A stretch of DNA of 64,000 bases. Origin: Vicingaceae bacterium (GTDB taxonomy: Bacteria; Bacteroidota; Bacteroidia; Flavobacteriales_E; Vicingaceae). The stretch is taken from contig JAOKVV010000005.1 in NCBI GenBank assembly GCA_028336925.1, positions 1-64,000 of the forward strand, read 5' to 3'. The translations under genes and the position numbers were made by a program. A model generated the notes under the pieces. The model did no database searches. It was not told the DNA's origin and saw only the letters and a list, made by a program, of their open reading frames with translations. Shown here one piece after another: positions 1-64,000 of the stretch; positions within the stretch are counted from its first letter, which is position 1; the number at the start of each line of letters is the position of its first letter.

Positions 1-1773
1 TTACCTTCAGCATTAATTCCAGACAAGTCAGTAACTGTTTGGGGAATGGAAGGAAATGGAGGAAATGATGCCATTCTTTCTAAAACATTTGGAACAGCAC
101 CATATCGTCAACATTGGGTAATGTTCTCTTCTTTTTCTGCTACAGGCGGAACAGGTTGGGTGTATTGGAGTATTGTTTTAGAAGAAACTACTAATAGAAT
201 ATTTGTGGTTGACATGCGTAATTATAACACTCCACTTACCTTAACTGTAGGAGTACAAGTAAATGGTACAACTGCTACATCAGTTGCAGGTTCTCCTAAC
301 TTAGCAGCTGTAAACTTAAACGGTGGATCAGCAGATGGGCCGGATGATAACACCTACTATGAGTTTGGTTTTGGAACCCAACCAACAGTTGATGCAGAAT
401 TCATGAGTGTTAACTTGCCGGCAATATTGGCTAATGCATCTTCAACAACTATTTCAGGAGAAGTAATCAATGCAGGTTCTTCGTCATTAACAGCATTTGA
501 TGTTAAATATACAGTAAATGGAGGAGCAGTAATTTCTGAGTCTTTTACAGGCCAGTCTATTACAGCCGGTTCTAAAGGATCTTTTAGCTTAACAAATCCA
601 TTTATCGGAACACCGGGGAATAAAAACTTTGTTTTCTGGATTGAATCTACAGGAGATGCTAGAGCATTCAATGATACTATCAGTACTTCAGCTACAGTCA
701 ATGCAGGTGGGTCAGGAACTAAACGTGTATTAGTTGAAGAGTTTACAACTGCACCTTGCCAATTTTGTCCAGATGGAGAGGTTGTAGTAAACCAGATTAG
801 AACTACTATTCCTGAAGCTATAACCGTTGGAATTCACGCAGGATTTGGCACGGATGCCATGACAATTCCTGCTCACTCAGCTTATGCAGCTGCGTTTACC
901 ACAGGTGCTCCAACAGCAGCAATTGACAGAAAAATATTTTCAGGTGAAACTAGAGTAGGTCACAGTAGAGGGGCATGGGTTGCAAATACTTCAACGCAAG
1001 CAAATGCTCTTACTCCGTTAAACATTTCTATGTCAGGAAACTTAGTTGCAGCGAATACAGTAGACATTACTGTAAATGTTGACTTTGTAGATTTCTTAGC
1101 AAACTGGCAAGATGCAAATGTTACCTTATTTGTTGTTGAAGACAGCGTGATAGGAACAGGATCAGGATACAATCAAGTAAATGCATATCAAGGCCAAGCG
1201 GGACATCCTTATGCAAATGCAGGAAACCCAATAATAGGATATCCTCATAGACATGTAGTAAGACAAGTTGCTTCTAGCTCAAGTGCATGGGGTGATGATA
1301 CTTTCTTCACATCTGCTCCTGCTATTAATTCAAACTTTAACAAAACATACACTGTTAACTTAAACCCAGCATGGGACCAAAGTCAAATGGAATTTATTGC
1401 TTTTGTTAATTATTATGATGCAGCAACGGGAGAAAATGCTAGAGAGATTATAAATGTTAATAAGATGAATTTTTCAGATGTTGTTGTTGGTGTTGCCAAA
1501 AACAACATTAACGTAACTGACTTTACTGTTTATCCTAACCCAACTCAAAATGGCGAAGTAAATGTAAAGTTTGGTTTGAAAAAATCAGAAAATGTAACTG
1601 TTGAGATCGTAAACGTTTTAGGAGAAATAGTTTCTTCCATTAATCGTGGTACTTTAGTTGCAGGAGAGCAGAATATGAAATTAAATGTTGAAAATATGAA
1701 TTCTGGCATCTACTTTGTAAAAGTAATTGCAGGAAATGAAGTATCAACTCAGAGAGTAAGCGTTATTAAATAA
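1..1773 (+). CDS. Omp28-like secreted protein with T9SS sorting domain (5' partial)
   Basis: The reading frame is open from base 1 (LPSALIPDKS... before the first ATG at 46), so the true start lies upstream of the window. The middle carries a CARDB-like segment, followed by the Omp28-type core beginning RVLVEEFTTAPCQFCPDG, a thioredoxin-like CxxC region. The last ~75 residues (VYPNPTQNGEVNVKFG ... GIYFVKVIAG) form a typical type A C-terminal sorting domain. Such proteins are exported by Sec and then moved to the surface by T9SS. Function beyond extracellular or surface location is unknown. A strong terminator follows directly. The lipoprotein at 4102 has the same Omp28 core motif, so the cluster holds two relatives. 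Confidence 0.85.
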   Translation, partial: LPSALIPDKSVTVWGMEGNGGNDAILSKTFGTAPYRQHWVMFSSFSATGGTGWVYWSIVLEETTNRIFVVDMRNYNTPLTLTVGVQVNGTTATSVAGSPNLAAVNLNGGSADGPDDNTYYEFGFGTQPTVDAEFMSVNLPAILANASSTTISGEVINAGSSSLTAFDVKYTVNGGAVISESFTGQSITAGSKGSFSLTNPFIGTPGNKNFVFWIESTGDARAFNDTISTSATVNAGGSGTKRVLVEEFTTAPCQFCPDGEVVVNQIRTTIPEAITVGIHAGFGTDAMTIPAHSAYAAAFTTGAPTAAIDRKIFSGETRVGHSRGAWVANTSTQANALTPLNISMSGNLVAANTVDITVNVDFVDFLANWQDANVTLFVVEDSVIGTGSGYNQVNAYQGQAGHPYANAGNPIIGYPHRHVVRQVASSSSAWGDDTFFTSAPAINSNFNKTYTVNLNPAWDQSQMEFIAFVNYYDAATGENAREIINVNKMNFSDVVVGVAKNNINVTDFTVYPNPTQNGEVNVKFGLKKSENVTVEIVNVLGEIVSSINRGTLVAGEQNMKLNVENMNSGIYFVKVIAGNEVSTQRVSVIK

Positions 1774-1798
1774 CTGAATACTTTCTAAACATAATTGT

Positions 1799-1846
1799 CA
1801 ATCAGCACTTCGATCTTCCTTAGATTGAGTGCTGATTGATTTTTTT
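1799..1846 (+). terminator. Rho-independent terminator after the Omp28-like gene
   Basis: CAATCAGCACT pairs with AGTGCTGATTG across an 18-nt loop and is followed by seven T residues. The ORF track begins the next gene at a GTG inside the 3' arm (1829), which argues against that start. Confidence 0.85.
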
Positions 1847-1861
1847 AAAACAATATTTTAT

Positions 1862-2371
1862 ATGAAAAATTTACTAACTACTCTATTAATTGCTTTTTCA
1901 TTTACAGTAATTGCACAAAATCAAGGAAAAGTGCCGGCTGTAGATGTAAAAACAATGGATTATGAAACATTCAATACTGCTAACATTAGTAATAATGGAA
2001 AGCCAGTAGTGATCAACTTTTGGGCTACTTGGTGCAGCCCTTGTAAAAGAGAGCTAAATAATATTGCAGAAATGTACGAGGATTGGGTAGATGAAACAGG
2101 TGTAAAGATAATAGCCGTTTCTATCGATGATTCTAGAAATATGGGTAAAGTAGCACCTTATGTAAATGGAAAATCTTGGGAATATGAAGTGTTACTAGAT
2201 CCAAATGGAGATCTTAAAAGAGCCATGGGAGTAAATAATGTTCCTCACACTTTTCTAGTAGATGGTACGGGAAACATTGTTTGGCAGCACAATTCATACT
2301 CCGAAGGAGATGAATATGAGTTATACAAATTGATCAAACAATTATCAGCTGGTGAATCAATCAGTGAGTAA
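1862..2371 (+). CDS. TlpA/ResA-type periplasmic thioredoxin
   Basis: Predicted periplasmic thiol-disulfide oxidoreductase of about 169 residues. From the ATG at 1862 the protein opens with a clean signal peptide (MKNLLTTLLIAFSFTVIAQ). The ORF-track start at 1829 is a GTG inside the preceding terminator stem and is rejected. A thioredoxin fold follows, with the active site WCSPC near residues 57-61 in the context NFWATWCSPCKREL, and a cis-Pro region near NNVPHTF. Because a terminator ends only 16 bases upstream, it is probably expressed by read-through or from a very short leader. Its neighbours are two Omp28-like proteins that also have CxxC motifs, which suggests, by inference only, that it keeps their cysteines in the right redox state. 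Confidence 0.85.
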   Translation: MKNLLTTLLIAFSFTVIAQNQGKVPAVDVKTMDYETFNTANISNNGKPVVINFWATWCSPCKRELNNIAEMYEDWVDETGVKIIAVSIDDSRNMGKVAPYVNGKSWEYEVLLDPNGDLKRAMGVNNVPHTFLVDGTGNIVWQHNSYSEGDEYELYKLIKQLSAGESISE

Positions 2372-2435
2372 TAAAAAATATAAAAGCTTATTGAATCCTT
2401 AATAAGCTATAACGTAATTAACTATTTTCACTATT

Positions 2436-4091
2436 TTGAAAGTATCATTTCCCAAATTGCTAACTGCTGTTGTACTTCTTTCCTCTTCAGCCATAAAAGC
2501 ACAAGACATTAAAGACGTTTTAAGTAACGGTAAAATAACCGGTAACTTCCAAATTGAAGCTCAATATTATCAAGAGGACAGTTTAATCGGAGCAGAACAA
2601 CCTAACGAACAAGTATTAAGTAATGGATTCTTAAACTTAATCTACACAAATGGTGGATTTTCAGCAGGAGTAAGGTATGAATCATATCAAAATGCGCTTC
2701 TTGGCTATCCGACAGGCTATAAAGGTAGTGGAATTCCTTATCGGTTTGCCTCCTACAAATCTGAAGACCTATCCGTAACAGTTGGTAACTTCTATGAGCA
2801 ATTTGGAAATGGATTAGTCTTGAGAGCTTATGAAGAAAGAGGATTAGGCTATGATAATGCACTTGACGGAATACGTGTAAAATATAAAATAAAAAATGGT
2901 GTAGAGTTAACAGGTCTGATAGGCCAACAACGATTCTTTTTTGAAAAGGGAAATGGCATAGTAAGAGCATTTGATGCGACAATCAATCTAAATGAAACCT
3001 TTGAGGTGCTTTCAGATGCAAAAACTAAAATAACTGTTGGTGGTAGTGTTGTTAGTAAATACCAAGAAGACGATAACCCCGATTTCATTTTACCCGAAAA
3101 TGTACCCGCATTCTCAGCTAGAACCATAATTTCTAGAGGGAAATTTAATGTTAATGCAGAGTATGCTTTTAAGGCTAATGACCCAAATACAGACAATCTT
3201 TTTAATTATAGAAATGGAGATGCGGCATTCATTCAGGCTACTTTTTCTCAAAAGGGATTAGGAATATCTTTATCAGCTAAAAGAGTAGATAACTTTAGCT
3301 TTAGAAGTGACCGAACAGCCGAACAACAAGACTTATTTATCAACTATCAGCCTGCCTTAACAAAACAACATACTTATAACCTTCTAGCTACATTATATCC
3401 TTATGCAACGCAACCAAATGGAGAGACTGCATTACAAGGAGACGTAATATATAACTTTAAGAAAGGTTCCATTTTAGGTGGTAAATACGGAACAGGAGTC
3501 CAGTTAAATGCAGCATTTGCTTTCGATATACAAAAGGATTCTTTAGACCCGCTTCTAGATGCACAACGTAACATATATACTACCAAGTATTTTGAAACAG
3601 GGCAGCGTTATTTTAGAGATTTAAATATTCAAATCAATAAAAAACTGAATAAGAAATTTAAAATGATATTGACTTATTCTAATTTATTATATAATCAAGC
3701 TGTGATTGAGGGTAAACCACCCGAAACTCCTATCATCACTGCTCACATAGGAGTAGTTGAGGGAACGTATAAATTTAATATGAGAAATTCTCTCCGATTT
3801 GAAGCACAGGTCCTTAAAACAAAACAAGACCAAGGCGATTGGGCAACAGGCTTATTAGAGTATTCCTATTCTCCCCATTGGTTTGTGGCGGCACTTGGCC
3901 AATATAATTATGACAATCCTAAAGCAGACGAAATTCTATACTATAATCTTTCTGCGGGATATAATAACCACGGAAATCGAATTTCCCTATCATACGGAAG
4001 ACAACGTGCGGGAATTTTTTGTGTTGGAGGTGTTTGTAGAGTAGTACCTGCATCTAATGGATTATATTTATCAATTACAAGTAGTTTTTAA
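2436..4091 (+). CDS. DUF6029-like outer-surface/beta-barrel protein
   Basis: 551 residues starting at a TTG, with a signal peptide (MKVSFPKLLTAVVLLSSSAIKAQ). The mature protein is rich in alternating hydrophobic/aromatic strands and ends in ...LYLSITSSF, a terminal Phe as in outer-membrane beta-barrels. Overall character and context match the Bacteroidota DUF6029 family of unknown function; I assign the family from memory of its members and cannot run a profile search. It sits between the TlpA thioredoxin and an Omp28-like lipoprotein on the same strand. A short hairpin (AGCTTATT/AATAAGCT, 2385-2408) lies just upstream without a T run, so it is not called a terminator. Confidence 0.65.
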   Translation: MKVSFPKLLTAVVLLSSSAIKAQDIKDVLSNGKITGNFQIEAQYYQEDSLIGAEQPNEQVLSNGFLNLIYTNGGFSAGVRYESYQNALLGYPTGYKGSGIPYRFASYKSEDLSVTVGNFYEQFGNGLVLRAYEERGLGYDNALDGIRVKYKIKNGVELTGLIGQQRFFFEKGNGIVRAFDATINLNETFEVLSDAKTKITVGGSVVSKYQEDDNPDFILPENVPAFSARTIISRGKFNVNAEYAFKANDPNTDNLFNYRNGDAAFIQATFSQKGLGISLSAKRVDNFSFRSDRTAEQQDLFINYQPALTKQHTYNLLATLYPYATQPNGETALQGDVIYNFKKGSILGGKYGTGVQLNAAFAFDIQKDSLDPLLDAQRNIYTTKYFETGQRYFRDLNIQINKKLNKKFKMILTYSNLLYNQAVIEGKPPETPIITAHIGVVEGTYKFNMRNSLRFEAQVLKTKQDQGDWATGLLEYSYSPHWFVAALGQYNYDNPKADEILYYNLSAGYNNHGNRISLSYGRQRAGIFCVGGVCRVVPASNGLYLSITSSF

Positions 4092-4101
4092 CATGACCAA
4101 T

Positions 4102-4995
4102 ATGAAACGCATTCAACTATTTACTATCCTATCAAGCTTGCTAGTTTTATCCTCTTGCGATGAAATTACTAACCCTTACCCTAATGTACTAGATGATGGC
4201 TCTACTATAATTTATGATGAGGGAATTGATCTAGATTCTTTGGGATTAGAACAATTAGTTTGGGAAAAGCACCCGGGAGCGCCAACTACACAGCGTAATC
4301 TACTAATTGAGGAGTTTACTGGCATAGCATGTACAGCCTGCCCAGATGGATCAAGAATACTAGTTAACCTAGATACTATTTACGGTGACCAAGTTATACC
4401 AGTATCTATTCATGCAGGAAAATTTGCTTTGCCAAACCCTGACACTACCAAGATTTATGGAATAGATCTAAGGACATTACCTGAAGGAGAAATTATAAAA
4501 AATGCTTTTAATCCTGATGATGCATATCCCAAAGGAATTGTAAGTAGATTAACCAATTTAGCAGAAGGGAAGGACAAGTGGAGGATTACAATTGATAATC
4601 ACAAAAATGATCCACAGACAGCAATTATAGACCTAGATGTTTGGTATGCTCCAAATGAAGAATACATTAGAGTAATTTTAGATTATGAATATTTATTTAA
4701 CTCAAGTGACTTGTATGACCTGCAAGTTTACATTATTGAGGATCATATCATCGGATGGCAATTAGATAATGGGGTAGTAAAATCAGATTATGATCACAAA
4801 TACGTTATGAGAAGGGCTATTAATGGAGCTTGGGGTGCTACTGCGCTACCTGCAGTTAATGGCGAGCTTTACCACAAGGAATATGTTATTAAAAAGAATG
4901 GAAGATGGGTAAAAGATAATTTAAAAGTAGCGGTTTATTTGGCAAACAGACAAACACGTGAAATAATCCAAGCTCATCAGGTAAAGTTAAAATAG
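4102..4995 (+). CDS. Omp28-like lipoprotein
   Basis: About 297 residues from ATG 4102 (MKRIQLFTILSSLLVLSSC), giving a lipobox and Cys at the end of the signal peptide. An in-frame ATG at 4093 is possible; the ORF-track start at 4057 overlaps the preceding gene and is unlikely. After the lipid anchor comes RNLLIEEFTGIACTACPDGS, the same Omp28 core as the first gene (EEFTTAPCQFCPDG), including the CxxC pair. There is no C-terminal sorting domain, so this relative is probably held by lipid rather than exported by T9SS. It starts 10 bases after the DUF6029-like stop and is followed 12 bases later by a beta-barrel gene, consistent with one operon. Specific function is unknown. Confidence 0.75.
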   Translation: MKRIQLFTILSSLLVLSSCDEITNPYPNVLDDGSTIIYDEGIDLDSLGLEQLVWEKHPGAPTTQRNLLIEEFTGIACTACPDGSRILVNLDTIYGDQVIPVSIHAGKFALPNPDTTKIYGIDLRTLPEGEIIKNAFNPDDAYPKGIVSRLTNLAEGKDKWRITIDNHKNDPQTAIIDLDVWYAPNEEYIRVILDYEYLFNSSDLYDLQVYIIEDHIIGWQLDNGVVKSDYDHKYVMRRAINGAWGATALPAVNGELYHKEYVIKKNGRWVKDNLKVAVYLANRQTREIIQAHQVKLK

Positions 4996-5007
4996 CTACA
5001 ATAGGAT

Positions 5008-5670
5008 ATGAGGTTAATTCAGCTATATATCATCCTAATTCTAACCGTTTTTGTATCATTTAAAACGCAGGCTCAAGCAATTGATGCAGGAATAAAAGCC
5101 GGGGTAGCTGCCTCACAGATAAGTGGTGATGGTTATGCAGGTTTTAATAAGGCCGGAATAATCTTTGGTGGTTTTGCTAAAATTAATTTAGTTGATAAAC
5201 ATCACATTCAATTTGAAATTACCTATACTCAGAAAGGCAGTCGCCGTAACCCAAGAACTAGTGAAGGTGATGATGATTTTTTCTTACTTCGTTTGGATTA
5301 TATTGAAGTTCCATTAATCTACCAATATGATTACAAAAGCTTTACTTTTGAGGCAGGTCCTTACATTGGTGCATTAGTAAACAATTACTTAGAAGACGAA
5401 AACGGGGTAATTAGTTTACCTCCAGAGCTTAATCAATTCAAAGATTTTGATATCGGCATAACTGCAGGTTGCGCCTTTAACTTAAATGAGCACATTATCA
5501 TGAGTTGGAGGTTTAGTAATTCATTAACTCCTGTAAGAGACTTTGAATCAAAAGATAGACTTAATAATTTGCAATTAGGAGCAGGAGGGTTGAACCGTTT
5601 TAATGCAGGAATGTTCCATAGCTATATTTCTTTTTCACTACATTATAAATTTGGTAGTATTAATGGCTAA
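5008..5670 (+). CDS. Outer-membrane beta-barrel protein (PF13568-like)
   Basis: 220 residues with an N-terminal signal peptide (MRLIQLYIILILTVFVSFKTQAQ). The mature part has the pattern of the small Bacteroidota beta-barrel family: GIKAGVAASQISGDG, QFEITYTQKGSR, and LRLDYIEVPLIYQY followed by a glycine-rich strand. Eight strands fit the length. It is not close enough to PorT for me to use that name. The stop overlaps the start of ubiX by 8 bases (ATGGCTAA), so the two are translationally coupled. Function is unknown. Confidence 0.7.
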   Translation: MRLIQLYIILILTVFVSFKTQAQAIDAGIKAGVAASQISGDGYAGFNKAGIIFGGFAKINLVDKHHIQFEITYTQKGSRRNPRTSEGDDDFFLLRLDYIEVPLIYQYDYKSFTFEAGPYIGALVNNYLEDENGVISLPPELNQFKDFDIGITAGCAFNLNEHIIMSWRFSNSLTPVRDFESKDRLNNLQLGAGGLNRFNAGMFHSYISFSLHYKFGSING

Positions 5671-6226
5671 ACGTAAAATAATAGTTGCAATTACAGGTGC
5701 ATCGGGCTCAATTTATGCGAAACTACTTCTTGACAAACTAAATCAGTTAACTGATCAGATAGAAAAAGTAGGAGTAGTGATGTCTAAAAATGCAAAAGAC
5801 GTTTGGCTTTGGGAACTCGAAAATAAAGATTACGAAAATTACACGTTTGATTTCTACGAGAAGAATAACTTCATGGCACCTTTTGCATCAGGTTCAGCAA
5901 AATACGACACAATGATTATTATCCCATGCTCAATGGGGACTATGGGAAGAATTGCAAATGGATTTTCAGATGATTTGATTACTAGATCAGCAGATGTAAT
6001 CCTAAAAGAAAGACGACGGTTAATCCTTGTAGCGAGAGATACACCTTTAAATCTTATTCACATTAACAATATGAAGGCTGTTACTGAAGCAGGAGCAATT
6101 GTTTGTCCCGCTGTACCTTCATACTACAGTAAGCCAAAAACGATCGAAGAGGTTGCTTCAACCGTTGTGGATAGGGTTATTGACCTTGCGGGCTTAAATC
6201 AAGATTCTTATAGATGGAGCGAATAA
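5663..6226 (+). CDS. ubiX: Flavin prenyltransferase UbiX
   Basis: 187 residues from ATG 5663 (MAKRKIIVAITGASGSIYAKLL). The family's GASG flavin-binding loop is at the N-terminus, and the PCSMGTMGRIANGFSDDLITRSADV stretch in the middle is characteristic. The enzyme joins a dimethylallyl group to FMN to make prenylated FMN, the cofactor of UbiD-type decarboxylases. The track start at 5603 lies inside the upstream gene and adds 20 residues not expected of the family, so I chose 5663. No ubiD partner is in the window; a link to quinone synthesis is likely but not shown here. Confidence 0.93.
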   Translation: MAKRKIIVAITGASGSIYAKLLLDKLNQLTDQIEKVGVVMSKNAKDVWLWELENKDYENYTFDFYEKNNFMAPFASGSAKYDTMIIIPCSMGTMGRIANGFSDDLITRSADVILKERRRLILVARDTPLNLIHINNMKAVTEAGAIVCPAVPSYYSKPKTIEEVASTVVDRVIDLAGLNQDSYRWSE

Positions 6227-6318
6227 TTACACACCAAACGTTGTTGAAATAATATCATATTTTAACAATTAACTTGCTGGATTTATTTGTAAATTGAGAA
6301 CTCAAAATCGATAAAGAT

Positions 6319-6504
6319 ATGTATGAGTTTAGCAAGAAAGTCCTTCAAAAGGTAAGCTTCGATAAAGCACTTTTTAGAAAGGAATTGGTGAAAGCAAAAA
6401 AATGGTTGAAGCGGGAAGAATTGATTATGCTTAAAACATGGTGTCTAGCTAATTTTGGGCATCTATATGGAGATACAATTATTGATGTTTTTGAAATGGC
6501 TTAA
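6319..6504 (+). CDS. Small conserved-looking hypothetical protein (61 aa)
   Basis: 61 residues, MYEFSKKVLQKVSFDKALFRKEL..., basic and helical in the first half, with a tryptophan/cysteine/histidine-bearing second half (KTWCLANFGHLYGD). I recall small Bacteroidota proteins with this MYEFSKKVLQKVSFD opening, but their function is unknown. It follows ubiX by 92 bases, and its 3' end overlaps the 3' end of queG on the other strand by 26 bases. There is no signal peptide or membrane segment. I consider it a real gene because of the remembered conservation. Confidence 0.7.
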   Translation: MYEFSKKVLQKVSFDKALFRKELVKAKKWLKREELIMLKTWCLANFGHLYGDTIIDVFEMA

Positions 6505-7423
6505 TAAAATCAATATTACGTTTTAGACCTTTAAATTTAGTACGCTTAACAGCAGAATTTTTAAACAACACTTTAAAAGTGGATTCATTTAAATGAATCC
6601 ACTCTTCTTTTGTCATATTTAGTAACTCTTCTTTTGGCTTAAATCGCTCTTCATTATGATTCGCAGAAAACCGATTCCAAGGGCAAACTTCTTGACAGAT
6701 ATCACAACCAAACATCCAATTATCCATTTGATCGCTATATGCTGAAGGGATTATTTCGTCTTTAAGTTCTATTGTTAAATAAGAAATACACTTACTCCCA
6801 TCCACAACCCTATCACCAATTATTGCATTGGTAGGACACGCATCAATGCACTTAGTGCAGGTTCCACAATAATCTTTTATTGGACCATCAGGTTGGAGTG
6901 GAATATCTAAGAGCATTTCGGCAAGAAAGAAAAATGACCCTTGAGTTTTATTAATGAGCATACTATTCTTGCCAATCCATCCTAGACCAGATTTTTTAGC
7001 CCAAGCGCGCTCTAAAATAGGCGCAGAATCTACAAAAACTCTTCCATGAACAGTTCCAATGGATTCATTAATTTGATGCAATAAAGTCTTTAATTTGTCT
7101 TTAATAACAAAATGATAATCTTCTCCGTAAGCATAACTAGAAATCTTAGGAGCATCATTATCTGCCTGTTTAGTTTCTGAATAGTAGTTGTACATCAATG
7201 ATACAACAGATTTTGTCCCTTCTTCTAATAATGTTGGATCAAGTCTTTTATCGAAATGATTAGCCATATAACTCATCTCGCCATGTAATCCGGAATCTAG
7301 CCAATCAATAAGCGGTTTCTCCTCTTCAGTCAGCCTTTCTGCCTTTGAAATACCCACAAAAGAAAAACCCAGATCATAGGCAAGACGCTTAAGAATTTGT
7401 GAATGATTTTCAGGATTATTCAT
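6479..7423 (-). CDS. queG: Epoxyqueuosine reductase QueG
   Basis: 314 residues from ATG 7423 ([20 protein letters not shown]); a TTG two codons upstream is less likely. The enzyme reduces epoxyqueuosine in tRNA to queuosine, using cobalamin and two [4Fe-4S] clusters. The cluster motifs are [16 protein letters not shown] and [13 protein letters not shown] in the C-terminal half. The start overlaps the ruvB stop by 8 bases (ATGAATAA), so the genes are coupled. QueE, an early enzyme of the same pathway, is at 22998. The cofactor need fits a cell that also has a B12-dependent ribonucleotide reductase. Confidence 0.93.
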
Positions 7424-8441
7424 TCTCAAATAAGGTTCCCGAATTTCTATGATTGATACGACCTAAATGTTTATACGCTTTTTCGGTAACTTCTCTACCT
7501 CTTGGGGTTCTCATAATAAACCCTTCTTTAATTAAAAAAGGTTCATAGACTTCTTCGATAGTACCGGCCTGTTCTCCAACAGCGGTTGCAATTGTAGTTA
7601 AACCGACTGGCCCTCCTTTGAACTTATCGATAATAGTAGTTAAAATACGATTATCCATTTCATCAAGACCATATTGATCTACGTTTAAGGCTGTAAGAGC
7701 GAAGTTAGCTATTTTAAGATCGATCTTTCCATCACCTTTTATCTGTGCAAAATCCCTCACGCGTCGTAAAAGCGCATTAACTATTCGGGGAGTCCCACGA
7801 CTTCTTCCGGCAATTTGATCTGCAGCATCATCTCTTATAATTGTATGAAGTATTTCAGAAGATCGTTTTACAATTTTAGCAAGTAATTCTCGATCGTAAT
7901 ATTCCAATCGGCAGTTAATCCCAAATCGAGCCCTTAAAGGGGCTGTAAGAAGCCCTGCACGAGTTGTGGCACCTATTAAGGTGAAAGGATTTAATTTAAT
8001 TTGTACTGTTCTAGCATTCGGACCTGAGTCAATCATAATATCTATTTTGTAATCCTCCATAGCGGAATACAAATACTCTTCTACTATAGGACTTAAACGA
8101 TGGATCTCATCGATAAATAGAACATCTCCCTCATCGAGATTAGTTAGAAGACCAGCTAAATCTGCAGGTTTTTCTAAAACAGGCCCTGATGTGATTTTAA
8201 TGGATACATTAAGCTCATTAGCTATAATATTGGCAAGTGTAGTCTTTCCTAATCCGGGAGGACCATGCAGTAGTACATGATCTAAAGCTTCTTCTCTTTG
8301 AAGGGCTGCCTCTACAAAAACTCTTAAATTATCCGTAACCTTTTTCTGACCTGCGAAATCCTCTAATTGATCAGGTCTTAAAACCTTATCTAAATCACGT
8401 TCAGGTGACGCCTCATAAGGTGAATCTAACTCATCAATCAT
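7416..8441 (-). CDS. ruvB: Holliday junction branch-migration helicase RuvB
   Basis: 341 residues. AAA+ ATPase motor that drives branch migration of Holliday junctions with RuvA. Seen: the N-terminal [13 protein letters not shown] segment, Walker [10 protein letters not shown] near residue 61, Walker B DEIHRL, sensor motifs ([18 protein letters not shown]), and the C-terminal winged helix ([15 protein letters not shown]). It begins 4 bases after the stop of the upstream outer-membrane protein gene and overlaps queG downstream. Length is typical. Confidence 0.97.
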
Positions 8442-8445
8442 AGTA

Positions 8446-9081
8446 TTAATTATTTAAATCGCGATAAATTTCGCCAAAAAAGATTTTAAATCTAAATATA
8501 TAGACAGGGGAATTAAAGGTTTCTTTAATGGCATTATTATCAATTAACATCAAACGGTAACCAACTCCAAAACCAGGACCAAAATATTTAAAGATTTTGT
8601 ATTGCGCGGTTATTGCGGGCTCATAAGTTAGGATAAACTTACGCTTATCATTAAACTGTTGACCTGATTCAGTTTTATAAGTATAATAAGAATTGCCAAA
8701 ACCAAATTGAATAGGTACACTTACCTCCCATCGATTTTGCTTATAAAAAACATATTCTAAATAAGGTGTTATATGGTAGAAAACCAATCTAGCGTCATCA
8801 GTCGTAGTAGGGATACCTTCATAATCGTAGGTAATAATAGAATTCAGCTCCGTCGCTAAAATATTAAATCCTAAACCGAATCTAAGCTTTCTATCGAATT
8901 CTATTCCGCCTTTCACACCAAACACGCTTACCCCTGATTGATTAATAAATGAATGACGAGAGTCCGAACGAAGATCTAAAATCGGCTTTTTTTTCAAAGC
9001 GCTCTTAATGTCCTCTTCAAAATTCTGGCCTGAGGCACAAACTGAAAAGATTAAAAACAAGCAGGTAATTAAATATCTCAA
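8446..9081 (-). CDS. Hypothetical outer-membrane/secreted protein
   Basis: About 211 residues if the TTG at 9081 is the start, giving a compact signal peptide ([18 protein letters not shown]). The longest ORF begins at 9123, but that ATG lies in the stem of the terminator that ends the cox operon, so the added 14 residues are probably not translated. The mature part has repeated amphipathic aromatic strands ([24 protein letters not shown]) as in a small beta-barrel. I recognise no specific family. It is the first gene of a minus-strand group with ruvB and queG. Confidence 0.6.
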
Positions 9082-9092
9082 CCTTAAATGAT

Positions 9093-9128
9093 AAAAAAAT
9101 GTCCTTAACGAAGTTAAGGACATTTATA
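9093..9128 (-). terminator. Terminator of the act-cox operon
   Basis: A perfect hairpin, ATGTCCTTAAC/GTTAAGGACAT with a 3-nt loop, followed on the minus strand by seven T residues. It lies 22 bases past the coxA stop. Confidence 0.9.
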
Positions 9129-9149
9129 ATATAATAGTGTTATTTAGTC

Positions 9150-10913
9150 TTAATGACCTTCATCTTTTTCATCAGGTCCCAATGGTACGTCTTGTGAGAT
9201 AAAATCTGAATCGGCACCAGGCTTACTGTAATCATAAGGCCATCTGTGAACTTCAGGGATAGCACCAGGCCAGTTTCCATGAATATGCTCAACAGGAGTC
9301 GTCCATTCTAAAGTGTTAGACATCCAAGGATTCTTTGGAGACTTAGGTCCTTTGAACATTGAGTAAAGCAAGTTGTAAAGGAAAATAAACTGAGCAACAC
9401 CTCCAATAAAAGCAAAAATACTTATCGTCACATTGATATCAATTAAGTTATCAAAAAGCGGAAAAGAAGAATTTGTATAATATCTTCTTGGTACTCCTGC
9501 AAGACCTAAAAAGTGCATCGGAAAGAACACCCCATAAGCTGAAGTAATTGTTAACCAGAAGTGAACAAATCCGAGACGTTTATCTAACATTCTACCAAAC
9601 ATTTTAGGGAACCAATGATAAACTCCACATATCATACCAAATGTACCGGACAATCCCATTACAATATGGAAATGACCTACTACAAAATAAGTATCATGAA
9701 CATTGATATCCAATGCAGAATCACCTAAAATAATACCTGTAAGACCACCTGTAATAAATGTAGATACTAAACCAATAGCAAATAACATTGCAGGAGTAAA
9801 AATGATATTTCCCTTCCAAAGTGTTGTAAGGTAATTAAACACCTTTACAGCAGAAGGTATAGCAACTAATAAGGTAGTAAAAGTAAACACTGCACCTAAA
9901 AATGGACTCATTCCCGTTACAAACATATGGTGACCCCAAACAAGAACTGAAATAAATCCAATTGCTAAAATAGAGCCAATCATCGCTCTGTAACCAAAAA
10001 TAGGCTTTCTAGCATTCGTAGCTACAACCTCAGAAGTAATACCAAGTGCAGGTAAAAGAATGATATAAACCTCAGGGTGCCCTAAAAACCAAAATAAGTG
10101 CTCATATAATATAGGGCTACCACCTTCAACTTCTAATGCCTTACCCGCAATAAAGATATCAGATAAATAAAATGAAGTTCCAAAAGAACGATCAAACAGT
10201 AATAAAAGAACCGCTGCAAATAAAACAGGGAAAGAAAGTACACCCAATATCGCTGTTACAAAGAAAGCCCAAATTGTTAATGGCATTCTTGTCATGGTCA
10301 TCCCTTTAGTTCTAAGATTAAGGATGGTTACGATATAATTCAAACTACCCAAAAGTGATGACATAATAAATATAGCCATAGAGGCAATCCATAAGGTCAT
10401 ACCTAATCCAGAACCGGGCATTGCTTCAGGTAATGCACTTAATGGAGGGTAAATTGTCCATCCACCTGCAGCAGGTCCACCTTCAACAAATAAAGAAGCC
10501 AACATAACAAGGCTAGATAAGAAAAACAACCAATATGAAAGCATATTCATAAAGCCTGAAGCCATATCCCTAGCACCAATCTGAAGCGGAATAAGTAAAT
10601 TGGAAAAGGTTCCACTCAAACCTGCTGTTAACAAGAAAAACACCATAATTGTGCCGTGTATGGTTACCAAAGCAAGGTATTTATCAGGAGCCAAAATACC
10701 ATCAGGAGCCCAGCTTCCTAAAACAGACTCCAAAAGCGGACTAGCCTCTCCTGGCCAACCCAACTGAATTCTAAAAAATAATGACATCATCATACCAATG
10801 AAACCCATAAAGGTTCCAGTCAGTAAGAACTGCTTTGCAATCATTTTGTGATCAGTACTAAAAATGTACTTGAACAAAAAATCGTTATCGTCGTGATGTG
10901 TATGTGCTGACAT
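9150..10913 (-). CDS. coxA: Cytochrome c oxidase subunit I (aa3-type)
   Basis: 587 residues with about twelve membrane helices. This is the catalytic subunit that reduces O2 at the haem a3-CuB centre and pumps protons. Seen: TIHGTIMVFF (haem a ligand region), FWFLGHPEVYIILLPALG with the His-Tyr pair of CuB, GHHMFVTGM, and DTYFVVGHFHIVMG with the two late haem ligands. It is the last gene of the act-cox operon, 30 bases after coxB and just before a terminator. No subunit III gene follows, so coxC must be elsewhere in the genome. Confidence 0.96.
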   Translation of the reverse strand: MSAHTHHDDNDFLFKYIFSTDHKMIAKQFLLTGTFMGFIGMMMSLFFRIQLGWPGEASPLLESVLGSWAPDGILAPDKYLALVTIHGTIMVFFLLTAGLSGTFSNLLIPLQIGARDMASGFMNMLSYWLFFLSSLVMLASLFVEGGPAAGGWTIYPPLSALPEAMPGSGLGMTLWIASMAIFIMSSLLGSLNYIVTILNLRTKGMTMTRMPLTIWAFFVTAILGVLSFPVLFAAVLLLLFDRSFGTSFYLSDIFIAGKALEVEGGSPILYEHLFWFLGHPEVYIILLPALGITSEVVATNARKPIFGYRAMIGSILAIGFISVLVWGHHMFVTGMSPFLGAVFTFTTLLVAIPSAVKVFNYLTTLWKGNIIFTPAMLFAIGLVSTFITGGLTGIILGDSALDINVHDTYFVVGHFHIVMGLSGTFGMICGVYHWFPKMFGRMLDKRLGFVHFWLTITSAYGVFFPMHFLGLAGVPRRYYTNSSFPLFDNLIDINVTISIFAFIGGVAQFIFLYNLLYSMFKGPKSPKNPWMSNTLEWTTPVEHIHGNWPGAIPEVHRWPYDYSKPGADSDFISQDVPLGPDEKDEGH

Positions 10914-10943
10914 GGAAATTATTTTAAGTCTTTCTGTTTAATA

Positions 10944-12011
10944 TTAATTAATAGATGCCGTTGTCATCTCTTCAGCCTCTGTAAATGTTGAATCAACAAC
11001 TTCTTCAGGAGCAACTTCTTTTACTTTTGGTGTACCATCCATTGGTAAGAACACTTTTTGTTCAGCTAACCATGTTTCATATTCAGCTTCACTTTCAACT
11101 ATAATATCCATTTGCATATTATAGTGAGCAGCTCCACATATCTTATTACATAACAATATGTAGTTAAACTCATCGTTCTGCGTTATCCCTTTCATTTCTG
11201 ATGTTGTGATAGTAGGAGTATATCCAAATCTAGTAGTCATACCTGGAACACAGTTCATTTGCGCTCTAAAGTGAGGCATATACGCTGAGTGAATAACATC
11301 TTGAGCTCTAAATATAAATTGAACAGGACGATTTACAGGCAAATGAAACTCTGCTCTAACTATTTTATCATCCCAACCTCTAGAATCAGTAGAGTCCATA
11401 CCTAAAGCATTTACACCTTCTATTAATCTTACGTTAGCATCTCCAAACTCTCTATCTTCTCCAGCATATCTTGCAATCCAACCGAATTGATATGCGTATA
11501 ACTCTATTAAAACAGCATCATCCTCTTCAGAGGCAGGAGTTGTAATATTATTCCAAGTGTTCAATCCATATAAAATAAGTATCGATAAAACAACCGTAGG
11601 AACAATGGTCCATAATAATTCTAGCTTATTACTGTGAGGGAAAAATTCCGCCTTTCTATTCTTATCATAAGAATACTTCCAAGCGAAGTAAAATAATAAG
11701 ATATGAGTTAAAATAAACACAGGGAAAATAACGATCCATGAAGTAATCATAAGGTTATCTATGGTTTCTCCGTGTGCAGATGCTGATACCGGCAATAAAT
11801 ACTTACCCCAAGCAACCATTTGATAAATGATAGAAGCGAAATAAACTACCAAAAATACTGGCATTAATCGCGCTTGAGCCTTATTATCCTTGTCAGTGTT
11901 TTCCCAAGAATTTTCACCTCTAGCTTGGCTAGCGAGGTCTAAAACCTTAATTAATTGTGCAAGGGCAATGATACCCAATACAACCGAAACAATTATTAGC
12001 AAATCTAGCAT
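10944..12011 (-). CDS. coxB: Cytochrome c oxidase subunit II
   Basis: 355 residues. Carries the CuA centre that takes electrons from cytochrome c or directly from ACIII. The C-terminal cupredoxin domain has HSAYMPHFRAQMNCVPGM and the CuA ligands in CNKICGAAHYNMQM. The N-terminus holds about four hydrophobic segments (near residues 1-20, 50-70, 88-112, 130-150) rather than the usual two, which gives an extra membrane hairpin before the canonical one. It ends in an acidic/threonine tail. It lies between actF and coxA. Confidence 0.95.
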   Translation of the reverse strand: MLDLLIIVSVVLGIIALAQLIKVLDLASQARGENSWENTDKDNKAQARLMPVFLVVYFASIIYQMVAWGKYLLPVSASAHGETIDNLMITSWIVIFPVFILTHILLFYFAWKYSYDKNRKAEFFPHSNKLELLWTIVPTVVLSILILYGLNTWNNITTPASEEDDAVLIELYAYQFGWIARYAGEDREFGDANVRLIEGVNALGMDSTDSRGWDDKIVRAEFHLPVNRPVQFIFRAQDVIHSAYMPHFRAQMNCVPGMTTRFGYTPTITTSEMKGITQNDEFNYILLCNKICGAAHYNMQMDIIVESEAEYETWLAEQKVFLPMDGTPKVKEVAPEEVVDSTFTEAEEMTTASIN

Positions 12012-12040
12012 TGCAAAATACTTTTAGTGTTTATTGTAAA

Positions 12041-13303
12041 TTATATATGTAAATGTTTACTCTCTTCCAAGAATGGATGATTCTTAACCATTAATGGAGC
12101 TTTAGCTAATGATCTAAAAACTGTGAATAAGAACAACCCTAAGAAACCTATAAATGTCCCTATCTCCATAAAACCAAAATTCCAATCATTACCAACAGTG
12201 CCAGGAGTTACCAATAAATAAATATCCAACCAATGTCCAATAAAGATTATTAAGCCCACTACTAGAGAATAACCAATACTTCTCTTTGCATCTCTAGACA
12301 TTAATATTACCATTGGCATGATAAAGTTAACAGCAAATACTCCAAAAAACAGTCCCTTGTAATGTTGTATTCTTGTCATATAATAAGTTACTTCCTCAGG
12401 AATATTTGAATACCAAATTAAAACAAACTGAGAAAACCATAAATAACTCCATAAAAAACTGATAGCAAACATCCACTTTGTAATATCATGCATGTGAGAC
12501 TTATTCACCTCCTTTAAGTAACCTTTAGACTTTAAATACAAGGTTAAAAGAACAATTGTAATCATAGCACTTACCCAAACACCAGAGAACACATACCATC
12601 CGTACAATGTACTGAACCAGTGAGTATCGATAGACATTAACCAATCCCAAGATGCAGCAGATGAGGAATATGCAAAGAATACTAAGAATAGTGCACTGTA
12701 CACCATATTTTTAAAGTGAATTTTGGTTCCACCTTCCTGATCTTCTAATAAGGATCTTTTTCTGAATAAATTAACGAAAAACAACCAAACACCAAGGTAA
12801 GCTAAAGTGCGTATCCAGAAGAATCCTTGATTAAGATAAGCAGTTTTGCCTGCGATGATATGATCGAAATGTTCATTTTCTATTGCTCCATCAGTCATCT
12901 CAGCAACATACTCAGGATGATCAGTTCCAATAGTACTTTCGATTACAAACTCATTTGTTGCAGCAGAATCCATCCAGTGATAGATGTGGTTTAAATGCAG
13001 AGAACTTGCCGCAAAGAATAAGATCAACACAACTGCTCCAACCCACATATATTGAGTTATACCTTCAAACACCCTTTTCAATACAGTCAAATAAGATGCT
13101 TCAGTAGCATATTGCAATGCTAAAAAGAAAAGCGTCCCCAATGAGATTCCGAAGAAAAAGAATCCATTGATAAGAATGTTAGACCAGAATCTGGCATGAT
13201 GAGCAGTATCATCTGCACCAAACCCTATAATCATGGAGATTACACCAACTGCCATAAATATGGCAAAGGTAATTTTTGATTTTTTTGTAAATATGAATTC
13301 CAT
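12041..13303 (-). CDS. actF: ACIII quinol-binding membrane subunit ActF
   Basis: 420 residues with about ten transmembrane helices and no cofactor motif, as expected for the second large NrfD-like membrane subunit of alternative complex III. The order after actE and before coxB supports the assignment. By family knowledge it pairs with ActC to form the membrane core; ActF's role in proton movement is proposed rather than settled. The hydrophobic pattern and the short HLHI end are seen in the sequence. Confidence 0.9.
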   Translation of the reverse strand: MEFIFTKKSKITFAIFMAVGVISMIIGFGADDTAHHARFWSNILINGFFFFGISLGTLFFLALQYATEASYLTVLKRVFEGITQYMWVGAVVLILFFAASSLHLNHIYHWMDSAATNEFVIESTIGTDHPEYVAEMTDGAIENEHFDHIIAGKTAYLNQGFFWIRTLAYLGVWLFFVNLFRKRSLLEDQEGGTKIHFKNMVYSALFLVFFAYSSSAASWDWLMSIDTHWFSTLYGWYVFSGVWVSAMITIVLLTLYLKSKGYLKEVNKSHMHDITKWMFAISFLWSYLWFSQFVLIWYSNIPEEVTYYMTRIQHYKGLFFGVFAVNFIMPMVILMSRDAKRSIGYSLVVGLIIFIGHWLDIYLLVTPGTVGNDWNFGFMEIGTFIGFLGLFLFTVFRSLAKAPLMVKNHPFLEESKHLHI

Positions 13304-13328
13304 ACTAGCGTATTTAACTATCTATAAA

Positions 13329-13946
13329 TTACTCTGCAGTTTTAACTGCTGTTTCCTTTTCCTCTTGTTTGCCTTGCAAAGCTTGAACAAATGCAATAAT
13401 CTCCCACCTTTCTTGCTCATTCAATTGAGGAGCATGAGGGCCCATTGCATTTAAACCATACATAATTACATGATAAATATGACCTACTTGTAACTCAGAC
13501 ATTGAGCGACCACCTCTTCTATTCTTTGTATCATCAGAATATGAAGGAACTGCGCTGTATGCAGGATGATTGATAGACCCCTTGCCTTGTCCTTTTGGAC
13601 CATGACAATGCTTACAAAATGAAGCATATAAGGCCCCACCTTTTTTCAACATTTCATCGGTAACTTGAAAAGGTATCTTCATTTTCTGTCCAGCCTCTTC
13701 GTAACCTTCTAAAGTATTTTCAAAAGGAAAAGGCTTATATCCTCGTGCCACTGTATTTGCAACAGGAAGACGTGCAGACATTGAATCAGTATATTCATAA
13801 TCTACATAAGTCTCGATAGCAGGTGAACGATACATATCAGGCATGTATTCAACTCCTGGGCTGTTTGGATCTTCACAAGAGGTTAAAGTAGAAGCTGCAA
13901 TTGCCGCCAAAACTATTACCGTATTTATGATTCTATTATTTTTCAT
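13329..13946 (-). CDS. actE: ACIII monohaem cytochrome c subunit ActE
   Basis: 205 residues. A lipoprotein signal peptide ends at LTSC (Cys24). One c-type haem site, CKHCHG, lies in the context ALYASFCKHCHGPKGQGKG, with a likely axial Met in YGLNAMGPHA. A lysine/glutamate-rich tail closes the protein. It carries electrons within ACIII, probably from the pentahaem region toward the oxidase. It sits between actD and actF with spacers of about 20 bases. Confidence 0.93.
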   Translation of the reverse strand: MKNNRIINTVIVLAAIAASTLTSCEDPNSPGVEYMPDMYRSPAIETYVDYEYTDSMSARLPVANTVARGYKPFPFENTLEGYEEAGQKMKIPFQVTDEMLKKGGALYASFCKHCHGPKGQGKGSINHPAYSAVPSYSDDTKNRRGGRSMSELQVGHIYHVIMYGLNAMGPHAPQLNEQERWEIIAFVQALQGKQEEKETAVKTAE

Positions 13947-13967
13947 ATTAGTGCTTCGTAATATTTT

Positions 13968-14495
13968 TTATCTAGCTTCAATTCGTATTGTTCCTGTTGT
14001 CTTCAACATTTCTTCTAATTCTGACTCAGATTGGTCATGGTTATCATGTAAGTGAAGTTCCATTACAAATTTATCGTCAGTAGTTTCAGGATATGGATTT
14101 CTTGCTTTAACCCCCGGCAGTGTCCAGTTTCTCAAGAAATACGTTAAAGCCATACCGTGAGCAGCTAATAATACAGTAAACTCGAATGCAATTGGAATAA
14201 AAGCAGGTAAATTATCAACTAATGTAAAGTTAGGCTTACCTCCAATATTCATTGGCCAGTCTTGAATCATAAAAAAGTACATTCCATAAATGGCTAGTGA
14301 AAGACCAATTAACCCATAAATAAAAGCTGTGATTGCAATTCTTGTATGTTTTACACCTATTACAGGATCTAGTCCATGTATTGGAAATGGTGAATAAACA
14401 TCTCTGATGTAAATTCCTTTTGATACTAAGTCTTTAGCTCCTTCTAAAAGAACCTGCTCATCATCATAAGTTGCGTATATAACTTTATCAGCCAT
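13968..14495 (-). CDS. actD: ACIII subunit ActD (DUF3341)
   Basis: 175 residues with two central membrane helices and a conserved N-terminal soluble part (YSPFPIHGLDPVIGVKHTR). This is the DUF3341 family that forms the ActD subunit of alternative complex III and has no cofactor. It follows actC by 21 bases. Length and position agree with known act clusters of Bacteroidota. Confidence 0.92.
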   Translation of the reverse strand: MADKVIYATYDDEQVLLEGAKDLVSKGIYIRDVYSPFPIHGLDPVIGVKHTRIAITAFIYGLIGLSLAIYGMYFFMIQDWPMNIGGKPNFTLVDNLPAFIPIAFEFTVLLAAHGMALTYFLRNWTLPGVKARNPYPETTDDKFVMELHLHDNHDQSESELEEMLKTTGTIRIEAR

Positions 14496-14516
14496 TGTTA
14501 GTTTAATTATATATTA

Positions 14517-15896
14517 TTAATGCTCTAGAGATTGCTTTTTGTAAGCTTCTCCTGATGATTTCAAAATAGATTTTAATTCGTTCAATGCCAATACAGGGAA
14601 GAAACGAGCAAATAAAAGGAACAATACAAAGAAGATTCCAATCGTACCTATAAAACATCCTATATCTATAAATGTAGGGTGGAACATTGTCCAACTAGAT
14701 GGCAAGTAATCTCTATGTAATGAAGTAACGATAATAACAAAACGCTCAAACCACATACCGATGTTAACAACAATCGACATAAAGAATGTAAAAGTAATGT
14801 TCGTTCTTAATTTCTTAAACCAAAAAACCTGAGGTGATATTACATTACACGTCATCATTGCCCAATATGCCCACCAATAAGGACCTGTAGCTCTGTTTAT
14901 AAAAGCATATGATTCATACTCAACACCCGAATACCAAGAAATGAATAATTCAGTTAAATAAGCAACACCTACGATAGACCCTGTAACAATAATTACAATA
15001 TTCATATACTCGATGTGCTTAACATGAATATAGTTTTCTAGGTTTAATACTTTCCTCATTACGATAAGAAGCGTATTTACCATAGCAAATCCTGAGAATA
15101 CTGCTCCTGCTACAAAGTATGGAGGGAAAATAGTCGTATGCCATCCAGGAATCACTGACGTAGCAAAATCCATTGATACAATCGAGTGAACGGAGAATAC
15201 AAGTGGAGTTGCTAAACCTGCAAGAACCAAAGATATTTCTTCAAACCTGTTCCATGCTTTAGCATTACCTGACCATCCGAATGCTAATAGACCATAAACT
15301 TTCTTAGGAACAGTTTGAGTCACTTTATCACGAATAGTGGCAAAGTCAGGGATCAAACCAATATACCAGAAAACTAATGATACAGAGAAGTAAGTACTAA
15401 TTGCAAATACGTCCCATAAAAGTGGTGAGTTAAAGTTTACCCAAAGTGAACCAAATTGATTTGGTAAAGGAAAAACAAAATAAGCCAACCAAATTCTACC
15501 CATATGTATACCAGGCCATACTGCAGCCATCATTACAGCAAATATAGTCATCGCTTCAGCAGACCGGTTAATTGCCATTCTCCATTTTTGACGGAAAAGT
15601 AAAAGTACTGCGGAAATCAAAGTTCCTGCGTGCCCAATACCTACCCACCAAACGAAGTTGGTGATATCCCATGCCCAACCTACGGTTTTGTTCAAACCCC
15701 AAGTTCCAATACCTGTACCCAAAAGGTAGAGAATACATCCAATTCCCCAAAGTGCCATAACTGACGCTAAGCCAAAAACAATGTACCACGAACGATCCGC
15801 TTTGCCAACAATTGGCTTAAGCACATCATTTGTAATATCGCTGTAGGATTTCTCTCCTAAAATAAGTGGTTCTCTTATTGCTGATTCCTGATGCAT
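14517..15896 (-). CDS. actC: ACIII NrfD-like membrane subunit ActC
   Basis: 459 residues with about ten membrane helices, of the NrfD/polysulfide reductase membrane subunit family. It forms the quinol oxidation site next to ActB's iron-sulfur relay. It begins MHQESAIREPLILGEKSYSDIT, typical for ActC, with the conserved GIGHAGTLISAVL segment. Spacing to actB is 28 bases. The shadow ORFs at 14503-14694 and 15568-15789 lie in other frames of this gene. Confidence 0.94.
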   Translation of the reverse strand: MHQESAIREPLILGEKSYSDITNDVLKPIVGKADRSWYIVFGLASVMALWGIGCILYLLGTGIGTWGLNKTVGWAWDITNFVWWVGIGHAGTLISAVLLLFRQKWRMAINRSAEAMTIFAVMMAAVWPGIHMGRIWLAYFVFPLPNQFGSLWVNFNSPLLWDVFAISTYFSVSLVFWYIGLIPDFATIRDKVTQTVPKKVYGLLAFGWSGNAKAWNRFEEISLVLAGLATPLVFSVHSIVSMDFATSVIPGWHTTIFPPYFVAGAVFSGFAMVNTLLIVMRKVLNLENYIHVKHIEYMNIVIIVTGSIVGVAYLTELFISWYSGVEYESYAFINRATGPYWWAYWAMMTCNVISPQVFWFKKLRTNITFTFFMSIVVNIGMWFERFVIIVTSLHRDYLPSSWTMFHPTFIDIGCFIGTIGIFFVLFLLFARFFPVLALNELKSILKSSGEAYKKQSLEH

Positions 15897-15924
15897 TATA
15901 TTACTATTTTGCTAATTTCTATTA

Positions 15925-18900
15925 TTATGCTTGTACCTCTTCAATATTTCTAACCTTCACTTGGTAGTAAATATTAGGTTCAGTACCCACCTCTTCAATA
16001 ACTCTATATGATCTATCGCTATCTGCAACTTTTCTAACGATAGCATCACTATCATTTAAATCTCCAAATACAATAGCATCTGTAGGACAAGCAGAAGCAC
16101 ACGCCGTTTGAATTTCTCCATCACGTACTTTTCTACCATCTTTCTTAGCCTCAAGCTTTCCTTCTTGTATACGCTGAACACACATACTACACTTCTCCAT
16201 CACGCCTCTAGCTCTTACAGTAACGTCTGGATTTAATACCATACGTCCTAAATCGTCTTGAGAAGGATTAATCGCTGCGAAATCATCGTTGCCAATGTAG
16301 TTAAACCAATTGAATCTTCTAACTTTATAAGGACAGTTATTTGCACAATATCTAGTACCAATACATCTGTTATATGTCATTTGGTTCAACCCTTCGTTAC
16401 TGTGGGTAGTTGCAGCAACAGGACAAACTGTTTCACAAGGAGCGTGATTACAGTGCTGACACATCATTGGTTGGTGAACAACAGAAGGATTATCCTCTGC
16501 TATCTCCATTAAACCATAACTTCTGTCATTTTCTGACTTTTGCTCTTCCTCACTACTGAAATAACGATCAATTCTTAACCAATGCATTTCACGAGATTTT
16601 CTTACTTCATCCTTTCCAACAACAGGAACATTGTTTTCAGAATTACAAGAAGTAACACAAGCACCGCAACCAATACAAGAGTTCATATCAATCGTCATAC
16701 CCCAACGGTGACCAACATTCTCAACAGGGTGTTTATCCCATAATGAAGCATCTGTTGTTTTAATCTTCCCTTCTAGTGTAGTCAACATGTGAGGAGGATT
16801 AAATGCTTCCTGGTCTCCTGTTTTGTATACACCGAAAGTTGTTTCTCTAACTACAGAGTCACGACCCATAATAGTCTGGTGAGTCTGGGTAGTTGCTATT
16901 TGATAGTTCGATGCTGCTTTTTCAAAAGAAACATCTGAACTGTAATTGATCATTGATTTACCTGAAATAGCAATTGCAGGATAAGCATTAAAACCAACAA
17001 TCTGATCATCCTTTCCTAAAGTCCTACCATAACCAACAGCAACCCCTAAAGTACCTTTAGCTTGTCCTGGTTGAGAAACAACAGGTACTCCTTCCATAGA
17101 AACGCCATTAACGGTAATGTTCATCGTATTGGCATCCTTTTGCTCACCGTACTCAGCAGCATAACCTAGCTCTCGAGCATCAGAAGGATTCATTGTAATG
17201 TAGTTATCCCAGGTAATTTTTGAAATTGGATCAGGTAATTCTTGCAACCAAGGATTATGTGAATCATAACCAAATCCAATACCTACTTTTTGATAAAATT
17301 CTATTTCCCAATCAGCTGAAGCTTCTTTAGATATTGCAGATGCAGCTGATGATAGATCAGCATTAAAAACTGCCGGGGTAGTTACTTCAACAGAATGTTT
17401 GAAAACACCATCACTTAAAACAGCGTTCCAAAAATCAAAGAAATTAAGACTGTCTGTTTGGTTCGTATAAGCTTTCTCTTCCCATATTTTTTTCATGTAA
17501 GAGAAATAGTCACCTTCTAAATCCATCCAAACCATTAATGAATCCTGCATTTGACGTGTGTCAAATAACTTTGATATTACAGGTTGAGATACAGAATAGT
17601 GTCCTGAAACTGGATTGTGGTCGTTCCATGACTCTAAAAAGTGATTATCGGGTGTAACAAAATTACAAGCTGCTGAAGTAGCATTTGGTCGAGTAGCAAA
17701 AGATACTCTTGTATTCACTTTCGCTAAAGCCTCTCCAAAATTAGCTGACGCGGGCATAGAATATACAGGATCTACACCTGCAATAAAAATAGCATCTACC
17801 TTTCCAGCATTCATATCAGCTATTAGTTGTATCAGCTGCTCATCATCACCTTGTCTGTAATTAGACTGATAATCTATATTGATAGTCTTACCGTAATTTC
17901 CTAAAAGATTATTGATTGCATTTGTAAAAAGTTGTGCATTTGGATCATTAGATCCTGCTACAACTAGAGATGCTCCTTTAGCAGCAACTAAGGCGTCACC
18001 AGCCTTAGCAATAGCACCATCTGCAGATGTAGCAGAAGCAGAAACTTTATTTCCACCTACTTTAGATGCAACATAATTATATAATGACGCCAAAACCTTA
18101 CCATGCTCTGATGGTTTGATTGGTGTTCTGTGATCAGCATTCGTTCCGGTCATTGAGAACGTTGTCTCAAATTGAAAATGCTTAGACATCCAAGCATTCT
18201 CAGGCTTTCTATTAACAGCGTATTGTTTTGCGTATTCAACAGGAGAAATCCAGTTTCCTAAAAAGTCAGCTCCAACAGAAACGATTACTTTGGCATTATC
18301 AAAGTGATAAACAGGTAACGACTTTTTTCCAAAAGACATTTCGTTTGCTTTAAGCATGCCACTTAATGAAACTGCATCATAAGAAATATGCTCAATAGAA
18401 GCGCCAGGGTATTTTGCTTTAAAATCTTCAATTAAATATTTAGTAGATGGACTAGTAATTGAATTCGTTAAAATTCGAACGCTACCACCCTTTGCATCTA
18501 TCTTCTTTAAGTCAGCCTTGATTGTGCGGTCGATTGCAGACCAAGCATACTCTGATCCATCAACGGTAGGAGTTTTAATTCTCTTTCCATCATATAAAGA
18601 AAGTACAGATGAATTTATCCGAGCATTCACTCCGCCTCTAGATACTTCTGAAAGCTTATTTCCTTCAATTTTAATTGGACGCCCTTCTCTAGTTTTAACT
18701 AAAATACTAGCGTAATCGTTACCATCTGAGTAAGTAGATGCATACCAGTTAGCTACTCCAGGAGTAACTGTATCAGGCTTCACTACATAAGGAAGAGCGT
18801 AATTAACAGGAGTTTCACATGCAGCAAGAGATGCAGCTGTAACACCAAAACCTAAGTACTTTAAAAAATCTCTTCTACTAGTAGATGAACTTTCTAATGT

Positions 18901-19026
18901 TTCTTTATCTCCTAAAAACTGATCAGTCGGCAAATGCTCTTGAAACTCGTTATTTTTAGAAGTTGAAAAATCTGCTGAGTTGTTCAACTCTTCAGTTCCT
19001 TTCCAATACTTTTTAGTCTTATCCAT
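15925..19026 (-). CDS. actB: ACIII iron-sulfur/molybdopterin-like subunit ActB
   Basis: 1033 residues from ATG 19026; the track's TTG three codons earlier is less likely. The N-terminal twin-arginine motif SRRDFLKYLGFGVTAASLAAC ends in a lipobox-like LAAC, fitting the lipid-anchored ActB seen in this phylum. Next come a molybdopterin-oxidoreductase-like domain (expected to lack Mo) and a C-terminal ferredoxin-like part with cysteine clusters CIGCGACVTSC, CQHCNHAPCETVCP, CIGTRYCANNCP and CSMC...CASACP. These give the chain of four Fe-S clusters that leads electrons from quinol toward the haems of ActA. Family knowledge supplies the role; the motifs are visible. Confidence 0.95.
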   Translation of the reverse strand: MDKTKKYWKGTEELNNSADFSTSKNNEFQEHLPTDQFLGDKETLESSSTSRRDFLKYLGFGVTAASLAACETPVNYALPYVVKPDTVTPGVANWYASTYSDGNDYASILVKTREGRPIKIEGNKLSEVSRGGVNARINSSVLSLYDGKRIKTPTVDGSEYAWSAIDRTIKADLKKIDAKGGSVRILTNSITSPSTKYLIEDFKAKYPGASIEHISYDAVSLSGMLKANEMSFGKKSLPVYHFDNAKVIVSVGADFLGNWISPVEYAKQYAVNRKPENAWMSKHFQFETTFSMTGTNADHRTPIKPSEHGKVLASLYNYVASKVGGNKVSASATSADGAIAKAGDALVAAKGASLVVAGSNDPNAQLFTNAINNLLGNYGKTINIDYQSNYRQGDDEQLIQLIADMNAGKVDAIFIAGVDPVYSMPASANFGEALAKVNTRVSFATRPNATSAACNFVTPDNHFLESWNDHNPVSGHYSVSQPVISKLFDTRQMQDSLMVWMDLEGDYFSYMKKIWEEKAYTNQTDSLNFFDFWNAVLSDGVFKHSVEVTTPAVFNADLSSAASAISKEASADWEIEFYQKVGIGFGYDSHNPWLQELPDPISKITWDNYITMNPSDARELGYAAEYGEQKDANTMNITVNGVSMEGVPVVSQPGQAKGTLGVAVGYGRTLGKDDQIVGFNAYPAIAISGKSMINYSSDVSFEKAASNYQIATTQTHQTIMGRDSVVRETTFGVYKTGDQEAFNPPHMLTTLEGKIKTTDASLWDKHPVENVGHRWGMTIDMNSCIGCGACVTSCNSENNVPVVGKDEVRKSREMHWLRIDRYFSSEEEQKSENDRSYGLMEIAEDNPSVVHQPMMCQHCNHAPCETVCPVAATTHSNEGLNQMTYNRCIGTRYCANNCPYKVRRFNWFNYIGNDDFAAINPSQDDLGRMVLNPDVTVRARGVMEKCSMCVQRIQEGKLEAKKDGRKVRDGEIQTACASACPTDAIVFGDLNDSDAIVRKVADSDRSYRVIEEVGTEPNIYYQVKVRNIEEVQA

Positions 19027-19061
19027 AGATATCAATTGAAACTTTGTGGAATCTTAGTATT

Positions 19062-20324
19062 TTAATAGTGACACTTAGCGCATTCGATGCCGCCTAACTC
19101 ATCAACATTTATAACACCGTTTTCTAAATATTTTGCTTTAATGTCTGCAGGTAATCTTTTATGAATTTCATCATAATAGCCATTACCTTCAGTTTGTACT
19201 TTCGTTTCTCTGTGGCAATCAATGCACCACCCCATAGTAAGAGGAGCAAATTGCTTACCTACTGTGTACTCCTCAACTGGACCATGACATTTAGCACAGT
19301 CAATTTGTCCTACTGTTACGTGTTGTGAGTGATTGAAGTATACATGATCAGGCAAGTTGTGAACTTTAATCCATTTTATTGGAGAAGTATTATCGCCATA
19401 AGTTTTAGTTACAGGATCAAAATCTAATGCCTTGTAAATTTTAGCAATTTCTTCTTTTCCATATTGAGGACCTTCATTTATGTACGTATGACAATTCATA
19501 CACAAATTTGCAGAAGGTATACCTGCGGATTTACTATTTCTAGCACCGCTATGGCAATAATTACAATCAATTTTATTTTCACCTGCGTGCAATTGGTGCG
19601 AAAATTTAATTGGCTGCTCAGGCTCGTAACCCGTGTAAACACCTACATTCAGTGCAGTATCCCAACCTGCTTTCGCAATTAAAAGGATAATTCCTAGAAC
19701 AAATAAAACCACGAACTTTCTGTTACTAGCACCCCAAGCTACTAAAGCAGACCACATTCCTTTCTCCTCTTCAACATCTCCACCTTTTATGGCAGAATCT
19801 AACGAGTAGTTTACTTTTCTAAGAACTCCTATGACAATCAATAAAATAATAATGGCGCCAAAAAATATGTAGTAGGTGCTATTATCATCCACAGGCACTA
19901 CATCAGCTAAAACTGCAGTGTCTCCCGCAGCTCCTGCAGCAGGAACCGCTGCGGCTGCCGCAGCATTAGCTTCATCTACATATGCAAAAATTGCCTTTAT
20001 CTCTTCGTCATTTACAGGCTGATTAGGCATAATCACCTTATTAAACTTCTCATAGACAGCAATAGCCTGAGCGTCTCCAGATTTTATTAGCGCTTGAGAC
20101 CCTTTCACCCATTCTAAAATCCAAGACATTTCATACTTTTCAGTAACTCCTTTCATTCCGGGACCTACTAAAACATTATCACCAGTATAGTGGCAAGATG
20201 CACAGTATGATTTAAATAACTTCTCACCATCTTGAGCACTGGAGAGATTTGATGAAAAAACGAATAGTGCAAGGAATACTCCGTACAAATTCAATTTAAT
20301 CGACCTATGAGAAAATGCGTTCAT
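19062..20324 (-). CDS. actA: ACIII multihaem cytochrome c subunit ActA (six CxxCH sites)
   Basis: 420 residues from ATG 20324 (the track's TTG at 20351 gives an atypical signal). A signal peptide ends at SNLSSAQ. Then comes a monohaem cytochrome c domain (SYCASCHY) with an Ala-rich linker, a membrane helix near residues 155-175, a second hydrophobic segment, and a pentahaem domain with CNYCH, CMNCH, CAKCH, CIDCH and a final CAKCHY. The total is six haem motifs rather than the five of the basic ActA. It is the first gene of the operon, about 60 bases after a TAnnTTTG element. Confidence 0.94.
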   Translation of the reverse strand: MNAFSHRSIKLNLYGVFLALFVFSSNLSSAQDGEKLFKSYCASCHYTGDNVLVGPGMKGVTEKYEMSWILEWVKGSQALIKSGDAQAIAVYEKFNKVIMPNQPVNDEEIKAIFAYVDEANAAAAAAVPAAGAAGDTAVLADVVPVDDNSTYYIFFGAIIILLIVIGVLRKVNYSLDSAIKGGDVEEEKGMWSALVAWGASNRKFVVLFVLGIILLIAKAGWDTALNVGVYTGYEPEQPIKFSHQLHAGENKIDCNYCHSGARNSKSAGIPSANLCMNCHTYINEGPQYGKEEIAKIYKALDFDPVTKTYGDNTSPIKWIKVHNLPDHVYFNHSQHVTVGQIDCAKCHGPVEEYTVGKQFAPLTMGWCIDCHRETKVQTEGNGYYDEIHKRLPADIKAKYLENGVINVDELGGIECAKCHY

Positions 20325-20384
20325 ATTTAATGTATTACGTTTATGTCGCAACTAAATTCTATTTTTCGCTTTTATTACGAGACG

Positions 20385-20392
20385 CAAATTTA
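20385..20392 (-). promoter_or_regulatory. Likely -7 element of the act-cox operon promoter
   Basis: The minus strand reads TAAATTTG, matching the Bacteroidota -7 consensus TAnnTTTG, 60 bases before the actA ATG. I did not find a well-spaced -33 TTG, so support is partial. Confidence 0.4.
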
Positions 20393-20581
20393 AAAGAAAC
20401 ATCGTTTTTAGCTCACTATTTAAGGCAAAATAAACTTTCTAATCTCTAATTTATAATGATTCTAAATAAAGTAAAAAGCTTGCTAATTCTGTATTATTTA
20501 CTCTAAGGTTTCTTTTTGATTTTTTAAAAATTGACAAAAAATGTGGCACGAAAATTATTAATATTGTCAAAAAGTCTAACA

Positions 20582-21031
20582 ATGAAATTAATTATAACAC
20601 TCAATTTGATAATTATTCAAGCAATTGCATTTAGTCAAAACCAAACAACATTAAATGAAAAGCATGAAGACTTTAAACTTGAGATCATGGATACGATAAG
20701 CTCAGTAATGGACACTGGTAGAATCGAGATCCTTGAGAATAATACTATTGGTGTCCTGCTAGAAAAATTCAATTCGACAAAGAAAAATATAGGGTATAGA
20801 ATCCAAATCCATTCAGGACTTTCAAGAGCTGAAACATTAAAATCTCAAACTAACTTCATGAAACTCTATCCCAATATGAACACTTATGTTATCTATCAGC
20901 AGCCAAACTTTAAACTACGAGTTGGAGATTTTGAAGAAAGACTTTCTGTTAACAAATTCTATGAAGAAATGAAAGAGATATTTCCCGGTGCATTTATTAT
21001 AAAAGATAAGATAACACCAGTCCTTAATTAA
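20582..21031 (+). CDS. Secreted SPOR-domain-like protein
   Basis: 149 residues from ATG 20582 (MKLIITLNLIIIQAIAFSQ), a signal peptide; the track start at 20531 is a TTG that would bury the signal. The C-terminal ~75 residues (GYRIQIHSGLSRAETLKS ... PNFKLRVGDFEERL) look like a SPOR fold, which in the family binds denuded peptidoglycan glycan strands. The N-terminal half is polar and helical. The stop overlaps the PorE-like gene by 8 bases in a tail-to-tail layout. Periplasmic location and peptidoglycan binding are inferred. Confidence 0.75.
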   Translation: MKLIITLNLIIIQAIAFSQNQTTLNEKHEDFKLEIMDTISSVMDTGRIEILENNTIGVLLEKFNSTKKNIGYRIQIHSGLSRAETLKSQTNFMKLYPNMNTYVIYQQPNFKLRVGDFEERLSVNKFYEEMKEIFPGAFIIKDKITPVLN

Positions 21032-22988
21032 CTTGAGTTACCCTAAATGCTGTTCTTCGGTTCTTCGCCCGACCTTTCACGTTATCATTAGAAGCTATAG
21101 GTTGTTCTGAACCGTAACCTACAAATGACAACCGCTCTTTGTCTATGCCGTTTTGAATTAAAAAATCATAAACAGTTTGGGCCCTATTTTCAGATAAAGT
21201 TTTATTAAGAGCACCTGAACCTACATTATCAGTATGCCCCTCTATTTGGATACTAACAGCACTATTATCCTTCATAAACTCTGTTAATTTAGTCAATTCA
21301 GCTTTAGAGTTAGCTAACAAATCGAACTCATTAGTAGCGTAAAAAATATTTTTAAGAACTACACGCTCTCCTATTTTAATTTTTTGCAATTCTATATTCT
21401 TTCGATAAGGCTCATTACCATCGTTTTGTTGGAGCGTAAAATTCTCTGAATAAAATAAGTAACCAGGTTTTGAAACATTTAAAGCATAATCCTTAGACAA
21501 TGGCAAGGCAACTAGAAAACTACCATCAATCGCATCAGACGAAGCAGAGATTACCGTTTCTGAATTCTCTAAGTTTAGCAATTCAAATTGACTTTGAATT
21601 GGTTTTCTAGTTTCAGCATCTACAACAGTTCCTACCAAATAAGAAACAGGATTAGGCTGAATAACTTTCGGCAATTCAAACTCATATAAATCTAACCCAC
21701 CAAAACCTCCTTCCCGATCAGAAGCAAAATATGCCTTCTGCGCATCAGGAGAAATTAAAATTGAGTTTTCGCTTACGTGAGTATTGATTGGATAGCCCAG
21801 ATTCCTTGGAAGAGACCATTCACCCTTTTCATTCATTTTAGTTATAAAAATATCAAGACCACCCATACCTGGATGCCCGTCTGATGAAAAGTAGAGCGTT
21901 TGTCCATCAGGATGGATAAACACAGACTCTTCATTCTTTTTCGTATTAATATGAGCAGGCAAAGCAACAGGCATTTTCCAATAACCATCATTTCCAACTT
22001 CTGAAACAAAAATATCACTATGCGAAAAGCCTGACTTTTCTTTAACTCGTTTAATATAATAAAGCGTTTTACCATCAGCGCTAAAAGATGGTTGGGTTTC
22101 CCAAGACCTAGAATTAATTTCCGAACCTAGGTTTTGAGGGACTGACCATTTAGGACCTTGTCGTTGACTAAAGAACAAATCACAACTACCTAACCCTTTT
22201 CTACCACCGCCATAATCTCCATACAACTCACAAGCAGTAAATATTAATAGCTTACCGTCAGCTGATAAAGAAGGAGCTCCTTCATTATTTTCTGTATTTA
22301 TAGGTAATCCTAGCGCTAATGACTTACTCCATTGTGCATCTTCTAATTTACTTACATAAAAATCTTCATTGTATTTTGCAGGCGTATTTGGTGCAGGAAG
22401 TTGACGGGTATATAATAAGGTAGAACCGTCAACAGTGATACTTGGAAAATACTCGGGCAAAGAAGAATTAACTCCTGGACCTAAATTAATCGGATTAAAA
22501 GGAACGGGATTTTTAATAGCTTCCAAAGCAAATGAAAGGTCATCTAATTTAAGTTCTGCATCAGCTCTCAGTTTCGGATCAGCCACGGGAAATTTTAAAA
22601 ACTCTTGGAATGCCTTTTCTGATTTCTGATATTCTCCTTTTTCGAACAATAATTGTCCTACAAAAAAGACAGTATTAGAAGAAAAGCGAGGGTTTATTTG
22701 CAAAGCACTTTCAAAAGCACTTAAAGCTTCTTCTTTCTGCTTCATATCAACATAGATATAACCCATCAGCGTATATGCTTCAACAAAATTTGGGTCGCGC
22801 TCTAGAGCAGATGTTAAAGATGAAATAGCAGCGGAAAGCTCATAATTTTGGTATTGAACTTTTGCAACATCAAATAACTTTGCAGCCTTCTTATCTGATG
22901 TAGACAGGGAATTATTTTGAGCAATATTAACTTGACAAGAAAATAGAAAGGCAAGAAAAACGAAGAAATAAGCCTGAAAAAGTTTCAT
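21024..22988 (-). CDS. PorE-like OmpA-family protein (TPR, propeller, CRD, OmpA)
   Basis: 654 residues. A signal peptide is followed by TPR repeats (about 30-140), WD40/PD40-like propeller repeats (about 190-440; SADGKLLIFTA, SADGKTLYYIK, HPDGQTLYFSS, SPDAQKAYFAS), a carboxypeptidase-regulatory-like domain (YLVGTVVDAETRKPIQ, about 450-540) and an OmpA C-terminal domain (IQIEGHTDNVGS ... RAKNRRTAFRV). This domain order is that of PorE, the T9SS component that binds peptidoglycan in Porphyromonas. Paralogues with the same order are common in the phylum, so the exact role is open. It starts 9 bases after queE. Confidence 0.8.
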   Translation of the reverse strand: MKLFQAYFFVFLAFLFSCQVNIAQNNSLSTSDKKAAKLFDVAKVQYQNYELSAAISSLTSALERDPNFVEAYTLMGYIYVDMKQKEEALSAFESALQINPRFSSNTVFFVGQLLFEKGEYQKSEKAFQEFLKFPVADPKLRADAELKLDDLSFALEAIKNPVPFNPINLGPGVNSSLPEYFPSITVDGSTLLYTRQLPAPNTPAKYNEDFYVSKLEDAQWSKSLALGLPINTENNEGAPSLSADGKLLIFTACELYGDYGGGRKGLGSCDLFFSQRQGPKWSVPQNLGSEINSRSWETQPSFSADGKTLYYIKRVKEKSGFSHSDIFVSEVGNDGYWKMPVALPAHINTKKNEESVFIHPDGQTLYFSSDGHPGMGGLDIFITKMNEKGEWSLPRNLGYPINTHVSENSILISPDAQKAYFASDREGGFGGLDLYEFELPKVIQPNPVSYLVGTVVDAETRKPIQSQFELLNLENSETVISASSDAIDGSFLVALPLSKDYALNVSKPGYLFYSENFTLQQNDGNEPYRKNIELQKIKIGERVVLKNIFYATNEFDLLANSKAELTKLTEFMKDNSAVSIQIEGHTDNVGSGALNKTLSENRAQTVYDFLIQNGIDKERLSFVGYGSEQPIASNDNVKGRAKNRRTAFRVTQVN

Positions 22989-22997
22989 AATAAAATA

Positions 22998-23633
22998 TTA
23001 AGGTACATCTATATATTTATGGGATTGAACTGAAATAGACCATTCAGAATTATTCTTTACATACTCGACTATTTGTGGCATCATACTTTCTGATTTACTC
23101 CATTCGACCTGAAGGTATAGTTTGCAATTTGAATTTACTTTAGCGCGATGCTGTTCGGCCCATTTGAAATCATCTTTATTAAAAATAATTACTTTCAATT
23201 CGTGTGCCAATTGATAAAATTCATCCTTGGGAGGACTATTTTTCTTAGGAGATAAACAAATCCAATCCCACTGTCCAGTAAGTGGAAAAGCTCCTGATGT
23301 TTCCATTGCTAAAAATTTATTGGCTTTTTTTAATTGCTCAGTTAAGGGAACTAGATTGTAAGTTACCGGTTCTCCACCTGTAATTACAACTAAATCAGAT
23401 TTACCTTCTAAAGCAAGTTTAGAAATTGCCTCAACAGTCATTAATGGATGATTGGTTGCCTCCCAGCTGTCTTTCACATCACACCAATGACAGCCTACTG
23501 TGCAACCTCCAAGGCGAACAAAGTAAGCCGCCTTTCCTGATTGATAACCTTCTCCCTGAATGGTATAGAAATACTCCATTACAGGAAGGAGCTCACCTTG
23601 TTGAACTTGATTGATCTCTTCTTGGGTTTTCAT
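22998..23633 (-). CDS. queE: 7-carboxy-7-deazaguanine synthase QueE
   Basis: 211 residues from ATG 23633 (MKTQEEINQVQQGELLPVMEYF). Radical SAM enzyme of queuosine synthesis that contracts 6-carboxy-tetrahydropterin to 7-carboxy-7-deazaguanine. The cluster motif is GGCTVGCHWCDVKDSW (CxxxCxxC), preceded by YTIQGEGYQSGKAAYFVRL. The track's 35-residue N-terminal extension reads through the intergenic DNA and part of the tRNA-Pro gene, so it is rejected. The same pathway's last enzyme, QueG, lies at 6479. Confidence 0.95.
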   Translation of the reverse strand: MKTQEEINQVQQGELLPVMEYFYTIQGEGYQSGKAAYFVRLGGCTVGCHWCDVKDSWEATNHPLMTVEAISKLALEGKSDLVVITGGEPVTYNLVPLTEQLKKANKFLAMETSGAFPLTGQWDWICLSPKKNSPPKDEFYQLAHELKVIIFNKDDFKWAEQHRAKVNSNCKLYLQVEWSKSESMMPQIVEYVKNNSEWSISVQSHKYIDVP

Positions 23634-23688
23634 TTTTATAAATATGATCCAAAGACTTGAAGCCCATTTTATAAATGGTAGGATAAAG

Positions 23689-23763
23689 TCGGGACGAGTG
23701 GATTCGAACCACCGCTCTCGCGCCCCCCAGACGCGCACTTTAACCGGACTAAGCTACGTCCCG
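23689..23763 (-). tRNA. tRNA-Pro(GGG)
   Basis: On the minus strand the 75-nt sequence begins CGGGACGTAGCTTAGTCCGG and folds into a cloverleaf. The acceptor stem is CGGGACG/CGTCCCG with discriminator A, the anticodon arm CGCGT-CTGGGGG-GCGCG gives anticodon GGG after T33, and the T-arm has TTCGAAT. The CCA end is not encoded. It reads CCC and CCU proline codons. Confidence 0.95.
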
Positions 23764-23828
23764 AATGATTAACAAAAGTAAAAAGCATAAATGTAATAAT
23801 CTAACATTTTAGGTAATATTTAAATTGA

Positions 23829-23836
23829 TAAATTTG
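23829..23836 (+). promoter_or_regulatory. Likely -7 element for trxB
   Basis: TAAATTTG matches TAnnTTTG and lies 36 bases before the trxB ATG, in the 109-base gap after the divergent tRNA gene. No clear -33 TTG is seen at the ideal spacing. Confidence 0.4.
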
Positions 23837-23872
23837 GAAACTTAAAATAACTAAAACACAATTATAAAATAT

Positions 23873-24832
23873 ATGTCAACACAAGCAACAAATGAGACCC
23901 CGGAACACGTAAAATGTTTAATAATTGGATCAGGACCTGCAGGCTATACCGCCGCCATTTATGCAGCTAGAGCAGATATGAATCCAGTTATGTATCAAGG
24001 GCTACAACCAGGTGGTCAACTAACAATTACAACTGAAGTAGAAAACTTTCCAGGCTATCCTGATGGAGCGCAAGGCCCTGAAATGATGATTGAATTTGAA
24101 AAACAAGCAAAACGATTTGGTACTGATGTGAGATTTGGGATGATTACGGAAGTTGATTTTACAGGTCCAATACATAAAGTAAAAGTCGATGGAAAAAAAA
24201 TAATTACTGCTGATAGTGTTATCATCTCAACGGGAGCTTCAGCAAAATGGCTAGGATTGGAGTCAGAACAAAGATTAAACGGCTTTGGGGTAAGTGCATG
24301 TGCTGTTTGTGATGGGTTTTTCTATAAAGGACAAGAAGTTGCAATAGTCGGTGGCGGAGACACGGCAGCAGAAGAAGCGTCATACTTAGCAAAACTTTGC
24401 AAAAAGGTAACAATGCTTGTAAGAAAGGATGAATTGAGAGCCTCCAAAGCAATGCAGCATAGAGTTCTAAACACTCCGAATATCGAAGTATTATTTAATC
24501 ATGAAACAAAAGAAATTGTTGGAGAAAAAGCAGTTGAAGGCGTTCGAGTGTTAAATAGTGCTAATGGAAAAGAAAAAACTATTCCTGTAACAGGTTTTTT
24601 TGTTGCAATTGGACACAAACCAAACACGGATATTTTCAAAAATTGGCTGGATATGGATAGTGTTGGATATTTAAAGGTAACTCCAGGAAGTACTAAAACT
24701 AATATTGAAGGAGTATTTGCTTCGGGGGATGCTGCGGACAAAATATACAGACAAGCAGTAACCGCTGCAGGAACAGGCTGTATGGCAGCTTTAGATGCAG
24801 AAAGATACTTAGCAGACAAAGGAATTCACTAA
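23873..24832 (+). CDS. trxB: Thioredoxin reductase
   Basis: 319 residues. NADPH-dependent FAD enzyme that reduces thioredoxin in the cytoplasm. Seen: FAD site GSGPAGYTAAIYAARA near residue 18, redox pair CAVCDG in GVSACAVCDGFFYKG, NADPH site VGGGDTAAEEA, and the C-terminal FAD motif GVFASGDAADKIYRQAVTAAGTG. Length is typical. It stands alone, with its own probable promoter and a strong terminator. Confidence 0.97.
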   Translation: MSTQATNETPEHVKCLIIGSGPAGYTAAIYAARADMNPVMYQGLQPGGQLTITTEVENFPGYPDGAQGPEMMIEFEKQAKRFGTDVRFGMITEVDFTGPIHKVKVDGKKIITADSVIISTGASAKWLGLESEQRLNGFGVSACAVCDGFFYKGQEVAIVGGGDTAAEEASYLAKLCKKVTMLVRKDELRASKAMQHRVLNTPNIEVLFNHETKEIVGEKAVEGVRVLNSANGKEKTIPVTGFFVAIGHKPNTDIFKNWLDMDSVGYLKVTPGSTKTNIEGVFASGDAADKIYRQAVTAAGTGCMAALDAERYLADKGIH

Positions 24833-24871
24833 GTAGAAACAACCATTTTATAAAGTATTACGTCAAAAGCG

Positions 24872-24903
24872 AGGAATCTTAATGTAGATTCCTTATTTTT
24901 TTA
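24872..24903 (+). terminator. Rho-independent terminator of trxB
   Basis: AGGAATCT pairs with AGATTCCT around a 6-nt loop, followed by a T-rich run (ATTTTTTT...). Confidence 0.8.
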
Positions 24904-24942
24904 ATATTTTTATGGCCAAGAATATATTTATTTAGAATTCAT

Positions 24943-27900
24943 ATGAAAAAATTATTATCCTTTCTAGCATTTACGTTTTCAATTGTTACATTAACATTCG
25001 GTCAAGCTACAGACCTAAAAGTAGTGAGTTTAACAGCTCCAACTGATGGTTGTGACCTAAAAATTAACGAAGATGTTAAGGTAAGAGTGCAGAATGTTGG
25101 TGCAACACAAATATTTGGGAATGTTACTTTTACCTACATTTTAGATGGAGGGACCCCTGTAACAGAATTAGTTACAGGAGCTACAATACTTCCACAGGCA
25201 TTTTATACACACACATTTGTTACAAAAGCTGATTTATCTGCAGTAACCTCTTTTACATTTACATTGGCTGCAACAGTTGCCAATGATATAAGCGCATTAA
25301 ATGATACGTTAAGAAATCAAGTTGTTTCGAACTTAGTTCTTCAATTTCCTTACTTCAACGATTTTTCTAGTTTCGGAAACAATTCCTTAGGAAATTTGCC
25401 AGGTGGATTTATTTCTTCGCCAAATGCATTAGCCAGTTATTCATGGAGAGCAAGAAACACCAGTACAACTGCGGCAACAGGTCCGCAAACAGATAACACC
25501 CCTACCGGCGTTTCGAGATTTTTAATGGTTGATGGAGCGCAAGGCACAGGTGGCAATGAGTCAACATTTGAAAGCCCATGTGTTAGTTTATTAGGTGTAT
25601 CAACACCTGTTCTTGAATTTTATTACCATATGCATGGTATAAACATGGGAACTTTATATGTAGAGGCAAAAAGTGACCAATTTACAAGCTGGGCAAGACT
25701 TGACTCGATAGTAGGAAGACAACAAACGAATAGATCTCAACCATGGAGAAAGAAGTCAATAGGTTTAACACAATTTGCAGGGCAATTTATGACGTTTAGG
25801 TTTATTGCAAAAAGATCTGCATCAGGAAACTTTGGAAATATTGCAATTGATGATATCGGTATTGTATTGCCTGATACGGGTCAAGTTCAGTTAGTATCTA
25901 TTACTTCTCCAACAGATGGACTTTGTAATTACAGTAGTTGCGAACCCGTAAAATTCAGAATCAAAAATGTAGGAAATGACACATTAAAATCTATTCAAGG
26001 GCAATACACTATTGATGGAGGGACTCCTGTAAGTCAATTGTTCCCGTTATTAATACCTCCTTTCAAATCAGCTACAATTACTTTTGCACAATGTGCAGAC
26101 CTTTCAATTCCGAAAACCTATTCTATTTCAGGTAAGTTAATATTAAATACAGATACTGATACAACTGATAATATTTTCTCGATTTCCGTTGATCATTTAT
26201 CTCCAATAACAATTCCTTACTTTGAAGATTTTGAGGGATTTAATATCAGTAATTCATCTAGTGCACCTAATAATTCAGGGAATCATCCAAACGGTTGGAG
26301 AACAAATCCAATTTTTTCGGCCTCAGCTAGTGCGTTTAAATGGATAGTAGGAAGAGGAGTTGCAAATCCAGGTGGCGCCACAGGTCCAAACAAAGACCAC
26401 ACAAGAGGCAATTCTATAGGTAAGTACTTTTATGCTGATGGAAATGAAGGTTCTCCCTTTCAGGTATCATATTTAGAGTCCACATGTATCGATTTTACAA
26501 ATGTTCTTGCTCCAAGATTGAAATATTGGTATCATATGTTTGGTTTTGATATGGGCGACCTGTTCGTTGAAGTTGATTCTGATCAAGGTTGGATACAAGT
26601 AGACAGCTTAAAAGGTCAAGATCAAGATCAAAATACAAGTGCCTCAGCTTGGAAATTGAGAACAGTAAATATTGAGCCATTTGTTAAAGGAAAACAGGCT
26701 CGAATTAGGTTTATAGCTACCAAAGGAGGTACAGGTTTTGCCTCTACAATGGCAATCGATGATATTTTTATTTATGATTTAACTGATATTGATGTAGGGC
26801 CTGTAAGAATGGTATCTCCTGACACAACTAGATTTTCTTGTTATAATTCAAACCAAGAAATTGGCGTTCTATTACAAAATTTTGGTTCTCAAAGTATTGA
26901 TTTTTCAATAGATACTACAAAACTCACTGCATTTATAACGAAGAATGGGACACCATGGGATACGGCAACCTATTTATTATCAAATAATAATTTCCACGAT
27001 AACAAAGTTTTAAAAACAGATGAGATCGATACTGTGTTTTTTACAGGCATAGATATGTCAGAAATAGGCGCTAATTATGGTTTTACTATCGTAACGGACA
27101 TGTTAACAGGATTAGATACTGTTCCGGGAACAGATACTCTTAGACCGGACGATATAATTACACGAAGATTGGCAGGAACTGCGTTCTCTTCTGCAACAAC
27201 AGTTTGCGAAGGTACAGGAATTACATTAAGTGATACAACATTCTTTGGTGCTATTCAATGGCAAAGACAAATCGGAAGTCAATGGTTCAATGAGTTTGGG
27301 CCAAACAAGGATTCAGCTAATTATGTTGTATTACCTCCAAATGCAGTTAATACTTACAGAGCGAAAATATGCGACAGCACTTATTCAAATACCTTAACTG
27401 TTAATGTAACTAAAGTACCTGTTCCAACTGCTATCGATGATACTATATGTGGACCAGGACAAATCAACCTAGGTGCAATACAACCTGCAGGTGTTACTCG
27501 CGTATTCTGGTACTCGGACCCTATTGCGCCAGGAGTATTGACCTTTGGTACAAGTTATTCTAGAAACTTAGACACTACTTCAGTGTTTTATATTGGAGCC
27601 ATTAAAGATTCTTGCTTTTCAGGAAGAGTGCCCGTTAAAGGAACAGTAGCTTCATTTCCTACTATAGAGTTTTCAAGTTTAGATACTATTATTTGTAGCG
27701 ACACTACCTATTATTTAAATGCAGGGGCAAACTTAGGATTAAACGCAACATACTTATGGTCAAGTAACGACCCTAATGTTGATGGTAAAAACATCCAAAC
27801 AATTGGTGTTGACCCTACAAGATTAAATTTAAATACAAAATATCATTATTCAGTGGAAGTTCTATCAAACGGCTTATGTCAAACAATTTCTGATAGTGTT

Positions 27901-28200
27901 TTCATTACAATAACTGATACTTGTAAGGTAGGCATTAAGGATTTAAGTTTACTAGGAGAGCTATCTGTATTTCCTAACCCGACTAATGGAATAGTGACCC
28001 TACAAATAGAAACTGAGCAAGCAGCTAAAGCAAACATTCAAATTATTTCTATGAGGGGTGAAGTAATTTACGAAAGACAAAACATCAATACTCTAGGATT
28101 TAACGAGCAGTTTGATTTATCAAAGTATGCTAAAGGTATTTATTACCTAAGATTAATTTCTGACGAAGAAAGTGTGGTCAAAAAAATTATACTTCGATAG
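24943..28200 (+). CDS. Large modular secreted protein with T9SS sorting domain
   Basis: 1085 residues with a signal peptide (MKKLLSFLAFTFSIVTLTFGQ). Two tandem modules follow, each a CARDB-like domain with IDGGTPV/LDGGTPV and a MAM/lectin-like domain opening FPYFNDF or IPYFEDF and containing FYYHMHGINMG or YWYHMFGFDMG. A third CARDB-like domain (DIDVGPVRMVSP) and Ig-like domains (TTVCEGTGITLSD) come next. The end, LSVFPNPTNGIVTLQIE ... GIYYLRLISDEE, is a T9SS type A sorting domain. By architecture it is an adhesin-like surface or secreted protein; the ligand is unknown. Confidence 0.85.
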   Translation: MKKLLSFLAFTFSIVTLTFGQATDLKVVSLTAPTDGCDLKINEDVKVRVQNVGATQIFGNVTFTYILDGGTPVTELVTGATILPQAFYTHTFVTKADLSAVTSFTFTLAATVANDISALNDTLRNQVVSNLVLQFPYFNDFSSFGNNSLGNLPGGFISSPNALASYSWRARNTSTTAATGPQTDNTPTGVSRFLMVDGAQGTGGNESTFESPCVSLLGVSTPVLEFYYHMHGINMGTLYVEAKSDQFTSWARLDSIVGRQQTNRSQPWRKKSIGLTQFAGQFMTFRFIAKRSASGNFGNIAIDDIGIVLPDTGQVQLVSITSPTDGLCNYSSCEPVKFRIKNVGNDTLKSIQGQYTIDGGTPVSQLFPLLIPPFKSATITFAQCADLSIPKTYSISGKLILNTDTDTTDNIFSISVDHLSPITIPYFEDFEGFNISNSSSAPNNSGNHPNGWRTNPIFSASASAFKWIVGRGVANPGGATGPNKDHTRGNSIGKYFYADGNEGSPFQVSYLESTCIDFTNVLAPRLKYWYHMFGFDMGDLFVEVDSDQGWIQVDSLKGQDQDQNTSASAWKLRTVNIEPFVKGKQARIRFIATKGGTGFASTMAIDDIFIYDLTDIDVGPVRMVSPDTTRFSCYNSNQEIGVLLQNFGSQSIDFSIDTTKLTAFITKNGTPWDTATYLLSNNNFHDNKVLKTDEIDTVFFTGIDMSEIGANYGFTIVTDMLTGLDTVPGTDTLRPDDIITRRLAGTAFSSATTVCEGTGITLSDTTFFGAIQWQRQIGSQWFNEFGPNKDSANYVVLPPNAVNTYRAKICDSTYSNTLTVNVTKVPVPTAIDDTICGPGQINLGAIQPAGVTRVFWYSDPIAPGVLTFGTSYSRNLDTTSVFYIGAIKDSCFSGRVPVKGTVASFPTIEFSSLDTIICSDTTYYLNAGANLGLNATYLWSSNDPNVDGKNIQTIGVDPTRLNLNTKYHYSVEVLSNGLCQTISDSVFITITDTCKVGIKDLSLLGELSVFPNPTNGIVTLQIETEQAAKANIQIISMRGEVIYERQNINTLGFNEQFDLSKYAKGIYYLRLISDEESVVKKIILR

Positions 28201-28225
28201 TTCACACTTTGAAGTAAAGACAAAA

Positions 28226-28262
28226 GAAAGGCTCATGGATTAATCCATGAGCCTTTCTTTTT
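28226..28262. terminator. Bidirectional terminator between convergent genes
   Basis: A near-perfect palindrome, AAAGGCTCATGGAT/ATCCATGAGCCTTT, has an A-rich left and T-rich right flank. It can serve both the T9SS protein gene (+) and recJ (-). Confidence 0.85.
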
Positions 28263-28277
28263 ATATCAAACAACTAT

Positions 28278-29987
28278 TTATTCAATATGAATATCCTTTA
28301 ACAATAACTGCAAGGTTTTCTTTCCTCTAAACTCATTTTCATCAATTACATAAGTAATGTGAAAAGGTTTATCTTGAATATCGTCGATGTATTGTCCCAA
28401 TCCGAAACCAATGCATTCTATTATTGCAGAACCATCAGCAATAGTTACTGCAATCTTTAGGTGATTATCGCCCACAATTCGAGCTTTTCCATAAAGTAAC
28501 ACATCTCTAGTTTCAAAAACTGGTCGCATGTTTAACGGACCATGAGGGGCAAACTGCCGTAGCACTTTAAAAAACCGATCATTGATTTGAGACAATATTA
28601 AATAAGCATCTACTTCTACCGCGGGAGTTAGCTGCTCTTCGGTAATATTAGCTGCCACATACGTTTCAAAGGCGTTTCTAAAATCTTCTATCTTTTCTAC
28701 TTTCATAGTTAAGCCAGCAGCATACATATGCCCACCAAATTGCTCAAGATGTTCACTACAAGCATCTATTGCGTTGTAAACATCGAATCCCTTAACAGAT
28801 CGTGCAGAACCTGTCGCTTTTCCATTAGATTCCGTTAAAACGATGGTAGGCTTATAATGTGTTTCAATCACTCTTGATGCAACAATGCCAATAACTCCTT
28901 TATGCCAATCCTCACTAAAAAGCACCGTACTTCTAAGTTGATCTAAATTCGAAACGGCAGCCATCATTTCAAGCGCCTCACGTGTAATGTCTTTATCTAA
29001 TTCTTTCCGCTCAATGTTATTATTATTAATCCCTTTACAGGCTTCCTTTGCAGTATCTTTATCTGAAGTAATCAATAATTCCACTGCCCTTAAACCAGAT
29101 TCAATTCTTCCGGCGGCATTAATCCTCGGGGCTATCGTAAAAACAACATCGGTAATGGTTAATTCATGCTTTTTTAGTTGAGCCGATGAAATCATTGCAG
29201 CAATTCCAGGTCTTGGATTCTTATTGATCAGTTGTAAACCGTAGTATGCCAATAAGCGATTTTCACCAGTCATCGGAACTATATCAGCAGCGATGCTTAC
29301 TGCCAACAAGTCGGACAACGGACCCAATTTTTCAAATGGAATACTTCGTTTATTTGCGAAAGCTTGCATTAACTTAAATCCAACACCTGCTCCGCTTAAT
29401 TCTTTATAGGGATAATCACAATCTTTGCGCTTTGGATCTAAAACGGCCACCGCCTTTGGAATTTCATCACCAGGTCGGTGATGATCACAAATGATAAAAT
29501 CAACGCCTTTCTTAGTTGCATAATCTACCTTCTCAATTGCCTTAATTCCGCAATCCAATGCAATGATTAACTGAAAATCGTTATCCGAAGCAAAATCAAT
29601 CCCAGCATAAGAAACACCATAGCCTTCTTTATATCGATCAGGAATATAAAATGCTAATTGATAATAATAGTCTGACAAGAAAGAATAGACTAAAGAAACA
29701 GCAGTGGTTCCATCTACATCATAATCGCCGTAAATTAAAATTTTCTGATTGTTTGCAATTGCAAATTCAATCCGCTCAACGGCCAAATCCATATCTTTCA
29801 TTAAAAAAGGATCATGGATCTCCTCTAAATTGGGTCTAAAAAACGATTTCGCTTTTTCAAAAGTATCGACACCGCGTTGAATCAAGATTTCCGCAAGTGT
29901 GCTATCTAAATTATTAAGCGACTTACTAAATTGCTGAACAAGCTCTTTATCTATCGGTTTAGGATGATTCCATTGCATTTTATTCAT
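28278..29987 (-). CDS. recJ: Single-stranded-DNA-specific exonuclease RecJ
   Basis: About 569 residues from ATG 29987; ATGs at 30005 and 29978 are also in frame, and 29978 (MQWNHPKPIDKE) is nearly as likely. RecJ degrades single-stranded DNA 5' to 3' in recombination and mismatch repair. Seen: DHH-family motifs YGDYDVDGTTA, ALDCGIK and ICDHHRPGDEIP, then DHHA1-type motifs (DWHKGVIGIVASR, GSARSVKGFDVY, GGHMYAAGLTM) and a C-terminal OB-like part. It follows rlpA closely on the same strand. Confidence 0.95.
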   Translation of the reverse strand: MNKMQWNHPKPIDKELVQQFSKSLNNLDSTLAEILIQRGVDTFEKAKSFFRPNLEEIHDPFLMKDMDLAVERIEFAIANNQKILIYGDYDVDGTTAVSLVYSFLSDYYYQLAFYIPDRYKEGYGVSYAGIDFASDNDFQLIIALDCGIKAIEKVDYATKKGVDFIICDHHRPGDEIPKAVAVLDPKRKDCDYPYKELSGAGVGFKLMQAFANKRSIPFEKLGPLSDLLAVSIAADIVPMTGENRLLAYYGLQLINKNPRPGIAAMISSAQLKKHELTITDVVFTIAPRINAAGRIESGLRAVELLITSDKDTAKEACKGINNNNIERKELDKDITREALEMMAAVSNLDQLRSTVLFSEDWHKGVIGIVASRVIETHYKPTIVLTESNGKATGSARSVKGFDVYNAIDACSEHLEQFGGHMYAAGLTMKVEKIEDFRNAFETYVAANITEEQLTPAVEVDAYLILSQINDRFFKVLRQFAPHGPLNMRPVFETRDVLLYGKARIVGDNHLKIAVTIADGSAIIECIGFGLGQYIDDIQDKPFHITYVIDENEFRGKKTLQLLLKDIHIE

Positions 29988-30026
29988 GAACTCAAAAGTA
30001 AGCATGAAACCCTCAGTAGTTTACTT

Positions 30027-30449
30027 TTAAAGTGTATCAATTTTAGTATTTGTATATTCAATAATGGAGTTGGGCTCAAAAACACACTCTACAAGTACCT
30101 CTCCTACTCCACTTTCTATTAACCCAATAGACTCAGCTGCACCTTTTGATAAGTCAATAATTCGATGTTTATTAAACGGTCCGCGATCATTTATTCGCAC
30201 TAAAACAGATTCATAGTTTGCGAGGTTGGTCACTTTCACCAAGGTTCCAAACGGTAGCGTTCGATGAGCTGCAGTAAAGGCCATTTGATCAAATTTCTCT
30301 CCATTAGCCGTTTCCTTACCGTGAAAATGCTCACCATAATAAGAAGCCGTTCCTTTTTCAAGACACAAATCGGATAATCTTCCATGAACAAAAGAAAACT
30401 GATTTATGAACAGGGAAGCGAAAATTAACATCTTAACAAATGACAACAT
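30027..30449 (-). CDS. rlpA: RlpA-family septal ring protein / lytic transglycosylase
   Basis: 140 residues with an N-terminal signal peptide (MLSFVKMLIFASLFINQF). The mature part is a double-psi beta-barrel: GTASYYGEHFHGKETANGEKFD, AAHRTLPFGTLVKVTN and VRINDRGPF with the conserved Asp. Family members cleave denuded glycan strands or bind them in the periplasm. There is no SPOR domain, so this is the short form; the separate SPOR protein at 20582 might supply such binding (inference). It precedes recJ in one unit. Confidence 0.9.
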   Translation of the reverse strand: MLSFVKMLIFASLFINQFSFVHGRLSDLCLEKGTASYYGEHFHGKETANGEKFDQMAFTAAHRTLPFGTLVKVTNLANYESVLVRINDRGPFNKHRIIDLSKGAAESIGLIESGVGEVLVECVFEPNSIIEYTNTKIDTL

Positions 30450-30585
30450 ACATTAGACTTTTATAAAACAAGACCACACATCTATTTTGGTTAAATAAGA
30501 AGGGTAACCAAGTGACGAACAATTCAATCAACTAATTACCCTTAAAAATCATTTAAAACCGAACTTAATCAGTTTAAAGTGCGAT

Positions 30586-31623
30586 TTAATTTCTAGCAGA
30601 GTAAGCTCTCACATAATCTGCTAATTGGCGAACATTTTCTTCAGGAGTACCAGGCAAAATACCATGGCCTAAGTTGAAAATATGTCCACTTCTATTTCCT
30701 ACGCTATCTAAAATAGCTTTTGCACGTGACTCAATTAACGACCATTCTCCAAATAATAAAGTTGGATCTAAGTTACCTTGAACGGCAACGCTATAATCTA
30801 AATCTGCCCAAGCTGCATTGATATCGGTTTTCCAATCGATTCCAATAACATCAGGACCAGTTTTTCTAAAATCTTGTAGTAAGTGAGAAGTGTTGGTTCC
30901 AAATAAAATAATCGGCACATTGGTCTTCGCCTTTAACATTCCCATCATCTTTTCCATGTGTGGCAATACATATTCTCTGTAATCCTGTAAAGATAAGATA
31001 CCTACCCAGCTATCGAAAATTTGCAATGCCGCTGCACCACTTTCTTCTTGAAACAATAAATATTCAGCCATAGAAACAGCCAATTTATCCATCAATAAAT
31101 GCCAGTTTTCCGTTTGGTTATACATAAGCGCCTTTAACTTCGCATAGTTTTTAGAAGGACCGCCCTCTATCATGTAACTTGCTAATGTAAATGGAGCACC
31201 TACGAATCCTAAACAAGGTACATTTAACCCTTTCTTTAAAATTCCCAATGCATCACCAGTGTATTTAAGGTCTGCAGCAGGATCAATATTTTTTAATCGA
31301 TCGATATCTGCTTTAGAAGTAATTGGATTATGAATAACAGGACCAACACCGGGCTTATATTCAAAATTTACACCCATCGGCTCCAATGGAATCATGATAT
31401 CTGAAAATACAATCGCAGCATCTAGTGCAAATTGATTAACGGGTAAAAAAGTAACCTCAGCACATACTTCAGGTATTTTACAAATATCTACGATACTGTA
31501 TGTCTTCTTAATAGTCCTGTATGCCTCTTGATATCTTCCTGCTTGGCGCATAAACCAAACTGGAGTATGATCTACAGCTTCTCTTCGGCAGGCTCTTAAA
31601 AAATTATCGTTAAATGTTGTCAT
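30586..31623 (-). CDS. hemE: Uroporphyrinogen decarboxylase HemE
   Basis: 345 residues. Removes four carboxyl groups from uroporphyrinogen III to give coproporphyrinogen III. Seen: N-terminal PVWFMRQAGRYQEAYR with the substrate-binding arginines, FSDIMIPLEPMG, and C-terminal GNLDPTLLFG and FNLGHGILPGTPEENV. The start overlaps the hemL stop by one base (TAATG). It is the last gene of the haem operon. Confidence 0.97.
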   Translation of the reverse strand: MTTFNDNFLRACRREAVDHTPVWFMRQAGRYQEAYRTIKKTYSIVDICKIPEVCAEVTFLPVNQFALDAAIVFSDIMIPLEPMGVNFEYKPGVGPVIHNPITSKADIDRLKNIDPAADLKYTGDALGILKKGLNVPCLGFVGAPFTLASYMIEGGPSKNYAKLKALMYNQTENWHLLMDKLAVSMAEYLLFQEESGAAALQIFDSWVGILSLQDYREYVLPHMEKMMGMLKAKTNVPIILFGTNTSHLLQDFRKTGPDVIGIDWKTDINAAWADLDYSVAVQGNLDPTLLFGEWSLIESRAKAILDSVGNRSGHIFNLGHGILPGTPEENVRQLADYVRAYSARN

Positions 31624-32912
31624 TAGTTTGCTATTAATTGAATGGAGTTTCTAATTGCATTCTTAATTTTTCTCATATCATCATCACTTAATGTTGCAGG
31701 TAAAAACCATGCTTCAAACTGTGATGGTGGAATATACATTCCATTTTCCGCCATTCCCCAAAAGAATTTTGCAAAATGCTCCGTATTGGATGTTTGTGCT
31801 GATTCGAAATCGACAACTTCTATAGCCGTAAAGAATGGATTAATCATGGCTCCAAATCGGTTTACTTGGACATCCACACCAAATTCTTTACCAGCTTCTA
31901 GAATCCACGACTCTATTTGAGCTGCTTCTTTTTCAAACTTATCATATGGTTTTAATCGTTTTAGCTCTTTAAGTGTGGCAATTCCACAAGCCATGGCTAT
32001 TGGGTTTCCTGATAAAGTTCCTGCTTGATAAACCGGCCCTAATGGCGCCACCATATTCATGATTTCGTGCCTAGCGCCGTAAGCGCCTACAGGCATTCCA
32101 CCACCAATTACTTTTCCTAAACAGGTGATATCTGCGACAATATCAAAGTAATCTTGTGCACCACCAAATTTCTTTCTAAAACCAGTCATTACTTCATCAA
32201 CCACCAATAGAATCCCATGCTCTTTCGTGATTTCACGAAGCTCTTTCATAAAGGCTTGCTCTGGTACTATTACACCCATATTACCTGCTACAGGCTCTAT
32301 AAAAATAGCTGCAATCTCATTTGGAAACTGATGAATTAATTTCTTAACACTATCAATATCATTATATAAAGCTACTAAAGTGTCTTTTACAGCTGCTTCC
32401 GGAACTCCTAGACTCCCAGGTAAACCTAAAGTAACTAATCCAGAACCTGCTGCTACTAATAAAGAATCTGAATGCCCGTGATAACATCCAGCGAATTTTA
32501 CTATTTTATTACGATTGGTAAATGCTCTAGCCAATCGAATTGCGCTAAGCACTGCTTCTGTTCCTGAATTTACGAAACGTACTTTATCTATAGATGGAAA
32601 AATTTCCGCCACCATTTCAGACAAAATAATTTCATTTTCCGTAGTAGCACCAAAGGTAAATCCCTTATCAACAGCCGCTTTTACAGCATCCTTTACAGCT
32701 GTATTTCCATGGCCTAAAATAACTGGCCCGTAGGAACCAACTAAATCAATGTATTCATTTCCGTCTACATCATAAATTTTAGTTCCCTCTGCTCTTTCAA
32801 TAAATAATGGATTTCCACCTACTGAATTAAATGCTCGAACAGGACTGTTTACGGCACCTACTAAATGGTGCTGTCCTCTTTCAAATAATTCTTTTGACTT
32901 CTTCAATTCCAT
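31623..32912 (-). CDS. hemL: Glutamate-1-semialdehyde 2,1-aminomutase HemL
   Basis: 429 residues. PLP enzyme that turns glutamate-1-semialdehyde into 5-aminolevulinate. Seen: GAVNSPVRAFNSVGG at the N-terminus, VNSGTEAVLSAIRLAR, the VDEVMTGFR Asp of the PLP site, and the Schiff-base lysine in CLGKVIGGGMPVGA. It follows hemB by 47 bases. Working with HemA in the same operon it completes the C5 route to aminolevulinate. Confidence 0.97.
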   Translation of the reverse strand: MELKKSKELFERGQHHLVGAVNSPVRAFNSVGGNPLFIERAEGTKIYDVDGNEYIDLVGSYGPVILGHGNTAVKDAVKAAVDKGFTFGATTENEIILSEMVAEIFPSIDKVRFVNSGTEAVLSAIRLARAFTNRNKIVKFAGCYHGHSDSLLVAAGSGLVTLGLPGSLGVPEAAVKDTLVALYNDIDSVKKLIHQFPNEIAAIFIEPVAGNMGVIVPEQAFMKELREITKEHGILLVVDEVMTGFRKKFGGAQDYFDIVADITCLGKVIGGGMPVGAYGARHEIMNMVAPLGPVYQAGTLSGNPIAMACGIATLKELKRLKPYDKFEKEAAQIESWILEAGKEFGVDVQVNRFGAMINPFFTAIEVVDFESAQTSNTEHFAKFFWGMAENGMYIPPSQFEAWFLPATLSDDDMRKIKNAIRNSIQLIAN

Positions 32913-32959
32913 AAATTGTAATTTTTATTGGACTGCAAATTTATTCATTTGCAATCGAA

Positions 32960-33934
32960 TTATCCTTTTTTTAAGAGCTTAGCTGCTTCTTTTGCATGAT
33001 ACGTGATAATAATATCAGCACCAGCTCTTTTTATAGAAGTTAGCGTTTCCATTATCACCCGCTCTTCATCTATCCACCCTTTCTCTCCTGCGGCTTTTAT
33101 CATGGCATATTCGCCACTCACATTATAGGCAGCAATTGGCACATCAAACGTATTTTTTAAATCTCTGATGATATCTAAATAGGCTAAAGCAGGTTTTACC
33201 ATGATGATATCAGCTCCTTCTTCCACATCAAGCGTGGCTTCTCGAATCGCCTCAGTTCTATTCGCCGGATCCATTTGGTAGGTTCTTCTATCGCCAAAAG
33301 TAGGTGCAGAATCTGCTGCATCTCTAAATGGACCATAATAAGCCGATGCATACTTTACAGAATATCCCATAATTGGAATTTGAGAAAAACCATTTGTGTC
33401 TAATGCTTCACGCAATGTAGCAACCGTTCCATCCATCATTCCTGAAGGAGCCACCATATCTACTCCAGCCTTAGCATGCGCCAAAACTTGTTTATTTAGG
33501 TTCGTTAAGGTAGCATCATTATCCACATCGTTATCATGAATAATTCCGCAATGCCCATGATCAGTATATTCGCAAAAGCAGATGTCAGAAATAACATATA
33601 ATTGCGGATAATTCTTTTTAATGAATCGAATGGCTTCAGGAATAATTCCGGATTCATTCATTGCCTCAGAGCCAATTGCATCCTTTTCTAAAGGAATAGC
33701 AAATAGCACCACAGAGTGAATTCCTAGCTCTATTAATTCATCTAACTCTTCAGAAATTTTATCCAGCGAGAAGCGAAAAATACCGGGCATAGAGGCAATT
33801 TCCTTTTTGATTCCGGGCTTTTCTTCTATAAATAATGGATAGATAATATCGTTAACTGATAGCTGTGTTTCCCGAACTAAGTTTCTAATTACTGGCGATT
33901 TTCTTAATCTTCTTGGTCTAAACATGTTCTTCAT
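32960..33934 (-). CDS. hemB: Delta-aminolevulinic acid dehydratase HemB
   Basis: 324 residues from ATG 33934, or 321 from ATG 33925; both overlap the hemD stop. Condenses two aminolevulinate molecules to porphobilinogen. The metal-site sequence [14 protein letters not shown] has the cysteines of the zinc-dependent type, and the Schiff-base lysine is in [10 protein letters not shown]. Length is standard. Confidence 0.97.
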
Positions 33935-34682
33935 ATTTTACAATCGCTTCTACTATGGCTTCTTCAGTGTAGGGATTTGCAACCACTGCTACGTTGAATC
34001 CTTTTTCTTCAGCTACTTTTTGGGTAGAAGGTCCCACTACAGCAATTTTTGCCATGGGAACAGATAAATTATTGCGTTCAATTTGTTTTACAAAGTTAGT
34101 AACTGCAGAGCCACTAAAAAAGGTAATCCAGTCTAAGTCTTGACTTAATACTGCTTCCAACTCTTCTTTTGAATACGCTGGATCATAATTCACATACATG
34201 GGCATCGAAATTACCTCTTCACATTGGTCTTTCAATAGCTCTACGTATTCATTATTCGCTTTAGATGATTGTGGAATTAATATCCGCTCATGGCCAAAGA
34301 TAGGGAGTTGCTTTGCCAGCATTTTAGCCGTGTACTCTATTGGTACAAAATTACTTCGATACCCTATTTTCTCTACAGCTGCTTTTGTTTTTTCTCCTAC
34401 TGTAGCGATGCGCAGATCGGTTAAAAAATGCACCTTTACTTCATATTGCTCTAAAGCATCAAAGAAATAGTTTACGGCATTTACGCTTGTAAATACCACC
34501 CAATTAATCGATTCTAATTGCGTAACTATTGATTTTATTTGAATTTGATTTTTAATTGCACGTATGGCAATCATCGGCAGTGCAGTAGTTTCTGCACCTT
34601 TATAGCTGAGAAGTTTTTCTACTGACTTGCATTGATGTTCGGCTCTTGTAACCAGTACCTTTTTATTTCGAAGTGGATTCAA
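33918..34682 (-). CDS. hemD: Uroporphyrinogen-III synthase HemD
   Basis: 254 residues starting at a TTG that overlaps the end of the hemA-hemC ORF by 20 bases. Closes and flips ring D of hydroxymethylbilane. The family is divergent; supporting features are [17 protein letters not shown] at the N-terminus, [28 protein letters not shown] and [16 protein letters not shown], plus operon position between hemC and hemB. There is no in-frame ATG near the N-terminus, so the TTG is likely real. Confidence 0.92.
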
Positions 34683-36852
34683 GTATTGTTAGTTTAGTTT
34701 TCTCTTCAAGCTCCGCTTTGAGTTGAAGGGCTAAACTTTGAGCTATATTGATATAGTCTTTAGCAGCACCTTTCTTCTCTCCTATGCACACTAAGTTGCC
34801 ATCGTTTGAAGCAAATAATCCTTGAATCAAAAGTTCGTCATTTTTTACTTCTGCAAAAGCTGCGATGGGATAATTGCATCCACCGCCAAGTGCGATCAAA
34901 AATTCTCTCTCTGCGAAAGTTGCTATCTGAGTTGGTTTATGATTAAACTGCTTTACCAAATCCAATACAAACCCGCTCTCGTCTCTAACTTCTAAAGCTA
35001 AAGCTCCTTGAGCTACGGCAGGCAATAATTCTTCTGCAGTAAATATATCGTTTGCTTTATCAATCATTCCAAGGCGATTGATACCAGCATATGCTAAAAT
35101 GATGGCGTCGTAATCCCCTTCCATCATTTTCTTAATTCGGGTATCTAAGTTTCCCTGAATAAATTTCGTTTCTATGTCAGGGCGAAGTTTCTTCAACTGA
35201 ATTTGACGTCTTAAACTTCCTGTGCCAATGATGGCTCCTTCTTTTAAGTCAGCGAATTTTTCTCCCTTTTTAGAGATTAGAATATCTCGAACATCAGCTC
35301 TTTCTGAGATAGCAGCCAATTTTAAACCACTTATATTTTCAATTGGAAGATCTTTAAAACTGTGCACCGCCATATCTACGGTACCTGCAACAAGTGCACG
35401 TTGTATAGCGGATGTAAACGCTCCCATAACTTCAATATCGCCATCATCACCATTGGTGCGTATAACCTTAGTTACAAACTCATAATTAGGTTCATATTTC
35501 TTTAATTGCTCAATTACTTGATGTGTTTGTGTCAATGCTAATTTACTTCCTCTCGTCCCTACGATTACTCTTCGCTGTGGCACTTCAAGTTCTACATCTT
35601 CTAACCCAAATACTTTTTTTACGGTATGAATTGGATTATCTTGTTCATGCATATTATGTGATAACTCATGAATCACCTCCATCGGTCGTTTAGAAATTTT
35701 ACGCACCATACGGTGAGAGAACTTCTCTAATAACTCAACTTGAGCAGGAGTTAAATCGCCCATCTTTGGTAACAACCAACTTAACTCCTCTTCTTTAGTG
35801 CGCTGAAGTGAATGCCAATAGGCTTCCAGAACAGGTGATGCTTTCCTATTATAATACCAACTTGTAAACTTCTGCACCTCATCTTCTACTATCTCAGTTG
35901 CTTTTGGTATTTCATTATGGCGCTTCAGTAAACTCTCAAAGGTCATTTTTTTGATATCATCTAAATCGTATAACGACAATCCTTCCAAATTTTTCAGGCC
36001 TGAATTAAAATTTCTTGGTAAACCAAAATCAATTAACAGCTTAGGTTCTGATGCTTTAAATGCAAATTGGGCTCTTGTGCATTTACTATCCGTCAAAGAA
36101 GCCTCACTTAACAAATTAACTTCACCTTGAGTTCCTCCAATTATTATATCAACTTGACTAATATAACGGAATAGATTCTTTATCTCAATAGCTTCTCCAC
36201 CCCAATCATTGGCCATTTCGGTGGCTCGATCTAAGTTATGGCTTGCAATGTATAATTTTTTTATTTTAGTCCTATCTAATATGGTCGCTACCAAATTAGC
36301 CATACTTCCAGTTCCTACAACTAATAGGGAACTATCTTCTAATTTATACCCATGATTTTCAATCAACTCAAACCCCACAGTTGCTAATGATGCCGAATGA
36401 CGTCCTATATTAGTCTCCAATCGGGCTCTTTTTCCTGTATGTACAGCATGACGAATCATTTCATCAAGCATCGGCCCAATAGTTTTCTGTCTACGAGCCA
36501 ATGATAATGCTGAACGAATCTGACCTACAATTTGATGCTCTCCTATAGCTTGAGATTCTAAACCGGCCGCAGTTGAAAAAAGGTTTTTGATGGCAATCTC
36601 GGTATCCGGAAGTACAGTAAGGTACTGGGAGAAATTTCCGAAACTTTTGAGATAGTTTTCTAATCCATAATAATTTTCACCGAATGCGTAAAGTGACAAT
36701 CGGTTACAAGTAGCGATAATAAAAACCTCAGAGTATATCTGCTTTAAGTCAGATAGAGCTTGCATTGTTTGCTCATCATTTAATGCCATCTGCTCCCTAA
36801 TATCTATGGGTGCAAAACGATGACTCAACTCTACTCCTACTATTTTTTCCAT
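34663..36852 (-). CDS. hemA-hemC: Fused glutamyl-tRNA reductase / hydroxymethylbilane synthase (HemA-HemC)
   Basis: A single 729-residue ORF holding two complete enzymes. Residues 1 to ~415 are glutamyl-tRNA reductase: VGVELSHRFAPIDIRE, catalytic Cys49 in IIATCNRLSLY, GEHQIVGQIR, and the NADPH site GTGSMANLV near 180. After a linker of about ten residues, ~427-729 are hydroxymethylbilane synthase: VGTRGSKLALTQTHQV, AVHSFKDLPIE with the catalytic Asp, GTGSLRRQIQLKKLRPD, and the dipyrromethane-binding Cys659 in LGGGCNYPIAAF. The usual FxKELE lysine region reads FTSAIQRAL instead. The two are usually separate genes. It heads the haem operon. Confidence 0.93.
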   Translation of the reverse strand: MEKIVGVELSHRFAPIDIREQMALNDEQTMQALSDLKQIYSEVFIIATCNRLSLYAFGENYYGLENYLKSFGNFSQYLTVLPDTEIAIKNLFSTAAGLESQAIGEHQIVGQIRSALSLARRQKTIGPMLDEMIRHAVHTGKRARLETNIGRHSASLATVGFELIENHGYKLEDSSLLVVGTGSMANLVATILDRTKIKKLYIASHNLDRATEMANDWGGEAIEIKNLFRYISQVDIIIGGTQGEVNLLSEASLTDSKCTRAQFAFKASEPKLLIDFGLPRNFNSGLKNLEGLSLYDLDDIKKMTFESLLKRHNEIPKATEIVEDEVQKFTSWYYNRKASPVLEAYWHSLQRTKEEELSWLLPKMGDLTPAQVELLEKFSHRMVRKISKRPMEVIHELSHNMHEQDNPIHTVKKVFGLEDVELEVPQRRVIVGTRGSKLALTQTHQVIEQLKKYEPNYEFVTKVIRTNGDDGDIEVMGAFTSAIQRALVAGTVDMAVHSFKDLPIENISGLKLAAISERADVRDILISKKGEKFADLKEGAIIGTGSLRRQIQLKKLRPDIETKFIQGNLDTRIKKMMEGDYDAIILAYAGINRLGMIDKANDIFTAEELLPAVAQGALALEVRDESGFVLDLVKQFNHKPTQIATFAEREFLIALGGGCNYPIAAFAEVKNDELLIQGLFASNDGNLVCIGEKKGAAKDYINIAQSLALQLKAELEEKTKLTILESTSK

Positions 36853-36887
36853 CTCTATCTAATACTTACCTCTTAAAATGGTGGCTG

Positions 36888-36895
36888 CAAATTTA
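36888..36895 (-). promoter_or_regulatory. Likely -7 element of the haem operon promoter
   Basis: The minus strand reads TAAATTTG (TAnnTTTG), 36 bases before the hemA-hemC ATG. A -33 TTG is not evident. Confidence 0.4.
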
Positions 36896-37193
36896 GCCAT
36901 AAGTTAACGGATTTAAAAAAGAATAAACGATTAAAAGCGAAATAAAGTTCTTTATTAAAAACAATTTTGCAAGTGGTTTTTACAATACAAAAAAGGCTTA
37001 TATTTTATAACATTGTTGATAAAAAAGAAGAAGAATTTCCTGAACATTAAGCAGCACAATGGACACGATATAAAAAGCAGAATGTTAATAAATCTAAACC
37101 CAAATACGAAAAATTTGTTAGAGGAGGTAGTACCTTGCAAGTGCAAATAAAGTAACCCGCCACTAGTTACATAATTTAAAACAACTCATTAAA
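36896..37193. other. Intergenic region between divergent haem operon and nrdJ
   Basis: About 340 bases, counting the leader, without a gene separate the two divergent starts. The DNA is A/T-rich. Near nrdJ it holds a GTAAC...GTTAC mini-hairpin (about 37151-37170) and a GAGGAGG purine run. I looked for a cobalamin riboswitch and NrdR boxes and found neither in convincing form. Confidence 0.5.
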
Positions 37194-39806
37194 ATGAAAG
37201 ACATTGTCAAAAAAGAAACCCTCAACTCTAAATCAACCTCAAGTGCTACTTCTGCAGCTAAAACAACAAAAAAACAAACTTATAGCTATGAGGAGGCTGT
37301 AGCAGGTGCATCGAAATATTTTAAAGGAGACGACCTTGCTGCAAATGTTTGGGTAAACAAATACGCCCTCAAAGATTCTGCAGGAAATATCTATGAAGCA
37401 AGCCCTGATCAAATGCACCAAAGGATGGCTAGCGAAATAGCGCGTATTGAGGCGCGATATTCCAACGCATACTCATATGATGAAATCTATGATGTTTTAA
37501 AGGATTTTAAATATATCGTACCCCAAGGTGGACCGATGACAGGTATTGGCAATGACTTTCAAGTAGCATCTTTATCCAATTGTTTTGTAATTGGTAACAA
37601 AGGAGTAGCTGATTCATATGGCGGTGTTATGAAAATTGATGAGGAGCAGGTTCAATTAATGAAGAGACGTGGCGGAGTTGGTCATGATCTTTCTCATATA
37701 CGTCCAAAAGGAAGTCCTGTAATGAATAGTGCATTAACTTCTACAGGTATTGTTCCTTTTATGGAGCGTTACTCTAATTCTACTCGTGAGGTAGCTCAAG
37801 ATGGCAGAAGAGGTGCATTGATGCTTTCAGTTTCTGTAAAGCATCCAGATGCAGAGGGTTTTATAGATGCAAAAATGGACGGGACAAAAGTAACAGGGGC
37901 TAACGTTTCTGTGAAAATAGATGACGAATTTATGAAAGCTGTAAAAGGCAACACACTATATAATCAACAATATCCTGTTGACGCAAAAGAGCCAACTTTT
38001 AAAACGCAGACTGAAGCGACAAAGTTGTGGGATAAGATAATTCATAATGCATGGAAATCTGCTGAGCCGGGGATTTTATTTTGGGATACCGTCATTAACG
38101 AATCAATTGCAGATTGTTATGCAGATCTAGGATTTAAAACTGTTTCTACTAATCCATGTGGAGAAATTCCATTATGCCCTTATGATAGCTGCCGCTTATT
38201 AGCGATTAACTTATTAAGTTATGTAGAAAATCCATTTACACCAGAAGCTAAATTTGATATGCCTCTTTTTAAGAAGCATACACAAATGGCTCAAAGAATC
38301 ATGGATGATATCGTAGACTTAGAAATGGAGAAGATAGATGCAATCATTCATAAAATCGAGAAAGATCCGGAAGTATTAGAAGTAAAACAAACCGAATTAA
38401 CTCTTTGGAGCAAAATAAAGGCAAAGTGTGAAGAAGGCAGAAGAACAGGCGTAGGTATTACTGCAGAAGGTGATATGCTAGCTGCATTAGGCTTACGATA
38501 TGGAACTGATGAGGCACTTAACTTCTCTGTAAAAGTTCACAAAAACCTAGCGTTAGCTGCTTACAGATCTTCTGTAGACATGGCTAGAGATAGAGGTTCT
38601 TTCCCTATTTACGATTCTATTCGTGAGGAAAAAAACCCAATGATTAATAGAATTAAAGATGCCGATCCTGCATTGTATGAGGATATGGTTAAATATGGTA
38701 GAAGAAACATCGCTCTTTTAACCATTGCTCCTACAGGCACTACTTCTATTATGACGCAAACTACTTCAGGCATTGAGCCGGTATTTATGGTTTCTTACAA
38801 AAGAAGAAAGAAAGTAAACCCGAATGATAAGAATAGCCGCGTAGACTTTATTGATGAAGTAGGTGATGCTTGGGAAGAATACAATGTATTTCATCACAAC
38901 TTTAAAGTGTGGTTAGACTTGAATGGCTATAACTTGGCTGAAGTTTCTGCAATGGCACAAGAAGATTTGAATAAAATTATTGCAAAAAGCCCTTACTATA
39001 AAGCTACTGCAAACGATGTAGATTGGGTAAATAAAGTAAAAATGCAAGGTGCTGTTCAGAAATGGATTGATCACTCAATATCGGTAACTGTAAACGTACC
39101 AAACGACTGTACTGAAGAAATGGTAAGTAAAATTTACTTAACCGGATGGGAAACTGGTTGTAAAGGAATTACTGTTTACAGAGATGGATCAAGAAGTGGT
39201 GTATTAATTTCTAATGATGAAAAAAAAGAGGATAACACTCCTGTTTCATTTGCAGAAACTCAAGCTCCAAAGCGTCCTAAAACACTAGAGGCAGAAATTG
39301 TGAAGTTTAACAACAATGCTGAAAAGTGGATTGCCATTATCGGATTATACGAAGGTAGACCTTACGAGATTTTTACCGGTAGAGCAGAAGATTCTTTCGC
39401 GATCCTTTCTCATGTAGAAAAAGGATGGGTAATCAGAAGTAAAACGGAAGATGGAAGTGCACGATATGACTTCCAATACGAAGATAAGGATGGATACAAA
39501 ACGACTATTGAAGGTTTATCAAGAACCTTTAATCAGGAGTATTGGAACTACGCAAAATTAATTTCAGGAGTATTGCGTCACGGTATGCCGATTCCTTTTG
39601 TAGTAGACATGGTATCTAACTTACACTTAAGCGAAGAAAGCTTAAATACATGGAAAAATGGTGTGGTAAGAGCACTTAAAAAATATGTTGCCGATGGCAC
39701 AAAAGTATCTGGTCAAGTTTGCCCAGGCTGTAACGAGGAAGAAGGTCTTGTATTTAAAGAAGGCTGTATAACTTGTGAAAGCTGTGGATATAGCAAATGT
39801 GGATAG
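37194..39806 (+). CDS. nrdJ: Adenosylcobalamin-dependent (class II) ribonucleotide reductase
   Basis: 870 residues. Reduces ribonucleotides to deoxyribonucleotides using adenosylcobalamin. After a Ser/Lys/Thr-rich N-terminal tail (~30 residues) come SLSNCFVIGNKGVADSYGG with the first redox Cys, STGIVPFMERYSNSTREVAQDG, NPCGEIPLCPYDSCRL (N at 320), and IAPTGTTSIMTQTTSGIEP. The C-terminus ends in a cysteine-rich zinc-ribbon-like tail (CPGCNEEEG ... CITCESCGYSKCG) that, in the family, re-reduces the active site. It stands alone with its own terminator. QueG, another B12 enzyme, is also in the window. Confidence 0.94.
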   Translation: MKDIVKKETLNSKSTSSATSAAKTTKKQTYSYEEAVAGASKYFKGDDLAANVWVNKYALKDSAGNIYEASPDQMHQRMASEIARIEARYSNAYSYDEIYDVLKDFKYIVPQGGPMTGIGNDFQVASLSNCFVIGNKGVADSYGGVMKIDEEQVQLMKRRGGVGHDLSHIRPKGSPVMNSALTSTGIVPFMERYSNSTREVAQDGRRGALMLSVSVKHPDAEGFIDAKMDGTKVTGANVSVKIDDEFMKAVKGNTLYNQQYPVDAKEPTFKTQTEATKLWDKIIHNAWKSAEPGILFWDTVINESIADCYADLGFKTVSTNPCGEIPLCPYDSCRLLAINLLSYVENPFTPEAKFDMPLFKKHTQMAQRIMDDIVDLEMEKIDAIIHKIEKDPEVLEVKQTELTLWSKIKAKCEEGRRTGVGITAEGDMLAALGLRYGTDEALNFSVKVHKNLALAAYRSSVDMARDRGSFPIYDSIREEKNPMINRIKDADPALYEDMVKYGRRNIALLTIAPTGTTSIMTQTTSGIEPVFMVSYKRRKKVNPNDKNSRVDFIDEVGDAWEEYNVFHHNFKVWLDLNGYNLAEVSAMAQEDLNKIIAKSPYYKATANDVDWVNKVKMQGAVQKWIDHSISVTVNVPNDCTEEMVSKIYLTGWETGCKGITVYRDGSRSGVLISNDEKKEDNTPVSFAETQAPKRPKTLEAEIVKFNNNAEKWIAIIGLYEGRPYEIFTGRAEDSFAILSHVEKGWVIRSKTEDGSARYDFQYEDKDGYKTTIEGLSRTFNQEYWNYAKLISGVLRHGMPIPFVVDMVSNLHLSEESLNTWKNGVVRALKKYVADGTKVSGQVCPGCNEEEGLVFKEGCITCESCGYSKCG

Positions 39807-39911
39807 TTTTTTTCTATGATGTTAATTGATTACTAGTCGCTACTTCGACAACCTAATCAGTTAATACACGCCAACATTACTTGAAAGAGTAAATTGGTAT
39901 TACTACTTTTT

Positions 39912-39952
39912 AAAAAGCCTTTTCGAATGACTACTCGAAAAGGCTTTTTTTT
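39912..39952 (+). terminator. Terminator of nrdJ
   Basis: AAAAAGCCTTTTCGA pairs with TCGAAAAGGCTTTTT around an 8-nt loop and runs into T residues. Confidence 0.9.
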
Positions 39953-39982
39953 GAAAAAAAACCAAAAGTTTAATCATCTTTG
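39951..39982 (+). promoter_or_regulatory. Possible promoter of the small lipoprotein gene
   Basis: TTG at 39951, then 21 bases, then CATCTTTG (one mismatch to TAnnTTTG). Transcription would start at or very near the ATG at 39987, giving almost no leader. Tentative. Confidence 0.3.
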
Positions 39983-39986
39983 CAAC

Positions 39987-40160
39987 ATGCGATCAGTAAA
40001 AATTATCCTTTCTTTATTAGCTATAGTATTATTTAGCCTAAGTAGCTGCACCACTACGAATGGATTGCAGAAAAGAATGAAGAATAAATCAAAGAAAAAG
40101 TGTGATTGCCCGGGTTGGTCACAGGTAAAAATTGAAGAAAATAGATCGATAATCAGTTAA
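39987..40160 (+). CDS. Small lipoprotein (57 aa), function unknown
   Basis: 57 residues from ATG 39987; the longer track ORF begins inside the nrdJ terminator. The signal peptide MRSVKIILSLLAIVLFSLSSC has a clear lipobox. The mature peptide of about 37 residues is basic (KRMKNKSKKK) and then carries CDCPGW, two cysteines around an Asp. I know of no assigned function. It sits between nrdJ and feoA, but the 70-base gap with an operator-like dyad suggests it is separate from the feo operon. Confidence 0.65.
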   Translation: MRSVKIILSLLAIVLFSLSSCTTTNGLQKRMKNKSKKKCDCPGWSQVKIEENRSIIS

Positions 40161-40209
40161 ATTATTCTAATCATTGTGTAAAGGTTTCCCCAAAAAGCCT
40201 AATTTAGCT

Positions 40210-40228
40210 ATTTAGAATCAATCTAAAT
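40210..40228 (+). promoter_or_regulatory. Operator-like dyad before feoAB (candidate metal-regulator box)
   Basis: ATTTAGA-ATCAA-TCTAAAT is a perfect 7-bp dyad with a 5-bp spacer, ending two bases before the feoA ATG. The same half-sites recur at 43066. The position before ferrous iron uptake genes suggests an iron-responsive repressor of the DtxR or Fur type; that identity is inference. Confidence 0.6.
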
Positions 40229-40230
40229 AA

Positions 40231-40479
40231 ATGAGCCAAAAGATTCCTCTTTCAGAAGCAAAAAAAGGAGACCTAGTTACTATAGAATCTATTCACAATG
40301 AGTCACTTTCCGTACAACTTTTGTGCATGGGTTGCATGGTAGGTGAAGAAATATTGATAGAACAAATAGCTCCTCTAGGCGATCCTATGATGATAAGTAT
40401 TGATGGTGCATTGCTAAGTTTACGAATAGATGACGCCAAAGAAATCAATGTTTTAACTCAAAAAGAAAAACGTGGATAA
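40231..40479 (+). CDS. feoA: Ferrous iron transport accessory protein FeoA
   Basis: 82 residues, an SH3-like beta-barrel protein. Seen: LSEAKKGDLVTIESI, LCMGCMVGEEILIEQIAPLGDPM and the closing LSLRIDDAKEI, the standard FeoA layout. It is cytoplasmic and is thought to help or regulate FeoB. The stop overlaps the feoB GTG start by 8 bases (GTGGATAA). Confidence 0.95.
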   Translation: MSQKIPLSEAKKGDLVTIESIHNESLSVQLLCMGCMVGEEILIEQIAPLGDPMMISIDGALLSLRIDDAKEINVLTQKEKRG

Positions 40480-42439
40480 GGGTAAGCAATCAAAAGAAAT
40501 CATACAATTACTGTTAGTTGGGAATCCAAATTCAGGTAAATCAACCGTTTTTAATGAACTTACAGGACTTAATCAACAAGTTGGGAATTTTCCAGGTGTT
40601 ACAGTAGAAAAGAAAACAGGTAAGATTACATTAACCTCCACACTTAAGGCTCAGGTAATCGACTTACCTGGCACTTATAGCCTAAGCCCAAGATCAGAAG
40701 ACGAAAGGGTAACTTTTGATTACCTCAACAGTAATAAAACAGAAGGCAAAAGAGAAATTATCGTCGTCGTAGCAGATGCAAGTAACCTAAGAAGAAGTCT
40801 CCTCCTATGCTCCCAATTAATGGATCTAGAAAAATCTGTAATTCTTGGGTTAAACATGATGGATGTGGTAGAGCAAAATCAAGAATCGATTAACATCGAA
40901 AAGCTCTCAAAAGCATTAAATCTGCCTATTATTCCAATGAATGCTAGAATTGGGAAAGGAATAAAGGAGCTGAAGCAAGCCATTATTGATTTTAAAGAAG
41001 ATAAACGTGAGCCATTTATATCGCCAATAGATGGAGAAAAAGATGTAGATAATGCGTTAAGAAGAAATCAACGCATCAAAGAAATACTTAAAGAAACGGT
41101 AACTACCAAAGGCGACAAAAAAGCGAGTAAACTTACTCGAAAAATAGACCAAATTCTAACTCACCGAATTGGAGGATACTTTATATTCCTTTTCATCTTA
41201 TTTCTCATTTTTCAAGCTGTATTTTCTTGGTCGGAATACCCCATGACCATGATAGAGGAGGGATTTATTTACTTTGGAAATCTGGTTTCTGAAACATTCC
41301 CTGAAAGTGTATTAACCGATTTATTGGTAGATGGAATAATTGCAGGCCTAGGTGGTATAATTATATTCATCCCACAAATTGCTGCCCTATTTGCCTTTAT
41401 CGCCATTTTAGAAGACACGGGTTATCTATCTCGCATCAGTTTTATGATGGATGGATTGCTCAAAAAGTTTGGTTTAAATGGCCGTTCGATCATTCCTTTA
41501 TTAAGTGGCGCAGCTTGTGCTGTGCCTGCAATAATGAGTGCTAGAACTATCAGCAACAAAAAAGAAAGATTACTGACCATTTTTATCACTCCTTTAATCA
41601 GTTGCTCTGCCCGCATCCCTGTTTACACATTACTGATAGCACTTGTTATTCCATCGGAAGCTACCTTGGGGATTTTTAACCTACAAGGAGTAGTGATGAT
41701 GGCACTTTATCTTTTAGGTTTTATAGCCGCCATTGCTACATCGTGGGTAATGAAAACGTTTATCAAAACCAATGAGTCGAGTCATTTTATTATGGAAATG
41801 CCCATATACCGGGCGCCAAGATGGAAAAATGTGGGCTATACCATTGTCAATAAAGTAAAGGTATTCTTATTTGAAGCGGGTAAAATTATCATTGCTATTT
41901 CGATTATTCTTTGGGTCATGTCGTCTTACGGCCCAGGAGATTCATTTGAAAAGATCGATCAAAAATATGAGAAAGGCCTTTTAGAGCCCAACATCAATAA
42001 TGAAACAATGGCGGAGCAAATGTCTAGCGAAAAACTACAAGCAAGTTATGCCGGACGTTTAGGAAAGTTTATAGAGCCTGCTATTCGCCCTCTAGGATTT
42101 GATTGGAAGATCGGTATTTCTATCATTACTTCATTCGCAGCAAGAGAAGTTTTTGTAGGAACTATGGCTACTATTTATTCTGTGGGAGATGCAGACAATA
42201 CCACTTCGCTGAAAGAGAAAATGCAGAATGCCAGAGATCCAAGAACTGGTGAGAAAGTTTATACTAAGGCAACAGGGTATTCTTTGCTTATTTTCTATGC
42301 CTTTGCGCTGCAATGTATGGCTACTGTGGCAATAGTTGCAAAAGAGACCAATTCATGGAAATGGGCGATAATACAAGTAGTTTATATGGGAGGACTAGCT
42401 TATTTAGCCAGTTTCTTAACCTATCAATACTTTAGTTAA
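40472..42439 (+). CDS. feoB: Ferrous iron transporter FeoB
   Basis: 655 residues from a GTG. The N-terminal G domain has GNPNSGKST (G1), DLPGTYSL (G3) and LNMMDVV (G4-like). A helical spacer with a basic segment (about 190-225) follows, then a membrane domain with two Gate-like repeats: GAACAVPAIMSARTIS with SCSARIPVYTLL, and FAAREVFVGTMATIY. It moves Fe2+ across the inner membrane. The stop overlaps the next start (TAATG), coupling it to the SprT-like gene. Confidence 0.97.
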   Translation: MDKGKQSKEIIQLLLVGNPNSGKSTVFNELTGLNQQVGNFPGVTVEKKTGKITLTSTLKAQVIDLPGTYSLSPRSEDERVTFDYLNSNKTEGKREIIVVVADASNLRRSLLLCSQLMDLEKSVILGLNMMDVVEQNQESINIEKLSKALNLPIIPMNARIGKGIKELKQAIIDFKEDKREPFISPIDGEKDVDNALRRNQRIKEILKETVTTKGDKKASKLTRKIDQILTHRIGGYFIFLFILFLIFQAVFSWSEYPMTMIEEGFIYFGNLVSETFPESVLTDLLVDGIIAGLGGIIIFIPQIAALFAFIAILEDTGYLSRISFMMDGLLKKFGLNGRSIIPLLSGAACAVPAIMSARTISNKKERLLTIFITPLISCSARIPVYTLLIALVIPSEATLGIFNLQGVVMMALYLLGFIAAIATSWVMKTFIKTNESSHFIMEMPIYRAPRWKNVGYTIVNKVKVFLFEAGKIIIAISIILWVMSSYGPGDSFEKIDQKYEKGLLEPNINNETMAEQMSSEKLQASYAGRLGKFIEPAIRPLGFDWKIGISIITSFAAREVFVGTMATIYSVGDADNTTSLKEKMQNARDPRTGEKVYTKATGYSLLIFYAFALQCMATVAIVAKETNSWKWAIIQVVYMGGLAYLASFLTYQYFS

Positions 42440-43065
42440 TGGCAAAAAAGTCGGCCACTGAAGTTTTACTAAAGTATCTTCCTGAGGCATCAATCGCCCC
42501 ATGCATAGTCTGGATGAATGAGTTTAGACTACAACTAACTATCAAAAAATCACGTGCTACAAAATTAGGTGATTTCAGGCCTGTACATGATGGAAAACCT
42601 GCGAGAATTACAGTAAATGGTGACTTAAATAAATATGCCTTTCTAATCACCTTGGTGCATGAAATTGCACACGGAATTTGCTGGGATAAATACCAACGAA
42701 AAGTAGCTCCACACGGCAAAGAATGGAAAAGTATTTATAGCAACTACCTCTCTCAATTTATTGGAAAAGAAGTCTTCCCAAAAGAATTAGAACCAATTAT
42801 TGTACAGCACATTAATCGACCAAAGGCATCAAGCTGCAGCGATACGAGTCTGCTCAAAGCACTAAAAGCATACGATGATAATCCAGTGATTCATTTAGAG
42901 GAATTACCTGAAGATGCGATTTTTCAACTCTCGACAGGCCGAGTGTTTCAAAAGAAAGAATTAAAACGAAAACGTTATATCTGCATCGAATTATCGAGCA
43001 AGAAGCGATACCTAGTAAATGGCATAGCAGAAGTTATTCCAATGACAGAGATAGATAAACAATAG
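42439..43065 (+). CDS. SprT-like zinc metalloprotease domain protein
   Basis: 208 residues. An N-terminal SprT-like domain has the zinc-binding HExxH in TLVHEIAHGICW (about residues 74-78) and a likely third ligand in APHGKEWKSIY. The second half looks like the zinc-ribbon region of SprT but has lost most cysteines. No signal peptide, so cytoplasmic. It is translationally coupled to feoB by a one-base overlap, an unusual partner whose meaning is not known. The gene is unrelated to the gliding protein also called SprT. Confidence 0.8.
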   Translation: MAKKSATEVLLKYLPEASIAPCIVWMNEFRLQLTIKKSRATKLGDFRPVHDGKPARITVNGDLNKYAFLITLVHEIAHGICWDKYQRKVAPHGKEWKSIYSNYLSQFIGKEVFPKELEPIIVQHINRPKASSCSDTSLLKALKAYDDNPVIHLEELPEDAIFQLSTGRVFQKKELKRKRYICIELSSKKRYLVNGIAEVIPMTEIDKQ

Positions 43066-43084
43066 TTTTAGAATATATCTAAAT
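43066..43084 (+). promoter_or_regulatory. Second operator-like dyad, before the mannose-1-phosphate guanylyltransferase gene
   Basis: TTTTAGA-ATATA-TCTAAAT has the same TTTAGA-N5-TCTAAA arms as the site before feoA. It begins directly after the SprT-like stop codon and lies 57 bases before the next ATG. Confidence 0.5.
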
Positions 43085-43140
43085 CTCCTTTATGCAACGG
43101 CTAACATTTCGTAATTTAGGCCCCTTATTAGAAGAAAATA

Positions 43141-44223
43141 ATGAATAAAGACAACTACTGCGTAATTATGGCAGGCGGCATAGGAAGTCGTTTTTGGCCA
43201 ATGAGTCGCACATCATACCCCAAGCAATTTATCGACATTTTAGGAACAGGCAGAACATTGATCCAGCAAACCTACGATCGTCTTCAACGCATAGCACCAA
43301 AAGAAAATATATTTGTCGTAACCAACGAAGATTACCGAGAATTGGTTTTAGAACAATGCGAAGGAATGGATACCTCTCAGGTTTTATGTGAGCCAAGCAG
43401 AAGAAATACTGCTCCTTGTGTTGCTTATGCGAGTTATAAAATAAAATCGCTAAACGCAAACGCCAAAATTGTTGTAGCTCCAGCTGATCACTTAATTCTT
43501 AAAGAAGACAAGTTTATTGAAAGCATCAATACTGCCTTAGATTATGTATCTAAAAACAATGCATTGCTTACTTTAGCCATAGAACCAAGCCGTCCGGATA
43601 CAGGTTATGGATACATTCAATTTGATAGCTCTGAAAAAGATAGCAAGATCAAAAAGGTAAAAACTTTTACTGAAAAACCAAACGTTGAACTGGCCAAGCA
43701 ATTTGTTGAAAGTGGCGAGTTTAGTTGGAATTCAGGCATGTTTATTTGGACTGTAAATTCAATTATAGAAGCATTTAAAAATCACATGCCTGAACTTAAT
43801 GGTTATTTTGAAGATGGTTATAGTAAGTTAAAAACTGATCAAGAAGAGCAATTTATCAAGGATACCTATGCGGTTTGTAAAAGTATTTCTATCGATTATG
43901 GAATCATGGAAAAAGCGCCAAATGTGTATGTGATATCAGCAGACATTGGCTGGTCTGATTTGGGTACCTGGGGGTCTATTTATACGCACTTGCGCCACGA
44001 TGAAAACCTAAACGCTACGATTGGAAAAAATGTAATGCTATATGATAGTCATAATTGCATTGTAAGCATGCCGAAAGATAAGTTGGTGGTTTTACAAGGT
44101 TTGGATGGCTATATTGTAGTAGAATCAAATAATACCTTATTAGTTTGCAAAAAAGAAGACGAGCAAAAAATCAAGGAATTTGTAACTGATATTAAGATTG
44201 ATAAAGGCGAGAAGTTTGTTTAA
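43141..44223 (+). CDS. manC: Mannose-1-phosphate guanylyltransferase
   Basis: 360 residues. Makes GDP-mannose from GTP and mannose-1-phosphate for surface polysaccharides. Seen: pyrophosphorylase signature MAGGIGSRFWPMSRTSYPKQF at the N-terminus, CEPSRRNTAPCVAYA, APADHLILKED, FTEKPNVELAKQF and the IDYGIMEKAPNVYV segment. There is no phosphomannose isomerase domain, so this is the short, monofunctional form. A candidate operator lies upstream. Confidence 0.94.
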   Translation: MNKDNYCVIMAGGIGSRFWPMSRTSYPKQFIDILGTGRTLIQQTYDRLQRIAPKENIFVVTNEDYRELVLEQCEGMDTSQVLCEPSRRNTAPCVAYASYKIKSLNANAKIVVAPADHLILKEDKFIESINTALDYVSKNNALLTLAIEPSRPDTGYGYIQFDSSEKDSKIKKVKTFTEKPNVELAKQFVESGEFSWNSGMFIWTVNSIIEAFKNHMPELNGYFEDGYSKLKTDQEEQFIKDTYAVCKSISIDYGIMEKAPNVYVISADIGWSDLGTWGSIYTHLRHDENLNATIGKNVMLYDSHNCIVSMPKDKLVVLQGLDGYIVVESNNTLLVCKKEDEQKIKEFVTDIKIDKGEKFV

Positions 44224-44345
44224 GCTTTGCTGATGCAAATCCTTGTTAATGGTTAATTACTAATTGCCTGCCGGCAAACGCACTTTTATTTTCATAATAA
44301 CAAGTCTGAACTAAGGCTAGAAACAGCGTTTACAGAAATGAAAAA

Positions 44346-45461
44346 TCACTTCACTTCTATCTTATAAATCTGCCCTTTGTTACCTAATAAGTAACCGATA
44401 TTGGAATTCTTTACAAATTGGATTGCATTTAGATTTAGATCATTTATTTTTTGCCAGTTTTTACCATTATCGTCACTTACATCTATTCCATTTGTGCCAA
44501 CAGCAATAAATAAATTAGCAGGCTTGCAATAAGTCACACATGATCGGTAACCGCTTAATGGAGTTTCAGGGTTTTGCCAAGTTATTCCGCCGTCTGTAGT
44601 ATAAATGGAGTTTTCTACCATACTCGTATCCGGCAAGGTGTAATCACCACCTACCGCCACTCCAAAGTAATTGTCCTTAAAATTGATGGAATAGATCCCT
44701 CTTGTAGAACCGCCTTGAAAAATAGGCGTTTCTATTGCAAACCAATCTTTGTATGGATGCTCCCCAACTAGCATACGTCCTTTTGGTCCACCCAACCCTA
44801 TAAACGCGCGTTTACTAGGCGTAAAAGCTATATTGGAACCACTAGCAGCAAAACCAGCTTCACCTTCCAATGCAGGAATTAAATTTTCAGTTGGAGGAGC
44901 TATCCACATTTTACCTGAAATTCCTGAAACCAATATAAAATGCATCCCATTGATAGGATCGCTGTAAGCTATACCAAATTGATTATCGACAAACTCAATA
45001 GCATCAAAGAATAACTGCTCAACAGGAAAATTGAATACTTTCTTCCATCCTTTACCCCCATTGTTAGTTCTGTAGATCCTTCCGGGGTTTCCTGAGTTCA
45101 TTAAAATGACCGTATCTGCATCAAAGCCATGAATATCTCTATAATCTAACGTATCTCCTTGATATGGAACATTCATAAAATACAGATTCTTCCCTCCATC
45201 GGTGGTTTTAATGATTGTACCATTAGCTCCACCAAACCAAGCTACATTTTCATCTACTATAGAAATCCCTCTCAAACTTTCATTGGTCGGACTTCTCAAC
45301 TCTATTATTTTCATCGATGAGTCATCATAAATCACATTTTCAGGAGTCTGATTTTGCTCAGTTTTATTTACAGCAGAACTAGTTGTAGAGTCTTTATTCT
45401 TCTTGGGACTATTGCAAGAATAAAGAGAAAAAATTAGGATTAGATGCAGAAGTATTTTCAT
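44346..45461 (-). CDS. YCF48/BNR-like beta-propeller lipoprotein
   Basis: 371 residues. The lipoprotein signal MKILLHLILIFSLYSC is followed by a Ser/Thr/Lys linker and repeated Asp-box-like units: TIIKTTDGGKNLYF, RIYRTNNGGKGWKKV, SIYTTDGGITWQNP and DVSDDNGKNWQKI. This pattern is shared by photosystem II assembly factor YCF48 and BNR propellers. In a non-photosynthetic bacterium the function is unknown; periplasmic or surface location is inferred from the lipobox. It is separated from fumC by a terminator. Confidence 0.8.
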   Translation of the reverse strand: MKILLHLILIFSLYSCNSPKKNKDSTTSSAVNKTEQNQTPENVIYDDSSMKIIELRSPTNESLRGISIVDENVAWFGGANGTIIKTTDGGKNLYFMNVPYQGDTLDYRDIHGFDADTVILMNSGNPGRIYRTNNGGKGWKKVFNFPVEQLFFDAIEFVDNQFGIAYSDPINGMHFILVSGISGKMWIAPPTENLIPALEGEAGFAASGSNIAFTPSKRAFIGLGGPKGRMLVGEHPYKDWFAIETPIFQGGSTRGIYSINFKDNYFGVAVGGDYTLPDTSMVENSIYTTDGGITWQNPETPLSGYRSCVTYCKPANLFIAVGTNGIDVSDDNGKNWQKINDLNLNAIQFVKNSNIGYLLGNKGQIYKIEVK

Positions 45462-45495
45462 GAGCTAAATGTAGTAAAATGAAAAATAATGACAT

Positions 45496-45532
45496 AAAAA
45501 AACCTGCAAAGAAGGTATCTAAGCAGGCTTTT
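45496..45532 (-). terminator. Terminator of fumC
   Basis: The minus strand reads CCTGC...GCAGG with a long interior loop followed by TTTTTT, 18 bases past the fumC stop. Confidence 0.7.
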
Positions 45533-45549
45533 CTGTACAATATTATATC

Positions 45550-46947
45550 TTACAAAGATCCAATCATATCTTCAGGTTTTACCCACTGATCGAATTCATC
45601 AGCAGTTAAGTATCCTAAATTAATCGCCTCTTCTTTTAATGTTGTGCCATTTTCATGCGCAGTTTTTGCAATTTTTGATGCTTTATCATATCCAATATGC
45701 GTATTCAACGCAGTTACTAACATCAACGAATTATTCAAATTCTTCTTAATGTTTGCGTAGTTAGGCTCTATACCTCCTGCACAATGGATATCGAATGAAA
45801 CACACGCATCACCAATTAATCGAGCTGACTCCAATAGGTTTTTAGCCATCATTGGTTTAAATACGTTCAGTTGAAAATGCCCATTCATACCACCTGTAGT
45901 CACAGCTACATCATTACCAACTACCTGAGCACAAACCATTGTTAAAGCTTCACACTGAGTAGGATTAACTTTTCCTGGCATAATAGATGATCCAGGCTCA
46001 TTTGCAGGAATATTGATCTCACCTATTCCGCATCTCGGGCCTGATGCCAATAGACGAACATCATTTGCAATCTTCATCAAGCTCACAGCTAATTGCTTTA
46101 ATGCTCCATGCGTTTCAACTAATGCATCATGCGCTGCTAATGCCTCAAACTTATTTTCAGCTGTAATGAATGGCAATCCGCTAAACTCAGCTATTCTCTT
46201 TGCGACTAGTTCAGAGTAACCTTTAGGTGTATTAATGCCTGTTCCTACCGCCGTTCCACCTAATGCCAATTCAGATAAATGTGGCAACGTATTCCTCAAT
46301 GCTTTTAATCCGTGATCTAGCTGAGAAACAAAGCCAGAAAACTCTTGACCAACTGTAAGTGGAGTAGCATCCATTAAGTGTGTACGGCCAATCTTCACTA
46401 CATCCATAAACGCTTTTGCCTTTTCTGCTATCGTATTTCTCAATTGCTCTACACCTGGAATAGTAGTTTCCACAACTAATTTATACGATGCAATGTGCAT
46501 TCCTGTAGGAAACGTATCATTTGATGATTGCGACTTATTTACATCATCATTCGGATGAATCAAGGTTTTTCCTTCGCCTAGTTTATTGCCTGCAATTACG
46601 TGGGCTCTGTTAGCAATTACTTCGTTAGTATTCATATTAGATTGAGTACCTGAACCAGTTTGCCAAACTACTAGTGGAAATTGATCATCTAATTTACCTT
46701 CCAAAATTTCATCGCAAACTTTTGAAATTAAGTCTCTTTTTTCTTCATTCAACACACCCAGCTCACAGTTGGTATGAGCTGCTGCTTTCTTTAAATAGGC
46801 AAAACCCCTAACAATTTCAATTGGCATCGTTTGCTTGGAATCGCCAATCTTAAAATTATTACGAGATCTTTCAGTTTGTGCACCCCAATATTTATCAGCT
46901 TGCACTTTTACATCACCCATGGTGTCTTTTTCTATTCTATATTCCAT
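45550..46947 (-). CDS. fumC: Class II fumarate hydratase
   Basis: 465 residues. Interconverts fumarate and malate in the TCA cycle without an iron-sulfur cluster. Seen: [52 protein letters not shown] and the family signature [11 protein letters not shown] near residues 318-328. Length is typical. A single gene with its own terminator. Confidence 0.97.
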
Positions 46948-47027
46948 TTTTTAGTGTATTTTTTTTGATTTGAAGATTAGTATTCTTAAAAATTGATTAA
47001 AATTGCAGTCACAAAAGAAATCAAATT

Positions 47028-47168
47028 ATGTTTACAGGAGGATTTTTACTTTTCTTAGCTATTTTCGGACTTGCATTTTGGGTATTGATATTTTTATCAG
47101 CATTCGCTCTTCCTTACGCAATCACTATGTTTGTGATTGAAAAATTAAAAGGAAAAAAAGCTGAATAG
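47028..47168 (+). CDS. Tiny membrane protein (46 aa), not in the ORF track
   Basis: ATG at 47028 to TAG at 47168 encodes 46 residues: MFTGGFLLFLAIFGLAFWV, then further hydrophobic sequence to about residue 36, then a basic end (EKLKGKKAE). One long or two short membrane helices with the positive end predicted inside. It lies between the divergent fumC start and the arsC 3' end, where nothing else is encoded. No homologue is recognised; coding is supported by length, amino-acid pattern and gene spacing only. Confidence 0.55.
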   Translation: MFTGGFLLFLAIFGLAFWVLIFLSAFALPYAITMFVIEKLKGKKAE

Positions 47169-47175
47169 GCTTTTC

Positions 47176-47517
47176 CTATAGCAAATCGTTTACATTTTCA
47201 GGTGGCCTTCCCAAGACTGCCTTATTTTGTTTTACCACTATTGGACGCTCAATTAATTTAGGGTATTCTAACATTACAGTTATCCATTCCTCTTCCGTGA
47301 AATTAGAATTTTTAAACTTTTCTTTATAAACAGCCTCCCCTTTTCTCAACAACTGAGAAGGCTTCATATTTAATTTAGAAAGTATTAACTGAAATTCTTC
47401 CCGAGATGGAATATGCTTTAAATACTCTACTATTTCTACTTCCACACCGGCATTTCTAATCAATGCTAATGTTTCTCTGCTTTTTGTACAACGTGGATTG
47501 TGATATATTTTCATCAT
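47176..47517 (-). CDS. arsC: ArsC-family glutaredoxin-dependent arsenate reductase
   Basis: 113 residues. Catalytic Cys in YHNPRCTKSRETL near residue 10, plus RPIVVKQNKAVLGRPPENV, as in ArsC/Spx-family reductases. It could reduce arsenate or act as a related thiol reductase; no arsenite pump or regulator is nearby. The start overlaps the prfB stop by one base (TAATG); a second ATG follows at once. Confidence 0.88.
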   Translation of the reverse strand: MMKIYHNPRCTKSRETLALIRNAGVEVEIVEYLKHIPSREEFQLILSKLNMKPSQLLRKGEAVYKEKFKNSNFTEEEWITVMLEYPKLIERPIVVKQNKAVLGRPPENVNDLL

Positions 47518-48615
47518 TATAATTTACTTCCCCCACCATATTCCATCAAATAAGCTTTAATGAATGGATCTAAATCCCCATTCATAACATTATCTACATT
47601 GGATGTTTCGTGGGCTGTTCTTACGTCTTTTACTAATTTATAGGGATGCATTACATAATTTCTGATTTGTGATCCCCACTCTATCTTTTTCTTTTCAGAT
47701 TCGATTTCAGCGCGCTTCTCTAACTTTTTACGCATCTCTATTTCGTACAACTGTGATTTCAATAATTGCATAGCTTTTTCCTTATTGCCTAATTGAGAAC
47801 GGGTCTCTGTATTATCTATCACAATACCTGAAGGTTTATGATGTAAACGCACACCAGTTTCTACTTTATTCACATTCTGACCACCTGCACCACCTGATCG
47901 GAAGGTATCAAATGTAACATCAGCAGGATTAATATGAATCTCAATGGTATCATCAACCAATGGATATACATACACCGAAACAAAAGAAGTATGCCGTTTA
48001 GCATTGCTATCAAAGGGTGAAATACGTACTAATCGGTGCACACCATTTTCTCCTTTTAAATATCCGTAAGCAAACTCTCCGTCAATCTCTAAAGTAACCG
48101 TTTTTACTCCTGCTACATCTCCTTCTTGATAATCAAGTTCCTTAATTTTACAATGGTGCTTTTCGGCCCATTGCATATACATTCTGGTGAGCATAACCGC
48201 CCAATCACAGCTTTCAGTGCCACCTGCACCTGCAGTGATCTGGATTACTGCACTAAGTGTGTCTTCCTCTTCACTTAGCATCTTCTTAAATTCCAACTCT
48301 TCCACTGTTTCTGCAGCCTTCTTAAATGCCACTTCTAGCTCTGCTTCTGTAGCTTCACCCTCTTTATAAAACTCAAAAATAACTTGCGCATCATCCACTG
48401 CGGCTTTGGTCTGTTGATAACCATCTGTCCACACTTTTTGATCTCGAACTTGTTTTAGAAATTTTTCAGCAGCTTTAGGATCATCCCAAAATTCAGGCAA
48501 TTGTGTGCGCTGCTCATCTTCTGCAATTTGAATTAATTTATCATCGATGTCAAAGATACCCCCTTAGCGCTTCCACGCGCCCAACTAGTTCTTTGATATT
48601 TTCTTGCGTTACCAT
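47517..48615 (-). CDS. prfB: Peptide chain release factor 2 with programmed +1 frameshift
   Basis: The ORF track starts at a TTG (48500), but the true gene begins at ATG 48615. The first frame gives 21 codons ([21 protein letters not shown]) and then an in-frame TGA at 48552-48550. The site AGGGGGTATCTTTGAC contains the SD-like element and the CUU UGA slippery stop. A +1 shift joins [14 protein letters not shown] to the long frame, for 365 residues in total. Later features are the RF2 tripeptide region SPF and the GGQ motif in [13 protein letters not shown] (about residue 245). RF2 ends translation at UGA and UAA. The frameshift makes its own level feed back on UGA reading. Confidence 0.95.
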
Positions 48616-48635
48616 ATCTTTTATCAATTTGCTCA

Positions 48636-48643
48636 CAAAATTA
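48636..48643 (-). promoter_or_regulatory. Possible -7 element for prfB
   Basis: The minus strand reads TAATTTTG (TAnnTTTG), 21 bases before the prfB ATG. A properly spaced -33 TTG is not clear. Confidence 0.35.
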
Positions 48644-48713
48644 AGGCTATTGTATCAATATTATTGAGTAAATAGTTGTTATTTTAGCAAGTAAAGAACT
48701 ATCCTACAAAATA

Positions 48714-49304
48714 ATGCCAACACCTGAAGAAAGACGTGAATTAAGAAGAATCAAACGGAAGTTGGTGCAAGCACAATACAAGGTAAACCTGCCAAAAAAA
48801 ACACCAGTCAAAAAGGATAATATGGGTCCAATTCACTTACTTATGACAGTAACGTTTTTTATTGGCTTATTTCTAATTACCAACTACGCCACAGTTACAG
48901 TAATTTCTACTTGGAGTATCACCAAAATTTTTGCGGGTATTTTAGCTATTAGCCTACTTATTCCCATTAAATGGTACCGCAAAAAACTGACCATTAATAT
49001 TTATGAGTTCTTCCTTTTAGGCCTACTCGGATATGCCCCATTTCTTACAGGAATATACTTTGCGACTAACTACTTTACTCGTGGCAACGAACATGTAGAA
49101 ACTTATAAAATCGAGCAAGTTGAAATACATACGTTCTTTTCTGATCTAATTTTAGAAAACGACACACTCAATGAATATGCATTGTTGACGTGTTTTGATA
49201 GTCGAGATTCAGGATTATATAAAGGAAGAACCAAAGCCAAATATACATTTGAAGACGGTGGATTGGGATTAAAAATATTGGTGGATAAAAGAGCTATTCC
49301 TTAA
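48714..49304 (+). CDS. Hypothetical membrane protein
   Basis: 196 residues. A charged N-terminus (EERRELRRIKRKLVQAQYK), then three hydrophobic segments (about 45-65, 70-85, 98-118), then a soluble C-terminal domain of about 75 residues with KIEQVEIHTFFSDLILEND. No family is recognised. It is divergent from prfB and its 3' end overlaps recX by 11 bases on the other strand. Confidence 0.65.
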   Translation: MPTPEERRELRRIKRKLVQAQYKVNLPKKTPVKKDNMGPIHLLMTVTFFIGLFLITNYATVTVISTWSITKIFAGILAISLLIPIKWYRKKLTINIYEFFLLGLLGYAPFLTGIYFATNYFTRGNEHVETYKIEQVEIHTFFSDLILENDTLNEYALLTCFDSRDSGLYKGRTKAKYTFEDGGLGLKILVDKRAIP

Positions 49305-49785
49305 ATATTTGATTCAAAACAGAAAATATCAGATCACTCTCATATCCTTTTTGAGCAGCTGTTCGAAATAAAGTTCCTTTAAGTTCATACCGTTCTTGAC
49401 TGGACCATTCCTCGATCGATTCCGGCATTTTCTTCTGAATGATTTTTTCTAAAGTAGCTACGTATTCATCAGAGCTAATTTGCAAAAAAGCTTGCGCAAT
49501 TAAATCTTCTGATATTTTATGCATTTTCAATCCTTGTCGGATTTTAATCTTCCCCCACCGCTTTATATTAAACTTACCTCTAGTATAAGCCTCAGAAAAT
49601 CGCTTATTTGAAACAAACCGATCTTCAATTAATTGGTCTAGAATATCATCAACTACTAATGGTGCTACGCCCCATTCTTTCATCTTACGTTCCATTTCGG
49701 CTTCACTTCGCTCTCGATACAAACAAAACTTCTGTGCCTTAATTAAAACTTTTTCAGGAGTTAATGGGTTTTGAAAACGATTCAT
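49294..49785 (-). CDS. recX: Recombination regulator RecX
   Basis: 163 residues of all-helical repeats typical of RecX: KFCLYRERSEAEMERKMKEWG, VVDDILDQLIEDRFVSNKRFSEAYTRGKFNIKRWGK, then IRQGLKMHKISEDLI. RecX binds RecA filaments and inhibits or remodels them. recA is not in the window. A stand-alone gene on the minus strand. Confidence 0.92.
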   Translation of the reverse strand: MNRFQNPLTPEKVLIKAQKFCLYRERSEAEMERKMKEWGVAPLVVDDILDQLIEDRFVSNKRFSEAYTRGKFNIKRWGKIKIRQGLKMHKISEDLIAQAFLQISSDEYVATLEKIIQKKMPESIEEWSSQERYELKGTLFRTAAQKGYESDLIFSVLNQIFKE

Positions 49786-49856
49786 CGAGTGTGTAATGGT
49801 AACTTCGCTCGAAATTAACTGAATTTGGGCGAATTTCCTGAATTTATGATCCTAAA

Positions 49857-51122
49857 ATGAAGAATAAAAAAGCACTTTATACCTTACTTACTGCTAACGC
49901 AATTTCTCAATTTGCTCAAGGGATAAGCATGTTGGCCATCCCGTGGTATTTTGCGAAACAATTGGGTGAAGCCTCTTTCTTCGCTACATTTTATGCTATT
50001 GCCACTTTTGCCACATTATTTTGGGGTTTATATGCAGGAACTTTAATTGATAAATTCCCGCGTAAAAATATCTTTCTAGGACTTTGTGCTGTTAGTTTTA
50101 CTGTTCTGGCGCTAGTTTCAGGCTATGGTTTTTTCGCCGGAGCTGTTCCCATGACACTTGTTGCATTAGTTTTTTGCTTTACCATTTTCAATTATAACAT
50201 CCACTACCCCACACTTTACGCCTTTGGTCAGGAAATAACAGAAAAGGAAAATTATGGTAAAACCAATTCACTACTCGAAGTAATTGGGCAAACCACCAAT
50301 GTACTTTCAGGAGCTATGGCAATTGTGTTAATAGAAGGGTTGGACATTCATGTTTTGGACTATCACTTACAAATAGAGGCTTGGAGTATTCAAAAAATAT
50401 TCGCTCTAGATGCAAGTACTTACTTAGTAGCGATGGCATTGATAAAAAGCATCAAATACATTCCAACAGTTGAAAAAGTGGCAGTTTCTAAAGAAAATGC
50501 GTGGGTTCGACTAAAAGAAGGAGTTCAGTTTTTAAAATCAAATCCACTTATTTTTCATTTTGGAAATGCCTCTTACACGGTTTTTATTTTTGTATTGATC
50601 ACTACGCATTTGCTATGGCCAATGTATATCGATCAGCATTTGCAGGTAGAAGGTGATATTTATGCTTCTACCAAAGTCTTGTATGCTTTAGGAGCTGTTA
50701 TTTCAGGATTCTTTATTACCAAACTGCTCAAACTAATGAATACAGTAGTCGCTGTAATTCTTTTAATGACTATTGCTACCGTTGCCTTTACGCTGCTATC
50801 TGTCAGTCAGAATGTGATGGTCCTTTTAGGTCTTGGAATCTTTTTTGGAGTCAGTAATGCAGGTGTGAGAATACTGCGTGTTACCTATTTATTTAATCAT
50901 ATCCCTAACCACGTAATCGGGCGATCAAATAGTGTATTTCAGAGTATCAATATTTTTTTGCGATCAGCATTTATCGGCCTCTTCTCCTTTGATTTCTTTA
51001 GCGAGGGTTCCAATATAATATGGGCATTTGTAATTGCAGCGGCAGCCACGTTATTGTCTATCGTGCCGTTGGTGGTTTATTATAAGAGGTTGGTGGGGAG
51101 AGAGAAACTTACTTCAAACTAA
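49857..51122 (+). CDS. MFS transporter
   Basis: 421 residues with about twelve membrane helices. Between helices 2 and 3 it has GLYAGTLIDKFPRKN, the major-facilitator loop motif (GxLaDrxgRr-like). The overall layout resembles the MFS_3/enterobactin-exporter-like branch. Substrate unknown. It ends overlapping the rng 3' end by 14 bases on the opposite strand. Confidence 0.88.
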   Translation: MKNKKALYTLLTANAISQFAQGISMLAIPWYFAKQLGEASFFATFYAIATFATLFWGLYAGTLIDKFPRKNIFLGLCAVSFTVLALVSGYGFFAGAVPMTLVALVFCFTIFNYNIHYPTLYAFGQEITEKENYGKTNSLLEVIGQTTNVLSGAMAIVLIEGLDIHVLDYHLQIEAWSIQKIFALDASTYLVAMALIKSIKYIPTVEKVAVSKENAWVRLKEGVQFLKSNPLIFHFGNASYTVFIFVLITTHLLWPMYIDQHLQVEGDIYASTKVLYALGAVISGFFITKLLKLMNTVVAVILLMTIATVAFTLLSVSQNVMVLLGLGIFFGVSNAGVRILRVTYLFNHIPNHVIGRSNSVFQSINIFLRSAFIGLFSFDFFSEGSNIIWAFVIAAAATLLSIVPLVVYYKRLVGREKLTSN

Positions 51123-52662
51123 TATCTTCGCTATTAGAATCTTGAAATCTATACTCTAAGAATTCATACGAGTCAGAAGCTTGAATTTTTACCCACTTTT
51201 TATACTTCATAAACCATTTACGCTGTATCGAGTAAAATCCTTTCGTGAGATAGGCTTCAATAAACGGATGAACATGCAAGCTGATCTTTTTCTGATTTAA
51301 TTGAGTCAAAATATAACGCAAATTATTTTCAATTTCGTCAATCAGTAGAATAGTAGCTTGAGCTTCTCCTGTACCATTGCAGCAAGGACAAGTTTCTGCA
51401 GTTTTGATATCCATTTCAGGACGCACACGTTGACGTGTAATCTGAATCAATCCAAACTTAGAAGGAGGCAGAATAGAATGCTTCGCTCTGTCCTCAGACA
51501 TTGCTTCACGCATAACTTCAAACAGCTTTTCTCTGTTTGCTCCATCTTTCATATCAATGAAATCAATCACAATAATTCCACCCATATCTCTTAGGCGCAG
51601 CTGTCGTGCTATTTCATGAGCTGACTCGATGTTTACTTCCAAGGCATTTTGCTCCTGATTATCCATTTTGCGGCTACGCTGACCACTGTTTACATCTACT
51701 ACATGTAAAGCTTCTGTATGCTCAATAATTAAATAAGCACCAGATTTCATGGTAACATTTTTACCAAAAAGCGATTTAATTTGCTTTTCAATACCGAAAT
51801 GATCAAAAATTGGAGTTGTTCTGCGGTATCCTTTAACGATACTCTCTCTACCAGGAGCGATAGAGGCGATATAATCTTTTAATTCTTGTTGAATATTCTT
51901 GTCGTCAACATAAATGTTGCTAAACTGAGCATTCATTAAATCACGTAGCATAGCAGAAGTTCTGCTGAGCTCGCCTAAAACACGGGTAGGTGGTTTAGAA
52001 CTTTGTAATTTCTTAAACGATTCTTCCCACTTTTCATATAAATTATTCAAATCACTGTGTAAATCAGCCACCTTTTTATTCTCTGCAACTGTTCTGATAA
52101 TTACACCAAACCCTTGCGGACGAATACTTTGAATTAATCTTTTTAATCGTGCCCTTTCATCACTACTTTTAATCTTCTGTGATACCGAAATACGATCAGA
52201 AAATGGAACTAGTACCAGGAAACGACCGGCTATTGATAGTTCTGCACTTAGCCTTGGACCTTTAGTGGAAATTGGTTCTTTGGCAATTTGAACCAGTACA
52301 TGTTGATTACCAGTTAGCTGTTCATTAATTTTTCCAGTTTTTTCAATATCAGCCTCAAAGGAAAAGTCCTTTAATGAAGCTGTATTGATTTTTTTGGTTA
52401 CTACACCATTTACATACTTATTTAGTGACGAAAACTTCGGCCCTAAATCAAGGTAATGTAAGAAAGCATCTTTCTCGTAACCTACATCAACAAAGGCAGC
52501 ATTTAGACCGGGCATCACTTTTTTGATGCGTCCTAAATAAATGTCACCTACAGAAAAACTATTGTTATTTTTCTCCTTATTGAGTTCTACTAACGCTTTG
52601 TCTTTCAACAATGCGATAGTTACATCAGTAGGAGAAGAATGAATAACTAAATCCAAAACCAT
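51109..52662 (-). CDS. rng: Ribonuclease G (Rne/Rng family)
   Basis: 517 residues. Endoribonuclease of rRNA maturation and mRNA decay. It has an S1 RNA-binding domain at the N-terminus (GDIYLGRIKKVMPGLNAAFVDVG), the RNase H-like core with Mg-binding Asp residues in VVDVNSGQRS and IIVIDFIDMKD, and the Zn-link CPCCNGTG. It lacks RNase E's long C-terminal scaffold. It belongs to a minus-strand series HU, TPR, COX24-like peptide, rng, although a terminator separates it from the peptide gene. Confidence 0.96.
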   Translation of the reverse strand: MVLDLVIHSSPTDVTIALLKDKALVELNKEKNNNSFSVGDIYLGRIKKVMPGLNAAFVDVGYEKDAFLHYLDLGPKFSSLNKYVNGVVTKKINTASLKDFSFEADIEKTGKINEQLTGNQHVLVQIAKEPISTKGPRLSAELSIAGRFLVLVPFSDRISVSQKIKSSDERARLKRLIQSIRPQGFGVIIRTVAENKKVADLHSDLNNLYEKWEESFKKLQSSKPPTRVLGELSRTSAMLRDLMNAQFSNIYVDDKNIQQELKDYIASIAPGRESIVKGYRRTTPIFDHFGIEKQIKSLFGKNVTMKSGAYLIIEHTEALHVVDVNSGQRSRKMDNQEQNALEVNIESAHEIARQLRLRDMGGIIVIDFIDMKDGANREKLFEVMREAMSEDRAKHSILPPSKFGLIQITRQRVRPEMDIKTAETCPCCNGTGEAQATILLIDEIENNLRYILTQLNQKKISLHVHPFIEAYLTKGFYSIQRKWFMKYKKWVKIQASDSYEFLEYRFQDSNSEDISLK

Positions 52663-52730
52663 ATATACGAATAAGCACTAACACAAGTAACCCAAGGCAT
52701 ATTATTGCAGGGTTATTATGTGATTTTATG

Positions 52731-52771
52731 AAAAATGAAAAAATAATCCGGCTGCTAGATCAGCAGCCGGC
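52731..52771 (-). terminator. Terminator after the COX24-like peptide gene
   Basis: On the minus strand CCGGCTGCT/AGCAGCCGG with a 5-nt loop is followed by a T-rich tract (ATTATTTTTTC), 7 bases past the stop. Confidence 0.9.
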
Positions 52772-52777
52772 TATTTG

Positions 52778-52870
52778 TTACTTCTTCTTCTTGTGTCTGT
52801 TCTTTCTTAAACGCTTCTTACGTTTGTGGGTAGCCATTTTATGTCTTTTTCTTTTCTTACCGCTTGGCAT
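52778..52870 (-). CDS. 30-residue AURKAIP1/COX24 (mS38)-like basic peptide, not in the ORF track
   Basis: ATG 52870 to TAA 52778 encodes 30 residues, MPSGKKRKRHKMATHKRKKR and a further ten, over half Lys/Arg. The KRKRHKMATHKRKKR core fits the COX24/AURKAIP1 domain, whose mitochondrial member mS38 is a ribosomal protein. Bacteroidota genomes carry such very short proteins, so a ribosome-bound role is plausible (established family, inferred role). It sits 23 bases after the TPR gene and has its own strong terminator, which confirms transcription through it. The plus-strand track ORF 52728-53081 is its shadow. Confidence 0.85.
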   Translation of the reverse strand: MPSGKKRKRHKMATHKRKKRLRKNRHKKKK

Positions 52871-52893
52871 ATCTTTTAATTTATTGTTATTAA

Positions 52894-53742
52894 CTACTTT
52901 TTTATCTTCAACTCTTCAATGTAAGCATCTACTTGTGCAACCACTAGCGGATCTTTTTGAAAAGATTTATATCTTCCTAAATAAGACAACCCTTTTTCAA
53001 TATCTCCCATTTGTACATACAAATCGGTCATATAAAGGTAAGCCTCTGCGTTCTCAGGATCTACTTCTAGCACCTTATTGAATCTTTCAATTGCTTTATC
53101 GTACTGTGTCGATTGAATCGAGAAGTAACCCAAATTAATTAATGCATCAATATTATTAGAATCAATTGCTAATACTTCCATTAATAAACCAATTCCTTTC
53201 ATAGGTGCTTCACCCAAAGCTCCTGCCCCTTCTACATAACAGACACCTAAAGCTGTTTTAGCAGCTAAGTTATTCGGATTTAGAGCAAGTACTTCTTCAT
53301 AAGAATTAATTGCTTCCTCTATAACTACGTGTCCATCAGCATCTGAAAATCGGAATGTTTTGAAGAAAATATCTCCTGTTTGCATCCATGCATCCTCAGA
53401 TTGAAGGATTTTAGCTTTCTCCTTAAAAAAATCAGCCATTAAGACCGGTTGTTTTTCAGAGCTTGCAAAATTAATTAAACTATCTAAGATAATCAGCTTT
53501 TCTTCTGAGCTTTTAACATTAGATAGTTGGTTTTCTAAATCAGCCACTATTTGTTTCGCTGAATCGGAAAGCGATACTGATTCTCTTAAATCATGATTAT
53601 GAGAATCTTCTACAGGCTTTTCAGCCATTACTTCTGTCACCATCTGATCATCTGAGCTAAGCTTAGGAAACAAGAAAAGTATAAAAATAAAGAAGCCACC
53701 AAACAATATGGTGGCTACTTGCGCTTTGTTAAGCTTTTTCAT
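52894..53742 (-). CDS. Membrane-anchored TPR protein
   Basis: 282 residues. One N-terminal membrane helix (ATILFGGFFIFILFLFPKL, about 9-27) is followed by a linker and at least three TPR units (about 140-265: INSYEEVLALNPNNLAAK, MEVLAIDSNNIDALINLGY, IERFNKVLEVDPENAEAY). The soluble part is expected in the periplasm as a scaffold for protein contacts. Partner unknown. It lies 19 bases after the HU gene. Confidence 0.8.
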   Translation of the reverse strand: MKKLNKAQVATILFGGFFIFILFLFPKLSSDDQMVTEVMAEKPVEDSHNHDLRESVSLSDSAKQIVADLENQLSNVKSSEEKLIILDSLINFASSEKQPVLMADFFKEKAKILQSEDAWMQTGDIFFKTFRFSDADGHVVIEEAINSYEEVLALNPNNLAAKTALGVCYVEGAGALGEAPMKGIGLLMEVLAIDSNNIDALINLGYFSIQSTQYDKAIERFNKVLEVDPENAEAYLYMTDLYVQMGDIEKGLSYLGRYKSFQKDPLVVAQVDAYIEELKIKK

Positions 53743-53761
53743 TATTTGCTGTATTAGCGGA

Positions 53762-54049
53762 TTATGGCTTTACATTAGTCTTTACTCTTTCTACAAAGCT
53801 CTTAGATGGCTTAAATGCAGGAATAAAGTGCTCAGGAATAATCATCGTCGTATTTTTAGAGATGTTTCTACCTGTTTTTTCAGCTCTTTTTTTAGTGATA
53901 AAAGAACCAAATCCTCTTAGGTAAACATTTTCTCCACCTTCAAGAGAATTTCTAATTGCTTTCATAAACTCTTCAACTGTAGATTGAACAGCTACTTTTT
54001 CAATTCCAGTATTCTCTGAAATTGTCGCTACGATATCAGCTTTTGTCAT
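53762..54049 (-). CDS. HU/IHF-family DNA-binding protein
   Basis: 95 residues with the HU fold: MTKADIVATISENTGIEKVAVQSTVEEFMKAIRNSL at the start, VYLRGFGSFITKKRAEKTGRNISKNTTMIIPEHFIPAFKPSKSF at the DNA-binding arm. It bends and compacts DNA as a dimer. It is the first gene of the minus-strand group and divergent from mutY. Confidence 0.95.
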   Translation of the reverse strand: MTKADIVATISENTGIEKVAVQSTVEEFMKAIRNSLEGGENVYLRGFGSFITKKRAEKTGRNISKNTTMIIPEHFIPAFKPSKSFVERVKTNVKP

Positions 54050-54184
54050 TTTAAATAAATTTATTAAATAATTAATTGGTTAAACTTGAACTTCGCAAGT
54101 CAGTTTCGTGCACAAATATATACTATTTATTATTTCAAAAAAACTGATTTTAGGATTATTAACGAAAAAATTAACACTACTGAT

Positions 54185-55273
54185 TTGAAAAACAACAAAG
54201 TATATTTCTCAAAAGCCATAAACCATTGGTATTCAATTAACAAAAGAAATCTGCCTTGGAGACTTAGCACTGACCCCTACATAATTTGGCTATCAGAAAT
54301 AATTTTACAACAGACAAGAGTTGAACAAGGAATGAGCTACTTTAATAAATTTAGCACTAAATATCCTTCTGTAACAGACCTCGCATTAGCTTCTGAGGAT
54401 GAAGTTTTAAAAGATTGGGAGGGACTTGGATATTATTCTCGAGCGAGAAATATGCTAGCAACAGCAAAATACATTTCTTCCGAACTCAATGGAAATTTCC
54501 CTAGCACCTATAAAGAAATCATAAAACTCAAAGGTGTTGGTTCATATACTGCGGCGGCAATTAGTTCTTTTGCATATAATGAAAAACAGGCAGTGGTTGA
54601 TGGAAATGTTTATAGAGTTCTTAGTCGATTTTTTGGAATTAGCACCCCGATCGACTCTACTGAAGGGAAAAAAGAATTTCAATTATTAGCTAATGAATTA
54701 ATCGACAATCAAATACCATCACAACACAACCAGGCAATGATGGAATTTGGCGCACTACAGTGCACCCCAAAAAAAACAGCTTGCGAAATTTGTCCCCTAA
54801 AGCTTGAATGTTTTGCTTTTAACAAGGGATTCATTAATGATCTTCCTTACAAATCAAAAAAAATCAAACAAACAAAACGCTATTTCACTTATTTAATAGT
54901 TAGGGATCCCGAAAACCTTTTGATCCAAAAAAGACCCGACAAAGGTATTTGGGCCAACTTATATGAATTCCCCCTTCTAGAATCAAATAGTGCTCAAGAG
55001 CAAAATGAATTAATCAATGATAAAAACTGGTTGAAAACAGTTCTCAACGACAACATAATAGTGAATCACATTAGCGATACGCACAAACATATACTTAGTC
55101 ACCAACAATTATTTGCAAGATTTATAGAGATCCATGTAGATGCTATTGCTAAAATTTCAGATAATCAACTAATCATCAATCAACAAGACATAAGTAAGTA
55201 CGCATTACCCAAATTATTGATTAACTATCTTTCTGAAAGGGATGATTTACTATATTTGTTGAACGATAATTAG
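54185..55273 (+). CDS. mutY: A/G-specific adenine DNA glycosylase MutY
   Basis: About 362 residues if TTG 54185 (LKNNKVYFSKAINHWY) is the start; the track's ATG 54086 adds 33 residues that look like leader DNA. MutY removes adenine mispaired with 8-oxoguanine. Seen: LPWR near the N-terminus, the catalytic Glu in LSEIILQQTRVEQ, the HhH motif LKGVGSYTAAAI, the catalytic Asp in VVDGNVYRVL, the [4Fe-4S] cysteines CEICPLKLEC after CTPKKTA, and a C-terminal NUDIX-like domain for 8-oxoG recognition. It heads mutY-ssb-gldE-gldD. Confidence 0.95.
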   Translation: MKNNKVYFSKAINHWYSINKRNLPWRLSTDPYIIWLSEIILQQTRVEQGMSYFNKFSTKYPSVTDLALASEDEVLKDWEGLGYYSRARNMLATAKYISSELNGNFPSTYKEIIKLKGVGSYTAAAISSFAYNEKQAVVDGNVYRVLSRFFGISTPIDSTEGKKEFQLLANELIDNQIPSQHNQAMMEFGALQCTPKKTACEICPLKLECFAFNKGFINDLPYKSKKIKQTKRYFTYLIVRDPENLLIQKRPDKGIWANLYEFPLLESNSAQEQNELINDKNWLKTVLNDNIIVNHISDTHKHILSHQQLFARFIEIHVDAIAKISDNQLIINQQDISKYALPKLLINYLSERDDLLYLLNDN

Positions 55274-55288
55274 ATAATATTTAGTGAG

Positions 55289-55735
55289 ATGGCAGGAGTA
55301 AATAAAGTGATATTAGTAGGCAATTTAGGAAAAGATCCTGAAGTTAGACACCTTGAAAATGGTGCATCAGTAGCTAATTTTTCAATTGCAACTTCAGAAA
55401 CTTACAAAGACAAAAATGGCGAAAGACAGACTCAAACTGAGTGGCACAACATTGTTTTGTGGAGAGGTTTGGCCGAAATAGCAGAGAAATATCTTCGAAA
55501 AGGAAATCAAGTTTATATAGAAGGAAAACTAAGAACTAGGTCTTGGGATGATAAAGACGGCGTAACCAGATACACCACAGAGGTAGTTGGCGACCAAATG
55601 ACCATGCTTGGAAGCAAATCTGACAACACACAAAGTGGAGCTGAAAATTCATCAAAGAGTTCAGAGAACATTAGCCATTCACAACCTGAAACCCAGATAG
55701 AAGAAGCAGACGAATCTGATGACTTGCCCTTCTAA
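55289..55735 (+). CDS. ssb: Single-stranded DNA-binding protein
   Basis: 148 residues. An OB-fold domain opens [26 protein letters not shown] and includes [24 protein letters not shown] polar linker leads to the acidic tip ESDDLPF that recruits partner proteins. It follows mutY by 15 bases. Position between mutY and gldE is a recurrent arrangement in the phylum. Confidence 0.97.
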
Positions 55736-55796
55736 ACAAATTCTTTTTTAGGAGTTAACTCCTAAAATAAGACCTGTTTAATGAATAATATATCAA

Positions 55797-57143
55797 TTGG
55801 AAGAACCACCGGAACAAATCATTCTTACGATCGCTCAAAGTGTTACGAGTCATTCATTAACAATTGAGATTATACTATCATTAGCCCTTATGGCTTTATT
55901 ATTACTTTGCTCTGCGTTAATATCAGGGTCGGAAGTAGCCTACTTTTCATTAAGTGGATCTGAGATAGACCGCCTAAAAACCTCCAAAAATAAATCGGAA
56001 ATTCGGGTGATTGAACTGCTTGAGCGTCCAAAAAGACTATTAGCAACTATTCTTATTGCGAATAACTTCATTAATGTTGGCATTGTTATTTTATCCACTT
56101 TTATTATTGATGGATTATTCACTTTCAATAATTACCAACTTAAGTTTTTTATTCAGGTTGTAGCAGTCACTTTTGTATTGCTACTAATAGGTGAAGTAAT
56201 ACCTAAAGTTTACGCAACTAGAAAAGCAGAAAAATTAGCAGGAATTATGGCAATTCCACTGTTTTATGTCCAATTATTAGTTAAGCCTATTAGTTCCATT
56301 TTAGTGCAATCAACTAACTTTATTGATAAGCGGATAAAAAAGAAAGGCCACAATATATCAGTTGGAGAGTTGTCACACGCACTAGAGCTTTCATCAGATG
56401 AAAACAGTAAGGATGAAGATCAGAAAATACTTGAGGGTATTGTAAAGTTTGGAAATACAGACGTGAAGCAGATCATGACTTCTAGAATAGATGTAGTGCC
56501 AATAGAAATTACAGCTACTTATCAAGAAGTAGTTGCAACAATATTAGACTGCGGTTACTCAAGGATTCCAGTTTACAAAGAAAATTTCGACAATATTTCC
56601 GGCGTCTTATATATTAAAGACTTACTACCACATTTAGATAATGATGATTTTGATTGGACATCCATTCTTAGAACTCCTTTCTTTGTTCCAGAAAACAAAA
56701 AAATAGATGACTTATTAAGGGAATTTCAAGGTAAAAAAATTCATTTAGCCATCGTTGTGGATGAATATGGAGGCACATCAGGAATTGTAAGTCTAGAGGA
56801 CGTATTAGAAGAGATAGTCGGAGAAATTAGTGATGAGTTTGACGATGATGATTTAGTTTACTCAAAGCTTGACGACCTAAACTATGTTTTTGAAGGCAAG
56901 ACACCGCTTAATGATCTATATCGAATACTTGAAGTAGAATCAGAAGAACTATTTGAAGAACAAAAAGGGGAATCTGAAACACTAGCAGGTTTCCTGCTTG
57001 AGCTTAAAGGTAAAATACCTAAAAAAGGAGAAAAGGTAAAATTTGAAAAATACCTATTTACCGTAGAAGCAGCAGATAAACGAAGAATTAAAAGAATTAA
57101 AGTAACAATAGAGCCCGACAACTTAATAGAGAAAAATGATTAA
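55797..57143 (+). CDS. gldE: Gliding motility-associated protein GldE
   Basis: 448 residues starting at a TTG; a nearby ATG (55782) is out of frame. The N-terminal CNNM/DUF21 membrane domain (about 20-190, GSEVAYFSLSGSEIDRLK, LIANNFINVGIVIL, GEVIPKVYATRKA) is followed by a CBS pair (VKQIMTSRIDVVPIE, IHLAIVVDEYGGTSGIVSLEDVLEEIVGEI) and a CorC/HlyC domain. This is the TlyC/CorC-like architecture; with gldD directly downstream it is GldE, needed with GldD for gliding in Flavobacterium. Its exact activity is unknown. It overlaps gldD by 8 bases. Confidence 0.92.
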   Translation: MEEPPEQIILTIAQSVTSHSLTIEIILSLALMALLLLCSALISGSEVAYFSLSGSEIDRLKTSKNKSEIRVIELLERPKRLLATILIANNFINVGIVILSTFIIDGLFTFNNYQLKFFIQVVAVTFVLLLIGEVIPKVYATRKAEKLAGIMAIPLFYVQLLVKPISSILVQSTNFIDKRIKKKGHNISVGELSHALELSSDENSKDEDQKILEGIVKFGNTDVKQIMTSRIDVVPIEITATYQEVVATILDCGYSRIPVYKENFDNISGVLYIKDLLPHLDNDDFDWTSILRTPFFVPENKKIDDLLREFQGKKIHLAIVVDEYGGTSGIVSLEDVLEEIVGEISDEFDDDDLVYSKLDDLNYVFEGKTPLNDLYRILEVESEELFEEQKGESETLAGFLLELKGKIPKKGEKVKFEKYLFTVEAADKRRIKRIKVTIEPDNLIEKND

Positions 57144-57741
57144 ACGTATTTTATTGGGATTTCTATTCGGAACAATAAGCATGGTATTTATTGGTTGCGG
57201 AGGTGATGTATTACCCAAACCAACAGGTTACTTTAGAATTGATTTACCAGAAAAGTCCTACGCAGAAATAAACGATAGTATTCCTTTTCCATTCTCATTC
57301 GAGTTACCTCAATATGCGGCAGTAAATTTAAAACGAACGAAAGAACAAACTAATTTCTTCAATGTGGACTTTCGTAAGTATGGCGCTCGGATTCATTTTA
57401 GCTATTTTCCTGTAAATGAAAATATCGCGAAACTTCTAGAAGAAAGCAGAACACTTTCTTATAAACACACTGAGAAGGCTCAGGAAATAAATGAAGAATT
57501 AATTATTAACCCTGACGAAAGCGTTTTCGGAACATACTATTCAATTGCCGGAAACGCAGCATCATCAGACCAGTTTTTTATCACTGATAGCAGCAATCAC
57601 TTTTTAAGAGGGGCCTTATATTTTAACGTAGCACCAAACCCCGACTCAATTGGCCCAGTAAGTGATTTTATCAAGAAAGATATCGTTCATTTAATAGAAA
57701 CGTTTAGCTGGAAAAATTATTCAGCTAATTCGGGAGAATAA
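57136..57741 (+). CDS. gldD: Gliding motility lipoprotein GldD
   Basis: 201 residues. The signal peptide ends at MVFIGC, giving a lipoprotein; the mature part opens LPKPTGYFRIDLPEKSY, which is characteristic of GldD. Required for gliding in Flavobacterium; its molecular activity is unknown. The start overlaps gldE by 8 bases, and the end overlaps ctaA (minus strand) by 25 bases. Confidence 0.92.
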   Translation: MIKRILLGFLFGTISMVFIGCGGDVLPKPTGYFRIDLPEKSYAEINDSIPFPFSFELPQYAAVNLKRTKEQTNFFNVDFRKYGARIHFSYFPVNENIAKLLEESRTLSYKHTEKAQEINEELIINPDESVFGTYYSIAGNAASSDQFFITDSSNHFLRGALYFNVAPNPDSIGPVSDFIKKDIVHLIETFSWKNYSANSGE

Positions 57742-58751
57742 GTAAATCTGTGTAATACAAAAACTACCGAACCTAACAACATCAGTGCTCCAATTTGGTG
57801 AAGCACTCCTAACCATACAGGAACTCCTAATAGAAGAGTAATAATTCCTAAAACGAATTGAACAGATACCATTCCAATCAAAAACTTCATTCCTCCCCGT
57901 TGTGACACATTGGTCTTCTCTTTTCTAGCTTTTACTGCCAAATAAATTACCAACCCAACCACAGCATAAGCCATGTAACGGTGAATAAATTGAACACCTG
58001 CAAGGCCTTCCACAAAATTCATCCATAATGGAGTCATTGCAGTAACTGCATCAGCTACTAACTGGTCACCCATAAGTGGCCAAGTGTTGTATACTTTCCC
58101 GGCATTTAACCCAGCTACAAAAGCACCCCAAACAATTTGAACAACAGTAATGAGTAATAAAACAGTAGCGCCTGCTTTTAGGGATTTGAATGCTCCTTTT
58201 ACCCGTTTAGGATACATCAAACCCAAAGCCACCCAAAGGGTATAGGCAAATGTTAAAAAAGCGGTAGTCAAGTGCATAGCTAACCTAAAGTGACTAACAT
58301 CAGGATCTTTATTTAACCCACTTTTTACCATGTACCAACCCAAAAAGCCTTGAAATCCGCCCATAAATAGCAGCAGTAAAAGTTTTGGCAAAAGCTCTTT
58401 GCTGATCATTTTTTTAAATAGAAAATAAATAAAAGGAATGATGAATACTAACCCAACCAATCGGCCAAGTACTCGGTGCAAGTATTCCCAAAAGAAAATA
58501 GGTTTAAATTCTTCGAGCGTAAAATGATAGTTGACCATTTGATATTCAGGAAACTGCTTATACTTTTCAAAAGCAATTAACCATTCAGCCTCATTTAATG
58601 GGGGAATACTTCCCATAATTAGGTTCCACTCCACCATGGATAATCCTGAATTGGTGAGTCGAGTAATACCGCCAACCAGTACCATTATAAATATTAATAA
58701 ACAACCTGTAAGTAACCAATAGATAACTGGTCGATTAGAATTTACTTGCAT
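57717..58751 (-). CDS. ctaA: Haem A synthase
   Basis: 344 residues from ATG 58751; the track adds 13 residues. Eight membrane helices in two four-helix halves. Seen: MVLVGGITRLTNSGLSMVEWN at helix 1 and haem-ligand histidines in FFWEYLHRVLGRLVG and QFIHRYMAY. No paired loop cysteines, so it is the proteobacterial-type form. It makes haem A from haem O for the aa3 oxidase. Neither ctaB nor coxC is next to it, so the genes for oxidase maturation are scattered. Confidence 0.94.
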   Translation of the reverse strand: MQVNSNRPVIYWLLTGCLLIFIMVLVGGITRLTNSGLSMVEWNLIMGSIPPLNEAEWLIAFEKYKQFPEYQMVNYHFTLEEFKPIFFWEYLHRVLGRLVGLVFIIPFIYFLFKKMISKELLPKLLLLLFMGGFQGFLGWYMVKSGLNKDPDVSHFRLAMHLTTAFLTFAYTLWVALGLMYPKRVKGAFKSLKAGATVLLLITVVQIVWGAFVAGLNAGKVYNTWPLMGDQLVADAVTAMTPLWMNFVEGLAGVQFIHRYMAYAVVGLVIYLAVKARKEKTNVSQRGGMKFLIGMVSVQFVLGIITLLLGVPVWLGVLHQIGALMLLGSVVFVLHRFTYSPELAE

Positions 58752-58817
58752 CTTATATTTTTTTGTAAAATTAATAAAGAAACAAGTCAAGCAAGTGAAT
58801 GTTTGACCATAAATGGC

Positions 58818-59057
58818 CTAAAATGCCGACATAAAATAGGTAATAATATCAGGGAGTGATATACTTGGTGAGCTAGAAGATGATTTTGCAATTTCTTTTT
58901 CTTTCTGATAATCTTTTGACTCAAACTTTATTTCTGATTGAGCATCATCAGTGTCTTTAGATAGGCTTTTAGTTTTTGCGTGGTCAACACAAGAAGTCAT
59001 TTCAATAGCAAAGCCAAAAGCAATAAGAAATACAGAAAAAATTAATCGATTTCGCAT
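58818..59057 (-). CDS. Small putative lipoprotein (79 aa)
   Basis: 79 residues: signal peptide MRNRLIFSVFLIAFGFAIEMTSC with a weak lipobox, then a Lys/Asp/Glu/Ser-rich polar stretch ending in a hydrophobic SLPDIITYFMSAF. No family recognised. It lies 66 bases upstream of ctaA on the same strand, so the two may be co-transcribed. Confidence 0.5.
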   Translation of the reverse strand: MRNRLIFSVFLIAFGFAIEMTSCVDHAKTKSLSKDTDDAQSEIKFESKDYQKEKEIAKSSSSSPSISLPDIITYFMSAF

Positions 59058-59138
59058 GACGACTATTTTGTAATTAGGATTAAATCAAAGGTATTAAAAA
59101 AGATCATACAATTAGAGTAGCAGGAAAACTATTCAGCT

Positions 59139-59146
59139 TACCTTTG
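59139..59146 (+). promoter_or_regulatory. Likely -7 element for the EamA transporter gene
   Basis: TACCTTTG matches TAnnTTTG exactly and lies 7 bases before the ATG at 59154, implying a leaderless or near-leaderless mRNA. The nearest -33-like trimer (TTA at 59112) is at imperfect spacing. Confidence 0.4.
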
Positions 59147-59153
59147 CCGCCTT

Positions 59154-60086
59154 ATGAAATTCTTCGACTTAGACAAACCAGCCATTCAATGGCTCCTTTT
59201 GTTATTACTTGCATTTGTATGGGGCAGCTCATTCATATTAATGAAGAGAGGACTTGAAAGTTTTAATAATTTACAAGTAGCCTCACTCAGAATTGTAATT
59301 GCGTATTTATTTTTACTGCCAGTTGCGATTAAAAACATCCGAAAAATAAAAGGAAAATATTGGGGCTATCTCATAATAGCAGGTCTATTAGGAAATGGAA
59401 TTCCTGCATTTTTATTCACCACAGCACAAACAGAAATTAGTAGTTCATTAACAGGAATGCTAAACAGCCTCGTTCCTCTTTTTACCGTATTGGTTGGATT
59501 AATTGGGTTTGGCTTAAAACTGCGGATCCGACGTTTTGCGGGTGTATTGTTAGGATTAGCTGGTGCAATCGGTCTGCTTTCTGTACAAGGATTTGATGTA
59601 GGAAATGGAAATCAAGCTTATGCATTACTTGTAGTGTTGGCCACGATATGCTATGCTACCAATATCAACTTTATAAAGACTTATTTGGGTCCAATCAACT
59701 CAATGGATATTACAGCCTTTGGGTTTTTCTTCTTGGGCCCTCCAACACTGATCTATTTATTCATGAGTGATTTTTCGACGATATTAAAAACTGATCCAGC
59801 TGCTTATCAAAATCTATTTTACATTGCATTGCTTTCCATTTTTGGAACAGCATTGGCAGTAATTCTATTTAATATATTGATCAAAAAAGTATCTGCAATT
59901 TATGCTTCTTCGGTAACCTACATTATCCCTGTATTTGCATTGATGTGGGGTTTTATAGATGGAGAAGTGATAAAAGGGATGCACATTCTCTGGATAACTA
60001 TTATTTTATCAGGCATTTACATTGTCAATAGAGAGAACTTAAAATTGAGTAAAAAGCAGAAGAAAGCTTCACTTAAAGTAGATTAA
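59154..60086 (+). CDS. EamA/DMT-family transporter
   Basis: 310 residues with about ten membrane helices in two EamA repeats. Typical features are LLLLAFVWGSSFILMKRGLESF at the start, the GNGIPAFLFTTAQ segment and the second-repeat end SAIYASSVTYIIPVFALMWGF. It exports or imports a small metabolite; the substrate cannot be told. A single gene between ctaA's divergent group and rplU. Confidence 0.9.
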   Translation: MKFFDLDKPAIQWLLLLLLAFVWGSSFILMKRGLESFNNLQVASLRIVIAYLFLLPVAIKNIRKIKGKYWGYLIIAGLLGNGIPAFLFTTAQTEISSSLTGMLNSLVPLFTVLVGLIGFGLKLRIRRFAGVLLGLAGAIGLLSVQGFDVGNGNQAYALLVVLATICYATNINFIKTYLGPINSMDITAFGFFFLGPPTLIYLFMSDFSTILKTDPAAYQNLFYIALLSIFGTALAVILFNILIKKVSAIYASSVTYIIPVFALMWGFIDGEVIKGMHILWITIILSGIYIVNRENLKLSKKQKKASLKVD

Positions 60087-60094
60087 ATAAAGAA

Positions 60095-60124
60095 TTGTTT
60101 CTTAGAATTTTATTTGTACTTTTG
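60095..60124 (+). promoter_or_regulatory. Promoter of rplU-rpmA
   Basis: TTG at 60095-60097, exactly 19 bases, then TACTTTTG at 60117-60124: a full match to the Bacteroidota sigma-A promoter (TTG-N19-TAnnTTTG). The rplU ATG is 38 bases further on. Confidence 0.7.
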
Positions 60125-60161
60125 CTCACCAAATTTTTATTAACAAATAAAGCTGTATAAG

Positions 60162-60614
60162 ATGTACGCAATCGTAGAGATAGCAGGGCAACAATACAAA
60201 GTAGAAAAAGATCAGCAGATTTTTGTTCATCGTTTAGAAGGCGAAGAAGGCTCAAAAGTTGAGTTTTCAAACGTTCTTTTAACGGATGATGGCAAAAAAG
60301 TATCTGTTGGCGCCCCAGCTGTAGAAGGTGTATCAGTATCTGCAAAGATTATTGAGCACCTTAAGGGAGATAAAGTTATCGCCTTTAAAAAGAAGAGAAG
60401 AAAAGGTTTTAGAAAAAAGACAGGTTTCCGCCAGTCATTGACTAAAATCCAAATTGAAGCTATTGGAGCTAGAACTGCTAAAAAAGCAGCACCAAAAAAA
60501 GAAGCCAAAGAAAAAGTAGCAGCTGAAAAGCCAGCAACTGAAGCTAAAAAAGCGGCACCAAAAGCAGCACCAAAGAAAACAACTGCTAAAAAAGCAGATG
60601 ATTCAGAAAAATAG
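60162..60614 (+). CDS. rplU: 50S ribosomal protein L21 with Lys/Ala-rich tail
   Basis: 150 residues. The normal L21 fold spans about 1-103 (MYAIVEIAGQQYKVEKDQ, GDKVIAFKKKRRKGFRKKTGFRQSLTKIQI). A further ~47 residues form a histone-H1-like tail of Lys, Ala and Pro (AKKAAPKKEAKEK, APKAAPKKTTAKK) not found in the enterobacterial protein. The tail is probably disordered and may touch rRNA or nucleic acid. Followed by rpmA after 28 bases. Confidence 0.96.
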   Translation: MYAIVEIAGQQYKVEKDQQIFVHRLEGEEGSKVEFSNVLLTDDGKKVSVGAPAVEGVSVSAKIIEHLKGDKVIAFKKKRRKGFRKKTGFRQSLTKIQIEAIGARTAKKAAPKKEAKEKVAAEKPATEAKKAAPKAAPKKTTAKKADDSEK

Positions 60615-60642
60615 TACGAACCGATAAAAATTTCAAAACGTC

Positions 60643-60906
60643 ATGGCACATAAGAAAGGGGTAGGTAGTTCGAAAAACGGAAGAGATTCAGAAAGTAAAC
60701 GATTAGGTGTAAAAGTATTCGGTGGGCAATTTGCTCAAGCGGGTAACATTATCGTTAGACAAAGAGGAACAAAACATAATCCAGGAAACAATGTAGGTAT
60801 TGGTAAAGACCATACTTTATTTGCTCTTAAGGATGGTTTAGTAGTGTTCAAAACCAAGTCAAACGACAAATCATACGTTTCTGTTGATACCGAAGGTTTC
60901 GAATAG
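60643..60906 (+). CDS. rpmA: 50S ribosomal protein L27
   Basis: 87 residues. Starts [24 protein letters not shown], the ordinary uncleaved L27 N-terminus that reaches the peptidyl transferase centre; the Firmicutes-type cleavable leader is absent. [29 protein letters not shown] is the family signature. A strong terminator follows. Confidence 0.98.
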
Positions 60907-60925
60907 TATCTACATACGATTTATA

Positions 60926-60960
60926 AAACTCCTCTCGGCTTTGCTTAGAGGAGTTTTTTT
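60926..60960 (+). terminator. Terminator of rplU-rpmA
   Basis: AAACTCCTCT/AGAGGAGTTT with a loop of about 9-11 nt, then TTTT. Confidence 0.9.
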
Positions 60961-61162
60961 TGGCCTAAAACTTTAATGATGAAAACGCCGTCATCCGATA
61001 AAAGCATGACAAATTAAATACACCACAAAATGTATCTAAATTATAATCAAACATGTATCTTTAAAAATAAAATCACAATCTAATTGATAGGAATAGAGTT
61101 TATTTTTTTGATTTAGATTTTTCATTTTTTTGTCCGCCAAAAAAACGAAACAAAAAAAACTC

Positions 61163-61294
61163 GTCCTTTGAATTTTTCTTTCCTCCAAATTTTATAAACC
61201 CTAAGTTCAGCCGGGTGATCTCCAATCACAGATTGGAGTTTCCCGGTTTCCCTAAGGATTTATTTCATTTTCCGAAACAAAAAATTCAAGGGAC
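61163..61294. repeat. Long imperfect palindrome (repeat or structured RNA candidate)
   Basis: Nested, symmetric arms are visible: GTCCTTTGAATTTTT (61163) with AAAAATTCAAGGGAC (61280), one G-U; TAAACCCTAAG (61195) with CTAAGGATTTA (61252), two mismatches; CCGGG (61211) with CCCGG (61242); and a perfect CTCCAATC-ACA-GATTGGAG core. The gaps between outer and middle arms are 17 bases on both sides. This could be a MITE or REP-like repeat, or a folded RNA. Confidence 0.6.
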
Positions 61295-61470
61295 AATATC
61301 AAAAGTAGCATTCGTTTTCAATTCCTAAATTTTTAATTGAACAGCACTAAGATGAAATGATTATTAAGCAATTCCATTCATTTTTTTGAGCACATTCTAA
61401 TTGCACTTCTGGCCAGCTTTTTTCGGCAATGAAAATGTGTATTCCTAAATAATAATCGAATGCAGCTTAG

Positions 61471-61478
61471 TATCTTTG
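61471..61478 (+). promoter_or_regulatory. Likely -7 element for serS
   Basis: TATCTTTG matches TAnnTTTG, 25 bases before the serS ATG. The -33 box is not clear. Confidence 0.4.
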
Positions 61479-61503
61479 TTTATTCGAATTGACAATTAAT
61501 ACC

Positions 61504-62772
61504 ATGTTACAACTACCATTTATAAAAGAAAATAAAGCCTTAATCGTAGAACGATATAAAAAGAGAAATCTAGAGGCTAGAGAAACTTTGGATCAAGTTA
61601 TTGAAAAAGATAATGATCGAGTGAAAACTCAGCAAGCATTAGATCAGCAGTTAGCTGAATCCAACAAGCTCGCTAAAGAAATAGGCGATCTTTTTAAAAG
61701 TGGTAGAGCATCGGAAGCGAATGAGTTAAAAGAAAAAACAGCCCAGCTTAAAGAAAGTAGTGCAGCACTGAAAGATAAATTAGCTGAAATAGAAGAATCG
61801 CTAAAACAACTGCTTTACTTATTACCAAACGTACCGAATGAAATAGTTCCACAAGGTAAAAGCGATGCAGATAATAAAATTATTGAAGAAAAAGGTAGTG
61901 TACCTAACTTTGGGTTTACAGCTTTGCCTCATTGGGATTTGGCTAAAAAATATGACCTAATCGACTTTGAAACTGGTGTAAAAATAACCGGTGCAGGATT
62001 TCCAATTTATAAAGGAAAGGGCGCCATTTTACAGCGTGCATTGATTAACTTCTTTTTAGATGAGGCAAGAGATGCAGGGTACGAAGAAGTAATTCCTCCG
62101 CATTTAGTTAATGAAGCTTCAGGTTATGGAACAGGACAACTTCCTGATAAAGAAGGTCAAATGTATCATGTAGGGGTTGATGATTTATACTTAATTCCTA
62201 CGGCTGAAGTTCCAGTAACCAATATTTATAGAGATGTAATTTTAAAGGAAAGCGATTTCCCGATAAAAAACACGGCTTATACGCCATGTTTTAGACGTGA
62301 GGCAGGTTCTTATGGCAAGGATGTAAGAGGATTAAATAGATTACACCAATTTGATAAAGTAGAAATTGTACAAATTCAGCATCCTGATAAATCTTATGAA
62401 GCACTAGATCAAATGGTAGCTCACGTAAAAGGCTTGCTTGATAAATTAGGATTACCTTATCGTGTAGCACTATTATGCGGTGGTGACTTAGGATTTACAT
62501 CTGTGCTAACTTACGATATGGAAGTGTATTCTGCAGCGCAAGAAAAGTGGTTAGAAGTAAGTTCTATCTCCAACTTTGAAACCTTTCAAGCAAATAGACT
62601 GAAGCTAAGATTTAAAAACGGTGATGGCAAAACAGAATTGGCACACACCTTAAACGGCAGCGCATTAGCGTTACCACGTATTTTAGCCGCATTACTTGAA
62701 AACTATCAAACCGAGGACGGAATAGCGATTCCTGAAGTATTAGTACCTTACACCAGATTTAATAAAATATAA
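61504..62772 (+). CDS. serS: Serine-tRNA ligase
   Basis: 422 residues from ATG 61504 (MLQLPFIKENKALIVERYKKRN); the TTG five codons earlier in the track is not needed. An N-terminal antiparallel coiled coil (about 30-105) binds the long variable arm of tRNA-Ser, followed by the class II core: motif 2 in TPCFRREAGSYGKDVRGLNRLHQFDKVE and motif 3 in NGSALALPRILAALLENYQ. Also charges tRNA-Sec where present. It heads a three-gene unit with the next two genes. Confidence 0.97.
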   Translation: MLQLPFIKENKALIVERYKKRNLEARETLDQVIEKDNDRVKTQQALDQQLAESNKLAKEIGDLFKSGRASEANELKEKTAQLKESSAALKDKLAEIEESLKQLLYLLPNVPNEIVPQGKSDADNKIIEEKGSVPNFGFTALPHWDLAKKYDLIDFETGVKITGAGFPIYKGKGAILQRALINFFLDEARDAGYEEVIPPHLVNEASGYGTGQLPDKEGQMYHVGVDDLYLIPTAEVPVTNIYRDVILKESDFPIKNTAYTPCFRREAGSYGKDVRGLNRLHQFDKVEIVQIQHPDKSYEALDQMVAHVKGLLDKLGLPYRVALLCGGDLGFTSVLTYDMEVYSAAQEKWLEVSSISNFETFQANRLKLRFKNGDGKTELAHTLNGSALALPRILAALLENYQTEDGIAIPEVLVPYTRFNKI

Positions 62773-62774
62773 GG

Positions 62775-63344
62775 ATGAAAAACGTAAAACAACTTCTTTA
62801 TTCAATCGGAATTGTTGGATTACTATCAGGTTGCTTATCGGAAGAAGATAAAGTAAATATCGAAAAAGTAGACCAACTAATTGCTGATACTCAAGAACAG
62901 CTAACCGCTTTAGAAGCCACTAATTATGAAGCCATCTTAGTTCATCATGATACGCTATTTTCTAATTTAGGGCTACTTGGTAGAAACTTAGAAGACACTG
63001 TAAGCAAACGATTATTGGTGATGCTTGGTGACTATAGAGGAATGCGAAAGGTGTATGCAAAGTATAAAAAATCCTATCCTGAATTATTAGCTGCTACAAA
63101 AACGGAAATAGAGCAATTGGAATCGCTGAAGAAGGACATTGAAAACGATATCGTAAAAGAGGATAAGTTTGAAAAGTATTATCAGCTAGAGCAAAATAAT
63201 GTAAATACGATTATCGACAAAGTAGGCCAAATAACTGTAAAAATTAATCGAGCTGAAGAGCTTTATAAAGATTATGCGCCTTCTGTAGATTCATTAAGCG
63301 TGGTAGTTAGAGAAAAGATTAAAGCTAAGAAAGCTACTCAGTGA
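62775..63344 (+). CDS. Lipoprotein with coiled-coil character, function unknown
   Basis: 189 residues. Signal peptide MKNVKQLLYSIGIVGLLSGC with a good lipobox; the mature protein is nearly all helical and charged (VDQLIADTQEQLTALE, KTEIEQLESLKKDIEN), suggesting coiled coils. It begins 2 bases after serS, and its stop overlaps the next GTG start by 4 bases. No family is recognised; it probably works with the following secreted TPR protein. Confidence 0.7.
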   Translation: MKNVKQLLYSIGIVGLLSGCLSEEDKVNIEKVDQLIADTQEQLTALEATNYEAILVHHDTLFSNLGLLGRNLEDTVSKRLLVMLGDYRGMRKVYAKYKKSYPELLAATKTEIEQLESLKKDIENDIVKEDKFEKYYQLEQNNVNTIIDKVGQITVKINRAEELYKDYAPSVDSLSVVVREKIKAKKATQ

Positions 63345-64000
63345 TCAAAAGAAAACATAACATACTTAAAAGCATCATCAGAACTGTACTAGTTTTGGCG
63401 ATGCTTTTGCCTTTTTTGGTATCTGCTCAGAATACGGTAGAAACTGATTTAAAACTAGCTGACCAATTTTATGAAAATAATGAGGTAGAAAAAGCGCTTT
63501 CAATTTATGAGGAGATTTATGAAAAAACATCGTTTTTTAATACCTATAAGCGCATACTAGAAATTTATATTGAACAGAAAGACTTTAAAAAAGCAGAAGA
63601 TTTAGTAAAAAAACGCATCAAATCACGAAAAGACAGCTACCGCTATTACGTAGACTTAGGATTAGTTTATAGAGAGGAAGGAGATGAAAAAAAGGCGGGA
63701 AAAAGTTTTGAAGATGCCATAAAAGAAGTTACACCTGCACAAAGCTATTACATTACCTTGGCCAATGATTTTGCTGCTGTTAATGAGTATGATTACGCCA
63801 TAGAAGTTTATAAAAATGCCCAACGAACTACGGGAAAAGATCTTCAATATAATTTTCAGCTCGCTAATATGTACGGTAGAAAAGGCGAAATAGCTGCCAT
63901 GATTAATGAATACATGGATATTCTTGCTGAAAATGAAAGCTATATACAAAGTATTCAAAATGTGCTTCAAACTATTTTAAATCCTAATCCTAATGGAGAA
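63341..64000 (+). CDS. Secreted TPR protein (3' partial, not in the ORF track)
   Basis: An open frame runs from GTG 63341 to the window end (220 residues seen). Translation gives a basic start and signal peptide (MIKRKHNILKSIIRTVLVL, then ...PFLVSAQ), followed by TPR-like helical repeats: LKLADQFYENNEVEKALSIYEEIYE, FKKAEDLVKKRI, VYREEGDEKKAGKSFEDAIKE, EYDYAIEVYKNAQR. It is missing from the track because no stop falls in the window. The GTGA overlap with the lipoprotein gene indicates coupled translation. The minus-strand ORF 63662-63970 is a shadow of it. Confidence 0.85.
   Translation, partial: MIKRKHNILKSIIRTVLVLAMLLPFLVSAQNTVETDLKLADQFYENNEVEKALSIYEEIYEKTSFFNTYKRILEIYIEQKDFKKAEDLVKKRIKSRKDSYRYYVDLGLVYREEGDEKKAGKSFEDAIKEVTPAQSYYITLANDFAAVNEYDYAIEVYKNAQRTTGKDLQYNFQLANMYGRKGEIAAMINEYMDILAENESYIQSIQNVLQTILNPNPNGE

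Follow-up and report, generated by a model that had tools for sequence, protein, structure and literature searches.

A candidate Fur operator before feoA in the Vicingaceae and a second, probably accidental or lineage-specific dyad before a guanylyltransferase gene

In a 64,000-nucleotide stretch of Vicingaceae DNA (hereafter the window), two inverted repeats with the same half-sites bracket feoA, feoB and a sprT-like gene, the second of them preceding a gene for mannose-1-phosphate guanylyltransferase. This arrangement raises the question of whether both repeats are operators of one metal-responsive regulator, which protein that would be, and whether GDP-mannose supply answers to the same signal as ferrous-iron import. 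The source assembly is a Vicingaceae (Flavobacteriales) MAG of 1.75 Mb, ~70% complete, whose closest named relative, as judged by FeoB, is another Vicingaceae MAG (91% identity).

The two dyads and the genes around them

The features of the locus are as follows.
40210..40228, no strand assigned: site 1, 19-bp Fur-box dyad ATTTAGAATCAATCTAAAT, predicted operator of feoA-feoB-sprT
40231..40479, plus strand: feoA, 82 aa (Pfam PF04023, E=3e-14)
40472..42439, plus strand: feoB, 655 aa (Pfam PF02421, PF07664, PF07670)
42439..43065, plus strand: sprT-like zinc metalloprotease gene (PF10263, E=1.3e-6)
43066..43084, no strand assigned: site 2, dyad TTTTAGAATATATCTAAAT, probably a chance match or specific to the lineage
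43141..44223, plus strand: mannose-1-phosphate guanylyltransferase gene (ManC/GMP), 360 aa (PF00483, PF22640)

The exact cores, TTTAGA-N5-TCTAAA, occupy positions 40211-40227 and 43067-43083, and the scan found no other exact copy in the 64 kb, in agreement with the initial annotation, which had described two sites sharing half-sites and a 5-bp spacer as the only full copies in the window. Coordinates and Pfam assignments likewise bear out its placement of the first dyad two bases before feoA (the ATG is at 40231, 2 bases past the end of site 1) and of the second between the SprT-like stop, which the start of site 2 adjoins, and the guanylyltransferase gene, with its ATG further on at 43141. 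Dinucleotide shuffles of the window gave an expectation of 0.06 exact copies, and none of 100 shuffles contained two. The whole assembly holds three exact copies, the third of which precedes the mrp-nifU Fe-S genes (L003 1500-1518, near 88220 in genome C45); this dyad before the mrp/ApbC-nifU pair is kept in both same-genus genomes. When one mismatch was allowed, 27 matches were obtained across the assembly against 21 for a reversed control pattern, and these matches are mostly background.

With regard to the genes themselves, the gene that follows feoB is sprT-like in each of the 30 family loci examined for synteny, and the guanylyltransferase scored under the cut-off of TIGR01479. Elsewhere in the window, a single reading frame of 729 aa (34663-36852) combines domains of glutamyl-tRNA reductase (HemA) and of porphobilinogen deaminase (HemC).

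The dyad before feoA and its recurrence in the family

Of 30 family FeoB loci, the window included, 28 have the dyad before feoA (27 exact copies and one with a single mismatch), and the other two lack it. Versions with one or two mismatches are present at a similar distance before feoB in many more distant Flavobacteriales. Scored with a position weight matrix (PWM), a profile made from the feoA sites of relatives, site 1 reached 25.8, within the family feoA range of 21.7-28.0. It also matches, 5-bp spacer included, the 19-bp consensus of the predicted Fur box of Riemerella anatipestifer, another member of the Flavobacteriales, ATTTAGAATTATTCTAAAT (PMC5609570).

The geometry of the promoter points in the same direction. 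A predicted -7 box precedes the dyad:
40200..40207, plus strand: predicted -7 promoter box TAATTTAG, a TAnnTTTG variant located 2 bp ahead of site 1

This variant, TAATTTAG, is the one used in the window's own genus, and in 22 of the 28 family sites a -7 box of the Bacteroidota type (TAnnTTT[GCA]) precedes the dyad core by 3-8 bp. Since the -7 box abuts the dyad, the predicted transcription start would fall inside site 1. A dyad over the transcription start is the classical location of a repressor. Conservation, promoter overlap and the Fur-box match thus support the earlier proposal that site 1 is an iron-responsive repressor operator at feoA, as far as can be judged from sequence. Under the mechanism that we propose, Fe(II)-loaded Fur dimers would bind ATTTAGA-N5-TCTAAAT in iron-sufficient cells, cover the predicted start that follows closely on the -7 box and so prevent feoA-feoB-sprT from being transcribed; under iron shortage the protein would dissociate and ferrous-iron import would be switched on.

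Both Fur binding and the iron response in the Vicingaceae organism are inferred by homology to Riemerella, where the half-sites, the 5-bp spacer, the position near the start codon and the feoAB target are the same, although the two belong to different families and Riemerella is the one in which Fur binding has been shown. Purified Fur of R. anatipestifer shifts promoter fragments with putative boxes, among them that of an sprT gene, the box of which matches poorly (PMC5609570), and deletion of fur in that organism raises expression of feoA and feoB, whose promoter contains a Fur box, 4-5 fold (PMC10434265). Fur control of feoAB through such a box has therefore already been published in the Flavobacteriales, and the core finding is an ordinary one.

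The genome-wide motif scan proposed with the initial annotation was run, and it showed that relatives repeatedly have the dyad in front of iron and Fe-S genes. Across 15 relatives, 82 dyads with 5-bp spacing were found against 30 for the reversed control, whereas the same half-sites at 6-bp spacing gave 26 against 23 in the same comparison. Among the 75 dyad matches listed with positions, 61 precede genes matched in more than one genome. The recurrent targets, identified by Pfam on representatives of each group, are feoA (13), a LuxR-type response regulator (13), sufA/iscA (12) and the multihaem cytochrome gene of a complex-III locus (12), together with smaller groups: a DUF4856 protein (4), TonB receptors (3), mrp (2) and one unnamed group (2). 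At the 13 LuxR-type loci (L142, L152, L184 and others) the response regulator gene starts right after the Fur-type dyad. In front of sufA, most relatives have the -7 box ~10 bp downstream of the dyad, which is thus placed between promoter elements; an iscA/sufA query against the window's ~70% complete assembly returned no match. These recurrences suggest that the dyad marks a family-wide iron regulon, probably under Fur control. The sufA, complex-III and LuxR-regulator targets proposed here for the Vicingaceae are not in the Riemerella box table (PMC5609570).

The complex-III group has a counterpart in the window, where a degenerate dyad lies between divergent genes:
15925..19035, minus strand: TAT-variant molybdopterin/Fe-S fusion gene
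19062..20351, minus strand: multihaem cytochrome gene
20449..20467, no strand assigned: degenerate Fur-box-like dyad ATTTATAATGATTCTAAAT, 1 mismatch, PWM score 18.8
20531..21031, plus strand: SPOR-domain gene

Together, the cytochrome gene and the molybdopterin/Fe-S fusion gene that follows it resemble alternative complex III. The score of this dyad is higher than the 16.8 of site 2, and the exact dyad is found in the orthologous divergent region at 12 loci of relatives. At the complex-III cytochrome gene, ~56 bp separate the dyad from the -7 box downstream of it. Such a location is commoner for an activator, but the dyad could instead act on the divergent SPOR-domain gene.

Fur or a DtxR-family regulator

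The initial annotation had left the regulator as a DtxR- or Fur-type protein. For the feoA dyad, sequence evidence resolves the question in favour of Fur: the Fur half of that proposal gains from the box match and from the presence of a fur gene in the genome, while the DtxR half loses ground to the 4-bp spacer found at mntR. The Fur homologue of the window's genome (C62:41825-42187, E=1.9e-27) has 158 aa, HDH and two CxxC motifs, and scores of 88.7 and 75.4 bits against the Fur and PerR models. Fur was present in all 22 genomes searched. A Fur-type box was looked for upstream of the fur gene itself, and none was seen.

If both dyads were instead DtxR/MntR operators, a DtxR-family protein would make the operon responsive to manganese or iron. 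The half-sites are indeed identical to those of the MntR-like dyads of the family, and a DtxR-family C-terminal domain occurs in 20 of the 22 genomes searched. However, the MntR-like gene of most relatives, which heads a metal ABC-transporter operon, is preceded by TTTAGR-N4-YCTAAA, while both sites in the window have a 5-bp spacer, which therefore favours Fur over DtxR. Furthermore, the regulator examined closely has MntR as its best family, and the DtxR C-terminal domain was not found in the window's assembly, only ~70% complete. We consider operation of the two dyads by a DtxR-family protein very unlikely.

The MntR (DtxR-family) operators of these same genomes thus resemble the Fur-type dyad in their TTTAGA half-sites and metal-transport targets, and differ from it in their 4-bp spacer and in serving the mntR-ABC operon and TonB receptors. 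The 4-bp-spacer dyad is enriched (40 against 17 for the control) and is also found before TonB receptors. In the window's genome, an MntR-type dyad of this kind precedes a TonB-dependent receptor gene (L284 1501-1516), an arrangement that recurs in several relatives. At another locus (L252 4725-6017), a metal ABC permease is fused to a DtxR-type C-terminal domain beside the MntR-like gene, and matches to this domain recur next to mntR in many family genomes. There is an apparent spacer code in these sequences, by which 5 bp would specify Fur and 4 bp MntR with half-sites in common. A broader proposal, in which Fur and MntR, unrelated regulators, read the same TTTAGA/TCTAAA half-sites and are kept apart by 5-bp versus 4-bp spacing, and in which Fur at that distance of ~56 bp from the -7 box directly activates, and does not repress, the iron-rich alternative complex III operon, is tentative and on balance rather doubtful.

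The iron control element of Irr in alpha-proteobacteria, TTTAGAA-N3-TTCTAAA, is a similar palindrome, and its recogniser also belongs to the Fur superfamily. No Irr-type regulator was found in this incomplete assembly: its only Fur-family protein found reaches 33.4 and 31.3 bits with the Irr models, whose cut-offs are 150 and 170, and thus fits them far less well than the Fur and PerR models.

The dyad before the guanylyltransferase gene

Site 2 had been suggested to tie GDP-mannose supply to the metal signal, a claim that its absence in 13 relatives, its low score and its unusual geometry leave unsupported. The half-sites are exact, but the PWM score is 9 bits under that of site 1 and below the family feoA minimum of 21.7. 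No dyad with two or fewer mismatches was found at this position in any of the 13 relatives in which sprT is followed by the guanylyltransferase gene, the best match having 3-5 mismatches, and even the sister genome, 91% identical and with its genes in the same order, lacks site 2. The guanylyltransferase gene seems to have a promoter of its own:
43112..43119, plus strand: predicted -7 box TAATTTAG of the guanylyltransferase gene, 28 bp downstream of site 2

The two same-genus relatives have an identical box before this gene, and others have TAnnTTTG-like boxes there.

If site 2 worked as a Fur site, this lineage would couple the supply of GDP-mannose to iron. That alternative draws on the presence of an exact intergenic dyad near a true Fur box when 0.06 copies are expected per 64 kb; by position alone, at the control rate, the chance that an exact dyad falls within 3 kb of the real one is ~0.2%. 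Nevertheless, the control rate of 30 in ~45 Mb predicts ~1.2 accidental exact copies in an assembly of 1.75 Mb, and both the 3-5 mismatches in the relatives that share this gene order, sister included, and the weaker score speak against a functional site, as does the gap of ~28 bp to the -7 box, a geometry without parallel in the conserved target groups examined (feoA, LuxR, sufA, mrp and complex-III). We regard a working site 2 as unlikely. An inverted repeat right behind the sprT stop could also be a terminator hairpin of the feo operon and not a protein site, but the stem is A/T-rich and its predicted fold is no more stable than expected (z-score 0.25; of 200 shuffles, 118 were equally or more stable). 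Folding led us to reject a terminator, which is highly improbable.

Most likely, site 2 arose by chance or is private to the lineage, and it lies upstream of the guanylyltransferase gene's own promoter, a recent lineage-specific gain being possible. Read-through could still link the guanylyltransferase gene weakly to the feo operon, as it is co-directional with sprT. For the locus as a whole, we think it very probable that site 1 is a Fur operator and that site 2, whether accidental or private to the lineage, lies outside the iron regulon of the family.

In the searchable literature, to which most subscription papers do not belong, we found no description of a Fur-type dyad before alternative complex III or a LuxR-type regulator, nor of Fur and MntR boxes that have half-sites in common and spacers one base apart in length; given that coverage, absence is weak evidence of novelty. 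The analysis removes a misleading link between sugar and metal and gives a little-studied family of Flavobacteriales a concrete, testable Fur regulon, while the apparent contrast in spacer between Fur and MntR may offer a compact model for keeping iron and manganese signals apart.
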